NCBI GenBank assembly: GCA_964036295.1
Contig: OZ038468.1
Span: 10,860,183 to 10,924,182 of the forward strand
Length of the DNA: 64,000 nt
Direction: 5' to 3'
Source of the DNA: Plumapathes pennacea
Lineage: Eukaryota > Cnidaria > Anthozoa > Antipatharia > Myriopathidae
Shown: positions 1 to 64,000 of the stretch, one piece after another
Layout: every line of letters begins with the position of its first letter
Position numbering within the stretch: the first letter of the stretch is position 1
Position numbers and translations under genes: made by a program
The notes under the pieces: model-generated
Databases searched by the model: none
What the model was told of the DNA's origin: nothing
What the model saw: only the letters and a program-made list of their open reading frames with translations

Positions 1-165
1 TTACATCTACTGCAGATTACCTCTTTCTTTGTTCCAGCAACCCATCAATGTCATATTTTAGCCATGTTCCAAGTTACAACTTTTACTCCACAAAAATTCC
101 TGAAAAAGAAAAAACAAACAAACAAAAAAACATGTTCTATTTTATTGTTTACTCGCAGTGGCAAG
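1..165. repeat. Repeat P, copy 1, left piece
   Basis: The first about 120 bases are almost identical to 45,041-45,160 (shared words ctgcagattacctctttc and cccatcaatgtcatattt). After about 165 this copy departs from the other until about 2010, so 1.85 kb of extra sequence sits here. No gene is seen. Confidence 0.75.
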
Positions 166-374
166 GCTACATAGTATTTACAAAATACCCCATACTTGGC
201 AATATTATGTTTGCATAGTCACTGGCAACCACCCCTACCCCTAAATTTTTAAAACATAAAATGAACATTCCCCTATAATTTATTAAAGCATTATATGAAG
301 CGGATATACTGTATAAAATAATGTGGACACATGCAGTGAAACTTGACCAACCCTAAGTTTCTGAAGCATTATAT

Positions 375-1005
375 GGACATGAACTACAGTAAACCACCCC
401 ACCCCCTGTAAGTCTCTGAAGCATTATATGGACATGAGCTACAGTGGACCACCCCACCCCCTGTAAGTTTCTGAAGCATATGGACATGAGCTACAGTGGA
501 CCACCCCTCCCCCTGTAAGTCTCTAGAAGCATTATATGGACATGAGCTACAGTGGACCACCCCACCCCCTGTAAGTCTCTGAAGCATTATATGGACATGA
601 GCTACAGTGGACCACCCCACCCCCTGTAAGTTTCTGAAGCATATGGACATGAGCTACAGTGGACCACCCCTCCCCCTGTAAGTCTCTAGAAGCATTATAT
701 GGACATGAGCTACAGTGGACCACCCCACCCCCTGTAAGTCTCTGAAGTATTATATGGACATGAGCTACAGTGGACCACCCCTCCCCCTGTAAGTCTCTGA
801 AGCATTATATGGACATGAGCTACAGTGGAACACCCCACCCCCTGTAAGTTTCTGAAGCATTTGGACATGAGCTACAGTGGACCACCCCTCCCCCTGTAAG
901 TCTCTAAAAGCATTATGTGGACATGAGCTACAGTGGACCATCCCACCCCCTGTAAGTTTCTGAAGCATTATATGGACACGAGCTATAGTAAACCACCCCA
1001 GGACT
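375..1005. repeat. Minisatellite, 12 units of about 50-57 bp
   Basis: Twelve tandem units share a core reading ggacatgagctacagtgga followed by ccacccc and ccctgtaag. Three unit variants alternate (starting ctctgaag, tttctgaagcatatgg and ctctagaag), giving a 163-bp higher-order repeat at 431, 594 and 757. Apparent minus-strand reading frames here are only the repeat read through. A single related unit lies at about 2080 and 45,250. Confidence 0.9.
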
Positions 1006-1044
1006 TTTAACTCATATTCCACTTAGTAGATTTTTATACTTAAT

Positions 1045-1240
1045 TATAAAGACACAAGTGTTTTACTGGAAGATATACCGTGCGTAAAATCCATACGAAA
1101 CTACGTCCAGGACCCGAGTGGTGTATTTTCCATATCCTCACTAGTGAGAATATCAATGGCATCATTTACCACTTGCACAGTTGTTTGTGCATTTTCTCAT
1201 AAAAGGCAAGTGTCTGTTGTGGTAAAAACAGTATTTTACT
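1045..1240. repeat. Foldback MITE fragment (left half)
   Basis: Matches the MITE at 38,672-38,961, including gtgttttactgga and tgtgcattttctcataaaa. Its right half is found at about 2010-2035, so about 770 bases separate the two halves in this copy. Confidence 0.6.
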
Positions 1241-1503
1241 TGCAGCAAAATCGCACTATATGAAGACTCCAAGCGGGTCGCCATCTCGATATTAGTTTGT
1301 TCGTCAGTCAGTCTGTCATAGGGCGACCTTTTAGGCCAGGTGCCTAAGCAACAATGACGTAATAATAATGACGTAACATCTCCGCCAGTGTTTTTACTGA
1401 CATTCGGAAAAAAAAAAGATTTGAACGAAGCAACAATTGTATGTTACTGCGTTCACGAAAATGAATTTGAAAACTGGAAAACTTGAAACAGAATAGTCTC
1501 GCG

Positions 1504-1815
1504 AAACTCATCTTCAAAAGAGAAGGGAACAGGCACTTCAAGAGCAAAAGCGGGCCGAAGAAAAGACTCCGCAGAGAAAACAGCGCATGAATGCCGATCG
1601 AAAGCGACATGAACAGAAGCGGGTAACACAGACAGCTCCGCAAAGAGAACAGCGCTTGAAAGCGAATCGAGACCTTCAGGAGAAAAAGCGGGCCGAAGAG
1701 AAGACTCCGTAAAGACAACAGCGCATGAATGCCGACCAAAAGGGACATGAACAGAAGCGGGTAACACAGACAACTCCGCAAAGGGAACAGCGCTTGAAAG
1801 CAAATCGGGAGCTTC
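1504..1815 (+). pseudogene. Arg/Lys/Gln-rich repeat coding remnant, Helitron-like N-terminus
   Basis: The plus strand encodes two tandem copies of about 46 residues rich in Lys, Arg and Gln (EQKRAEEKTPQRKQR, then KRVTQTAPQREQRLKANR). A TAA replaces CAG between them and the frame ends near 1858. Arrays of this kind resemble the repetitive N-terminal region of animal Helitron-type Rep/helicase proteins; that assignment is by pattern only. No helicase or Rep motif is visible, so this would be a broken fragment. A tandemly duplicated low-complexity exon is the alternative. Confidence 0.35.
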
Positions 1816-3306
1816 AGACGCCGTTTTGTGTTAAACTCAGATTCTTATTTAGAAAGGAAAAGCAACAAAGGTTAGTCAGTGGAAATTGAACAATCACCGT
1901 GACAAATATATTCTATCCCGTATAGCTTGTAACTCGATCACTTCAAGAATGTATTAAAATCTGTATGCTGATCATTTTCCCTCAAAGTATTGTGTTACTA
2001 CGCTTCTGTCTACGATTCATATCTTTGCGCCACCGTGTAATATCCTCGATGTATGTATTCTGATACATACAACAACATGTAATGAAGCTAAACCACCCCA
2101 ATCCCTGTAAGTTCTTAAAACATAACACATGTATGATTTTCTGTGGTGTAGTGACAACATTACTTTAACCCTTTTACACTCGAGCTCATTAGGTACAGAT
2201 TCTCCCAACCTCCTATCAGAAGAAACTATATTAGCAGTGTAGTGAGAATTGACAGCTAAATCAACTTTCACCTGAGCAAACTATCATATTCTTCATACTG
2301 TATGGTGGGTCTCTGGTGAGAAGCAAAGGAGAAAATTGAAGTTGATCACTCTTGGAAGTAAAAGAGATTGACTGAGTAAGGTAAAAAAAAAAGTCACCTT
2401 CTCCCTTGCCTTTTCACCACAGATACACCTGTATTAGGTAAAATACAGAATGAATAAAATAGAAGCTTTAACTGATTAAAGAGGCCTTCTCAACCACACA
2501 GGGCCCTTTGTGCACTGAAAACCTTAATCCTTTTCATTTTTAGGGCCCCTAAAGTTGATTACATCTGCCTCGTTTGACAAAAGAAAAATTAGTTTCCTTT
2601 TGCCTAAAGTGTTACTTAGTACCTATTTTGCCACTGATTTATTTCATTTTTGTCTGTTGGGAACAAAAATTTGGTATTGGATTTTCTTCACATTTCCAGA
2701 TGTAAACAAGAACATTGAATTGGCTGCAGAAAAGGCCTCTTTAAAGTCACTCACAGAAATTTAGGGTTACTGTTGGATGAACTTCTTTAGATATCAGTAT
2801 TCTCTGTTAAGTGGTGTACAATATACTGCACCTTGGTAAATGAATCCATTGAACAGACCTCTTCTTTCTGCCATTCACATGCACAATCTGCACTTTTACA
2901 AAATCTATGGGACTGGTAATGAATATTGTCCAAAAACTCCTGCTGTCACATTCCTGACTTCCTGAAAGAATGAAAAAGTATTAAACCCAGCACAGCTATA
3001 GTTACTTTTATGTGAACAACAAAATAATATAAATTATTGGCATGGTACAGATTAGTGTAATTATTTTATTGTATTTTTTCTCAAAGTTTCTGTCTACACA
3101 TTTTAAAATATTCTTACCAGGAAACTTCAATAAATTGGAAAACATTAATATTACACAATCAGCAGTAATTAAAAAATGCAGATAAGATAATAAGATAACA
3201 CCAGAAAAAAATTAAGAGGCTACTAGCTGTCATATAGAATATATACTAGACTACCTTCAGACATTTTTGTTCATTTTCAGTAGAGCAACAAATGAATTTT
3301 TTGCAC

Positions 3307-3412
3307 ACATGTACTGTAAGCCCGCCTTATGACCACTGCGTTACGACTACCTCGTTAACACGACCAATTTTTTTTGGCCTGTTGGTGGTCGTATTAACGA
3401 GATTCCACACTA
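3307..3412. repeat. Palindromic MITE (acgacc family)
   Basis: Inverted halves around ccttatgaccactgcg and ggtggtcgtattaacgag. The same element lies at 54,692-54,781 in the other P copy, with a clearer fold. Confidence 0.55.
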
Positions 3413-3606
3413 TACCTGAATGTGTGCATAAAGCCTGGTATAAAGCATTGCTGTGATTTTCTAATGTAATTTTTTAAATTGAAAAAACTTAGAAAGAAAT
3501 GGAAAACAATGAATTAATGATTCATTCAAGAAGCAAATGAATAGCATAATTTTCCATCATTGAGTGAAAGAACCTTCAGGTCACTTGTAACAATGGCAAC
3601 CTCATT

Positions 3607-3663
3607 TCCAGGCTCTTTCTCCTCCCTTCAGGAGCAGGGAGCAGGAGAGGAAAGAGCCTGGGA
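3607..3663. repeat. Hairpin MITE with AGGCTCTTTC arms
   Basis: Left arm ccaggctctttctcctccc pairs with right arm ggagaggaaagagcctggg around a loop of about 17 bases. Copy 2 at 54,969-55,023 keeps the fold although the arms differ in sequence. Confidence 0.6.
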
Positions 3664-3687
3664 TTGAGGTCATAACAATAGTAGGTA

Positions 3688-3982
3688 TACGGTGAAACCT
3701 GGATATAATGATGGCCAAAAGACTGGGAAAATTTGTTTGTCATAACAAGGTTCCACTTCCATACATTTTACTGCAACTGGGCTGTAACAGGCCAAAGAAT
3801 ATTGTATACAGTGAAACCTGGATATAACGATGGCCAAAAGACTGGGAAAATTTGTTTGTCATAACAAGGTTCCGCTTCCATACATTTTACCATAACTGGG
3901 CTGTAACAGGCCAAAGAATATTGTTTGTTATGTTGTATTTAGGTTTTCGTTACACAGAGATTCGTTATAAGGTTTCACTGTA
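3688..3982. mobile_element. mariner-type MITE, partly duplicated
   Basis: A full element runs from tacagtgaaacctgg (3807) to aggtttcactgta (3982), with inverted ends bounded by TA as in Tc1/mariner elements. The segment 3688-3806 is a direct partial duplication of its left part. The counterpart at 55,048-55,237 has only one copy. Confidence 0.7.
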
Positions 3983-4786
3983 CATCAAAACATTTTATTT
4001 CTAACCTAATTCAATACAGCCCAAACACAAAAAGATCTGAAGAAATAATATAATTATAATGAAGATTTATTAATTCTCCCATCCAATTTCGTCCATAAGT
4101 CCAATTTCAATTTGCCTAAGGCAATATGGGCATGACAATACTGTACTACTGCATGGCAATAAGAGAATTGTTTTATAAAATGCTCCCCAAACCAAGAGGT
4201 TCATTTACAGCAATGCACCGATCAAATTGGACTGTTAATATCACCACCCTGGCATACCTAGGGCATTTGACACCCTCCCCGCCAAACTGCGGGAAGTTTT
4301 GAACTAATTTACTCGATCGCACACGTGCATCATCAATAATTGTATTCACAAAATACAATCACTTTCCACATCTAATTACAGAAAATTGATCGACAGTGGC
4401 CCAGAGAATGGTCACTTGCCCTTCCATTTTCCGTACATATGGGGCATACAAATGGCTTTTTGGGCCCAAGGGTAGGAAATTTGACCGCCAAAAACTCCAA
4501 AAGTTCAAATGCCCGTGGGGGAGGGGATGTAATACATACAAATTGACGAGCGCATTAGTAGTTGTATAACACTTGTACACACAGTCAGCTACTTTCCTGC
4601 TGTATTAAACTACAATATTAAATATTATTAGTGAAGAGAAAATGGCACGTGCACATCTCATGCTAATCGGACTTTCGAATTTTCGAGCAAGATGAAGAAG
4701 AAATGTTTCTCAAAATAAATCCACGTGTTAGGTGATTAGACTATTCATTTTACAAGAAAGATAGGCGTGTTGAGTATTTTCCGTAC

Positions 4787-4915
4787 CTGGTCATTAGTGG
4801 TGTGAACATCACACGGCTGATTGCAGCAAAATTCCATCACACAACGACACAACGGCCAAACACCCAACGCTGATTCAGCCGCATTTTCAGCTCCTTCACA
4901 ATCTCCATCCGTCAT
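4787..4915 (-). CDS. Putative first coding exon, Cys-rich hypothetical protein
   Basis: The minus strand has an ATG at 4915 followed by 43 codons with no stop, ending in a good splice donor (ACCAG then GTACGG). The peptide begins MTDGDCEGAENAAES and then has a cysteine-rich stretch (CRCVMEFCCNQPC, six Cys). It is not recognised. A CCAAT box and a ZNF143-like element lie 140-170 bases upstream, which supports a real transcription start. Downstream exons were not found and may lie beyond the left edge. This exon lies outside the repeat P copies, so it is unique in the window. Confidence 0.45.
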
Positions 4916-5044
4916 TTTTGATTAATTGTAGCTGCAGGATTATCAACACAGCTTTGCTTGACCCTTTACAGCATCTACTAACTCGACCAATACAGTATTA
5001 AAATAAAAACTGAAGCCTCGACTGTGCAGCAACGGTACACACTC

Positions 5045-5095
5045 ACTTTGGCCCCAATCACGCTCGTCGTGCACTTCCCAGCATGCACCAAGGGT
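5045..5095 (-). promoter_or_regulatory. CCAAT box plus ZNF143/SBS-like element
   Basis: Read on the minus strand, the segment has GCATGCTGGGAAGT (5073-5086), close to the core of the ZNF143/Staf element, followed by GATTGGGG, an inverted CCAAT box. It lies upstream of the ATG at 4915. Motif knowledge comes from vertebrates; use in this species is inferred. Confidence 0.4.
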
Positions 5096-5119
5096 TGCAA
5101 GAGTGGGTGTACAACTGAC

Positions 5120-6757
5120 TACATCGACTTTCGTTCAAAACTCAAACTAGAAATCAAAAGGCGGGTGACTTCTTGACGATTGATAAGAGGGATTTATAGA
5201 ATATTCAAAAAATATCACTTTCTCGCTTCATGCAAAGAAGACATGTAGCCAATAGAGCTACAGTACTTAGTGATAATTATACCAGGGGTAAAGGCGATAC
5301 TTTTTGTGTACGGGGGCCGTATTTATTCGTTAAATTAAATTTGGATATTTGTGATTAATGCCGATTTCTTTTGCATTGTTCGATACATTTCCACCGCTTT
5401 TTAGGAAACTGGGAAACCCTCGCGATCGTTGACACCAATATAAAGTAGAAACGAACGTGCCCAGTTTAAGTTTTACTTTAATTGTGCTCTACTCATTACA
5501 CGCACGCAAGCGACCAGCTTAAACTACCAAAACGAAACGAAGAAAACAACTAATACAACAACACCTTAATTAAAACTAACGTAAACATGTCAATCCCAAG
5601 CTCAAAATACATATTCTCCCAACGTTTTAAGAAGAAAATGTATGAGTGATGTAGTGAAAACTGAGAGCTTAATCAGCTTTCATGTGAGCAAGGTATCCAA
5701 TGACAAGATCTCAATACTGTATCATATCTTTAGACACTAAAAAGCTAAATATTAAGAAAACTAAACTTGACCACTCTTAAGAGTGGATAGGCTAATATAC
5801 AATCATAATAAACTGAAACCAAGAGATACTCTCTTGACCGAAACTAAATATTTTCAAGTCACTTAGGTTTTTTTCTTCCATTTGAAACTTCTGCAAGTTC
5901 AATCTAGTTTTGAAGTACCAGGCAATCAACGGAGTGAAAAAAGAGAGTCAATTATCCATTTTGAACCATTAAAGTCAAAGTTTGTTTGGAAACAAACAAG
6001 AGTTCATTCACAAGCGGCGGCTGGTTGCCTTTGTTTTCAACCGAGGCTCAGAGTAAAATCTTTTGCTATGAAAAAGAGTTTTGCGAGAATGTAAAACAAT
6101 TTTCATAAGAATTCGCACTAGACCTCGTCATGTTTGAAACAGCGGCAACTAGTATCTCGGAAATGGCCTTTTTGTAATTATTAATAGAGAGAGTTCAGTT
6201 ATAATAGCAAGGGATATGTTGTCACTTCATGACTATTTCACTTTAAACACGTCCTTCGACAACGTCTAGGACGCGCAGTTTTCAACGTCTAAACATAAAA
6301 TGTTAAGTCTGCATCAGTCAATCTCAGGCCTAGAAAATCTAACATGAAAATGCGCCTTGGCACCAGGGCACTTGAAACTCTCTTCTCACAGTAATCTATC
6401 ATAATCACGTTTGTAAATCATCAGCTACAGTACATCTGGAATCGATTAAACCTTTCACTCCTAAGCTCAAAATCCAAATTCTCCAAACGTTTAAGATCAA
6501 AACGTAGTAATAACGCAAAAGGAACTCATAGTTTAATCAGTTTTCATCTTTGAGCAACCGGTATCGAAAGGCAAGTTCTCCATACAGTATGATACACCTT
6601 TGACGAGAAACTGAGTGGAAAAATTGAAGTTGACGACTCTTGGGCATGAAATGGTTAAGCCGTCCGCTTAGACTCGGTTCTTTTGTCTCAAAAGTCCAAC
6701 AGGCCTGAAAAACGGTTCCTGAACACACAGGTGAAAACTCAAATCCTCAGATGTTTT
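5120..6757. other. No gene seen
   Basis: AT-rich sequence. Short frames at 5882-6094 and 6537-6728 show no domain, splice support or repeat partner. Two blocks (about 5600-5790 and 6460-6660) share words such as gaaaactgagagctta/ggaactcatagtttaatcag and look like old diverged repeats. Confidence 0.5.
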
Positions 6758-6996
6758 TCTTTGGATGCCAATGCGCTAAAAAAACGCAATCTGACTGATA
6801 AGGTTTAAACAAATTTAGAGTTCAAAATCGTATTTAGGGGGGTAGGGTGGGGATTTAGCTAATGCGTGTCTTTCGTGTCTTTGGATGCCAATGCGCTAAA
6901 AAAACGCAATCTGACTGATAAGGTTTAAACAAATTTAGAGTTCAAAATCGTATTTAGGGGGGTAGGGTGGGGATTTAGCTAATGCGTGTCTTTCGG
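6758..6996. repeat. Exact 120-bp tandem duplication
   Basis: Two consecutive copies with a period of exactly 120 bases appear identical over about 118 bases, from ttggatgccaatgcgc to gtgtctttcg. Each holds a G-rich tract ggggggtagggtgggg. The identity implies a very recent event or an assembly effect. Confidence 0.9.
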
Positions 6997-7380
6997 CCTG
7001 CTGCAACCTTCTTTCTATCATTATTGCAAATTAACAAAACGCACTATTTTTACCCACCTCAAATATCCCGATAGTTAAGCCAGATTTGTAATGATCCAAC
7101 TTGAAAGGAGGCAGAAACCGCTCTAATGCCCTCTGGGGGAGGGGGATGGTGGGCATTAGGCTCGTAATTGACTGATGCCTGATGATATAACTTATGTAAA
7201 AATCAGAATTAACTTCCTGTATAAGGTAAAGTATTAGGAAAACTACTAAATTAAGTAATCTATGGAATTTGATGTCAAAACCTGCTGCAGCTGTGTCTAC
7301 ATGTCTACATGTCGCTTGCGTGGTTGGTTTAAATGGTTTGTCTATAAATTATGCAAGAACTTAAACTGTTTGCATGTGAA

Positions 7381-7688
7381 CTACTCCTGGTAAAACACCT
7401 CGTACTCGTCACATTTGAAGTTGTAAGAACCAGCGAGCAGTTTTCTGGCCTCAGGACTTTTCCAGATGTATCCGTTTGGTGGTTTGTAAGTCCTGCCAAG
7501 ATCTGAGCGGGAGGTTTTGCTGACATTACAGCGATTAGCAATGGCGAAATCATCCCAACCAAAGCATGGTCCCCAGCTGTTCCAGCTTTCCATGGCGGTA
7601 TGCCGGTTTCTGTAGGTGAACATCTTGAACTGCTCATTTAAATGGTTTTTCAGCGAAAACAGAAATGCCCTGTCGCTGTAGGTTCCCC
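7381..7688 (-). CDS. Exon 7: C-terminal half of TLDc domain and stop
   Basis: Acceptor CATCACATACAG at 7689. The exon reads GTYSDRAFLFSLKN, then FGWDDFAIANRCN, and ends CDEYEVFYQE before TAG. FLFSL-N, G-DD--I and the C-terminal D-YEVF are TLDc hallmarks. The repeat-derived sequence at 7750-8046 joins this frame only by chance. Confidence 0.8.
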
Positions 7689-10600
7689 CTGTATGTGATG
7701 AGAATAAGTACCAGTCAAGACAATAAAAACTCACCGGACACTGACACTGTTCGAGGGAGGAAGCTGAACTTAGCTGACACATGCGGTTTGGAAATCTTTT
7801 ACATCTGATAAATGTACAATCATTTTAATACAATGTTTCGTTGCTGGGGGAGTATGAACGAAAAGTACCTACAGGGGTGAGGAAGAGATAAAATGTACGC
7901 GGAGAAAGCAGGGAGGAGGTGGCTGTGCACGAGGTTTGTGCGATTCTACGGCACAAAGGGCTAGGTATCCACATGTGTTTGAAAAAGTTTGTCATAGTCA
8001 ATGTTTCGTTATTAGAAACAAATTTCAGTGCTCGTTCAATTAACATTTCAATTTTTTTTTTTTTTTTTTTTTTTTACATTCTTGATGCGACAGTGTTGTC
8101 ATACTTCAGATAAATCAGTAATAGAGACTTTAAGCACCACGACGTCGAGACACGACGACGACGACCGGAAGTCATATGGCCACTTTTTGGCCTTACTGCG
8201 CATGTCAGTTTGATATTGACGTCGTCGTCCTTTCGTCCACGACTTGAAAGCTTCGGTTTTGGCGTCATCGTCAATAGGTAAGGCTCTTATCGGTTTCTGT
8301 TTGAGTTTCCTATCTAGTTTAGCTCAAAGTGTGATCTATATCTTTCAGTGAAACATCGCGTGAAGTTTATACGACGATTCCAAGGCCTTTTCTGTCATAA
8401 TAAAAGTGCTGAATTCTCCTTCGCTAGGGAATATCAAGATGGACGGAACTGCAGCCCCGGAGAGGAAAAGCATGTAAGTGAATCATGCCAAATACAATAA
8501 ATCTTTCCTGTTGTGCCTTTTGGAACCCCTTGCGACTTGCTCTGCCGCCGCCGATGACCTTTACCCTTGTTCGTCAAAAGCGCGTGTTTACATTTCACAT
8601 GTCGCAATATAAATGTACAAATGAGCGAACGTACACGCAATACTACGGTGACCGGGTTATTTTAATTTCTATGTGAACTGAGTTTTCCTTTTCGCCGGTT
8701 TTTCTGTTCATAGGAATACAAATTTTCATTGGACCGAGCAGCATACAGAGTCCTTCAATTCCATCACAAACGGATCGTTGTTGACACTGGAAGGTCTCCG
8801 GTATTTGTAAGTGACGTGCGAGGAGAGGAATGTGGTGCTTGTGGACACGAAACTCAGCAAAGCATTCAGAGTCTTCCACTTGATCAAGATCAAACGCAGG
8901 GTACGAATCGTGTGGAAAGTCGAGATTCGTAGACTGGTGTACATCGTACAAATGGACGAACTCCTCGGCGTCAAATACATCGCCGACGTAGCACCAGAGT
9001 AGCAAATCTTGGATCTCTCTAAAATACGTTTCTTGAACTGGATATTTAATAAAAACAATAAACTTTTCGGAATTCTTCTCGTCGTCGTCGTGCGAGTCGC
9101 GCCGCTTGCTTAAGCCCTTTTTTTCGCGCCAAGAACGAGGTCCTCGTCTCAGGCCTCTTTAAGGTTATGACGTCAGAACACGTCGTCGTCGACGAAGACG
9201 CGGTATAAAAGGAGAGGTGCCTAAGGTTTCTCGCCTTCAGTTGTCAATCAACCGCCGTCCGTGCCGGACGCTCTTATGGGATCTCTCTGTGAAATAAAAA
9301 TTGTTCCGTCATTTGCCATTATACGTGTGAATCTGTAGAGTTCAGGATATACCATTGTAAATATAAGAATTCAGATGTTGAAATGATGGAGGAATGTGAT
9401 ACTGAGGTTATCGGTATACAGAAAAGGTCACTCAACGTCTTGCCACTTCAAAATAAATTTTCGACACAGGCGCCCGAGCCGACGCAAATATACATGGAAA
9501 TTTCACAAGACCGCAAGTAAACGATTTTAATGTATAAAGTAAAGCCTAGATTAACGCATACCCGGATTACCTGTGTCTCTGATGGGATTTTGAGACATTT
9601 TAGCCAGCTTTACACGGAAGGGAAGCCGTGTGAAAACAACACGGCTGGAGTTTCCGATTACCAACGGTCTTAGCTCAAAGCCCGATAAATACGTTCAGAA
9701 TGGTCAGAACTCCGTCAAATCCCACCAAGCACATCTAGCGATAAATTCTTGTCGATATTCCGTCTACTGAATTTTAAAATCCGTCAAAAAGTCGCCATGA
9801 AATGATTCTCTTGCAGCTCGGCTTGATGTTGATCGACTGAAAACTATAACCCGCGGCGTTCTTCAGCCGATCGACGTTTCCTCCCTGCTATAGAATGATT
9901 ACTGGTCGCCACATCGAGAAAAACAAATCCAGGAAAGCAAAGAGTCGTTGCCGAAGAGAAACGGAAGCAACAACTATCGCTGTAGCGTTGATCGAGCGAT
10001 AATTGTAACTCTCGTTGCTCGACACAATGCTACATTATATTTTTGCGCAATTACAATTTAGATGTCCGCGCATAATATCATGAAAACACTGCTTCTTAAC
10101 ATATCTAGCAATAGAAGGCTCAGAAGGCCGAGGAAGAACCCGGAGACGAAGAAGTTCGAAGCGCGAAATTTGAATCGTACAACGGCTGTTCTCCCAGTGA
10201 TGTAAAAAGTCAATAAACGGGCGTAAAACTTCACAGATGCTTTACAATGAAGAGCTTCCATTTCTTTACTCTAAGAGAGGAAATCAAGGCAGATTGTTAG
10301 TTTTTATGTGAATTTCTCGGAGAGCATTTTGACCGTTGCCAGCCATTTTGGTCAGTTCACAGTTTGAATACTAATTAAGGGGCGGAGCATTCCCTTTTAT
10401 AGCGCGTCTTCGTGTTTAAAGTCTCTAATAGTACTGACTTGGTAGACCTGAATCCGTAATGAAGCCCCACAGGAGGTCGTGGGTTCAATTCCCACGCCCG
10501 GCAGTAGTTAGAAGGTTTGGGAAGGCAACTCAACTATGGGGCGCCAACTGTAAAAATATTATTTAGCGAAATTTCAGCGATTTTTTTGTCATTTAAGCTA

Positions 10601-13600
10601 CAAAGGTTTGACATTTATAAATAACTGCAAAGTGTACCTGTTCGTGTTCTTGACATTTACCAATCGCAAAACATTATCAGAGGAGCAAACGTGTTATTTA
10701 CATATCACGAGTAGATGCCTGGACACTGAAATTGAGATAAATAAATCACCCGTAAAATGAAGGATGCGATATATAAATGTCTGACCGCAGAAAATGTGGC
10801 TCTTCTGCGATTCATAAATCGCAAGAACAAACTCGTGCGATTTATATATCGCAGCGTGCGATTTAACAGACACATAAAAAAACTGGCGTCAATTTGTTTT
10901 TTACAATAACAAAACTCAAGCGACGACGCGGGGAAAACACGCAACAAAACTGGATTTTGTTCGATTTGACCGAAATGTTATCAACAACTTTTCCCGTTTT
11001 CTAATTGGTCGAGGTTGAAATTCAAGACATTTCATTGGCCAAAAAGTGACAGTTTGACGTGAGTTTGGCATTTCGCGCGTGCAAAATAAAATTTTGTCAA
11101 AGAAGTTGGAAAGAAATGAAACTAGACGCTTTTCTGCTGCGGTTTTCTCGACAATTTCAAGACAAAGCTTCAGGAAATTCGCCTCTGAACACTTCTGGTT
11201 CTCTACTTCAAATGCCGAATGTCGCTTTTGCAAGAACTGAAGTAAAATTGAAGCTGAATTCACCTTCTTCGTCCAAATCACTGTCGTCAGCACTCGATTT
11301 TATGTGTCTGTCCTCTTATTGATAATGAAAATTAGCCAATCACAAAGCGAGAAACTGACGTGTTATTGTAAAATTATATATTGCAACTTGCGATTTATAA
11401 ATCGCATTGTGCGATTTATATATATCACAGCGCCAAGTGTAAAAATATTATTTAGCACGTGCAATTTATGATTGCGAAACCGATATGATGATGGCTCACA
11501 TGAGGTCAGTGTGCAACCTCACTCCAAGGCCCAAACGCCTAAAATCGCTGTCATTTTGGCGGGAAAGTCGGCGGAAAATCGTTTTCGCGTCATGGCAAAC
11601 AGAGAGGACCTAGTGAGACGGCTTTCCGCTGCTGTTTCTAGAGCTATAACAGAGGCCCTTAATCGCACATCCGAAGATCAGGTAATGCTTTCGTCGAATT
11701 GTTTTCCCATACATAATTGTTACTGAGTTTTATCCTTTTCCGACCAGAATCGTGCACCTTCCTCAGGGTCTTCCACTGAGCTGAGACCTCAAAGTGCGAG
11801 AGCTGAGTGGTAATTTACAAGGACTTTACCACTCTCAGGTCCGAGGGGGTCAATGGCACGCTGTAATTGGATAACAGCCTCATCGTGTAACGGGCTGGGA
11901 GTATCAGGGACTTGCACATGTGGAAGGGTTTGTTGGGATAGCAAATCCTCAACTTTTACTCCACTTTTTGTCGCTTTCTTGACGGTTTCTTCAGTATCGC
12001 TTTAATCTTTGTCAGTACACCAAATTTATGTCAAAACTACTGAAACCAGCAGGGTAATCAAGAAACATGATTTTTCCTTATGGAGAAATCTCTTCGGCGA
12101 GAGTAATGCGTTTTTTATTAATAACCAAGTCTCCTTCCTTGCTTCGTTATGTACTGTATCTCAGACATTTGAGACACTCGATTCTCCTACCGTATAGTAT
12201 GAATGCAGTAAATCAAATAAAAAATTATATGGGCGAATTAGTTGAAACCTTGCACGGGCCTTACCTGATCTTCCAAAGTAAGGGCCTCTGTTACTGCTCT
12301 TGAAGCAGCTTCAGAAAGTCTTCGCGTCAGGTTCTCTCTGTCCGCCATACAGATGCCAATTTCGATTCCGAATGTAGCGCTGACGAGCCTCACATTTGTT
12401 TTGTAATCCTAAATTGCACAGTTGCGCAATATAAATCGCACATTGGCATTTATAAATTGCAAGTTGCGATATATAAATCGCACAATGCGATTTATAAATC
12501 GCAAGTTGCGATATATAAATGGCACATTTGTTCTTGCGATTTATGAATCGCAGAAGAGCCACATGTTCTGCGGTAGACATTTATATACTGCATCCTTCAT
12601 TTTACGGGTGATTTATATATCTCAATTTCAGTGTCCAGGCATCTACTCGTGATATGTAAATAACACGATTGCTCCTCTGATAATGTTTTGCGATTTGTAA
12701 ATGTCAAGAACACGAACATGGTACACTTTGCAGTTATTTATAAATGTCAAACCTTTGTAGCTTAAATAGCGAAAAAATCGTTGAAATTTCGCTAAATAAT
12801 ATTTTTACACTTGGCGCCCCATACTCAACAGTCTTTCCCTTCTGAACCTGTCTGCTTTCTGTAGATATTCCACCGGTCGAACATTTTAACACGAGCCTCT
12901 TGTTCGGGAGAATGGGCAATCACTCCCTACGCTTCGACATTAAATAAATATGTTTGTTTTATTTTCGTATTTTTAACAGATGAAACGAAGGAAGGCTCTG
13001 TACAGTTTACATTTGAGCTAGTCGGGATACTATTTTCCACACATGACGCCCAGTTGTTTGCTGATTTTCTGACAGATCTCAGTGTTTAAATGTTCGTTGA
13101 ACTTGAGTTTGTTTATATGCACGGCATGAACTTATAGAAGATAACAGCTTTAGCACGTGATACAGAGAGTTTGTTAGCAGGGCCAATGCTCCTTTGTTCT
13201 TAACAGAGTGCTCTTTCATTTGTCATGGTCACATATAAATAACATTTCGGCCAAACATGGAAAAGAACTTTTGCTTACGAGCAGAAATAGAACTCAATTA
13301 GAAAGTTTTTCAACTTCCGGCTGCTGGTACGTGTACTGACAAACGACGACTTTAGAAAGTCTCATTAATCACACATGAAAAAATAAACTGACCAAGGTAT
13401 ATAAAGATCAATATACAGACCAATCCAAAGCGACGGCACGAGACCCATCTAACGAGAAAATTCTTTCATTACACGAGTATATTATAAGAAAGTTGGACGA
13501 AATCTTTAGACTCAGTGCCTTGAAGCTCGTTTCCCCCGATAAACCTCTCTAAATTCTTGCATGCTCGTAACAGTTGGGGCTCAGGCTGTTGGTTAAGAGC

Positions 13601-16600
13601 CAGGTCGCGACTGACTTGTATTCTGAATTCAACACCACATTGGCCGACCAATGTCCACACCCGCGCTGTACAGTCAGCTGTAATCAACTCAGGGGCGGAT
13701 GCACCCTTTTTCGTGACCAGTGCGAGCGCCGAGAAATTGTGAATTTGCGATTTTCCGCTCGAATGAATTTTACATTTTTTACATGCCGTTTTCCAAAACG
13801 TGAGCGGAGATCGAAATAGCTTATTTAGCTTTGCGACATTCTTTCCATATTCCATCCCAAAACAGACACAAGGCAAACAGAACGCGCCATCCAAGTACTT
13901 GGAATAAACCAGTCAAGAGTGACGAACGAGCCAGTCTGGTTTAAATCGTTTAAGTCGGCCGCCGCTTTCTTTCGTCAAAGGGAACTCGAAGAGCGTACTG
14001 GCTTCCAGATATTTTGAATAAATCGGAACTTTTCCGCGTCAGAAAATCTAGCGATTTCTTGATACACTATTCCGATATCGAAAGCTGAACAATCGTCTTT
14101 ACGACAAACAGGATTTCCTCGAGCATGTGACGCCATCGCACGGGTATTTATAAAGGCTGACCAGTTCACGACCGGTGCACAAGAATCACGAGGGCCAATA
14201 GGAGGCGATCATGACCAGTGCACAAATTGGCTAACCAATCATAGCGAGTCTTGATGGGTGCACTTATTTGACCTTTGCACTCATTGACGTCTATTTGCGG
14301 AAAGACCGATTTTTCCCTTGCGATGTTTCACGACACGAATCGAATGTCGCAGGGTTGATTTAAACGGTACAATTCATTTCGTCACTGCGTTGCAAGTAGG
14401 ATAAACAACAGTCGCGTCTGTGTAAGGATGTACTGAAGAACAGTTTTCAACTTCATAAATTGCGAGTATGCTAATATTAGAAAGATTTGACTGGTTTATT
14501 GGAACTGGTGGCACTGGTCTGGATCCACCCCTGTCAACATAGTTTGATATACTGGATTCCTTGACGAAACAGAAAAGAATCATTCTTATCATTCGATATT
14601 GAAAGATGGTTTAAACCCAAGAGCGAGATTAGTTGAGGTTGGTTGTCCCGGTGTTTAGGTTGACCAAAGATAAACCTCAGGACAGATAGGGAACGGTATA
14701 CAGAATACCTTGTACTGACTGCGAAGCATCGGTGAAATTAGAAGGAACCTGAACACGGGACTTACTAAACACAAACGAGCTACCAGAAACGGCGACATCA
14801 TAAATCACATTTTTGAACACCACTGAACACGACATTAACCCCAGGGACTCTGCTGAATGGGCTGATGCATGGTATAAGAAGTCACCTCCTACGTCACACA
14901 AGAGAACACCAGATACATGAAATAAAACAAAACAACAACAACCTAAGAATATCTGTAGATCGTTGGATCAGTAGATCTTTGGATCGATGGATCTGTAGAT
15001 CGATGGATCGTTGGATCTGTAGATCGTTGGATCGATGGATCTGCAGATCGTTGGATCGATGGATCTGTAGATCGTTGGATCGTTGGATCTGTAGATCGTT
15101 GGATCGATGGATCTGCAGATCTTTGGATCGATGGATCTGTAGATCTTTGGATCGATGGATCTTTAGATCTTTGGATCGATGGATCTGTAGACCGTTGGAT
15201 CGATGGATCGATGGATCAGTAGATCTTTGGATCGATGGATCTTTGGATCGATGGATCTGTAGATCTTTGGATCGATGGATCTGTAGATCTTTGGATCGAT
15301 GGATCTGTAGATCGTTGGATCGATGGATCTTTACTAAAAAGGACTTTACCCCTCCCCCGATGGTGCAAATGTAACAGCGCGGCTACCAAGGCAAAACAAA
15401 GATTGCGGGTAATCGCATCGTGCAACGTTCATGTGGTCATATGTGACTGTCAAAAACCCTGTGTCAAAAACCCTTTAGATCGTTGGATCGCAAAAGGCCT
15501 GTGAACGAGACGAACATGGCTGCCGCACGTGTTCTCCCGTGGTTCGTTTCTTGTCTGCTTCTCTCGCGTGCTGCCAGCGTTAGCCAAGAGAAATTTTCTG
15601 AGGTGCAAAAATCTCATGTTAAGAGTGCTATCCTCTTTTTTGAAGAGTCACTTTCCCGTGGAATAAGGTTCTCTCTGACGTTTAGGCCTTTTACTTCGGG
15701 ACCAAGTTCCGATGTTGTTCCCTTGTCGTCGCATTATCTATTGCCAGATGTTATCGTTTGGGACCCTCTTCGACAGTTTTGTGACCATACGTTTTACTGC
15801 CCTGAGTGCAGCCCAGTTCTCGCAGCATTGCATGGAACTCGCTGGAAGGATGGAAGAAAGCCTTGGGACATGCCTCGACAACTGTGGGGCACAACTGGAC
15901 ATGTTTTGCTTGTGAGTCGGGTTTACATTTGTACCGCCGGCCATCAGACCATCGCCCATGATCCTGCAATTCTAAGTCAAATTGGGTATACCTTCCTTAT
16001 TCCTTTTGTGCTATTTCATCGATCAGGATTGACAAGAGACAGTTTCAGTTTAATCACAGCCCATTTTAAGGCAGGGCTGAGTTTGGCACAGATAGAGAAT
16101 TTACTTTGCCAAATGCACTACACCACATATGTGACAGCTAAATTAAAGCATGTTCATGGGGCACATTAAAGTCTACCAACAGAAGCATGGCATCGAGGGT
16201 CATGTCGGTTTAGAAACATTTCCAAGCCGAGATTGCAAGGACTTTGCACCTGGTAGGACTCTTTTGTCATCATGTTTTATTCTCAACCATTTGGAAAGGA
16301 AGTGGATGTTTGACAAAAGAATGGCTTCCATGACGGCTAACAAGTGGTTGTCTGCTGATCATACCTTTAAAGTGGCGGCTAACATTGGGTTTTGGTGGAA
16401 TAAGAAATGGGTACGGATGTTTGACTCTCTTTTTATTGTCCTCAACGAAAATGGAGTTGCTCTTGCTTGGATGTTAACAACTGGAACAGCATTTTCCAAT
16501 GTTTCTGAACTTTTGAAAAAACTAAAGTCGAGAATTGACACCCAAGGGTCAAGGCCCAGCTGTTTTTATGTGGACAATTGCTGTTCATGGAAGACAAAGT

Positions 16601-19600
16601 TGATAAATGTTTTTGGACCTCTCCTAACTGTGAAGTTAGATATTTTTCATGCCATCCAACGAGTCGTCAAAAAAATACCCAAGAAAAATAAGCCTGCAGG
16701 CATCAGGGGAATTCGAAAACAAATGATCCTTGAACTAAGGATGATCATTCGGGATCCGAGGGATAAAGCAGAAGAACGGCAAATGGAAACTCCTTCACCA
16801 GAAATATTGCAGTGCAATGTTGACTCCTTTTTGAGGTGCTGGAACAACACATGGTTTGAGGGAGAGAAAGTATTGCCACCACTTGCAGTATTAGAGCTGG
16901 ACAAACTCAAGGTCCACATGAAAAAAGGATGCCTTTCTTTCATTCCAAAATCTGCTGGTACCTCAAGAAATGAACAGCTCCACCAAAAGCTAAAGAAAGC
17001 TGTAGGTCGTAGTCGTTTGGGTCTGCCATATTGCCTGGCATTGCTGGATGAGTTTTTTTATGGTCATAACGAACGAAAGTTAGCAACACTCAGTGGAACT
17101 AAAACTCCTGTACCCCCAGTTGAACATTATTATCATGATGATACTAAACGTAATTCGTATGTGTGTGATTCTTCAAATGACCAACCTACTGAGCACTTTG
17201 GCCTTCCCTTCCATCAACATCACACCAGCAATGTAGCACCCACAGCCCTGTCTTCCCTGGCATCATTCCCAGAAGAACCCACTAACTTGTTGGAACTCAA
17301 TAGAAAGCTTGAGGAAATGCATGGTGCAGAGAGTTTGGGTCCAAGTTCAGATGAATCCGATGAAGAAAATTTGGACTGTGTCGACTCAGATGGTTTGCAA
17401 GATGATACTGCCCACAGTAATACTGTATTCACAAGAGAGGAAACTCTTCTAATCTTACAGAAAGCAACAAACCTGCTACACATCCAGAAAGAGCTTAAAG
17501 GGCTTTGTGGCACCACTGTTTTCTCTTCTGCCCAGTTGCAGCTTGCCCATTCTTGGTTACTTTTTCTACAGCAAAGCTCTGAAGATACAGTCCAACAACA
17601 GTCATGCCTTGATAGTGTACTGGAAGCACATTCAATGAAAAAAGTCCCCATGTCAAAGAATGGCAACTGCTTTTTCTTATCTGTTGCATTTGGAATCAAG
17701 CAATTATTGTCAAATGAGATGTACACTAGTGAATTAATGTCTAAACTGATGCCAGTGCAGGACTGCAGTCCTGTGTTATTTAACTATCAGAACTGCTCAG
17801 TTGATGATTTGGCAGCACTACTCCGAAAGGCACTGGTTAATGAGTTTCTCACCAAGCCCAATGAATATACTCCCTTCCTGCAGAAAGATGAGAAAGACTA
17901 TAATCATCTGTCCAGGGCATTTTTGTGTGGTCATTTTTCCTCTGAATTGGGAAATGCAATGCCTAAAGCTATGGCCAACATCCTGGGGATGCCTCTTGTC
18001 ATTTTTACAGATATCGAAGGCCTACCTGTTATTCCCATAATCCCTACAACGGCACAATACTCTGCAGAATCCTTACTTTATCTGGCATTCACTGGTGAAG
18101 GACCAGGACACTATGATGGAGCAGTGCTATCTACTAAGGCCACCACCGACCATAACGCAAGTGAAGAAACAGACAGCACTATCTTGCCAAATTCAACCAA
18201 GGCTACTTCCTGTAGTTGTGGAAGAGGTGCTGCCAAAAATAAAAGTGAAAAGAACTTCTGTGTATCATATAGTTCTGGTTGCAAGTGCTTTCAAGGTATG
18301 TCTGGATGTGGGGAGCAGTGCAGGTGCTATAACTGCAAAAACCAATATGGACAAAGATCAAGTGCAAAAGAAAGCAGTAATCTGGTCAAGCCACAGAGGA
18401 AACGAAGGCGGCATCATACTTCCTCTGCTGATTTGAAAGGAATGAACATGTTGACAAAATTGTGCCCTGCAGTCAGTCCAACTGTCACTTCCAGTTATGA
18501 AAATATCGTATTGGAATGTATCATTCACTCTCTTTCATCAGTTATGGATGAACTTGATGCTAGCCAGATAACAGCAGAGTACCATCAGTGTATTGACATC
18601 CTCCATGGAACAAGTAATGAACACCTTCTCAGTAGAAAAAATGTAAAGGAAGTTAAAAGGAAACTGTTGCAATGGAATCATCAAAATACTACTTTTCAAT
18701 CACTACTTTTAACAAAATCTGGGTTCAGTTAAAATCTCAAACACTTGCCCTGATCTGTGTTTAGAAGCCAAAATGGCGCAATTCAAAATAAGCATAGAAA
18801 TATTAGAAATATCAAATTGATGTTACAGTTTTTGAGACACACATTTGTACCGGTGAAAGCACAAGGCCGACATGACGTTTATTATCACAGGGAATGCGAC
18901 AAGAGCGCAGCAGTGTGTTTCAATCATTTTTATTTATCACTTCTATTTCAGTTGCTATAATTCTTGCAAATGTTTCGACAATAAATACTGTACTGTCATA
19001 TTGTTGACCCTTGATAGTATTATCAAAATGGCAAACTGACAAGAATAAATAATGAATATATATTAATAAATAATTAATAATGTTATTAAGCAAATTATGG
19101 TTTTGATGAAAACAGTTTTTCCCTTCAAACTTTAACAACCTAAGTACTGATATTATATATGGGACTATCTGTCATTGGAATATAACATTTTAACTACAGC
19201 ATATACTCAGGGTTAATCATAAAATAAGATATATACCCCGCTTACTCATGCAATATTTTTCCAGAATGTAACATTGCATGACCTTTTTTTGTAACAGTAA
19301 CAACAAATACACTACATGGTGTGACATAACATACCATGATACAAGTCTATAATAAACTGATTGCATCTTCTCCACCACTGATTCCAAATGAGGATGAGAA
19401 AAAGTATTACAAAACATTCTTAAGTGATAAAATCATTGCCTGAGCATAAACTGTTGATATAATGCGTCCTCACATAACCTGGAGTATTGTAAGTTATACA
19501 AATAGTGCCTATGAATATAACCACAACAAAATAACCCACCCCCCCCCCCCCCCTCCCCAACCCCCCAAAAAAGGAATATGAAGCCATGGGCGAAAATGAC

Positions 19601-22600
19601 AAAGTAGAGAAAAACCTATTGCTGAGAACTAAATCAAGTTTAAAGTAGATCTTTTCCCTCTGCTCTGAAGTAATCCCGAAGTTCAGCTCCTAATGGGTGG
19701 ACCTCCAGCATTCTTTCACGATGAGACGAAGGCAGCAGATCATCTTCTTCTAAAAATAACTCCTTGTATCTCTCAATTGAAATACCGAAGGCTCCCAGTT
19801 GGTGGTCAGACTCGGCAAGGGTTGAGGGCAGAGACTTGAAGAAGTAAGAAGACCTTTGCACCTTCTTGTGAGTGCCAAGGGACAAGTCAGCCAGCTGCAA
19901 CATACACTTTTCCGTAACTTTAGGGCTGGGCCGGGAACTTGAGGAGTAGCTGTTGTAAACTCTCTTGCCAGTACAATATGGTCCAGGCATGGTGAGGATC
20001 CTATTTTTTATATCATCTTCAGACACTGTCATTCTCACAGTGGAAGTGCCCTGTTTTATTGTCAGACACTGCAAATACAGTTAAAATGATCACCCGTTTT
20101 GAAGAGATACAAACGACGACTGAAGAAAAAGCAGCTTTCGATCGGAGAATAAAAACAAATACCCCCAAAAAAAACAGCGAAAATACCGAAAAACCAGAGA
20201 GAGAGAGATGGGGGGGGGGGGGGGGGGTGGCAAATACATTGGGGGGGTAAACTAGTGGTTGCAATCGAAACCAACTTAAACAAGTTACAAACAGACAAAA
20301 TTTAATAGCAATGAAAGGAAGAACCTACCGCTTCTGCCACCCCACCAAATGTAAGGAGAGTATCATGAAGAGCCAGGGCCATGTTCATGGTAGTTTCGCT
20401 GATCACGTTGGGTGTTGGCCCGGTTGACTGCTCTAGGGCCTTGCCAAGTCTGTGCCATAGGATATGGATGTTGAGGGATAACCGAAGAGCGTTTTTGGTG
20501 CTTTTCGCGTTGCATTCGGGCTGAAAGGCACCGGCCACACCTTGAGACGACTGGACAACACTTCTTGCTTTGCAATACTTTAGAAATGTTTCTTTGGCGC
20601 TAGGGCTCAGACAATATTCTATTGGATTGTCTAGATGGTGGTCTAGAAACATTTGTTCGTACATCGAACCAAGGCCTCTTACGTGACTGGCACTGACCGC
20701 TGTCGCGTACTCGTCCACCTGCTCCAACTCGATAACTTGCCGCTCTTGGTAGAGGATTAGCATACGGTCGGCCAGGCCGTTCCTGCACCCCACGATCTTT
20801 GGCCAAATCTCGCCCAAGAATCTACGCGGCGTCGTATAGGTTGTCATGCTCATGCGTGCACTTTGAACACCAACACGTTTCCCTTGAGTGCCTTTGACGG
20901 TGTACCAGTAGTCGCCGTCGTACAACTTGCACAGTCTCTCCATGGTTAAGCTTGTTTGCGAAGCAGCTTTACTGGTACTGGTCAACTTGTGGAGGAAGGA
21001 ATACCCTTCGTCAATGCATAGAATGGGCACGTGTCCCTTTTTAGCCGTGTGGTGGCACACAAAATGATTAAACAGACCGGTAGAAGAAGTTTCATCCACG
21101 AGAATACTTCGGTCAGTGCGTGGCTCCAGGTGAGAAATCAAGGGCTGCACGCACCCGATGCTGCACGCGGGGGTCTTTCCAGCTCCCGATGGAGCAAGGC
21201 CGACGATAAAAAGATTCCCTTCCTCCTTCCAAGATTCGAAAAGTTTCACAGTAGTGTTCCCGATAAGGGCACCCGTACACGGCAGCATACTGGCAAGCAA
21301 CAAATCCCGTGAAGTGCCGTGGCTTTTGGCGTAAACATCGAGCCATTCCCGGATTTCTGGAGGGGCGATATCCTCCCATGGCAGCTTGATTTCAGAGAGC
21401 TTCTTCTCCAGATCTTCGATGGATTTGATGTCAGCTTCCAAGTGATCCATGGCGAAATTTCAACTAAATTAGCAAACTGGTAGCCTTGATGCACTGAGAA
21501 TTGCGATACTTCTGTAGCGTCCGCGTGCCGGATATGTATCATATAGGTGACATTTTCTGCAATGACGTAACTCATTTCCAGGTTTTCTCCACATATACCA
21601 CAGGTTGCCCAAGCGATGGGGTCTGGGGCGAGTATTTGATGTTTTTGGAGTGGGAATGTTTAGACACGAATACTAAAATAATACTAAAATAGAACGAACG
21701 AAACTTTGCTGATGTGTTTATCTGCTCTTCGACTGTCTGTGTTAGCAATTTCATCCGGATTCGGTAATTTTTGGCTCCGCGACATCGATCAAAAGATCAA
21801 CAGATCCAACAATCTACAGATCCATCGCTCCAACGATCTACAGATCCATCGATCCATCGATCCAACGATCTGCAGATCCAACGATCTACAGATCCATCGA
21901 TCCAACGATCCAACGATCTACAGATCCAACGATCCAACGATCTACAGATCCATCGATCCAACGATCTGCTGATCCATCGATCCATCGATCCAACGATCTA
22001 CAGATCCATCGATCCAACGATCTGCAGATCCATCGATCCAACGATCTACAGATCCATCGATCCAAAGATCTGCAGATCCATCGATCCAACGATCTACAGA
22101 TCCAACGATCCATCGATCTACAGATCCATCGATCCAAAGATCTACTGATCCAACGATCTACAGATATTCTTAGGTTGTTGTTTTGTTTTATTTCATGTAT
22201 CTGGTGTTCTCTTGTGTGACGTAGGAGGTGACTTCTTATACCATGCATCAGCCGCTGAATGCATCAGCCACAGCACTAGAACTACTATTAACGACTTACA
22301 CAGGAAAGCTGGTACACAAACTTAGAACGGAAACCTCTTAACAGATGCCAACACATTACCTGCACTTTACAAACGATTGACAGATGACATCAAACGCAAC
22401 CGAACGAAAAATAAACAAATCGAGTGGACAGCAAAACAACAACCGACCGATAACAGAACACAACCGAGTCACAACCAACAGAGACATAAATACCGCCATC
22501 TGACGAAATCTCTTTACCTGACTCTAAAGATGACTTCCGCTCTGCGAGTCGAAACGTCAGTCACCAACAACAGTCTTCCTGGAGACTATTCTAACCCGGA

Positions 22601-25600
22601 CAATCACAACCAACACAAAAAGAGATCGCTGATGAAAATATTGAAAAGCACTGGTCCGAGGACCTATCTTTAAGGTGCTCTTTCGTAGCATGACGATATT
22701 CAAAGACCGTATCCTGCGCGTTGACACGTTGTTTTGGTACTTTCAGGTAACCACTAAGCAGTTACTACTATAATCACATGCGGCCGCCATATACTTTGAG
22801 TTTTGCAAGTAGTAAATTATGTGGGAGAGAGTCAAATTCTTCACTCAAGTCCATGGAGGTGACTCCAATGGTTGCAGTCGTTGTCCAGTTCTGTTTTCCA
22901 GTTTCTATTAGACGTAAATCTACCATAAAGAGAAGCTGTAGTGTCTTCAGAAGGCCGATAGTGATTTACGTTTAATTTCACTGAGCAAGAGCAACAGATG
23001 TTGAATTTTCTGACATTTCTCGAAAACGTTTTCGATGGGGACTAAATAAAGCTGGTCTGCAGTTGGACAGCATCATGAGATAAACGTCGAACAGCATTTT
23101 ACAGTGTGGGCATTTTGCTGGAGATGCTTGTGCAGACGGCCGCTGATCTTTAGATTAACAGTGCTGCTGGGCGTGTGTAGACCTACCTTCCTCCCAGGAA
23201 GGGGAGGAACTCCGACATCGACGTCGTGCCGCTTGGGGATCAAAATTACGGTTTTAGTACCGCTTAAGGTGCTCAACATCAAACGCTGACATTTTTTGTG
23301 CGACGTGGGGTCGGGTATCAGTCGAATAAACTTTTTTTGTTTGAAAACAGCATAGGATAAAGTGCTTCATGATATCATCTTGATAGCAATTAAGGCATCT
23401 GAACTTTAAATTCTTGGTATCAGCTTTCATTGGTACTTTTTAGGGGTCAAAGTAAGCTAGAGCCACACCCGTTTTAGTACCTCTTAGAAGTCAAAACAAA
23501 AATTCCCGACGAGTATCCCCGCATGTTTATGTGGGAGTTGCCGAGAGGTAAGGTACATTTCACGACCTACTGTATCCTCTTACTCTCCTGCATATTTTAG
23601 GTAACTACCTTGTGAGCAAAATTGTTTCGTTTGCATTCTAAAAGAAACCCCAACCAAGTATTAGTCTAATTCAGTATCTGGGTCATACTCATTCCCATCA
23701 CGATCATGCGGCGCATCCCAGCTCTTGTCGGCGTAGCCACCAAACACGTTGATTCCAACTTGAACCAGCGTAACTGTCGCACCTTTCCTGTCGCAAGAAG
23801 TGTGGAAAACAACAGATCTGTAGTTATGCTCAGAAGCCCTGTAGCACAACTTCCACTGCTTACCACTCACTTGCACAGGTTCCAGGTATTCGTTCAGCTT
23901 TTGTTCGTAATCAGGGTGACCGCTGAGGATTACCGAGTCAGACCGACTAAAATAATATTCTGTAAAATAAAAAAGTAAATTCCGATATAAATACGAAAAA
24001 CTCTAATATGTGTAAATTACTTTTAAAATGTAAGCTAGCCATATTTACATAGTCTGTAAAAAGTTAGAATTTTCCAGGTTCCTGCGGTTTTCATTTCCCG
24101 CGCTTCGTAAAGGATGGTACTAGATAAAGCATAACTGGTTTACACACAGGCAATTTTTGGTGCAAATGGTACGATTTAAGTGGCGATTTTCGATGCGATT
24201 CCTAACAGCATTTGTGAAATATCTGCGATTTCGTGGCCATTTTTGTGGCGATTTGTCGCCGAGAAATCGTCGTTGTTTAGAATCTGCTCGATTTAGATGC
24301 GATTTAGCCAGCAAAAGCTATCTTAGCGTACCCCCAAGGGTTGGTTTGTTACGGAAAACATGGCGGATGATTAAGGTCAATTCAAAAGAACCTTTCCCTG
24401 CAAGCTGAACTGCTCGCAGAGAATAATGAAAACAGATGAACCCGATGGAGTACCAGTAGCGGCTCGAACGTTGATGTACCGCCGTGCAGTAGCACATCGA
24501 CAGTCCTCAGACTTCGTCCGAGCACAGTCGTGTTTCAACGCTTTTACAGTTATTGTTGCATGCATCAAAACACACTGTTTTGCTCAATTGAAATGGACAC
24601 GATTAAACAAAAATCATTTTTAAATAGAACGCACTTTAGACGTTTTTCTTTTCCTCCCGGTTATAAGCCGCCCTGGTTATAAGCCCCCTCAAAAACCCTT
24701 ACCAAAATTGTATAGGCCCATGGCTTATAACCGGGATTCTATGGTATTTGAGACGTCCTTGATTTCCCTTAGGCTCAGTTCAGACGCTGATTTTTTCACG
24801 ACTTAAAAAGTTCGGTGGCTCAGCCGTTTTTCACGCCTGAAACAGCCAAGGCGACTGCCAGCTCTGGTGACTTGGCCGCGTTGCAAGTTGGCCAGCTAAA
24901 ATGCCTTCAGTTCTACAGCTGTTTTCAGGGCATCCTGTAGCAGTTTTGGTCTGGACTGCTGAATGCGCCACCAGACGTCTGCGTCTAGTAGGGCGTCGAT
25001 GAAATGGTCTCTGGCCAGTGTTTCCCGCGTACTTTCATTTGCCTCCAGGTAGGCTTGACGAGTCAGCCTCCTCGACGTCTGCGCCAACTCTGGTAGTGAC
25101 TGTTCTTTCTTCCGAGTTAAAGTTTTTAGTAAAATCTCTTCCGTAACATGTAATCGATACAGCTCCGTTCGGTGCTCAGCTCCTACCCAATAAGTCAGCG
25201 CAGTTATAAAGGAAGTAAAGTCCCGCCTTCTGTGCTCATCAAGGTTCCCGAGGACGGCCTGAGCGTGACCCTTTAAACTCGCCACCAGATAAACAACTTT
25301 GGTTCCGTCCTCCCATCCGTTCGGCTTCGGCGATGAGGTCAAACTGGGCTTTATAGTCCTCCCAGGAGCTCACACCAAACGTTTGGTTTGAGGGACTTTC
25401 CCAGCTTTCTTTTATCTGAGGGTTGACTCGGTTGCAATGGAGTAAGTGCCGGCTTCCTCACTGCTTGAGCCATAGTTTGGATCTGGTTCGGGCGGTCCGC
25501 CAGTTTGTCCTTGAAGTCGACTTGAGATGCGACATCTCCGCTCGCAACTCCCGGGTTTCGTCTACGTTTTGCATCATTTGCTGGCTCCGGTGCCCTCTGG

Positions 25601-28600
25601 AACTGGTCGGTTACTTCAGCCATCTTGCGTCTCTTTGAGTCGCTCAGTGAATCGGGCCTCTTGCGCCCGACACATTGCTTAAATAGAGGCCATTGATTCA
25701 ACTATCTGTTGGAAGCAGCTTCTAGTTGTGGTAGCCTGCGTAGCATGGCCCTCTGGGGAAGGGAAGGGGGGCAGATGAGAAATGAACGAGCGAACGCGGG
25801 CGGAGGTCGAGCTAGACGGAGGATGGAAGTAGTCCTGAGACTGCACTTGTATGGAGTCTAGGTGATCCGACGTTTCTCGCGGGTGTAATCGCGTGAAAGG
25901 TGATTAAATTCAGAAGTTTCGACATGTCTGTCCGCTGCCACCAATGTAACGTTTATCCAAGTGTGAAATCGCAGTTGCACAAATCATCACCACACCACAT
26001 CAAGTTAGAGAGTGAGTTCAACTGATTTATTATATGAATTGAGCAACTAAGATCGATAAAGTTGTCTCAGGTGGGAAGGTATCTCGGGTACCCTGGACAA
26101 CTTTTTCCATATAGAAGGGGTCTAAGTCTGTTTTAAAAAAACGTCGTCTAGTGCGACACCACTTTTTACGAAAATTAGTTTTACTCTCACGTATGCTTTC
26201 ATGCACAAACTCATTAGGGAAGGTTTGCACTGGCCCCAGTTTTAAAACAGAAGCATCATTCTTGGAGCCTAGCTTCATTGTGCACTATTGTTTTTCTCCT
26301 TCCTTTTGCGTATAGCATTTCACCTCGAAGAAAAGATTGAGTCAACATTTTGGTAAAACAAAGGCTGCTCTTGTTGAGCAGAACCAAAGTAGAAGTCCAA
26401 TCAATGGCAGAGCGAGGGGTATCTGCGATTATCGTATTTCTAGTAAAGATCTATGCATGACAATCGGCACAAGAAAATATGAAATGGTTACCTAGTACAA
26501 CAAGCTCTGTGGTCGTATTGATGACTCCCAGTTTGCTAGATGCTCTACAGGTGTAGTTTCCTGAATCGTTCATCTGTGCGTTGCTTATGCTGAGTCTGCC
26601 ATCTTGTTGTTTGCTTCGTCCCTGTGTTGGCCCCAACGGAGATCCTGTCCACTCAACTGTCGGTTTTGGTACACCATAGGCGTTGCACTCGATCGTCAAA
26701 TTCCCCCCAATTAGCAAAAAGATGTGTTTCTTGGGTGTTTTGGTGAATGAAGGAGGACCTAAAACCAAAAAAAAAAAAAAAAAAAAAAAATGTCTCTGTT
26801 TGTGTTTATAGCGCTATTCATATCAATATTGCTATCTAGCATATACAGCTGATGGGGTCAAACCTCGCCTGCTCGGTTTAATATTCATGGATGATTCGTT
26901 CGTTTAATCATTAATCGTACTGCTGGTCGAAATTAATGGTAAACTGTTATTTAAAGAACACAAAAAGAGCTATGCATTTAATTAAAACAAGAGTTGTTGA
27001 CGGAGTGTAATAAGCAGGGACAGTCGCCGACAGTCCGGGTGTTTTAATGTGCACATGGATAAGAGGTGGCGGTCCGCATCTCTCGTTCTCGATTTTGAGA
27101 GCGTTCAATGAAGTTGCCTTAGCTAACGCGCTCTTCGCTGCTTTAGATAAAAGAACCTTGCGTCCAAAAACAATTCCAAAAATCATTTCTTGTGATTGTG
27201 CTTGAGTCGTCCAGATTCACACGCGCAAACTAGCGACACAACCACAAGCGCAAGCAAAAGAAGAAAGGACAAAAGATTTTTGCATGCATTCGTGGTTACT
27301 TCGTGTCCGAGGCGACGAACGACATCTATGCGCCCCACAGGGTCTTCTTGTAGTCTGCACCATTTCTCCCGATCTTACTTAAGTGAAATATTTTCTCAAG
27401 TGAAGGAGTTCACATGGCGAAATTAACATGATCAGCTCGAGTCGAAACTAAATCATGATAAGAAACTAGAAAATAGAAACGCAGCAAGTCTCACGAGAAG
27501 GAATAGGTTCGTCGGGAACAAGCACGGTCAGAACTTGTTGACTACAGTACTTGTAGTCCTGTCCATATTGTTTGACCAAACTAGAAATTATTAACTGTAT
27601 GGCTTTCTGGCTCGATTAGCCCTAAGACTATTCCAGATAGCCAGTACCTTAATACTAGTACCTACTATTGACCATTACTTAATATATACACTATTTTATA
27701 CCAAGGTACAAATAAAAACTGTCTGTCTGTCTGAAATAGAAGCAACGGTATATCGGTTTTAAGCAAGGGCGGGTTTCAGAAACTAAGCCGGCAAAGACAA
27801 TCTTGAAAGGCGATTAATAGATTTATAAATAGTGCATTATATATGTACCACAAAACACATTGAAATGTTTAAAATTTTGGTGAACTTTTGACTAGTGTTT
27901 AGTAGTAAGTAAGTAAGTAGTAATAACTTTATTTATACACGGTTGATTCAATCAGAAATTACAACTAGTAGGAATCATTGTTATAATCATACATTATAAC
28001 AATACCTTAATTTAATATCACCCTAATATAAGCTACTCTAAATATGCTACTCTATTGTTATTAATAACTATATAAAAAATAATCAATAAATATAAATAAA
28101 AACCTGCTTTACATGAATGCCGTGTGAGTAATTATAAACCTAATCGATTTAGTTCTGAGAGAAAAACCTGCTGCAACCAGATTGGAAACTAGTGAGAGTA
28201 CTTGCCTGCCGCAGCTCTATGGGTAAGCTATTCCAAAGTACCCCCGCTGTAGCTAAAACTGTTTTTCATAAAATTAGTTCGGGGCAGTGGAATAGCGAGT
28301 TTGCTCTCGGTGTCTCTCAAAGAATAACTTGTGACTTTACTACGGTCAGTAAATTTTCTCCCAAGATAGTTTGGAGCAAGACCATTTAGGGATTTATAAA
28401 CCATAGTAGCCTTTTGACGTAATCGTTGCGACTCGAGTTTCATCCAGCCTAGTTGCTCAAGCAAAGGATCAGCATTAGTATCATAGCTGGAATGAGTCAA
28501 AATTCGAGCTGCACGGTTTTGCAGCTTTTGAAGTTTTTTTGATAAAGTGATGTTGCAGTTACCCCAGATGACATTGCAGTAATCAAAATGTGGTTGAACT

Positions 28601-31600
28601 AAGGCATTATATATAGACCGCAGTGTTGCTGAAGGAACGAAGGGTCTGCAACGCTTTAGCGCTCCGATACCGGAGGCGATTTTCTTAGATAATGATTAAT
28701 GTGGGCATTCCAAGATAGATTTTCATCAATAAAAACTCCAACAGATTTAGAAATATCTACTTGTTCTATGTGAGCATTATCGATTACTAAAGATGGAGAT
28801 CTACTGTACGTACTTAACCTTTGACGCGATCCAATGAGCATGAATTCGGTTTTAGATGTATTCAAAGTGAGCCTATTTGCAATAAGCCAGTCATTAATCT
28901 TCGCGAGATCTAGATTCATATCATGCTCAATGTCATCAATATTGTTACTGGCAAGAGTTAAATGCGTATCGTCTGCATACATTCTAGACTGAGAGTACGA
29001 CAAGCAATTAGGCAGATCATTTATATATAAAATAAAAAGCAAGGGGCCAAGGATTGTTCCTTGGGGAATGCCACACCTTAATTGTCGATTGTCGGAAAGA
29101 GAACCATTTACAAGACACTTTTGATTTCTACTATCCAGATATGATTTAAACCATACCAACGAGGCACCGCTAACACCGTATTCTTTCAATTTAGATAAAA
29201 GAATAGGGTGATCGACAGTGTCGAACGCTTTTTTTAGGTCTAAGAATACAACCGCGTTTACTTCACCTCGATCAATGTTGTAAGCCCAGCTGTCGGTGGC
29301 TTCAAGTAATGTGGTAGCGGTGGAATGGAGTGATCTGAATCCCGACTGTTGATTAGTGATTAAATTATTAATAGTAAGGTAGTTGTACAGTTGATCATAA
29401 ACTATTCTTTCGAAGACTTTTGCGACAGTCGGAATAATAGAAATCGGGCGATAGTTATTCAAGTCGGAGCGCTCCCTTTTTTTGAATAAAGGGATAACCT
29501 TTGAACACTTCCACTCGTCAGGAAAGATACCCAAAGCAATGGATCAATTAAAAATCAGACAGAGGGAGCTTGCAATTAAGTCGGCGCATTCGCGAAGAAG
29601 CCTTGCTGAAATCTTATCGAGACCAGTTGCTTTTGATTTGCATAGTTTCGATATAAGACAAAAGACTTTTGAAGTATTTGTTGGTTTCAGATCGAAAGTA
29701 TTATTATTGGTCCCGATAATATATTCTAAGTTTGCTAAATGCTTTTCCTTCTTGATTATATGCACTCTTCGGACTGGTTGAAATATCGCTTTTTATTCAT
29801 TTTATCGACCTAGCGACAGCTCAGAAAAATACAGATATGTTTCTTTTCATTTTGTAGCTTTTTAAGGTGTGCTTTTGCTAAATCATGTTGTACAAAGATG
29901 CAAACCCTAAAAGAACCACATTGTACGTTGTTTGTCTCAAAACAAATTTTCAGAAAACAATATTTTACTACAGTAACACTGTGCCCCCGTGTCCAGCTTG
30001 CTTCGTGTTTCTTTGTCGGCCAACTTTTAAACTTACAACACCTTTCTGTTATTCGTGTATAGTTCATTCAGATATATCACAGAAGTCAAAAGCTTTTCTT
30101 TCCAGATACTTAAATCGCTAAATAAAGTTTAAAAAATAAATTAAAATTATAAAACTACACAGCACGTACTTCTTTTGTCCGAAGCAACCCAACAGAAATG
30201 GTCCTTGGACGGCCTTTTATCGCAACTTATCAGAACAGTGTGGAATATCATTACTATATTGAAACTCCGGGCAAAACATCGAGATGACTAGCTGTGAAAC
30301 TTTCAGAACTTATCAGACCATTGTGGGTGGAAGCGCCACAAAACAAAAGTCAGAACAGAACAGAAGTCACTGAACCATTCATTACCAGAAAAACGTGGTG
30401 GAAATCTACACGAAAAAGTGAAAAATGCGCATGCGCACCTAAGATAGGTTTCTAAAATGCTCGTTTCTGGGCACCAGTACTAAAGTACAGTACAGAGCTC
30501 TCAAACTTGCTCGTTTTTGGGCACCAGTAAGCTGACCAGTTGGTCTAGGCCTGGTTGGGTCTTCATAACTCGAACAAGGGGTCAATGACAGTGTGGTATG
30601 CGGCTGTCCTTGATGACGACTACGTCGCCCAGGTTCAGGTTTCTCTTCGGAAATTTCCCTATGTTGAATCGCTGGAGCTCGGTAAGGTACTCTTTGGACC
30701 AGCGACCCAAAAAGTATTGGAACAACATTTGGCAGAGTTGTCAGCGCTTTAGTAAGTGTATGGACTTGGTTGGGGCATTGGAATGGTCAGGAAGTGCTTC
30801 TAAAGGCCGCCAAAAGCAAGTGCCCAGGGGTGAGGGGCGTGATGCCGTCGACCGCAGCAGTTACTGGTCTCTTGCAGACCTTTCAAGAAGCACGTCTGCA
30901 GTCGACGCACTGTCGGATCCACTTGCACACAACTCTTCGAGCACCCATTATGTGATACCGCTCTTGGAGTGAACTGAGGACGAGTTTGGGTCCAGCATGA
31001 TTTAGTCGTTGGTGCTCATGCTGTAAAATCAGAGTGACGATCCGATGGTCGCCAACAAGGATCAGGGGATGACGAAACTGGTAGCCTTCATGGGACTCGG
31101 AGAGCCTTCCCCCCACTCTTAGTCGGTCGTCAGTCCAAGAATGGGTTTAGAGACAGCAAACGGCTGCTTCTGGGGATTGATTTTCCGCGCTGGAGTGCTG
31201 TTACTACTTCAAGGAACATTTCAGCTTGTAGTCGTTTGAACTACCAAGTTTCTGTTTTGGTTAGTTCCTGTACTGATATTGGCGTCGCGCTGAATAGATG
31301 AGATTTGGTGATGACTCGAAAGACGAGAGCTGTGGTTCGTTTTAAGCAAGTGAAACTTGAAAACCTGTCAATGTTAATCGCGGGGCTAGCGCTTGTGGTT
31401 ACTTGCAGCGCAATCTCATTTGTCTGCTTCAGCCCTACAGTTTCTTTCGGTATACCAAGTGACGACAAGGTTTCCAGACAAGGAGGTGCAGTGAGCTTGG
31501 TTGGCCACTCGGATGGACTGTCGATGAGCCATCAGAGACCTGACTACCAAAGATGGTGGTTTAGAATTTCCTCTGGGGGGATGCCGCGTGATCCACAGTC

Positions 31601-34600
31601 GGCAGGGTTTTCTTCACCACTGATGTGTTTCCATCTCTGTGGAGGAACACATTCTTGGATTTCAGCAATCCTGTTTGACTCAAAGGTCTTGAAGCGTCGG
31701 GTGCTTCCAAATATCCAGTACAGCACAATGGTATTGTCACAGGAATTTCCAGGACCTGTTGGACATGTCTCACCAACTGGGCGAGGAGATGAGAGCCACA
31801 TAATTCAAGGCGTGGTAGAGTGGCCTTTTTGATTGGTGCTACGTGAGTCTTTGTTGTAACGAGAGTGAGATAGACTCCGCCGGCCGTGTCGATACTCCTT
31901 TGAGTTGAAATTTGAAGAAGTTGTTCTCTCCAGCTTGTCCAGTCTTATAGAATGTCAGAGGAAGAGGATCGTCCCACTTGATGCCCCGTTCCCACAGGCG
32001 TTGAAAGATGATTTTGACCACGATTGTTATACAAGCGGCCATTCCAAGAGAGTCAAAAATCTTGGCGGAATCAGAGAGAACTGTTCCCTTGCTGAAGTCA
32101 GTTCCGATGGTAGAGATGTCTGCGACATTGAAGCGGAACTGAACATAATGTGGTTGTAATCGACTCCGAGAGACTTCACAAAGGTCTCAGAATCCGAGAA
32201 GCTTAGTGAAGCCTTAGTGCTTTGCAGTTCCGGTGGGATTGTGTTGAGCACTTCTGAGGAATTCGAGTGCCACTTGCCTAGATTGAAGCCACCTTTGTGA
32301 AAGAGATCTTGAAGTTGCTGGCGGAGAACAATAGCTTTTTCCTTGGTTTCGACAAAGGGAAGCCCGTCGTTGACGTAGAATGATTCTTCAACTGCTTTAT
32401 AGTAACTAGGGGAAATTCTAACGGGCGACGTGATTGAGTGAATTGATGGTTGCGAAGGCAGCACTGGCTATACAAAATGTGGTGCGATTCATTCGGTAGT
32501 CGACGACAGGATCAGTTGGTTTGTTTCTCCACAAGAAGCGATGGTAGTCCTCGTCCTCTGAAGGTAGACAGACGGCCCGATATATTTTTGCAACTTTAGT
32601 GGTGAGCGCATATGGGTGTTTTCTGAACCGCAGAAGGACTTCGTTGAGTGGGGGGTAGACAGTGGGTCCCACTAGGAGGCAATCGTTCAAGGAGATGTCA
32701 GTTGAAGACTGCATGAATCCATAGAAGACAACTCTGATGGCTGTTGTGGTTGAGTCTTTGTGGACTGCGTGATGTGGGAGGTAGAGTGACTTGGACGGAG
32801 TATTGTTAAGGTCTGGTCAAAGAACCCTTTCTGCATGACCACTTGTCAAGTATTCGTTCAAGACGCTGGCATAGTCATCAGATTGGCCAGACTTGTGAAG
32901 ACGTCGCTTGAGGGATAGAAATCTTCTCAGGGCTTGAGGACGAGATGCACCAAGAGGCTAGACGGTTGGATTGAATGGGAGCGGAACGATGAAGCGCCCA
33001 TCTGTGTCACGCTGGTGACGTTGTTCGAAGTCCCGAACAACTGTTTTCTCAGAGGCTGAAAGTAGTGGCTTCAAACTTGGTCCTTCTTCTAAAGTCCAAA
33101 CCTTTTGCAGAATCTCTTCGCAACTTGGAAGGTTGGTTGATACGTGTAGAGTCGTGGCCTGTTTGGAAATCTGTGTGATGCCTGCACTGCCAAACAGGAC
33201 CCAACCAAAGATTGTTCCTTGTGTTGCTGGGGAACCCTTCGAACCTTGTATCATGCCTGGTTTCAGGATTTCCTGGTATTCGTTGACGCCAAGTAGGATT
33301 TCAGTTGGTTTAGAAACGTTTAATTCAGGGTCTGCTAACCGCAACGATTTTACATGCGGCCAATCCGCTGCAGGAACAGATGCAACTGGTAAATGTTTGG
33401 TCAGTTTAGGCAGGACGATGGCTTGCACTTCCGTCAGCGACGATGAGTCGTGAAGTGGTTTCAGGTCGAGGTCAACAATGGTGCTTTGAGGGTTGGGACA
33501 TTGTGCGCCACCAATTCCGTTGATGGAAATTTATTGCTTGTGTCTTGGCAGTTTGAGGTGTTGGGCCACTCTTTCTGTCACAAATGATGCAGTGGATGCT
33601 GGATCTAGGGAGCCCATGCGACTGTTTGAGAACCATGCGGTCCACTAACAATGACATTTGCCGTCATCATGAGTGCGGCACCTGGAGTGACGACAGGGAG
33701 CCTACTTGGGTACTCATATTTGAGCTGGTTTCTTGAGACAACAGGGAGACTACCGGATTAGTAATAGTTGAGATGGTGTCAGCAGTGTCAACAGAGTTGC
33801 TGGCTTGCACTGCATTGGTAGTCTGCATCATAGGTGTTGATATTGGCTTGGATAACTCGCTGTCCAAGTGTAGAAGAGTGTGATGTGCTTTGTCACACTT
33901 GCGGCACCGATGTGTAGAGGGGTAATGCTTAGCCGTGTGACTTCCTCTGAGGCAACAGAGGCCTTGGGCTTGTACAAAGTTGCGTCTATTAGACAGACTT
34001 CCTCTTGTAGGCTTGACAACCTAAGTTGTGTTTCCTGCTGGAGCATGCTCTGCATTTGCTGACAGTAGTAGCATAAGATGAAACAGACTTGGGTGTGGAT
34101 GAGCTGGAAAACTTTGAACCAAACTTCTTGCTGAAGCTGAGATTGTGAACTTTCTTTGAACTGTAGGAATCCAGGTCTGTGGCGGCTGACCTTAAGTCTA
34201 AGAACTCGAGGAATTTGTGAGTTTTTGTTTGTATGTACTTTTGCCATTCCACCACGGTTGTTGAATCAAGTTTAGTTTCGCCTAGAGCTGTTATGAATTG
34301 TTCAAAGTTAAGCTTGTCTAAAGCTCTCAAGGACCGAAGGTACTGAAATGTATCATGCAACTGGCGTAGCTCAGAGATCGATCCATCTTTGACCACCGAG
34401 GCAGTGAGCAGAGCCCTGACGTGAGTGTGATAAATTACTTGAGGTCGATCAAATCTGGGTTACTGATGCAGCGACTGTTTCTGATTATGCTTCCCCAACG
34501 GCGTCAATCCCTTCCATAGCATCTCTGGCCTCCTTCGTCGTGAGGGATTTCAGTAAGTACTGTATGCGCAGCTGATCGTCCAATCTTTTCGACTTGTGGG

Positions 34601-37600
34601 TTGTGGCTTCGAATTGTTGCCAGTATGGATTCCAATTCGTCCGTTCACCATCAGAGGTTGGAATATCTGGTTCCGGTAGCTTGACTGTCTTTTGCCGTTG
34701 CTCTGTAGACTGCTCGCAAGTTTACTGAAGTGCGTCCATGTCTTCACGATGTAGGTGTGCTTGAAGCTCGAGTTCTCTTTCACGATGCTCGAGTTCCGCC
34801 TTGTACCGTTGTCGATCCTCTATAGTTCTTGTGTTGGCTTTGTTTCTCGGCACAGCGATGTTGATGAGAGAAGCCAGTTCATCTTGGCTGCTCTTGATCT
34901 TGTCTTGCTTGTTTGCCGATGATTCATCCAGGTTGTCAAAAGAATGAAAAAGTATCACTTTCGCTCACCAGAATATCCAAAGTCTAAGCGAGTTCCGGTA
35001 ACTGCACTTTGAATTCACAGAGCTCCTCGATGTCTTGTGTGTCTCAATCCTGACACACTCCAGTGATTTTACCGACAAGATCGTTCAACTGAGTGTTGAG
35101 ACGTTTCCATTTACGCTCCAAAAAGTGCTGAGCTTTGTTGCCACTTGCCGTCGAAGGCGTAGGTTTCGAAAGCGGCGTACGTTGGCTCAGGAGGAACAAC
35201 AACTTGCTGGTAAGGTCTCGTACACGATCGTCGTGGTTGTTGATTTCCTCGTTATCCTTTTCAGCTGATTCGACGCTGTCATTGGGATCTACCAGTTCGC
35301 TGGCGGCTTCATGAAAATCTTGGAATTTTCGATCAAGTTCACGCAGCTCGTCGAGGTATTGCTCCGCACATACGAAGTCGATTGTGGACGTTTTTTCGGA
35401 CTTTTCAAGCAGCTGGTCGATTTTCTTGGCCAGGTTAGTGATCCGACGTTTAACCAAACTTCTCTTGTGAAGTAACGAGGCTCGTTCTTCTGCAGCGAGC
35501 ATGACGAGAATATACTTCTTTCTTTAGGTTCTTTATGACTTGTATCAAGCTCAAAGGACCATTATGGAAGCGCCGCAAAACAGAAGAAATCACTGAACCA
35601 TTAATTACTAGAATAACGTGGTGGAAATCTACACGAAAAAGTGAAAATGCTCATGTGCGCCTAACATAAGTTTCTAGTCCTTATTTGGACCGTAAATAGC
35701 GTGTCCAGTGGGATATCAGTACCATATTGGAACTCAAGGCAAAACATCGAGATGACTAGCTGTGAAACGTTCAGAACTTTTCCATGCTTTTCCGAGCAGC
35801 AGCCGGAAAACCAGATAACAGGAATTGAATAGAAAAACGTAGTAATAAAACACACACTTCAAGGCTTGTAGAGCAATACTTTCCAGAGTATCCAGCAACA
35901 CAGGAACACTCAAAATCGTTTATCAGGTCCGTGCAAGTGCCACCGTTTGAACACGGTTTGGAGGAACATTCGTCGATATGAAAGATATGATTCAAATTGT
36001 ACTAGAAATACGATAATCGCAGATATCCCCTCGCTCAGTAGTGGGTTTTCGGAAAGCGGGATTCTTGTTTATTTTCCGTTCGGACATTATTTAAATTTTT
36101 TTTTTTCAGCAAACCACGGCTGTGTAGCGACGTCACCAGTCGGCCGCTAAAAAAAATCTTTGTCACACGGCAGTCTGTTTTAGTTCAGACAACGTGCACA
36201 GTCTGCAATTTTCGTAGACACTAGCTGAACTTTAAAATTCGCTGAGAAAACATTTACACGCAACTACAGAATACTCCCGAGGCTTGAAAGCCAAGCAAAG
36301 TCGATATTGGACACCGAAATTTTTATGAATTTCAAGAAAAGCCGCGATTTCTCCAGCCAATGCTTTATCCTAACCACATACGTGTATGTTTGTTTTTTTG
36401 TGTGTGTGTGCCAAAAGCGAGTCGCTTGTTTACACGCTTTCGAAGTCTCGGAATCGTGTGAATTTTGGCAGGGATTCAATTTTGAACACAACAACTTTTC
36501 AAACTGCGTTTGACGATTTTAAAATCTTTGACAGAAAAATGAAATCAAGTCACTAAATAATACAAGGTCCGATTTTATTGAGCGAGCAAACCCGGTCACT
36601 AAATAATACAAAGTCCGATTGTGTTGAGCGAGTATCTTACGGAGGTCCCGCTAGTAGACATATTGTTTAATTTGGAAAGCAGTGGCCGGATATTTTCTAT
36701 TTTAATAGCCTTCAAAAAGCAAAAGCATTTTAACCCGGTTACATTTTATCCTTGAATACAGTGTGCCAACAAACGCGGCGACAAAACTTCACAGCATGTG
36801 TCAGACTGTCAATGAAATTATGCAAACATGTCAGGAGTCGGATGACACAATCTTGCACGAAGGCACTCTGAAATAGCTTTGAAAACCAGCGAAAAGATCA
36901 CAGTATAATCCTACTTGGCCGTCATCACAGTTCCCGAGGCATCAAACGACAAAATATACGGCAATTGTTGAAATACCAATGATAACACGACCGTCGTTTA
37001 ACAAAAGTGTATTTAACGTTAATTGATGTAAATTTTCAAAACTCACCGGTTCCTGAAAGCCATAGCTTTAGCTCTTTTCCAGCAAAGGAAACAAAACCCA
37101 AAACACTATTGTTTACGTCTTCAATGATTTCAAAATACACTGTATAGAGCAGTCCTCATACAGTACGAAAATTCCACTTTCCATTGTATTGTGTTGTCAT
37201 TTTGCCAAACTTGGATTCTGAAAACTACATTCCTGTTATTGCGAAAGGTGAAATTTGCCACAGTGATTTTCACCGACTGTATTTTGCTATTCCTTTCTGA
37301 AGAAGTGTCTGCGTTTTAACACAATACTGGCGTCTGGGATTGTGTTCAGGTCGACCAGTTGGGCCTTAAAGAATCCGTTTTACGTCTAGTAAAGCTTGCC
37401 TCCCATGCACTGGCAAAATATCCGGGCAATTTACAGCCGTCCGTCGAACTGCTTGGCCTTGTATCTGCATCTTGTTGTACAAAATCACTTCAGTTCGTAC
37501 TCTACCGCATGTCAGCAAGAAAATGGCGATTTACAGTTAAGCTGCCGATGTAACCTCGCCTGCTGTGGTCGCTCGACGCGGAGGGCCTTGGGACGAGGTC

Positions 37601-40600
37601 GTATGCCACAAACATACAAACACACGAACATTAGATTTCGAGATGGCGACACGCTTGGAGTCTCCGATAAGGCGATAATACTACTGCATTAGCGTCGTGA
37701 GTATTTCCCTCACTTCGTTCGGGGACAAATAACCGTTAGATCACTATTGACACCAAAGCACATAAATTTACGCATTTTATTGGAACAGCGCGCCTTAAGT
37801 AAAAAAATTAGAAACATATCAAATGGTTGTCAATCAGGGGTATGACTGAATTCGTCTGTAGTACTGACTGAAATCTAGATGGAATTTCAGAAAACAAAAG
37901 TGTTGTTGGCAACTGACGTTTCGGCCAGCAGTACGGATTCAAGTGATGAGTTGTAGTAAGATGACGATTAAAAAAATACAGTCAAGTGAACTCACTTGAA
38001 GAGCAATTCTTTCCAGAGTATCCAGCAAAACAGGAACACCCCAAACCGTTTAACTTATCCGTACAACATTCGTCGATATCAAAAGAGAGGATCCAAGTTG
38101 AAAAAATTTCTTCGGGCTGATCAAAATTGACAATCAGCCAGAAGTGCAAAGGGGAATAAATTGAAACTTTTTGTATGGGAGTACACGCGCATGTGAATGA
38201 CCTGTCATGACGTGGTAAAAGATTAGAGTACAAACTCTCCCAGCCATACCGTGAGTGCTTTAATAAGCCCCCCTCTACGAGGTCAATTTTTGAAATAAAC
38301 CTACAGAAGAATTGCGGGGCCCCAGTTGAATGTATGACCGCTCTTAAGAGTTGAAGCTACAATAGCTGCGCTGTGACTATATATAGCTGCAGCGTAAAAT
38401 TTACCTGCACATTGCTTGCCATTTCCCTCATAACCAGCGTTGCATTTGCACTCGTATGATCCTGGGGTGTTAATACATTTGGCGTTGGGCTGACACGGTT
38501 TGGATTTATCGCACTCGTTGATATCTGCAAGGTTTGTCAGTAAAGCATAAAAAGTGTGCCCTATTTCAATGTTTTTAAATTAAAGCATATAAATATATCA
38601 TGAAGTAGTTGATAAGCAGCGTATTTCTTGATTTTAACGTTGCGTTTATATATAAAAGTATTTATTATATAGACACGAGTGTTTTACTGGAAAATATACC
38701 GTGCGTAAAATTCATACGAAACTACATCCGGGACCCGAGTGCCGTATTTTCCACATCCTCACTAGTGAGGATATCGTTGGAATCATTTCCCGCTTATGCA
38801 CGGTTGTTTGTGCATTTTCTCATAAAACACTCGTGTCAAATATAATAAAAAGAAAATTACACGGCGGCTTGAAGATATGGATTTTATTTTCTCGTGGTAA
38901 AAACAATATTTTACCACTCGAAAATAAAATTCATATCTTCGCGCCGCCGTGTAATATCCTCTATATATTTCGATTGTGCTAAAGTGTTGCTGTATAATAG
39001 GTTGTTTATCTCTGCCAAAATATCTTGTATTATCATAACTATAAAAAAGAACTGCAATCTGATTAGCTGATGTACAAATTGCAAGTTAATGTTACCATAG
39101 CAACCAATAACTTGCGCGTTTTCTGCATCTTTTATGATGTCCTCGGCTTTATCCGACAAGAATTAGATTTCAGAGTCCAACTGTCAGCCGTAACATTAGC
39201 GCGTATTCTCAAAATGAGAGATTGGCACCACATGATAAACAATAAAACTATATGATAAGTAAAGGTAATCATAGTATTTGTTCGAGCTATTAATGATTTA
39301 CATCACTCGTGATGTGTTCCAAACATTTTCTAGCACTGCGGAAGCTATATGGATTTGTAAATACAAAATCATGAGTTCACCTTTCTCACATGCCTGGCCG
39401 CTGTATCCTGCTTTACAAACGCAACGATATCCCTCACAACCGAATCCCCTCTGGCACAGCCCGTTTACACCACATGGACTGTTAGTGCACGGGTTCTGAT
39501 GAAAAATGTTGGAAAGAGACCGAGTGTGAACTTCTTTTACGCAATCTTGTTAAAAGCATAAAGTATGGCATGCTTTCAGAAAATTTGAGAGTAACTATCC
39601 GTCTGTTCCACGATAACTTTACGCATTATATTTGGCAAAAGAATCCGTGAAAAATGCTAAACCGATCACCACTCTCGGCCAGTTGACAGAAATTTACGAG
39701 TGAACAATTATTGACAGCGTTAATTATCTATTCCTGTTTAAATTCAGTACCTTTGTTCCGTAATGACTGAAATCTTTCTTCTTTTTCAGGTCCTTTGGGT
39801 GTTGTTTATCGTCTGAATCGTTCAGTTCACAGAGGTGCTGTTTATCGCTGTCCTCGGTGTCATTATAGTTGATTGACACACAGTTATTGTCCCAGAGGCA
39901 AAACCAACGGCACCATGTCTCCGACTCCGCTTGCTTGCTGTCGATTACGTGATTTAACAAACGTTGTCCTTTCATCGGGTCCGGGTCGAATTTAAGTTTT
40001 CGGCAAGTGCATCCTTAAACAAAGAAAATAATATCTAGTTTAGCAGTCTACTGACTCCTAAATATGCATGCACCTTGGCCTCTTTGTTCAACAGATGATT
40101 AGGTTAACCCTCAATAAAGTTTTTAAATTTCATTCGTATCAAATTTCTCACTTCACTTTCTCACTCAATTAGGTGGGTGTTGATTAAACTATCAGGTCTA
40201 AAAGAATCTTTTTAAATTTGGTAGAATCTGCATTTTTTGAGTTTGGATTAAGCTTCACATGAGACACTCGGAATTTTCTTACAACACGACTTCCTCGATA
40301 CGTGATGAGCAAGAGAACGCTTTCTGCTTGCGTGGTCTTTGGTCAAACCTTACAAAAATACATGCGTACATTCTAAACTTTGAACGGACCATGTACATGA
40401 AAACACGTCATTGAAGAGTTGTACCAATTTATTGATAACACGAAAAAAGGACTGCAAACGTTAAACAATCACACGTAAAGAAAACAGCTGCACTCAAAGA
40501 AAATAAACGTGTCCAAACGTAACTGATGATCTCGTCGAAATAACTGTCTCATTTCCCTCGACTAATGGTAACATGGTTCAAATGGCACGACTCTAACTAA

Positions 40601-40733
40601 TAACGCTAACATTTTTTGGCTTTGAAGTTCACTGCATTAGAAACTACATATCTCATTCTAGCCTACCTTCAGTAGAATAGAAGACCAACAAAAAAAGCGC
40701 AACGCCCAACGAAATGATGCAATAAGCCCTCAT
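7381..40733 (-). CDS. Secreted PAN-EGF-EGF-Ig-TLDc protein, whole gene model
   Basis: Seven exons join in consistent phase on the minus strand: 40667-40733, 39751-40013, 39381-39495, 38405-38524, 26492-26758, 23702-23959, 7381-7688. The total is 1,398 bases, giving 465 residues and a TAG stop. Order: signal peptide, PAN/apple, two EGF-like modules, one I-set Ig domain and a C-terminal TLDc domain split over two exons. Junction phases are 1, 0, 1, 1, 1, 1, as expected for shuffled extracellular modules. The protein is predicted to be secreted; a matrix or adhesion role is inference. Introns of 11.6 and 16.0 kb are filled with transposons. Two decayed EGF exons (38.0 and 35.9 kb) lie in the first of these and are left out because their splice sites are lost. 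The exon 6 donor is weak (GTGATG), so an extra small exon cannot be excluded. Confidence 0.75.
7750..8123. repeat. Repeat R, copy 1, piece 1
   Basis: Matches 57,579-57,918, with only scattered changes, from cgagggaggaag to taatcagtaata. It encodes a minus-strand frame (SNNETLTMTNFFKHMWIPS) shared with the other copy. The frame looks like the degraded 3' end of a mobile-element gene but is not identified. It includes a poly-T tract at 8050-8075 absent from the other copy. Confidence 0.8.
8439..8473 (+). CDS. Possible short first exon in Harbinger element
   Basis: After a leader with a TATAT-like region, ATGGACGGAACTGCAGCC (MDGTAAPERKS) runs 35 bases to a strong donor, AGCAT|GTAAGTG. Harbinger elements usually carry a second gene for a Myb-like protein; this could be its start, but no Myb sequence was found. 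Weak. Confidence 0.25.
8643..9005 (-). pseudogene. Harbinger transposase N-terminal fragment
   Basis: A 120-codon minus-strand frame contains DSECFAEFRVHKHHIPLLAR and then FQCQQRSVCDGIEGLCMLL. This matches the conserved region before the DDE_Tnp_4 catalytic core of PIF/Harbinger transposases (E-C---FR--K-DI--L, then QR-VC-G-EGLC-LL). After CMLL the sequence turns into unrelated GPMKICIPMN, and the DDE core is absent. The copy cannot encode a working enzyme. Confidence 0.7.
9196..9300 (+). promoter_or_regulatory. TATA promoter followed closely by a poly(A) signal
   Basis: gacgtcagaacacgtc (CRE-like) and gacgcggTATAAAAGG are followed about 85 bases later by AATAAA (9293). The same GACGCG-TATAAAAGG arrangement occurs, on the minus strand, in the right terminal repeat (10392-10412). 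This suggests the element termini carry promoters. Confidence 0.4.
10426..10534. repeat. Repeat R, copy 1, piece 2, with tRNA-like 3' half
   Basis: Matches 57,914-58,015. It contains gtgggttcaattcccac, a T-arm with a perfect 5-bp stem and a B-box (GGTTCAATTCC), followed by gcccggca as in a tRNA acceptor end. No 5' acceptor strand or A-box partner is visible, so this is a tRNA-derived (SINE-like) piece and not a tRNA gene. Confidence 0.6.
11554..11566 (+). promoter_or_regulatory. E2F-like site
   Basis: TTTTGGCGGGAAA fits the E2F consensus and lies about 26 bases before the ATG of the plus-strand exon in the foldback element. Confidence 0.4.
11592..11681 (+). CDS. First coding exon in foldback element (MANREDL family)
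   Basis: The ATG at 11,592 opens 30 codons (MANREDLVRRLSAAVSRA, ending NRTSEDQ) and stops exactly at a donor, CAG|GTAATG. A homologous exon lies inverted at 12,265-12,348 and also ends EDQ at a donor. Conservation of reading frame and splice site in both arms suggests a coding 5' end captured or used by the element. Function unknown; no downstream exon was found. Confidence 0.5.
12265..12348 (-). CDS. Inverted homologous first exon (MADRENL family)
   Basis: The minus-strand ATG at 12,348 opens 28 codons (MADRENLTRRLSEAASRA, ending TLEDQ) up to donor CAG|GTAAGG. It is about 70% identical to the plus-strand exon at 11,592, and the two point toward each other. Confidence 0.5.
12824..13545. repeat. 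Repeat R, copy 1, piece 3
   Basis: Matches 58,010-58,748 from caacagtctttcccttct to ttcccccgataaacct, with small indels. In the other copy the match stops where a BEL element begins, so R continues here into the hAT remnant. Confidence 0.8.
13469..14200 (-). pseudogene. hAT-type transposase N-terminus with TTF-type zinc finger, broken
   Basis: The minus strand encodes, in one frame, IVYQEIARFSDAEKFRF, then LKRFKPDWLVRHS, a TGA where Trp is expected, then LVYSKYLDGAFCLPCVCFG, TFWKTACKKCKIH and SSGKSQIHNFSAL. The pattern (W, then DGA-CLPC--F, then W--A----HE/H--S--H) is that of TTF-type zinc fingers in ZMYM1-like hAT transposases. The downstream transposase core is not present. The internal stop and the truncation make it a pseudogene. 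Confidence 0.65.
14201..14851. other. No gene seen
   Basis: A minus-strand frame (14,677-14,901) runs into the transposon terminus. Its text (LMSCSVVFKNVIYDVAVSG) is not recognised. Left flank of the 7.39-kb transposon. Confidence 0.4.
14852..14859. repeat. 8-bp target-site duplication, left
   Basis: GCTGAATG immediately precedes the transposon terminus GGCTGATGCATGG. The same octamer follows the right terminus at 22,254-22,261. Confidence 0.85.
14955..15332. repeat. Left subterminal GATC octamer array
   Basis: About 47 octamers of the form GATC plus four bases (GATCGATG, GATCTGTA, GATCGTTG) recur in a 24-bp order. Frames through it read as repeated DRWICRSL peptides and are not genes. Inverse of the array at 21,783-22,160. 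Confidence 0.95.
15483..16169 (+). CDS. Transposon gene A, N-terminal part (DUF6729-like zinc region)
   Basis: 228 codons. Two starts are possible; the second Met (15,516, context aacATGG) has the better context. The centre reads FYCPECSPVLAALHGTRW, then GHVLLVSRVYICTAGHQTI. This resembles the zinc-binding DUF6729-type region seen before transposase domains in large eukaryotic transposons (C--C, then a W/R core, then Y-C--GH). It ends at a stop 20 bases inside the next frame, which continues the protein sense in the +1 frame. The likely original product is a single protein of about 1,080 residues, so this is a one-base frameshift, an unseen intron or a recoding site. Upstream (15,333-15,480) is the promoter region. 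Confidence 0.7.
   Translation: MDRKRPVNETNMAAARVLPWFVSCLLLSRAASVSQEKFSEVQKSHVKSAILFFEESLSRGIRFSLTFRPFTSGPSSDVVPLSSHYLLPDVIVWDPLRQFCDHTFYCPECSPVLAALHGTRWKDGRKPWDMPRQLWGTTGHVLLVSRVYICTAGHQTIAHDPAILSQIGYTFLIPFVLFHRSGLTRDSFSLITAHFKAGLSLAQIENLLCQMHYTTYVTAKLKHVHGAH
16150..18732 (+). CDS. Transposon gene A: DDE-type transposase candidate with OTU protease and CXC domain
   Basis: 860 codons without interruption. Residues 60-290 hold candidate acidic catalytic positions: D70 in WLSADHTF, D142 in CFYVDNCCSW and E275 in TSRNEQLHQ. Between them are the strand-like segments expected of an RNase H fold (SLFIVLNENGVALAW). Residues 400-410 are a Ser/Asp/Glu-rich linker. Residues 495-662 match an OTU cysteine protease: KNGNCFFLSVAFG with C507, and GPGHYDGAV with H654. 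The usual Asp before G is Asn. Residues 688-729 form a CXC (tesmin-type) zinc module with nine Cys in C-x-C...C-x6-C-x-C-x6-C-x3-C-x-C-x2-C spacing. A basic KPQRKRRRHH segment follows. Expected to act in the nucleus on element ends. AATAAA lies at about 18,980. Confidence 0.8.
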   Translation: MFMGHIKVYQQKHGIEGHVGLETFPSRDCKDFAPGRTLLSSCFILNHLERKWMFDKRMASMTANKWLSADHTFKVAANIGFWWNKKWVRMFDSLFIVLNENGVALAWMLTTGTAFSNVSELLKKLKSRIDTQGSRPSCFYVDNCCSWKTKLINVFGPLLTVKLDIFHAIQRVVKKIPKKNKPAGIRGIRKQMILELRMIIRDPRDKAEERQMETPSPEILQCNVDSFLRCWNNTWFEGEKVLPPLAVLELDKLKVHMKKGCLSFIPKSAGTSRNEQLHQKLKKAVGRSRLGLPYCLALLDEFFYGHNERKLATLSGTKTPVPPVEHYYHDDTKRNSYVCDSSNDQPTEHFGLPFHQHHTSNVAPTALSSLASFPEEPTNLLELNRKLEEMHGAESLGPSSDESDEENLDCVDSDGLQDDTAHSNTVFTREETLLILQKATNLLHIQKELKGLCGTTVFSSAQLQLAHSWLLFLQQSSEDTVQQQSCLDSVLEAHSMKKVPMSKNGNCFFLSVAFGIKQLLSNEMYTSELMSKLMPVQDCSPVLFNYQNCSVDDLAALLRKALVNEFLTKPNEYTPFLQKDEKDYNHLSRAFLCGHFSSELGNAMPKAMANILGMPLVIFTDIEGLPVIPIIPTTAQYSAESLLYLAFTGEGPGHYDGAVLSTKATTDHNASEETDSTILPNSTKATSCSCGRGAAKNKSEKNFCVSYSSGCKCFQGMSGCGEQCRCYNCKNQYGQRSSAKESSNLVKPQRKRRRHHTSSADLKGMNMLTKLCPAVSPTVTSSYENIVLECIIHSLSSVMDELDASQITAEYHQCIDILHGTSNEHLLSRKNVKEVKRKLLQWNHQNTTFQSLLLTKSGFS
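18733..19639. other. Shared 3' region between convergent transposon genes
   Basis: AT-rich, with AATAAA at about 18,980 for the plus gene and several TTTATT words for the minus gene. A C-tract lies at 19,541-19,555. No further coding exon is evident; FLRHTFVPVKAQGRHDVYY at about 18,830 is open but short. Confidence 0.5.
19640..21450 (-). CDS. Transposon gene B: DUF3987-like P-loop ATPase/primase-type protein
   Basis: Two exons: 20,329-21,450 (374 codons) and 19,640-20,068 (143 codons), joined in phase 0 at GCG|GTAGGT and TTTGCAG|TGT, giving 516 residues. It shows Walker A at 84-93 (GLAPSGAGKT), a Walker B-like ILCIDEGY with D147-E148, and YWYTVKGTQGKRVG and MSMTTYTTPRRFLGEIWP, typical of DUF3987 proteins found with phage primases and helicases. 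An N-terminal acidic helix precedes the core. The C-terminal exon has no clear motif. In this element it could supply ATP-dependent remodelling or target handling; that is inference. The start ATG at 21,450 lies about 330 bases inside the right GATC array. Confidence 0.75.
20199..20250. repeat. Poly-G tract in intron of gene B
   Basis: A (GA)n stretch is followed by a G-run of about 18, then by a second G-run. It lies inside the 260-base intron of gene B and may be collapsed or miscounted. Confidence 0.8.
21783..22160. repeat. Right subterminal GATC octamer array
   Basis: Inverse of 14,955-15,332, with the same octamer words and the same 24-bp order. The outermost about 90 bases after it (22,161-22,253) are the unique terminal segment. 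Confidence 0.95.
22254..22261. repeat. 8-bp target-site duplication, right
   Basis: GCTGAATG follows the inverse terminus CCATGCATCAGCC. Confidence 0.85.
22262..22680 (+). mobile_element. 3' tail of a Penelope-like element (fragment)
   Basis: A and C-rich sequence with aacaaccgaccgataacaga leads to gatgacttccgctctgcgag and tcgaaacgtcagtcacc. This tail motif recurs at the end of Penelope-like elements in aquatic animals. No reverse transcriptase or GIY-YIG sequence is present. Recognition is from memory of the motif. Confidence 0.4.
22515..22565 (+). ncRNA. Degenerate hammerhead-like motif
   Basis: ctaaaga (CUGANGA with one change), then a short helix GACT...AGTC, then GAAAC followed by GTC. 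This has the order of a hammerhead core. Penelope-like elements are known to carry hammerhead ribozymes. The altered core base suggests this copy is inactive. Confidence 0.3.
22681..23700. other. No gene seen; intron of the TLDc gene
   Basis: Frames of 60-70 codons at 22,778-22,975 and 23,073-23,289 lack domains or splice support. The phrase ggaaggggaggaactccgac and the words ttttagtacc are repeated locally. Confidence 0.5.
23702..23959 (-). CDS. Exon 6: N-terminal half of TLDc domain
   Basis: Acceptor TTTTATTTTACAG at 23,960. The exon reads SDSVILSGHPDYEQKLN, then QWKLCYRASEHNYRS, then TLVQVGINVFGGYADKSWD. These correspond to the start of a TLDc fold (W-L-L-Y/F, then VFGGY). The donor that keeps phase is GATC|GTGATG at 23,702. 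Without splicing the frame reaches a stop 14 codons after that donor. Confidence 0.75.
23960..24640. other. No gene seen; intron
   Basis: A stretch at 24,175-24,310 repeats gcgattt words (atgcgatt, ggcgattt) without a clean period. Nothing else is supported. Confidence 0.4.
24655..24745. repeat. Short MITE-like ggttataagcc repeat
   Basis: cccggttataagccgccc and ggttataagccccct face an inverse copy, ggcttataaccggg. This gives a foldback of about 85 bases. Confidence 0.55.
24896..25701 (-). pseudogene. Gypsy-like retrotransposon gag, frameshifted and 3'-truncated
   Basis: The minus-strand first part (MAEVTDQFQRAPEPAN, then a Gln/Arg-rich region) runs to SSWEDYKAQFDLIAEA. After a one-base slip near 25,330, NGWEDGTKVVYLVASLKG continues through FITALTYWVGAEHR to the end. 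W-DY--QF--IAE and A--L--SL-G-A are gag capsid signatures of metazoan Gypsy elements. Protease and polymerase are absent and the homology stops at about 24,890. Confidence 0.6.
25930..26280 (-). mobile_element. Probable 5' LTR and primer-binding site of the gag element
   Basis: On the minus strand, gttacat is followed by TGGTGGCAGCGG (25,933-25,944), a common LTR-retrotransposon primer-binding sequence, 230 bases before the gag start. The LTR would lie to the right. Its outer boundary was not fixed because no second LTR is present. Confidence 0.45.
26405..26447 (-). repeat. Recurrent repeat terminus (family T)
   Basis: On the minus strand the sequence reads actagaaatacgataatcgc and then agatacccctcgctc. 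The same end occurs at about 35,997, 45,934 and 55,625. It lies 45 bases after the Ig exon donor. Confidence 0.7.
26492..26758 (-). CDS. Exon 5: I-set immunoglobulin domain
   Basis: Acceptor TTTTAG after a T-rich tract, 267 bases in phase 1-1, donor CTAG|GTAACC. The domain shows LTIECNAYGVPKPTVEW (Cys and Trp of the Ig core) and NDSGNYTCRASS (Y-x-C). It begins PPSFTKTPKKH. It lies 11.6 kb from exon 4. Confidence 0.8.
26764..27560. other. Intron sequence, poly-A tract at the start
   Basis: A-tract at 26,767-26,791 directly next to the Ig exon acceptor. Frames at 26,947-27,186 (minus) and 27,196-27,426 (plus) have no recognisable domain. Confidence 0.4.
27570..27740 (+). mobile_element. 3' end of a non-LTR element with TCTG tail
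   Basis: ctgtatggctttctggctcg... ends in caaataaaaactgtctgtctgtctg, a poly(A)-signal-like word and a (CTGT)n tail typical of 5'-truncated LINEs. Confidence 0.45.
27897..29795 (-). pseudogene. 5'-truncated non-LTR retrotransposon, RT domain (CR1/L2/Jockey group)
   Basis: The minus strand carries, in order, TGLDKISARLL, then (after a TGA) IFPDEWKCSKVIPLFKK, NYRPISIIPTVAKVFE, NQQSGFRSLHSTAT, DLKKAFDTVDH, GIPQGTILGPLLF and the catalytic SRMYADDTHL. A one-base slip near 28,690 shifts the frame before KKIASGIGALKR, and a C-terminal part (LNGLAPNYLGRKF, LWNSLP) follows. The 3' end has a (TTAC)n tail at 27,900-27,920. No endonuclease is present. The stop, the frameshift and the truncation make it dead. 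Confidence 0.8.
30180..30540. repeat. Flanking repeat (LTR-like), left
   Basis: Contains gcaaaacatcgagatgacta and, further on, gaaaaacgtggtggaaatc. Both segments recur at 35,540-35,785 in the reverse order, on the other side of the decayed BEL element. Confidence 0.55.
30540..35502 (-). pseudogene. Decayed BEL/Pao retrotransposon
   Basis: Fragments lie in correct order on the minus strand: gag start MLAAEERASLLHKRS (35,502), further gag (34,722-34,958; 33,828-34,396), a protease/DUF1758 region with SKPTEILLGVNEY (32,958-33,428), RT thumb and palm (32,027-32,714), RNase H end HISGEENPADCGSRG (31,544-31,801) and an integrase zinc region HEHQRLNHAGPK...CVDC (30,883-31,116). The RT active site reads FYVNDG where BEL elements have YVDD. 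Many stops and frameshifts. It is a different, older family than the intact element at 58.7 kb. Confidence 0.85.
35510..35785. repeat. Flanking repeat (LTR-like), right
   Basis: gaataacgtggtggaaatc and gcaaaacatcgagatgacta match the left flank, but the two blocks are in swapped order. Simple intact LTRs therefore cannot explain them. Confidence 0.5.
35866..35985 (-). pseudogene. EGF exon with lost splice sites (35.9 kb)
   Basis: Encodes HIDECSSKPCSNGGTCTDL followed by DFECSCVAGYSGKYC, a complete six-Cys EGF module. The expected acceptor reads CTTTCAT with no AG, and the phase-1 donor seen in the 38.0-kb relative (CAA|GTGAGT) is here CAAGCCTT. A repeat of family T begins about 12 bases upstream on the transcribed strand. 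Exon skipping is the simplest reading. Confidence 0.6.
35996..37735. repeat. Duplicated block D, copy 1
   Basis: Closely matches 45,935-47,620 throughout, from ctagaaatacgataatcgc to cctcacttcgttcggggac, with scattered substitutions and a few indels. It lies in the TLDc-gene intron between decayed EGF exons. Confidence 0.9.
37047..37217 (-). pseudogene. Exon-like frame with one TGA, in block D copy 1
   Basis: Bounded by TTTTCAG and ACCG|GTGAGT, phase 1-1, 57 codons: SKFGKMTTQYNGKWNFRTV, TGA, GLLYTVYFEIIEDVNN, then LGFVSFAGKELKLWLSGT. Not recognised. Codon periodicity and both splice sites argue for a former exon. Its phase would fit the host gene, but the TGA excludes it. Confidence 0.5.
37998..38080 (-). 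pseudogene. EGF exon relic (38.0 kb)
   Basis: DIDECCTDKLNGLGCSCFAG, then YSGKNCSS and a good phase-1 donor CAA|GTGAGT. Compared with the 35.9-kb exon about 30 bases are missing, removing two Cys, and the acceptor AG is lost (CTCTTTTG). A paralogous duplicate that has decayed. Confidence 0.65.
38405..38524 (-). CDS. Exon 4: calcium-binding EGF module
   Basis: Acceptor CCTTGCAG, exactly 40 codons in phase 1-1, donor GCAG|GTAAAT. Begins DINECDKSKPCQPNAKC and continues INTPGSYECKCNAGYEG. The D-I-N-E-C start and the N...Y/F ligand positions are those of cbEGF domains. Confidence 0.85.
38672..38961. repeat. Nested foldback MITEs
   Basis: Two adjacent inverted-repeat elements: acacgagtgttttactgg...cataaaacactcgtgt (38,672-38,838) and attacacggcggcttgaag...cttcgcgccgccgtgtaat (38,848-38,961). 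Halves of the pair recur at 1045-2035 and 45,170-45,210. Confidence 0.75.
39381..39495 (-). CDS. Exon 3: EGF-like module
   Basis: Acceptor TTTTTCATCAG, 38 codons plus one base, donor AAAG|GTGAAC. Begins NPCTNSPCGVNGLCQRG and ends YRCVCKAGYSGQACEK, with the six Cys of an EGF fold and the GY-G-C end. Confidence 0.8.
39751..40013 (-). CDS. Exon 2: PAN/apple domain
   Basis: Acceptor TTTAAG, 263 bases, donor AAG|GTACTG (phase 0). The peptide starts CTCRKLKFDPDPMKGQ and carries the pattern W-C-RWFC, then NNCVSINYN, then HLCELNDSDDKQHP. This is the cysteine and CELN signature of PAN/apple modules found in cnidarian secreted proteins. It follows the signal peptide directly. Confidence 0.75.
40667..40733 (-). 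CDS. Exon 1: signal peptide
   Basis: The ATG at 40,733 opens 22 codons plus one base: MRAYCI, then a hydrophobic core (ISLGVALFLLVFY), then STE. It ends at AAG|GTAGGC in phase 1. A short n-region, a hydrophobic h-region and a small-residue end are typical of a cleaved signal peptide. The next exon supplies GA to complete a Gly codon. Confidence 0.75.
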
Positions 40734-40739
40734 AACGTC

Positions 40740-42360
40740 CAAGAATCAGGAATTTGAGTGTCACTCAATAAAAAGCTATGAAAAGAGGGCTCCTTCAGTT
40801 CACTAGCAGCTCAGTCGAATGAAGACACACATTATCTTTCGTGGCGAGAAAAGGTTTAAAATATTGATGCTATCTACAGAAGGGTAATTCCTTGTACGCA
40901 CGTCAACAGCGATAAATAGTTAATACTCTTCTTTGTTTGCGCCTGGCGTCATGGCGGTCAAGTCGGAGGACTTTTAACAAAAAATTGTTCATCAAACTCT
41001 TATTACTTGAAAACAAAACTTCCTCCAACATGGCCACTATTTCTTTGTACCCTGAGTTTCCGCGAATTGATTGCAAAGCAAGTATTAAATAAACAAAAAA
41101 CTCTGTATGTTAATCGACATTTTTGTTTTAATAATGAGCTCGAAGCGTGCATATTGCATGCGTACTTCAATGGGAGATCTATTTCAGGTAAACTTTATTT
41201 GTTTCCTGAAAAAATATCTCCAGTGTTGTTTGGCGGTGCAACATGGCGATCCATTGCCAACAAAGAATGACATTAAGTTTCAAAACTCCTTGGACAAATA
41301 CGTCCGAACATCCATCTGATATCATTAAACACCCTATTACGCTTGCGGTAAACAGGTGACCAAAAAGTTATTCAAAACAATTATTCCTTCCCGCCCGATT
41401 TTGTCGCCCATTTTGTCTCCTTCTACGGCCAATTTTTCCAACCGTTGCGACTTTTTTGTTTCTTCGTCGTCAGCACTTTTGACTGGTTTCTTGTACTTCG
41501 TGAAAGTAACTCATATTTCACTATTTCACTACGCGAGTTTCTCTTGCATCTGCAGGTGTTGTAGTTTGATAAACAACGAGAAATAATTTACTTTAAATAA
41601 ATAGATAAAACTAAGGTGCTAGATTGGTTAGCGTTAAGGCCCGGCAAAGCGAGGAAATATCGTGGCGCCAACATTGCTAGCGCCCGCCACTCGCGAAACA
41701 TTTGTTGCGGACGCAAAATTTGTGTCCTGGACACAAGAAATGTTTCTGAACAACCTCAGAATATTTCTTAGTGACTTAAAATATTCGAAAGATCCCTCTG
41801 AGTTATTTCTCATAAAAAATCGTTATACAATGAAAAAAGAAAATATAAAATATTGTACACTAAGAAAAGTCCATCTTACAGATTGAACAAGGTTCTTCTA
41901 GAATGAAGTTGCACGAGTATACGGCCTATATATAGGCCTGATTAATAACAGTTGGGGGTGAAACCACTAATTTCAAACTGAGCTTTACCGAGTTATACTT
42001 CAAAATGAGAAAAAAACACATTAAAAATTCATTGGGCAAAATACAGAAAATAAGAAAAACACACGATTAAACTCGCGCCAGAAACTCTTTTTGAAACAAA
42101 AAATGTAATGGGGATTCCCTTAGAAAAGTTTGAGAAAAATTGCTCGGATCTCCTGTGAACAACATCAATGCAAATTGAGAATTATAAGAAGAAATGGGGC
42201 GAATAAAGAATAATATAATAAATCGAAACTGTGAAAGGTCGCAAAAATTCTAGTAATATCTATAATCTCTCGACTCTATACGAGACTACATTGTGTAAAC
42301 ACTGTACATCAAATATGGCTTATTTACAATACTGTTTTCCGGAAAACCAAATGCATCAAT
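40740..42360. other. 5' flank of the TLDc gene, no further gene seen
   Basis: Frames at 41,007-41,270, 41,356-41,586 and 41,662-41,886 are open for 74-87 codons but show no domain or splice signal set. The promoter of the TLDc gene should lie at 40,740-40,900; no clear TATA was found. Confidence 0.4.
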
Positions 42361-42368
42361 TATTTACG

Positions 42369-42841
42369 AACCCCCCCCCCCCCCCCCCCCCCAGCCCTGT
42401 TTGACTGCTAATATTCAAACGGAGTAATTAGCAGATCAATAAGCGGTCAAACAGCAGGCATCAAGCCCAAAAAAATTATTTCTTAAAAACTTTCCTTTGA
42501 AAAGAGATCTCTTTTTGGAATTTCCTGCAAATGCACGCTTTTGAAGTGAATTACAAGAATGCAAAAAAAAAAAAAAAAAAAAAAAAAAAGAAGCACTAAT
42601 TTCAATGACCTCTTTCAATACTCCTCAAAATTATAGGTGGGAGTGTGCCGCCTGGGACTGAAAACCCTGAAAATTTTCGACCCTATTTCAGACCAAATAT
42701 CGAAATCTCCGACCCTACTGCAGACCAAAAGATTAAAATCGATCCTCTATTTCAGACTAAAATGCTAAAAATGATACCCTTTGGGGCGGCACATATCTAT
42801 ATGGCTCACATATGGGAGTACTTCCCCCCCCCCCCCCCCCG
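42369..42841. repeat. Homopolymer tracts and a short tttcagacc repeat
   Basis: C-run at 42,370-42,392, A-run at 42,560-42,589 and C-run at 42,824-42,840. Between the last two, 42,670-42,770 repeats tttcagaccaaa, ctgcagaccaaa and tttcagactaaa, a small degenerate tandem array. Confidence 0.7.
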
Positions 42842-43539
42842 TATACATAACAGGAAGATATTACTTTAAAACAATTTATATCTGTAATTCTTCCTTTTCG
42901 CTTTTAAATTGCTCAGGTAAATGACAGGACTTTCTGTACTTGACGTCAAATTAATAAAATAAACGAAACAAAACAAAACAAAACAAAACAGCGCATTTGT
43001 AGTCTGGAGAGCTTGAGGACAAGCCAGACGGTGACCAGCTGCTGTTTTCTCCATACTCAACTGCACATTATCATTTTGTATGAAAGGAGAATTTTGCTAC
43101 TGATCACTCTTGCGGGGCAGGTTGGTTTCCCTTCTCAGACAAAGAATAGAACTCTCGCAGTTTTGTGCGAGTCTAAACAAAATTGCTCATTAAATTGTTG
43201 TGTATCATGAAGAATATAAAAGATCTCTATATGTGTGTTTCATTGCTTAATTCATGCAGACATTTTTGATTTAGACAATAACGGCACTCACAGCTATAAT
43301 CATTGCAAGCAATTTTCAAAATCAAATCTCTTTTCGCTGTCCCGCTGACACGAGACAAAATTTTATTTCAAATTTCGCATTAAACTTTATAGCGGAAGCT
43401 CCTGCGAACAGTTATGTGGAGACCCAAACCGCTAATCTCAAGAAAGGTTCATCTTCAAATGTACTTTTAGCAAATTGTTGCACAAAATATTTTCAAACAA
43501 GAAAACGTCTGTAGTATTCTAAGCTATGGAGCGTCTTCC

Positions 43540-44130
43540 TTATTCATGTTGCTGCTTGCCTAACAAGTAGCAAACGCAAACCAAATACTGAGTCATTGCG
43601 ACATGCCTCACACCTTTGCTTAAAAACGAGGCTTGGTGCAAAATCTTTTTATATAAAAGTCTGTTATAGGTACATTCATGTTCACATTCATGGAAATAAA
43701 ACTCCAATTCTCTTAGGTTGGCTCCAGTCGATGCCAATTGTTTCATTCGTTTCACGGCTTGCAAGCTTGCCTCCCATACAATGGCACAAACATCCAGGTC
43801 GTTTACAGCCATCTGTCAACCTGCCTAGCCTTGTATCTGTATCTTGTACAAAGTCACTTTTCTCGTGCTCTATCGCTTCTTTCCGCAATAAATCAAAATT
43901 GAAAGCTTAACTACCGCGCCTGGAGGTCGCATGCCAGAATGACGAACATCAGATTTCGCGCTGGTGTCGCCCTTGACGTCTCGAAAAAGCGCGATTACCG
44001 TCTTGATTATTACCCTCGCAGAGCTTGGGGAGTAGTTTTACTTATAAGTTTTGCTTATGATAAAGTTACTTTTCAGGTTCACATTCCAACTTTGTGGCTT
44101 CTCAATTCAGCTAATTTTTTTGTGAATTGA
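43540..44130. repeat. Diverged third relative of block D end
   Basis: caagcttgcctcccataca, cagccatctgtcaacctgcc and tttcgcgctggtgtcgccct parallel 37,390-37,660 and 47,280-47,550 at lower identity. The minus-strand frame here (IVWEASLQAVKRM) has a counterpart in the 47-kb copy (GVWEASLLAVKRI), so the segment may be coding-derived. Confidence 0.5.
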
Positions 44131-45040
44131 TGTTCGCAGTGCGCCGAGTATATACTCTGCGAGCAGCCAGTACACTGGTCCAGCATTGTTTGCTCAACCA
44201 GGTCAATATTAGTAAGACCATTTCACATGCAAAAGTTATCCCGGGCATGCAAGAAAGTATTCCACCCTTACTAAACCCATGTAAAGTCAAAACTCTCTGG
44301 ACAGACACTCTCATAAGCTGACAGCTCTGCTTTCGAATGCCTTCAAGAAACCCCGTCTGAACTCTTACTCAAACTCTTTACTTATGCATTCCAATAAGTG
44401 GACGTGGGCACTTTTGAGGGGTGAGATTTGGATCTTTCTTTTGTTTTTTAACTCCCGTAAGCGGAAACCCTGGTAGAACTATCCCTTTAGAAAAACTCAA
44501 TTGCAATCAATTAACTTCACACGTGTTTTTTTTTTCTTTTTTTTTCTAAAAGCAACTACAGTATTCCACAGTAACGACTGGCATTCAATTCAATCTCCTA
44601 CTGTTCTTTTATCAACCGGCCACAGGCCCGTGACATTGGTTTGTAACAGCACCCAGTTATGAAATTCAGTGAATTCAGTGTCCAGGCCGCTTACATGGCT
44701 CATTCTCGTAAGCGCGAACAGTTCCAGTCATACAGACACTTTTTCTGCTTCCAGAGAATGTTCATTTATGGGAGCTTTGACTGTAAGTAATAAAATAATG
44801 GCCCAATTTTCATGGCCATTGTAACTTTGTACAACTTATTACATCAGAAAGTTTGTGTGATTCCATGGAAAATGTCACAGCTGTCTTACACCAATCTGGT
44901 TGTGAATGCATGTGTGAAAATATGCATGAAAACTATAATATTGCATAAACCAACAAGTCTAACAGCCATCAACACAAATACATAAATACAGGCAGACAAT
45001 ATAATGTATTATGCACACATATATACAAGTCATGTAATTT
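44131..45040. other. No gene seen
   Basis: AT-rich sequence with a T-tract at 44,527-44,547. No repeat partner within the window apart from its right edge, where repeat P copy 2 starts. Confidence 0.4.
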
Positions 45041-45787
45041 ACATCTACTGCAGATTACCTCTTTCTTTGTTCCAGCAACCCATCAATGTCATATTTCAGC
45101 CATGTTCCAAGTTACAACTTTTACTCCACAAAAATTCCTGAAAAAAAAAATGTTATAATTGTTTACTCACTCGAAAATAAAATTCATATCTTCACGCTAC
45201 CATATAATATCCTCTATGTATGTATTCTGATACATATAACAACATGTAATGAAGCTAAACCACCCCACTCCCTGTAAATTTCTAAAACATAACACATGTA
45301 TGATTTACTGTGGTGTAGTGACAACATTACTGAAATTAAAGTTGATCACTCTTCGGAGTGAAAGAGTTAACTGACTGAGCAAGGTAACAAAAGCCACCTT
45401 CTCCCAGGCCTAGTTTCACCACAGATACACCTGTATTAGGTAAAATATAGAATGAATAAAATAGAAGCTTTAACTGATTAAAGAGGTCCTCTCAACCACA
45501 CTGGATCCTTTGTGCACTGAAAACCTTGATCCTTTTCATTTTTAGGGCCCCTAAAGTTGATTACATCTGCCTCATTTGAAAAAAAAATTAGTTTTCCAAT
45601 TTGCCTGAAAGTTTTACTTAGTACCTATTTTGCCATTGATTTATTCTGTTGGGAAAAAAAATTCAGTCTTGAATTTTATTCACATTTCCAGATGTAAACA
45701 AAAACATTAAATTGGCTGCAGAAAAGGCCTATTTAAAGTCACTCACAGAAATTTAGGGTTACTGTTGGATGAACTTCTTTAGATATC
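45041..45787. repeat. Repeat P, copy 2, left part
   Basis: Matches 1-165 and then 2010-2795, without the minisatellite and other extra material. It breaks at agatatcact, where copy 1 continues agtattctctg. Confidence 0.85.
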
Positions 45788-45934
45788 ACTCCTGGAGAAA
45801 TAACGCGCGCAGCTACCTCCAATTCCTGGGAGGTTTAGGGAATGATAAGCGTAACTCGACTCGCAAAAATAAACCAAATGCGCAGTAATTACAGAAGCGA
45901 GATACCATTCTCAAATGAAGTTTATTTTAAACTA

Positions 45935-47620
45935 CTAGAAATACGATAATCGCAGATATCCCCTCGCTCAGTAGTGGGTTTTCGGAAAGCGGGATTCTTG
46001 TTTATTTTCGGTTCGGAGATTATTTAAAAATTTTTTTGCAAACCACGGCTGTGTAGCGACGTCACCAGTCGGCCGCTAAAAAAAATCTTTGTCGCACGGC
46101 AGTCTGGTTTAGTTCAGACAACGTGCACAGTCTGCAATTTTCGTAGACACTAAGATGAACTTCAAAATTCGCTGAGACAACAAAGCCGATCTTGGACACT
46201 GAAATTTTTTTTTTCCTTTTTTTTTTACTTTATAAGTTTAATACGCTTCTTCGAGTGTGACAAAATCTAGAGCCGTCAAAGCGAGTCGCTTGTTTACACG
46301 CTTTCGAAGTCTCGGGACCGTGTGAATTTTGGCAGGGATTCAATTTTGAACACAACAACTTTTCAAACTGCGTTTTACGATTTTAAAATCTTTGACAGAA
46401 AAAAGAAATCAAGTCACTAAATAATACAAGGTCCGATTGTATTGAGCGAGCAAACCCGGTCACTAAATAATACAAGGTCCGATTGTGTTGAGCGAGTATC
46501 TTACGGGGTCCCGCTAGTAGACAATAATATACAATAGACTGTAATTGTTTAATTTGGAAAGCAGTGGCCGGATATTTTCTACTTTAATAGCCTTCAAAAA
46601 GCAAAAGCATCTTAACCCGGTTACATTTTATCCTTGAATACAGTGTGCCAACAAACGCGGCGACAAAACTTCACAGCATGTGTCAGACTGTCAGTGAAAT
46701 TATGCAAATATGTCAGGAATCAGATGACACAATCTTGCATGAAGGCACTCTGAAATAGCTTTGAAAACTAGCGAAGAGATCACAGTATAATCCTATTTGG
46801 CCTTCATCACAGTTCCCGGGGCATTAAACGACAAAATATACGGCAATTGTTGAAATACCATAATGATAACACGACCCTCATTTAACAAAAGCGTTGTACG
46901 TTAATTGATGTAAATTTTCAAAACTCACCGGTTCCTGAAAGCCATAGCTTTAGCTCTTTTCCAGCAAAGGAAACAAAACCCAAAACACCATTGTTTACGT
47001 CTTCATTGATTTCAAAGTACACTGTATAGAGCAGTCCTGATACAGTACGAAAATTCCACTTTCCATTGTATTGTGTGTCGTCATCTTGTCAAACTTGGAT
47101 TCTGAAAACTACATTCCTGTTATTGTAAAAGGTGAAATTTGCCACGATGATTGTTCAATTTCCACCAACTGTATTTTGCTATTTCTTTCTGAAGAAGTGT
47201 CTGCGTTTTAACACAATACTGGCGTCTGGGATTGTGTTCAGGTCGACCAGTTGTGCCTTTAAGAATCCGTTTCACGGCTAGTAAGCTTGCCTCCCATACA
47301 CCGGCAAAATATCCGGGCAAATTATAGCCGTCCGTCGAACTGCTTGGCCTTGTATCTGCATCTTATTGTACAAAATCACTTCCGTTCGTACTCTTACAGC
47401 TACCGCATGTCACTAAGAAAATGGCGGTTTACAGTTAAGCTGCCAATGTAACCTCGCAGTGGTCGCTCGACGCGGATGGCCCTGGGGACGAGTCGTACCC
47501 CACACACACACACACGAACATTAAATTTCGAGATGGCGACACGCTTGGAGTCTTCAAATGATGCGATTTTGCTGCATTAGCGCCGTGATTATTTCCCTCA
47601 CTTCGTTCGGGGACAATACA
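45935..47620. repeat. Duplicated block D, copy 2
   Basis: Second copy of 35,996-37,735, same orientation, starting at the family T terminus. It lies within the material that splits repeat P copy 2. Confidence 0.9.
46929..47101 (-). pseudogene. Exon-like frame with 2-bp insertion, in block D copy 2
   Basis: Same exon as 37,047-37,217. Here the TGA position is TCA (Ser), but two added bases near its 5' end (acacacaat for acaacacaat region) shift the frame. Open text: GLLYTVYFEINEDVNNG, then LGFVSFAGKELKLWLSGT. Confidence 0.5.
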
Positions 47621-48439
47621 TAAATGACCCAAATATGTGACAAAAAGAACAAAAGATAATTCAAAAAGCAACAAAACATGAAGTTAAAAATCGCTGAATG
47701 AAATAGTTTGTCGCAGCGTTCATCCATCCGAAGACGAAAAGCGAATTTATCTAAACAAAACTTGAGTGAAATGGTTCTAAACTTCAGATTGATATTCTAA
47801 AATCACAGATCAATCTCGTTAAAGTAAATCTATTAATTCTGCAGACAAAATAAGAGCAAAATTAGCAATCGGACTTGAAATAATTTTGCGAAGTACATCG
47901 CCACGTGGTGGTAAACCAAGTCAGTTTCACGAAGAAATTGATCGATAATTCTTTCCTACGGATTTGTTTCGCGGTCACTATCAAGACGAATAATTGCACA
48001 AATCAATCTCCGGCAAACACAACGAAGAAACATACTCCCTCGGACAGATCAGAAGCTTACAAGAATCCGCGCTTGTACGACCGCCATTGCAAGTTCAAAC
48101 AACATGACATCTCTCCTTTCGTCTTCATCGGCCGAAGGCTCTTACAGATTGTAAATCTGTCAGAATCTGTTCATAAGACGCCACTTATTGTTGAGGAGAT
48201 AAACTTCTACGTTTAGCAGCATTAAAGTCGCACTTTTTGTCCGTGAAAGTACAAAAACAAATGGCGTACACGCGGATGGCGCCGCGACGAAAATCATGAA
48301 ATTTCATCGTCTTCTGATCTCTTTGTTTAGCTGTCAAAAAAATGTGCAAAACACAGATTCTGATTGGTTCATTCTTACAATAAAGGTTTATAACAATAGA
48401 TTTGACAAAAATTGACCAGGGGAGGGTGGGAAGAGGTTT
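47621..48439. other. No gene supported
   Basis: A plus frame of 103 codons at 47,905-48,216 (MVVNQVSFTKKLIDNSF...) has no recognisable domain. Left as unassigned. Confidence 0.35.
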
Positions 48440-48612
48440 TTCCCGACACGTTTTTTTTACGGCCGGTGTAGTGGGCAAAAATGCCCCCCCAATATTTTGC
48501 CTCCCCGGGCATTTCATCCCAGGCGATAATGCCCTCCGGGCATTTCCGCCCAGGCAAAAATGCTCTAGCTAAAGTTTCCCCCCCTGGGCTAAAATGCCCG
48601 GCGTTCAGAAAG
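48440..48612. repeat. GC-rich gcccaggcaaaaatgc repeats, left
   Basis: Several units built on ggcaaaaatgcc and cccgggcattt. An inverse-oriented set lies at 53,935-54,065 next to a related ggccggygta word. Confidence 0.65.
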
Positions 48613-49449
48613 GTCGTTTCAATAGTTGCTAATAACTGTAGCCAAACAAGGATACTTAAATACAAGCAAAGGCATATTCAAAAAGGTTAGCACAATACCA
48701 GGACTCTTCTAAGGCGTCATAAAAGAGAATTATTCAGTTGCGCCAAAATGTGATACCGATTCCAGACTTTCTTATCTTACTCCACAGGGAGCGTGCACCT
48801 TCCGTGACGCGATTCACGCTGGTTGACCACGGCGTCTGTTTAACACCTCCTCAAACGGAAGGGGAGGCCCAATGGAGAGAAAAGAAAACACGTAAAAAAA
48901 GAAAAAAAAATTGAACTTAGGGGAGAGGGGGAAGGAGGGTACTACCCTCCTCACTTTTTTATATTCTTTCCCTTCCATTTCGAGAACTTTGAAATTCAGG
49001 TTTGCGGTTTGCTTTGAAACTTTTCTAAAATAAATTGTGGGCTGCCTGCGATTTCTCTGTCATTGATTGTCTTGGCATTTCCGAGGACAAAACCTTTGTC
49101 ATCTTCGACAGCAAATTTCAAATTGCTGTTTTGATAGTCTTTCGGGCAAGCTATTATTTAAAAAGTTCGTTCTTTTATTTTGTTTAATCATATTGTAACC
49201 AACACTGATCACTGTGTTGCGTTTAGTTAGTTATTACAATACAGTACGTGTCTGAATCTATTGAGTCACAACTCAGATATCTTTGGAATATCCGTTTAGT
49301 ACAATACTTGATTATTATTGTGAACTAGCCTTTCTTTATTGTTTCGCTTTTTTGTATAGCCTTTGTTCTGCTGTATGACTGTACGTGTACTTTAGACTTG
49401 TGAAGGGGATTTCTGAGGTTCCTCGTAGCGTTCAGACCGTTTGTAATTA
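48613..49449. other. No gene seen
   Basis: Contains a purine-rich tract at 48,885-48,945 (aaaagaaaaaaaa, gggggaaggaggg). Nothing coding is supported. Confidence 0.4.
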
Positions 49450-50560
49450 AGAGCGAATTTTCGTAAACACCGGGTGAAATGAGAAAAATGTGGCACATCA
49501 GTCAAAAATCGGGGTTCTTCATATTTTGTCCAGAGATAGCCTATGGTGTGCCAATTACTTTCGTATATTTATTTTGTTCAAACATTTTTGGAATTTCAAG
49601 AAAAAAGTTAAAACCGCTACGCCTCAAAATGACTAAAATGAAAGGAATTAATAGGACCACAAAAGCCTTCGCACGCGACCGCGCAACGAAATTCTGTTCT
49701 TAAATGTATTCATCTATTGATTAAGAAGACATCCACGAGCAATTTGAGCCTATAAATAGAATTATAGGTCAAATATTGAATATCTGGTGTCGGGGCAAAG
49801 ACAGCCCAAATTTCAATACTCGCAAATTTCAGTTTAGAGCACTTTTTCAAAAAATCATTTCTATGTCCGGTATTACTCAGATTTGCACAAAGATTCGGTT
49901 GTAATATCTAGAAGTGTTGTTTTTATCAAGAATATAAAAATTAGTTTGGTACTTTTCATTGCTCGAAAGAACTAACGCGGCTAATTTTGCCAAAATCACA
50001 ACATCGACTTGTAAACAACGCGCAACGATCAATTCACACTTTCGAATAAACTCGAATAAATCTTCGCCTACTACCTCAAACTTGGCACAAAACTCTGCAA
50101 GAGACCTTATAATAAGTTTAACTTTCAATACCACCGGTTAACGATTGATTTATGTGTTTTTTTCCTATCAAAATGCCTCTTCAACTCAGTGGTCGACAAG
50201 CGCTAACTGATCGCTTCACTTTCTTTGCCAATTTACGCCTCATTTTGCTTTATTCTGCTAAAATATAGCACAAATATGTTTCCAAGGATGTCCCTGTCGC
50301 TTTAAGAGCTCTTTCTTGTAAAAAATGAAAGATTTATGCAGTCAAAACATACGCGCCGACGTCACCGTGCGTTCGTTATTGGTGTCACGCAATCTTAAAA
50401 CTCAGCGAGATATATTTATTATATTTAGTTATACTGATATCCCTTGTTTGACCCAAAAATATATTAACTTTGTTTTGCCATTATCGCTAACGGGAATGAA
50501 AATGCGACATAAAACTTTATTTGGGTATCAAAGTGGCCAAATCATGAAAACAACAGGAAC
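49450..50560. repeat. Left arm of a 1.1-kb inverted repeat
   Basis: Reverse complement of 52,145-53,255. The middle (about 49,860-50,450) appears nearly identical in both arms, while the outer 250 bases differ by substitutions and indels. Arms are separated by 1.58 kb. Confidence 0.9.
49877..50134 (-). CDS. 85-codon ORF, identical in both arms (left)
   Basis: MVLKVKLIIRSLAEFCAKF and then VGEDLFEFIRKCELIVARC. The same 85-residue protein is encoded at 52,574-52,831. Not recognised, with a hydrophobic helical middle. It may be a chance ORF preserved by gene conversion between arms. Confidence 0.3.
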   Translation of the reverse strand: MVLKVKLIIRSLAEFCAKFEVVGEDLFEFIRKCELIVARCLQVDVVILAKLAALVLSSNEKYQTNFYILDKNNTSRYYNRIFVQI

Positions 50561-50763
50561 CATAAACTAGAATGGTTATGGCCTGAGTAATCAAAACAGC
50601 ACGAAGGCAAAAGTAACTCTTCTGACTTGACATTGTACCGTACACGTCATTAGGAGCTGCAAGACAACTTTATAGAAAATATCCCCAAAATGTTTCCCCC
50701 CCTCCCTCCTCCCATACCCAGAAACGGATTATTATATATTTTGGTCTCTCTCTCTCCCCCCCC

Positions 50764-50809
<46 letters not shown>

Positions 50810-52144
50810 ATTTCAATTTTCTCCAATACATTATTTGTACTTTACACCTTTGAGACTCCACTTCGTCCCAACACAACCCACCGTCCCATACAATTGTGTC
50901 ATAAACTGGCTTTGGGAGAAAAGTGCCCTTTCATTAAATCAAAAATCAAAAGTCAAAAATCAAAAATTCCAAAAGCGGCAACTTTTAAGTTAAAAGCCCT
51001 GTATATATGAAAAAAGGTTGGCCCGGGGACCCTAGCCTGGGCGCGCCAACTATTCACACATTTATTTATTATAAATCGAAGCGAGCGTGTACAAAGTGAT
51101 ATAAAGTTACAGTAGTCTACTTGAAATAGTTTTAGTATGTACCGTAAGCACACCCATGCACTGCAGATAGTCTTAAAGTTATATTTTCCGTTGTTCTTTC
51201 TCTTTTAATTGTACCAAAGAGAAGATATGAAGCCAGATTTGGAAACGAATTTCCTATCAGAGCAGATAACAAATTATAAAAAAAGACTTGACGCACGTAC
51301 CCGAACCAGCCGCAACAAATATACCCGTGCGGCGAAGGATTGCCCAAGAGAGCGCTTTGTTGATCCCGCGATCAGCCTTGCGCGATTTCCCCTTCTCACC
51401 ATGTCTGCATAGGCCCGCTGGAACTCGGCAACGCTGCGATCTTTTGCGCCAACCAATTCGCAAAGAATAGCGGTGTGAAGCGCAAATCGTCAATTTTGAT
51501 ATATCAGACGGCGGAGTAAATATTGACGCCCGTGCTAATATCAATTCAACTTCGGTCTCAACATCGCTTATCCCATCGCCTTTTTGTGCCCCGAAATATC
51601 CTTATTACAGGAAAAAAGAACTTATCTCCATTACAGACTCGCCTCCGCTTCTCAATTTGCCAAATCTGTTTTGAAAAACTAAAACCTTTATGTCACCGTT
51701 GGTATCTTTTCCTAACACCTGACGGCAGCTGCTTCTACAACCAATATAGGTATTCATTTTGGTGTGTTGGGAAAAAGTAAAACGGAAGTTGCCCCGCCCG
51801 ACCCCGCCTTTACGAGTCCTTTTATTTTCTTTTTTTCCCCTCGGCACTGAGTAACAAGACAAGACGGCCACTGAATAGAAAGAAAAATACGGAAAATAAA
51901 CTAAAATGTGAATCTCTGTTAGTGATGTAAATTTGAGAAGAGGTCTTATTAGAGCCGAGAAAAAAAAAACAAAAAAAAACACAACAACAACAACATGAGG
52001 GTGTCTGAATGGGTGAATAAATGCAATATTTGTATAAGTCATGCGCTTCACGAACAGATAAAACTCTCGAGAGACAGTCACATAAATAAAGATATTTCTT
52101 GGCCAGATATATATTCATGTATCATTTCAAGTACAAATTCTATT
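50561..52144. other. Spacer between inverted arms
   Basis: Holds a C-run and a (TC)n tract at 50,753-50,808, and (aaaac/caa)n at 51,960-51,995. Several 60-100-codon frames occur on both strands without recognisable motifs. No transposase was found. Confidence 0.4.
50753..50808. repeat. (C)n(TC)n microsatellite
   Basis: A C-run of about 18 is followed by about 16 TC units. Confidence 0.95.
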
Positions 52145-53255
52145 GTTGTTGTTTTCATTATTTGGCCATTTTGATACCCAAATAATAAAGTTTCATGTCG
52201 CATTTTCATTCCCGGTAGCGATAATGACAAAACAAAGTTAATATATTTTTGGGTCAAACAAGGGATATTAATGTAACTATAAAATATAATAAACATATCT
52301 CGCTAAGTTTTAAGATTGCGTGACACCAATAACGAACGCACGGTGACGTCGGCGCGTATGTTTTGACTGCATAAATCTTTCATTTTTTACAAGAAAGAGC
52401 TCTTAAAGCGACAGGGACATCCTTGGAAACATATTTGTGCTATATTGTAGCAGAATAAAGCGAAATGAGGCGTAAATTGGCAAAGAAAGTGAAGCAATCA
52501 GTTAGCGCTTGTCGACCACTGAGTTGAAGAGGCATTTTGATAGGAAAAAAACACATAAATCAATCGTTAACCGGTGGTATTGAAAGTTAAACTTATTATA
52601 AGGTCTCTTGCAGAGTTTTGTGCCAAGTTTGAGGTAGTAGGCGAAGATTTATTCGAGTTTATTCGAAAGTGTGAATTGATCGTTGCGCGTTGTTTACAAG
52701 TCGATGTTGTGATTTTGGCAAAATTAGCCGCGTTAGTTCTTTCGAGCAATGAAAAGTACCAAACTAATTTTTATATTCTTGATAAAAACAACACTTCTAG
52801 ATATTACAACCGAATCTTTGTGCAAATCTGAGTAATACCGGACATAGAAATGATTTTTTGAAAAAGTGCTCTAAACTGAAATTTGCGAGTATTGAAATTT
52901 GGGCTGTCTTTGCCCCGACACCAGATATTCAATATTTGACCTATAATTCTATTTATAGGCTCAAATTGCTCGTGGATGTCTTCTTAATCAATAGATGAAG
53001 ACATTTATGTGTAGAGTTTCGTTGCGCGGTCGCGTGCAAAGGTTTTTGTGGTCCTCCAAATCCTTTCATTTTAGCCATTTCGAGGGGTATGGCGATTTTT
53101 CAAAAATTTCACGAAATGAAAAAGTTTCTAGACAAACTAAATATACCAGAGTAATTGGCAAACCATAGGTTATCTATTGACAAAATAAAAAGAACCCCGA
53201 ATTTTGACTGATGTGCCACTCCTCACCCGGTCAGAAAAAAAAGTTGCTCTTAAAG
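52145..53255. repeat. Right arm of the 1.1-kb inverted repeat
   Basis: Inverse of 49,450-50,560; see that entry. The outer boundary is cggtcagaaaaaa here against caccgggtgaaatgag on the left. Confidence 0.9.
52574..52831 (+). CDS. 85-codon ORF, identical in both arms (right)
   Basis: The same protein as the minus-strand ORF at 49,877-50,134, with no residue change. It ends RYYNRIFVQI. Confidence 0.3.
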   Translation: MVLKVKLIIRSLAEFCAKFEVVGEDLFEFIRKCELIVARCLQVDVVILAKLAALVLSSNEKYQTNFYILDKNNTSRYYNRIFVQI

Positions 53256-53934
53256 TGTTATGTTAGTGACCTGTGAGCTCGTTCTGCTCCGTGCCCTCGG
53301 CAAGCGTTACAAATGTGTGCCGTTTTGGACAATCTGGCTTTCGCCTATGATAAGTCAATTGTATCCGACATATGTCAAGTTACATTGCTAATCAAAGTAC
53401 AATAACCATATTAAGGGTCGCAACTTGTGCTTTTCCCACTTAACTGGAAATGTATTTCAACAAAAACCAAATAAATATTTGCCGTTGTATTTAGAAACAA
53501 ACGACTTCAATGGAATTCTGTACAAGGTAAAGTTTGAACGTGAACTATTAACGTTTGGAGTACCTGTTTCTCGTCCACCACTGAATAATTAGTGTATCCG
53601 GCTGTCAAGTTACTAAACCCAATTGAAAAGGTAAAAGTGTACTATTAGAGGCACAACGTGGGTAAGCTATCATTCGATACAGTATTAGTTGAAAAGTTCC
53701 CAGATCGCTGAACTGAAATGTCTTCCGAGAGAGACCTCTCCGTCCGCCCACCTCACCCCTCCGAAACAGTTCATCAAAGAAACCGTAGGTCACGCAGCAC
53801 TTGACAGTATGAACTGATTACATCCAGATGTCTGGCTAGAGTTTGATCATTTTAGTATCGTATGTTTACGCACGGACAAGCTGCGCATGGATTTGTTGAT
53901 CAGAATTACCTGTAACTCGAAATCGATGATTTTG
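53256..53934. other. No gene seen
   Basis: No domain, splice signal set or repeat partner was recognised. Confidence 0.4.
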
Positions 53935-54065
53935 CGAAGGGGGGGGGGGGGGGCATTTTTGCCCAGAGAGGGCCTTTTTGCCTGGGCAAAAACGCCCGGG
54001 GAGGCATTTTTACCTGGGCAAAAAAGCCCGGGGAGGCATTTTTGCCAGGGGGGCAAAAAAGACTC
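53935..54065. repeat. GC-rich gcatttttgcccaggc repeats, right
   Basis: A G-run of about 16 is followed by three units of about 30 bases (gcctgggcaaaaacgcccgg, gaggcatttttacctgggc). Inverse relative of 48,440-48,612. Confidence 0.7.
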
Positions 54066-54103
54066 TTACACCGGTTTCGGCCGGCGTAGGAGCGAATGGG
54101 GTG

Positions 54104-55600
54104 CACCTTGGTCACTGCATCCATTAAACAGACCTCTTCTTTCTGCCATTCACATGCATAATCTGCATTTTTACAAGAACTATGGAACTGGTAATGAACA
54201 TTGTCCAAAAACTCCTGCTGTCACATTCCTGACTTCCTAAAAGAATTGAAAAGTATCAAACCCAGCACAGCCATATAATTACTTTTATGTGGCCAACAAA
54301 TATAAATTCTGGACATTTTAAATTCTTACCAAGGAAACTTTGATAAATTGGGAAACATTAATATTACACAATCAGTGGTAATTAATTCTTTCACTCCCAA
54401 AATGCAGATTCTCCCAACTTTTTGACAAGAAAATGTTTGAATGAAGGAGTGAGAATTGATAACTAGATTAATCAGTATTAGGCCAAGTTCTCTATACTCC
54501 TACAATGTACTGCATCTCAACTGGTGAACAACTGAAGGAGAAAATAGAAGTTGACCTTGGGAGTAAAAGTGAAGATAATACCAGAAAAAAAATTAAGAGG
54601 CTGCTAGCTGTCATATCTAGAATATTCACCAGACCACCTTCAAACAATTTTCTTAATTTTCAGTGGAGCAACAACTGAATGTGTAAGCAGTACAGTGGAA
54701 CTTCGCCTTACGACCACCTCGTTAATACGACCAGTATTTTTTTGCTCTGTTGGTGGTCGTATTAATGAGGTTCCACACTATACCTGAAGGTGTGTATCAA
54801 GTCTGACAAAGCATTGCTGTGATTTTCTAATGTAATTTTCAAATTGAATAACTTAGAAAGAAATGGAAAACAATGAATTAATGATTTACTCAAGAAGCAA
54901 ATGAATAGCAGTTTCCATCATTGAGTGAAAAAACCTTCAGATCACTTGTACCAATGGCAACCTCATTCCCAGGCTCTTTCCTCTCCCTTCAGGAGCAGGG
55001 AGCCGGGAGAGAAAAGAGCCTGGGAATAAGGTCATAACAATAGTAGATACAGTGAAACCTCATACGATGGCCAAAGGACTGGGAAAATGTGTTTGCCATA
55101 ATGAGGTTTCATTATAGCAAGGTTCTGCTTCCATACATTTCACTGTTACTGGGCTCTAGATAACGGGCTGAAGAATGTGGTTTGTAATATCGAGGTTTTC
55201 GTTACACAGAAGTTCGTTATATTGAGGTTTCACTGTACATCAAAGCATTTTATTTCTAACCTGATTCAATACAGCCCAAACACAAAAAGATCTGAAGAAA
55301 TAACATTATAATGAAGATTCCTGGGCATTTGACACCAAACTGTGGGAAGTTTGGGACTAGATTGCACACGTGCATCATCAAGAATTGTATTCACAAAATA
55401 CAATCACTTCCACATCTAATTTACAGAAAATTGATCGAGGCCCAGAGAACGGTCACTTGCCCTTCCATTTGCCATAAGTGTGGGGGCCATTTGAATGGCT
55501 TTTTGGGCCCAAGGGTAGAGAATTTGACTGCCAAAACTCAAAAGTTCAAATGCCCGGGGGCGGGGTTGTGTGATACAGACAAATTGACCAGCACATATAT
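54104..55600. repeat. Repeat P, copy 2, right part
   Basis: Resumes homology to copy 1 at gcaccttggt (copy 1 about 2830) and runs to about 4590 of copy 1. It includes the palindromic MITE (54,692-54,781), the hairpin (54,969-55,023) and the mariner-type MITE (55,048-55,237). Ends at a family T terminus at about 55,625. Confidence 0.85.
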
Positions 55601-56300
55601 ATCACAGCTACTGTATACTACTGTACTAGAAATACGATAATTGCAGATACTCCCCCTCACTCCGTCCTGCACTGGCATATATTAGAAGTTCCAACGCAAA
55701 AAAATAAACATAGAAGTAATGTGTCTATTTTATACAACCTTTGATGTAACCAGCTTGTTGTAGTTGATGGGGCAAGCGTATTAAAATAACGTTTTACTAC
55801 TTGTACTATACCAAGTGCTGAACATTTAAAGGAGAAAAAGAGTGGCCTGAAATATAGTAGCTTTGTGTTACTAAGCTCTGACCCAATAAGAAAACAACAT
55901 ATATATCAGCATCAATTTTTTTTATTCTTAATCTTATTGTGCCCTTTTTATCATACATTTGTGTTATATAAGCTTCATCAAGTGCTCCTGCCTGGTACGA
56001 AAACCCAAAACCTTGTAGGAAACATAGGTCCGCAAAGCGTACGTGAAGCTATTTGCTAGTTGATGATAGTCTATGATAGGTAGTTCGTGTTACAACGGGG
56101 CACGAACTATCATCGAATATTATCACCGTTTGATCGGGGTTTTACACTATGTTCTACTAGCTATGCCAGCTACGTACTATGCATGACCAAACACAAATGC
56201 ACAAACATGACAGTTTATTATATGATTATTTTGAGCTGATCGACATAAAAGGAGGAAAGTATAGCTTGCCAAAATATTTCAAGTCGTTCTGTAAATTTCC
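55601..56300. other. No gene seen
   Basis: Starts with a family T terminus (tactagaaatacgataattgc). No coding signal. Confidence 0.4.
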
Positions 56301-56303
56301 GCG

Positions 56304-56795
56304 AGGTAAGCCAGACTTTGATTCGTTCTAGTAGTTTCGTATTAACGTAACACACTCCAGCCAAACAAACCTGTTTCTCGTGCTCTTCGAACGGTGGTGA
56401 AATAGATTCACAGTAAAATTTCCTGTCGACTTTTCAGTCGATTTTTCATTAGCGACAAAACCCGCTAGAGACAATTTTTGTAAACAAACAACTCAGACAA
56501 ACCACAGTCGATCTGGTCATGAAATCATGTGTCAACAAACATATCATGCGAGGTAAACCAGATTTTGACTCGTTATAATAGTTTCGTAACGTAACACACT
56601 CCAGCCGAACAAACCTGTTTCTCGTGCTATTCGAACGGTGGTGAAAACGATTCACAGTAAAATTTCCTGTCGATTTTTTATTAGTGACAGAATCCGCTCG
56701 AGACAATTTTATAAACAAACAACTCAGACATACCACAGTCGATCTGCATTTGCAATTATGGCATGAAATCATGTGTCAACAAACATATCAGCGAA
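56304..56795. repeat. Two-unit tandem duplication, about 245 bp
   Basis: gcgaggtaagccagactttg (56,304) and gcgaggtaaaccagattttg (56,549) begin two units sharing cacactccagcc and cctgtttctcgtgct. Both end near catgtgtcaacaaacatatc. Confidence 0.85.
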
Positions 56796-57005
56796 CGCAA
56801 AAAAACTCGGAATAAGCTTTTACCTTTGCCAAAACATATGTCATGGTCACACCATACAGCTGTGTTCCTTCTTTTGTGAGCGGAGCGTATATTCGCAAAT
56901 GTGTCCAGAAATGTCGCTCTAAATGTGAATCTGTGTCGCCTGTTTGCCAGATACTACGGATATGTCAGCCAGGGCCTGAAGGGGGAGCAGATTTCCACAT
57001 GCAAC

Positions 57006-57362
57006 CACAGGCGGCCCAAGCTGATTGACTGTGTGACGTCATGGTCGGGTTTTATAAGCAAATGTATGGGATATTTTAGTCGATCGATAACTCGAAAAAT
57101 ATTGCGAGAATAAAGCTTAGACTTGCTAACCTTGTTGTTGTGGTGGTTTTCTTGCTGCTGTAGCGATTTCAGGAGGAAAAATTCAGCGAGACACGCTGAA
57201 ATCGCTACAGCAGCAAGAAAACCACCACAACAACAAGGTTAGCAAGTCTAAGCTTTATTCTCGCAATATTTTTCGAGTTATCGATCGACTAAAATATCCC
57301 ATACATTTGCTTATAAAACCCGACCATGACGTCACACAGTCAATCAGCTTGGGCCGCCTGTG
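57006..57362. repeat. Perfect palindrome, 167-bp arms, 23-bp loop
   Basis: Arms 57,006-57,172 and 57,196-57,362 are exact reverse complements by eye. The loop is gaggaaaaattcagcgagac plus acg. Outer sequence: accacaggcggcccaag and cttgggccgcctgtgc. Confidence 0.9.
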
Positions 57363-57578
57363 CACTAATACGACTCAGTCGGCATGAAAATATCACAAAA
57401 CACGAGACAACACCAACACTGACCTCTAGTGAACTATAACCACTACCTTATAGCAATACTATATTAGACCTGCTGAATAAACCCATGCGTTAGACTCCAG
57501 GTAGCTTTCTGTTCTCAAGCGTCTTTTAGAACCTGAGGGGGTGGGGGTGGGGTGCCTATGCAGTTGGGTGAAGTATCG

Positions 57579-58748
57579 AGGGAGGAAGATGAACTAAGCT
57601 GACACCCGCGGGTTGGAAATGTTTTACATCTGATAAATGTACGATCATTTTAATACAATGTTTCGTTGCTGGGGGAGTATGAACAAAAAGTACCTGCAGG
57701 GGTGAGGAAGGGATAGAATGTACGCGGAGAAAGCAGGGAGGAGGTGGCTGTGCACGAGGTTTGTGCGATTCCACGGAACAAAGGGCTAGGTATCCACATG
57801 TGTTTGAAAAAGTTTGTCATAGTCGATGTTTCGTTATTAGAAACAAATTTGAGTGCTCGTTTAATTAACATTTCAATTTTTGTTGCAGTGTTGCCATACT
57901 TCAGATAAATCAGTAATAGTACTGACTTGGTAGACCTGAATCCGTAATGAAGCCCCACAGGAAGTCATAGGTTCAATACCCACGCCCGGCAGTAGTTAGG
58001 AGGTTTGGGAAGGCAACTCAACAGTCTTTCCCTTCTCAACCTGTCTTCTTTCTGCAGGTATTCCACCGGTCGAACATTTTAACAAAAGCCTCTTGCTCGG
58101 AAGAATGGACAATCACTCCCTACGCTTCGACATTAAATAAAAATGTTTGTTTTATTTTTGTGTTTTTAACAGATGAAACGAGGGAAGGCTCTGTACAGTT
58201 TACATTTGAGCTAGACGGGATACTATCTTCCACACATGACGCCCAGTTGTTTGCTGATTTTCTAACAGATCTCAATGTTTATTTGTTCGTTGAACTTGAG
58301 TTTGTTTATATGCATGGCATCAACTCATAGAAGATAACAACTTTAGCATGTGATACCGAGAGTTTGTTAGCAGGGCCAATGCTCCTTTTTTCTTAACAAC
58401 AGAGTGCTCTTTCATTTGTCATGGTTTATACAAATAACATTTGGGCCAAACATGGAAAAGAACTTTTGCTTGCGAACAGAACAAATAGAAAATATAACTC
58501 AATTAGAACGTTTTTCAACTTCCGGCTGCTGGTACATGTACTGACAAACGATGACTTTAGGAAGTCTCATTCATCATAAATAAAAAAACTGACGAAGTTA
58601 TATAAAAGTCAACGTAAGGAACAATCCAAAGCGCGGCGCGAGACCCAGCTAACGAACAAATTCTTTCATTAAACGAGTATCACATTATAAATAAGTTGGA
58701 CGAAATCTTTAGACTCAGTGCCTTGAAGCTGGTTTCCCCCGATAAACC
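57579..58748. repeat. Repeat R, copy 2 (uninterrupted)
   Basis: Continuous counterpart of 7750-8123, 10,426-10,534 and 12,824-13,545. It has single copies of TAATA (57,914) and ACTCAAC (about 58,009), where copy 1 has insertions. Interrupted at its right end by the BEL element. Confidence 0.9.
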
Positions 58749-59046
58749 TTGTGAAGAATCTTAAGCCGCAGTTTTTCGTGTTAATTTCGGTCGTTACAAA
58801 ACAGTTGTTATTTGCGTGCACAGACCTTTCTAGAACTCTCCAGACTTTTGGTATTTCGTTTAAAATTAGTTAGCCAATCAGAAGGTAGTTTACACACGTG
58901 TTCGTGTCTGTTCAAGCGAGACGAGTCTGTTCAAGCGAGCGAGTTGTGAGAAAAATAAACTGTTGACATCGTGGTGAGTTCTTCAGTGTCACTGGGAATT
59001 GTGAATCAGGGCCAACTACTTCTCAGAAATTCCCCACACTGGAAGG
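58749..59046 (+). mobile_element. 5' LTR of BEL/Pao element
   Basis: R homology stops at gataaacct and a new sequence begins TGTGAAGAATCTTAAG. It includes AATAAA at 58,953 and ends near CCCCACACTGGAAGG. A candidate primer-binding site TGGCGACCCTGCC follows at 59,047. The 3' LTR lies outside the window. Confidence 0.7.
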
Positions 59047-59171
59047 TGGCGACCCTGCCAGGACTACTTTTGGAGCGATTACTTATACTTTCTTTCACGG
59101 AGTAAAAGGTACGTGCAGCGAGTGGTGAATGTTTACTTGTGCGAATTCAAAGAACGGAAGCCTTGAAAAAC

Positions 59172-62100
59172 ATGGCTTATACGGAGGAGAAGTTCAACAA
59201 ACAAATTGCAATAGCGGATCTTAAACTTGAGGAAATACAGGAACTATCGACTAGTGAAGATACAGAGGAGGTGTCAATCGCGTACGAACAGATTGGAGAG
59301 TTGATCAAGCGTTTGGAAAAATGTAAGGACGAGACAGCTGAATATCTGCTCGAATCAGACAAGGATTTGGAGTACATTAAAAAGTGGACGGCAGATCAAA
59401 AGGGAAAAATACAACCCTTTCGTGGGGTACGTCTTGAAATCAAGAAACGACTGGAAGAACTTGCGGTAAAAGAAGCACAAGTGACACTTGATAAACAACT
59501 GCATATTCAACAGAAGATCAACGAGGAGCAGACCAAGTACAGGTTACAACAACAAAAGGAAATCGAGGAGGCCACTATACGACAACAACAGCGGGAAGAG
59601 GAGTGGTACATGAGAAAGCTTGACTTCGAGAAACAAATAGGGGAGAGCCAAGCCGAACGTATCGGAAAGGAAAACACAGAGAAACCCACGAAATCCACAG
59701 CGCAATCCGTAAAGCTACAGAAGTACACCATCACTCCCTTCACTGGTGACTACAAAGACTGGTTACGGTTCTGGAACCAATTTACGGTAGAAGTGGATGG
59801 CTCGTCAATCGCGGAAATTAGTAAGTTTAATTACTTGCTAGAGCTGGTGAAAGGGAAACCCAAGGAGGACATCTTAGGACTCCCGCACACTGAGGAAGGA
59901 TACAAAGAGGCTAAACGAATTCTCGTTGAGACCTATGGGAAGGACGTCAAAGTACACAAAGCCCTGATAAAAGAATTGGAAGAACTTCCCGCCATCACCA
60001 GCATTCACAAGCTGCGCAACGTACACGAGTTCTACAACAAGCTGGCCAGGGTAGTGCGCACTCTTACTACGATGAAGAGATTGACCACTGCCCAGAGCAT
60101 GATCTACACACTGATGGACAAACTGGGTCCTGTTCGAGAAGTGATCGTGCAGAAGGATGACGCCTGGGAAGAATGGGGTCTGGAGCAACTCGTCGAGAAC
60201 CTTCGAAAGTATGTGGAAAGAAATCCGCTGAGAACCAGTGATGATGATGGAAAGAGAGATAACGCCCCGGGACATCATCTAGGGAGAAAAGAAAAATTGC
60301 TTCTAGGAAACTCAGAAGAGCCGAAGCTGGGGAAGCAGAACCGCAAATTTACTTGTGTGTACTGTAACTCGGATGAACATTTCAGCCCCAACTGCACGAG
60401 GGTGCTTGACCTTGCCGCAAGACGAGCGACACTGCAGAGAAACAAGAGGTGCTATAATTGTACAGCAATTGGACATAGGGCATCTCAATGCAGATCGAGG
60501 GGATGCAAAAACTGCCAAGGAAAGCATCACACCTCTATTTGTGACAAGGAGAAATCAACTGTCGACATACTTCAAAATTCTAAAGTGGAGAAGGGTTTGA
60601 GTTCACTTCTGAAGCAGACAAGCACATTGCATCCAACAGTGCTCGCCAAAGTGGGAACGGAGACATTTCGGGTGATGTTTGACTCGGGTGCCGGAAGTTC
60701 TTACGTGTGTGCTGACGTCATAACCAAACTTCACCTGAAACCTGCGAGAAAAGAGCAACGTTGCATCGAGCAAATGTTCGGGACCATAAGGAGGAACATC
60801 GAGGTGTACGACATCAACATACAGTCTCTTGCGATCGACGGTTTCCAGTTCAATGTCGAGTGCCTCAATGCTGGAAAGGATGTACTCACTTACCTGCCTA
60901 ACCCGAACATTCGCGCGTTAAAGGAACAGCATGGCCGATTCAGACGACTAATCTTTAGTGAGGAAGAAACAAGAAGCGATTCAATGCCAGTTCACATCAT
61001 TCTTGGAGCAGCTGACTACCAAAGAGTACGGACGACAGAGCCTCAAGTCTTAGGAACCATCCCAGATAAAGACCCAGGCGCCGAATTCACGATGCTCGGT
61101 TGGACGATTTACGGCCGACAGCCCACAACAGAAAATTGCACGGAGAAGCAGTTCTTTCTGAGGTCTGGCCAGGAAGAGTTTGAGAAGTTGTGCTCACTGG
61201 ACGTTCTCGGACTTGCGGACGCGGGTACAGGAAGAGACGCGGTGATGCATGAAGATTTCCTACAACAGCTAAACCAGACCGAAAGCGGGTACTACGAAAC
61301 GAAATTGCCGTGGAAAAAGGACCACGTTCCGCTCCCAATCAACAAGAACCTGGCTACCGCCCGACTTTACAGTACGACGAAAAAGCTGGAGAAGATTGGG
61401 AGATTACACGAGTATGACCAGATAATGCGGGAGCAGATGAGTGATGGAATTATCGAGCAAATACTCACCCATCCAACGGGGGAGGTTGTGCACTATGTGC
61501 CCCATCAAGCCGTTATTCGAGAAGATGCGGAGACAACGAAGATGAGGATTGTGTATGACTGTTCCTCGAGAGCCAACCCCCAAACCCCCTCCCTCAACGA
61601 CTGTTTAGAGACAGGACCACCACTGCAGCCACTCCTGTTCGATATCCTTCTACGGAATCGAATGCGAAAGTTCTGCGTCACTGGAGACGTTCAGAAGGCG
61701 TTCCTGCAAATCCGAGTGCACGACCAAGACAGAGATGCACAACGAGTCCTGTGGTACGACAACCTCAGAGATCGAAACGTCACTGAGTACAGATTCACAC
61801 GAGTGATATTTGGGGCTACATCGAGTCCATATATCCTTGGCGCAACACTTCAGAAGCACGTCAGGAACTACGAGGCGGAGTACAAAGCGACAACGCAGTC
61901 ACTGTTGGAGGACACGTATGTCGATGACATCCAAGGGGGAGGAGATACGGAAGAAGAAGAAGCAGCGATCTTCAAAGAAGAGTCTACCAAAATTCTGTCA
62001 GAGGGCGGTTTTTCTCTTCACAAGTGGCACAGCAACGTAGGGCAGCTAACGGTGAGCGAGGGAAACCGTGAAGGGGAAGAGACTTACGCCAAGAGCTTGG

Positions 62101-64000
62101 TTGGGAACAGACAAAACAGCAACATCAAAATCCTTGGAACTCAGTGGAACAAAAAGGAAGACACACTTACTATCAACCTCGAGTCATGCTTGAAGACGGC
62201 CAAGCCATTGACAAAACGGAAGATGATTTCTACTATCAACAGCATTTATGATGTACTTGGGTTGAGCGCTCCAGTCACCATCACTGCGAAGTTAATCTTC
62301 AGTGAAGTTTGTCTCCTAAAACTACACTGGGACGACGAGATTCCAAGTGATGTTCAACGGAAATGGGAAGCGTGGGTAAACAGCTTGCGGCGAGCTTCAA
62401 CCATTACCGTCCCGCGCTGCGTGTTTACAGCCCACCGAACGCACTTTGAGATCCATGGATTTTCAGACGCCAGCAAGATTGCTGTTTGTGCTTCACTGTA
62501 TGTCGTGGCATACCAGGACGCGACGCCAGTCGACCAGAACCTACTGGTAGCTAAAGCAAGAGTCGCGCCTAAAGAGATGAGCATTCCACGACTGGAACTG
62601 ATCGGAGCACACACCTTGGCGAAACTACAAAGTAACGTGAGCAAGGCGTTAACGTCCTTCCCAATCACAGCCTACCACAACTGGGTGGACAGCATCACTG
62701 TGCTGTGCTGGTTGGCAAATCGTGGGGAGTGGTCAACCTTCGTGCGCAATCGAGTCAAGAAGATCGGCGAGCTGACAGATGCGGCGTGGAGACATGTTCC
62801 TACAACAGAAAACCCAAGCGACCTTGGAACCCGAGGGTCAGTGCCAGACAAGCTCAAATCAATGTGGTTGAAGGGGCCCATCTGGCTTTCGGATGCGTCG
62901 AACAGGCCAGAGCAACCAGCGATTTTAGAGACGGGTGAAGCCAAGTCAGAAAGGCGTCAGAAAGAAGCAATGCTGCTGACGGAAGACGCGGCACAAGAAA
63001 CCTTAAAGAGCTGGGCAGGGGATCTCTTGGACAAGTTCACGTTTTGGAGGCTTCTGCGCATAACTTCGTACGTCAAACGCTTCATAGATTGCTGCAGAAA
63101 GACAGATGAACCAATCAACAACAAGGCGAGACAAAACGTGCCACTCAGCAAAACCGAGATCACGGAGGCAGAGAATGTCTGGATTCGGATCACTCAAAGA
63201 ACAAGTGACATGACTTCAGGCCTAAAACTTGCGACAGATGAAGACGGGTTAATGAGGTGCTACGAAAGAATTCAAGGCTACACTCCTGTTTTCATTCCGA
63301 GGGAATCTGCGTTAGCGAGACGCATCGCTGAACATTGCCGTCTACACACTCTACACGGGGGAGTTGCTGCAACAATGAGCAAAGTTCGACAGAAGTACTG
63401 GATCCCTAAGCTGAGATCGCTGGTAAAGAGCATACGGTATACCTGCAACTACTGTAAGAAGTACCGAGCAAAAGTTCTTAGTGCCCCAACCACTTCAGCC
63501 TTACCAACCTTCAGAACAGAATTTACAGAGCCGTTTCACGCCACTGGGGTGGACTTTGCTGGACCGCTTCTGTGCAAATCTGGGAAGCACGAAACAAGCA
63601 AGGCATACATTGCACTGTTTACATGTGCCAGCACGAGGGCAGTACACCTCAAACTTTGCAGCAACTTGACAGCAGGCGAGTTCAAACGAGGTCTTAAAGA
63701 GTTTATTGCCCGAAGAGGCTCACCGAACCTAATGGTGAGTGACAACGCTAAGACTTTCCAAGCAACGAAACAGTGGTTGTCGACACTGCGGAAAGATGAT
63801 GATCTCTTCAACTACCTGGCAACGAAGGACATTGAGTGGAGATTCAACTTGTCACGCGCTCCATGGTGGGGCGGATTCTTCGAGAGACTGATTGGCATCA
63901 TGAAGAACTGTCTGTCCAAAGCAATTGGACGAGCGCTGTTGAAATTTGAGGAACTTGAAGACGTTCTACTAGACGTGGAGTCCTTCATGAACAACCGACC
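59172..64000 (+). CDS. BEL/Pao gag-pol polyprotein, open to window end
   Basis: At least 1,609 codons from ATG at 59,172 with no stop. Residues 1-170 are a Glu/Lys/Gln-rich coiled coil. The capsid region begins at KLQKYTITPFTGDYKDW. Three zinc knuckles lie at about 394-450 (CVYCNSDEHFSPNC, CYNCTAIGHRASQC, CKNCQGKHH). The aspartic protease is at about 500 (VMFDSGAGSSYV). RT shows TGDVQKAFLQI (about 835) and TYVDDI (about 914). RNase H spans GFSDASK (about 1,095) to NPSDLGTRG. Integrase has HTLHGGV and CNYCKKY, then GVDFAGP, VSDNAKTF and GGFFERLIG. All key residues seen are intact. The last integrase part and the 3' LTR lie beyond the edge. Confidence 0.9.
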   Translation, partial: MAYTEEKFNKQIAIADLKLEEIQELSTSEDTEEVSIAYEQIGELIKRLEKCKDETAEYLLESDKDLEYIKKWTADQKGKIQPFRGVRLEIKKRLEELAVKEAQVTLDKQLHIQQKINEEQTKYRLQQQKEIEEATIRQQQREEEWYMRKLDFEKQIGESQAERIGKENTEKPTKSTAQSVKLQKYTITPFTGDYKDWLRFWNQFTVEVDGSSIAEISKFNYLLELVKGKPKEDILGLPHTEEGYKEAKRILVETYGKDVKVHKALIKELEELPAITSIHKLRNVHEFYNKLARVVRTLTTMKRLTTAQSMIYTLMDKLGPVREVIVQKDDAWEEWGLEQLVENLRKYVERNPLRTSDDDGKRDNAPGHHLGRKEKLLLGNSEEPKLGKQNRKFTCVYCNSDEHFSPNCTRVLDLAARRATLQRNKRCYNCTAIGHRASQCRSRGCKNCQGKHHTSICDKEKSTVDILQNSKVEKGLSSLLKQTSTLHPTVLAKVGTETFRVMFDSGAGSSYVCADVITKLHLKPARKEQRCIEQMFGTIRRNIEVYDINIQSLAIDGFQFNVECLNAGKDVLTYLPNPNIRALKEQHGRFRRLIFSEEETRSDSMPVHIILGAADYQRVRTTEPQVLGTIPDKDPGAEFTMLGWTIYGRQPTTENCTEKQFFLRSGQEEFEKLCSLDVLGLADAGTGRDAVMHEDFLQQLNQTESGYYETKLPWKKDHVPLPINKNLATARLYSTTKKLEKIGRLHEYDQIMREQMSDGIIEQILTHPTGEVVHYVPHQAVIREDAETTKMRIVYDCSSRANPQTPSLNDCLETGPPLQPLLFDILLRNRMRKFCVTGDVQKAFLQIRVHDQDRDAQRVLWYDNLRDRNVTEYRFTRVIFGATSSPYILGATLQKHVRNYEAEYKATTQSLLEDTYVDDIQGGGDTEEEEAAIFKEESTKILSEGGFSLHKWHSNVGQLTVSEGNREGEETYAKSLVGNRQNSNIKILGTQWNKKEDTLTINLESCLKTAKPLTKRKMISTINSIYDVLGLSAPVTITAKLIFSEVCLLKLHWDDEIPSDVQRKWEAWVNSLRRASTITVPRCVFTAHRTHFEIHGFSDASKIAVCASLYVVAYQDATPVDQNLLVAKARVAPKEMSIPRLELIGAHTLAKLQSNVSKALTSFPITAYHNWVDSITVLCWLANRGEWSTFVRNRVKKIGELTDAAWRHVPTTENPSDLGTRGSVPDKLKSMWLKGPIWLSDASNRPEQPAILETGEAKSERRQKEAMLLTEDAAQETLKSWAGDLLDKFTFWRLLRITSYVKRFIDCCRKTDEPINNKARQNVPLSKTEITEAENVWIRITQRTSDMTSGLKLATDEDGLMRCYERIQGYTPVFIPRESALARRIAEHCRLHTLHGGVAATMSKVRQKYWIPKLRSLVKSIRYTCNYCKKYRAKVLSAPTTSALPTFRTEFTEPFHATGVDFAGPLLCKSGKHETSKAYIALFTCASTRAVHLKLCSNLTAGEFKRGLKEFIARRGSPNLMVSDNAKTFQATKQWLSTLRKDDDLFNYLATKDIEWRFNLSRAPWWGGFFERLIGIMKNCLSKAIGRALLKFEELEDVLLDVESFMNNR

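Follow-up and report, generated by a model that had tools for sequence, protein, structure and literature searches.

A two-gene DNA transposon of Plumapathes pennacea joins a DDE-OTU-CXC transposase with an MCM-like ATPase that may act at its subterminal repeats

The 64,000-nt stretch of Plumapathes pennacea DNA analysed here (contig OZ038468.1, positions 10,860,183 to 10,924,182; hereafter, the window) almost certainly carries a real two-gene transposon at positions 14860–22253. It joins a transposase with a DUF3987 ATPase whose relationships across diverged elements run in parallel with those of the subterminal arrays. Our overall reading, which we hold to be probable, is that of an IS256/Mutator-type two-gene element whose MCM-like motor loads at the arrays and acts there.

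The tips (GGCTGATGCATGG...) start at 14860 and finish at 22253, with GGCTGATG (GG) ends. An 8-bp target site duplication (TSD), long matching inverted ends and two convergent genes had been described in the first-pass annotation, and all three were borne out. An exact GCTGAATG flanks both sides of the element, the terminal arms (ca. 470 bp) are 90% identical over 474 alignment columns, and the ORFs place the transposase on the forward strand and the ATPase convergently on the reverse strand (Table 1). The sole difference between the outer 91 and 88 nt of the two tips is 3 nt in length, and inward of each tip 8-bp GATC-rich units extend over ca. 380 bp, the two arrays being inverted relative to each other. 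The assembly searched for copies, tips and empty sites comprised 290 Mb in 24 contigs. The empty target occurred 27 times at 1–3 mismatches, whereas the reversed-pattern control gave 0 matches; thus, the element is a real insertion. The CATCAGCC that follows the TSD on the right was rejected as an excision footprint, as it is part of the target repeat. The earlier term "complete" holds for the structure of the element but not for its transposase gene, because the latter is broken into two overlapping frames in the window.

Table 1. Features of the two-gene transposon (window coordinates)
Feature	Position	Strand	Basis
Left TSD GCTGAATG	14852–14859	.	Flank comparison; target repeat also found uninterrupted
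Left tip (outer TIR, 91 nt)	14860–14950	+	Arm alignment
Left subterminal array (8-bp GATC-rich units, 24-bp period, 15.8 copies)	14951–15330	+	
Transposase N-terminal frame (Cys/His-containing domain, weakly hydrophobic start)	15516–16166	+	Matched by P0001, P0007, P0013
Transposase main frame (DDE core, OTU protease fold, CXC cysteine cluster)	16150–18732	+	
DDE residues: D; D; DxxH; E	16357–16359; 16573–16575; 16639–16650; 16972–16974	+	
OTU Cys; OTU His	17668–17670; 18109–18111	+	
CXC Cys	18211–18336	+	
DUF3987 gene exon 2 (142 aa + stop)	19640–20068	-	Homologous tails in P0096, P0118
DUF3987 gene predicted intron (GT...AG, 260 nt)	20069–20328	-	By eye; protein continuity with P0096/P0118
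DUF3987 gene exon 1 (374 codons, no stop; MCM-like AAA+ ATPase)	20329–21450	-	
Candidate arginine finger	20761–20778	-	
TTP strand	20818–20838	-	
Lysine-rich hairpin	20869–20898	-	
Walker B	21007–21030	-	
Walker A	21169–21195	-	
Right subterminal array (8-bp units, inverted vs. left array)	about 21783–22165	-	
Right tip (outer TIR, 88 nt)	22166–22253	-	Arm alignment
Right TSD GCTGAATG	22254–22261	.	Flank comparison; target repeat also found uninterrupted

The outermost 27 nt of the tip matched 14 genomic sites at ≤ 3 mismatches (reversed control: 0), and searching the genome with the element yielded four copies near-identical in tips and interior, namely the window element, C3:10452345, C11:10257727–10264422 and C7:12565293–12568654. 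The C3 copy has transposase DNA 99% identical to that of the window but carries a 6.8-kb insertion within the N-terminal part of this gene, and ca. 15 nt are missing from its right end, so that the right tip is cut and the TSD is not readable. In the C11 copy, the TSD matches at 7/8 positions, the OTU part of the transposase is deleted and the ATPase lies in two frames. The C7 copy is a 3.4-kb derivative with an exact TSD (GAGGTTTC), in which ATPase exon 1 is open, exon 2 is lacking and the transposase is reduced to an N-terminal piece; its target repeat occurred uninterrupted 77 times at 1–2 mismatches (reversed control: 0). The 8-bp TSD is exact in the window, the C7 derivative and the more distant C8 element described below. 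Both genes, some of them damaged, were kept in three of the four near-identical copies, the exception being the C7 deletion derivative, and these copies gave no case in which one gene was always missing between these TIRs. No convincing partner tip was found within 9.9 kb at seven solo-tip loci (L045–L051).

The DDE, OTU and CXC modules named earlier in the transposase were supported, the latter two through relatives, as Pfam detected neither OTU nor CXC in the window copy itself. Among 37 transposase sequences, D275, D368, H371 and E480 were invariant and D347 was conserved in ≥ 90%, and all are present in the window. Structures predicted for relatives have an IS256-like fold, and an OTU fold with the catalytic Cys and His is present in models from the family. 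In this family, a C/DxxH signature sits between the second D and the E of the DDE triad, an arrangement that marks the Mutator/IS256 group according to the accessible part of PMC10045372. The window TSD and arms fit the range for Mutator-type elements, for which the accessible part of PMC6446971 gives TSDs of 8–11 bp and often long TIRs. The fold model and signature, with the 8-bp TSD, point to an IS256/Mutator-type DNA transposon. Profile searches of the 37 members found no MULE family among the 18 families at E ≤ 0.1, with Transposase_mut in one member (0.084) and DDE_Tnp_ISL3 in three. The Zisupton/KDZ superfamily, previously named as a candidate, was set aside. No KDZ family was found at E ≤ 0.1 in the 37 members, one of which matched DUF6729 at 0.045, and the fold model and signature favour IS256/Mutator, although profile search by itself could still accommodate KDZ. 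An 8-bp TSD also fits Zisupton but is not specific to it (PMC12730594, accessible part). An intron between the two transposase frames was rejected, because the C3 copy crosses the junction in one frame and the near-identical copies differ there by only a few bases; the C11 copy is also split at this junction. Scans of viral contigs with both proteins and both alignments returned no relative, and a viral source was rejected. The eight homologs carrying organism names among the matches listed were from corals and sea anemones (Acropora, Stylophora, Exaiptasia, Nematostella, Montipora, Pocillopora and, twice, Desmophyllum).

The N-terminus of some relatives has a signal- or membrane-like start, which is odd for a transposase. 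Of 89 transposase relatives, 11 passed a motif-based filter that selected for a long N-terminus, and all 11 had a hydrophobic stretch within the first 60 residues (15-residue mean, 1.75–2.83), which exceeded all other stretches of the protein in eight. The corresponding value in the window was 1.77, not above the rest of the N-terminal frame. A hydrophobic N-terminus was also present in the L042 relative, and none was evident at L038 and L039.

The second protein was confirmed as DUF3987-like by its match to PF13148 (E 3.3e-20; 73 bits against a curated cut-off of 27). Its predicted structure (pLDDT 79, pTM 0.85) matched an MCM-type AAA+ core across residues 30–375, and by this modelled fold the ATPase is an AAA+ protein, more precisely an MCM-like one. 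At the sequence level, the ATPase profile (A2) matched 0 PDB sequences at E ≤ 1. MCM helicases carry an N-terminal OB/zinc tier; this tier is missing here, as the AAA+ match already starts at residue 30 and the protein is too short. The Walker A and B motifs, hairpin, TTP strand and candidate arginine finger presumably have the roles usual for such motifs. The family groups with phage DNA helicase/primase families, and elsewhere the DUF3987 group is known as part of the replication modules that prokaryotic mobile elements carry. A motor of this kind points to a helicase or remodeller no less than to a partner of the Tn7/Mu type, and we hold a true translocase or helicase to be the likelier identity of the protein.

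The pairing of ATPase and transposase was maintained in diverged relatives within the genome, in convergent (window family, L042 and C8) or tandem (L038 and L039) arrangement. ATPase loci pooled from DNA searches are lower bounds, as one search scored 40 of 45 candidates; 30 of 41 rows of one ATPase search were dropped, matching only query bases 1–70 (a short dispersed repeat). With rows of the same locus counted once, at least 14 ATPase loci were obtained, and transposase sequence was found near 11 of these 14. This number includes C6 (transposase 6 kb away, single element not established), the C7 derivative (N-terminal piece), C11:10221552 (116-base piece) and L041 (fragments), and it covers the surroundings of all loci but C8:7690168 and C8:6563753. 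The ATPase fragment at C12:8247660 had no transposase within 9.9 kb. Conversely, pooled searches placed ATPase sequence near 10 of 13 transposase loci. The ATPase search matches listed included none at C8:9435490, C3:6456026 or C7:16908873 (a transposase match of 50 bases), and none in the derivative C8:9434813–9436176, which has tips and a transposase piece. Elsewhere, P0027 and P0170, relatives of the transposase and the ATPase, respectively, are on contigs of equal size (240,111), a hint of linkage.

Between the window and L038, ATPase exon 1 (dN 0.155, dS 1.40, ω 0.11) has diverged far less than the transposase, two stretches of which gave dN values of 0.61 and 0.88, with dS saturated or nearly so. 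ATPase exon 1 has been under purifying selection over this long divergence. The L038 exon contains one stop, and dN/dS between near-identical copies was 0.61–0.77, on few changes. We consider it likely that the ATPase is a selected, functional partner of the element.

Comparison among diverged elements revealed a crosswise pattern. The tips of the window element and L038 are unrelated (43 of 300 shuffles scored equally well) and their transposases are 31% identical, whereas their ATPases are 73% identical and their arrays are alike (local score 114; column-permuted controls 16.5, SD 15.1; reached by 0/200). The C8 element (6410761–6418374; 7,614 bp; exact TSD ATTCTTTC) agrees with L038 at 39/41 tip positions and at 89% of transposase DNA, whereas the ATPases are only 46% identical (146/318) and the gene orientation differs. 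Its ATPase is 85% identical to P0103, and its array is made of GGTTCTCT units, a pattern with 27 overlapping matches genome-wide, 26 of them in this element and its 1.4-kb derivative. The C8 and L038 arrays scored 34, a low value but one above the controls (11.2, SD 4.6; reached by 0/200); therefore, their units are probably distantly akin. L042 combines a third transposase lineage (33%–35%) with a clade-A ATPase (62%–65%) and a GATC-type array. From these comparisons, it follows that tips go with the transposase and arrays with the ATPase. By their genes alone, L041 (ATPase 81% identical to that of L038, transposase pieces 33%) and C6 (ATPase 90% identical in DNA to that of L038; transposase 58% identical to that of the window and 28% to that of L038) also look reassorted; L041 has both genes and no array within 9.9 kb, and 6 kb separates the two genes of C6. 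No array was found in the 301 bases read at a second clade-B ATPase locus (C8:6563753, L056). Hence, the covariation of array and ATPase holds in two comparisons, and the clear swap is that of one complete element (C8). Such covariation could arise without recognition, because the ATPase gene adjoins one array; recombinational exchange followed by homogenisation of the inverted arms through conversion could carry ATPase and array together.

Loading of the ATPase at the arrays is the simplest mechanism. The transposase, judging from its fold and conserved residues, most likely recognises the tips and cuts and joins. The MCM-like ATPase would be loaded at the subterminal 8-bp arrays, use ATP to translocate on or remodel array DNA, and help either to build or resolve the transposition complex or to restore the terminal DNA of the element. 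The ATPase may thus work with the transposase and be needed in transposition. Whether it acts at the arrays, presumably by binding them, we regard as close to evenly balanced, with the balance slightly against. More tentatively, recognition may be split, the transposase reading the tips and an MCM-like ring helicase of a prokaryotic-type replication module reading the arrays, with the ATPase-plus-array module passing intact from one transposase lineage to another, as though the arrays served as a helicase-loading site and each ring needed its own.

Other roles for the ATPase appear unlikely. One is a regulator like those of Tn7, Mu or IS21, in which the AAA+ protein selects the target DNA or makes it ready and brings in the transposase, with no unwinding. 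An AAA+ gene that is separate from that of a DDE transposase but moves with it fits such a regulator, as do two insertions in dispersed repeats, although weakly, because empty sites are demonstrable in repeats only. However, the structure matches listed are MCM, the family groups with replicative helicases, and the array covariation implicates the ends of the element itself rather than the target; IstB, TnsC and MuB were not among the best 50 matches listed, which excludes nothing. Similarly improbable is a replicative helper, that is, an MCM-like protein replicating an excised, circular or gapped form of the element, as proposed for SCCmec helicases. The arrays are iteron-like, and the accompaniment of primases by DUF3987, stated in the first-pass annotation, is in print: the accessible part of PMC5862659 describes fusions to archaeo-eukaryotic primases, and its reference list includes, by title, an MCM-like SCCmec helicase. 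In contrast, no primase or polymerase was found among the element ORFs searched, near-identical copies are few (four), and 8-bp TSDs are typical of ordinary integration. Least plausible is a passenger serving the host or itself, linked by chance and arm-mediated recombination: gene orientation is variable and damaged or partial ATPase genes are mobile too (as in the C7 derivative, where the TSD is exact and exon 2 is lacking), as equally expected of any element mobilised in trans, but the ATPase slot is occupied in several lineages and refilled by another clade, and conservation is strong over long divergence (ω 0.11).

In the preferred reading, an MCM-like motor acting at the arrays, the crosswise covariation offers a direct test of what the long repeated ends of Mutator/foldback-type elements do, and it suggests that a helicase module has been exchanged between transposon lineages. 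No AAA+ partner of a eukaryotic cut-and-paste element was found in the literature searched, whose coverage stops short of most subscription journals and Repbase. Among known elements, MuDR-6_HM (group 14) is likewise a cnidarian Mutator-type element with an ovarian-tumour domain; compared by description only, it differs from the window element in being listed, in the accessible part of PMC6446971, with one ORF, no TIR and no TSD indicated. Ginger1 elements are DDE transposons of animals including hydra; some carry an OTU domain at the C-terminus, and they have 4-bp CCGG/CCGT TSDs and TGTNR ends (PMC2836005, accessible part). Ginger1 was ruled out by the 8-bp TSD and GG ends of the window element. 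The window ATPase shares the AAA+ core of MCM helicases and of the DUF3987/DUF927 proteins of prokaryotic mobile elements but lacks the N-terminal tier and is borne, with no primase found beside it, by a eukaryotic DDE transposon. The sequence link to ISCth4, whose transposase we take to be of the IS256 family, is marginal: of two relatives scanned, one matched the IS256 model NF033543, at E 0.012. ISCth4 is not known to carry an OTU or CXC module or an ATPase gene. DDE transposases with AAA+ partners are familiar from prokaryotes, and Tn7, Mu and IS21, like the window element, have a separate AAA+ gene beside that of the DDE transposase. These systems are prokaryotic, whereas the window ATPase is MCM-like by its model, and a role in target choice is conceivable only by analogy. 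If the motor is needed, eukaryotic transposition would include an ATP-driven step as in Mu and Tn7, but with a replication-type motor.

A complete element related to the window transposon lies elsewhere in the same assembly, on contig C8 (Table). Its ATPase belongs to another clade than that of the window element, and the 8-bp array inside its tips is also different. A short derivative bounded by the same tips was found on this contig.

Several copies of the window family itself were incomplete or interrupted. Seven loci (L045–L051) each retained a single intact tip, for which no convincing partner was found within 9.9 kb. In the copy at C3:10452345 (L034/L035), a 6.8-kb insertion interrupted the transposase gene in its N-terminal part; the last ~15 nt were missing from the right end of this copy.

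A hydrophobic, signal-peptide-like N-terminus was observed in several relatives of the transposase (P0001, P0002, P0007, P0027 and L052). Such a start was only weak in the window transposase (15516–15600) and was not evident in the transposases of L038 and L039, two related loci with tandem genes.

The window also contained dispersed repeats, including copies of the abundant repeat into which the 3.4-kb deletion derivative on C7 was inserted; this target had 77 genome-wide matches at 1–2 mismatches. The sequence bordering the ATPase gene on its 5′ side (window 21591–21660) matched a short dispersed repeat, with 30 matches of about 40–75 bases in a DNA search of the genome. Retrotransposon sequence was present elsewhere in the window, where the long open frame reaching the window edge is a BEL/Pao-like retrotransposon.

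Related elements and other repetitive features, with their coordinates
Feature	Location	Strand	Details
Complete related element	C8:6410761-6418374		loci L054, L053, L055
Short derivative of the C8 element	C8:9434813-9436176		same tips
Target repeat of the C7 derivative	window 3688-3826		abundant, dispersed
Target repeat of the C7 derivative	window 55213-55237		abundant, dispersed
Reverse transcriptase fragment	window 28659-29543	minus	RVT_1, E 1.1e-34
Open frame, 1631 aa	window 59106-63998		Pao-type peptidase, RVT_1, integrase zinc domain
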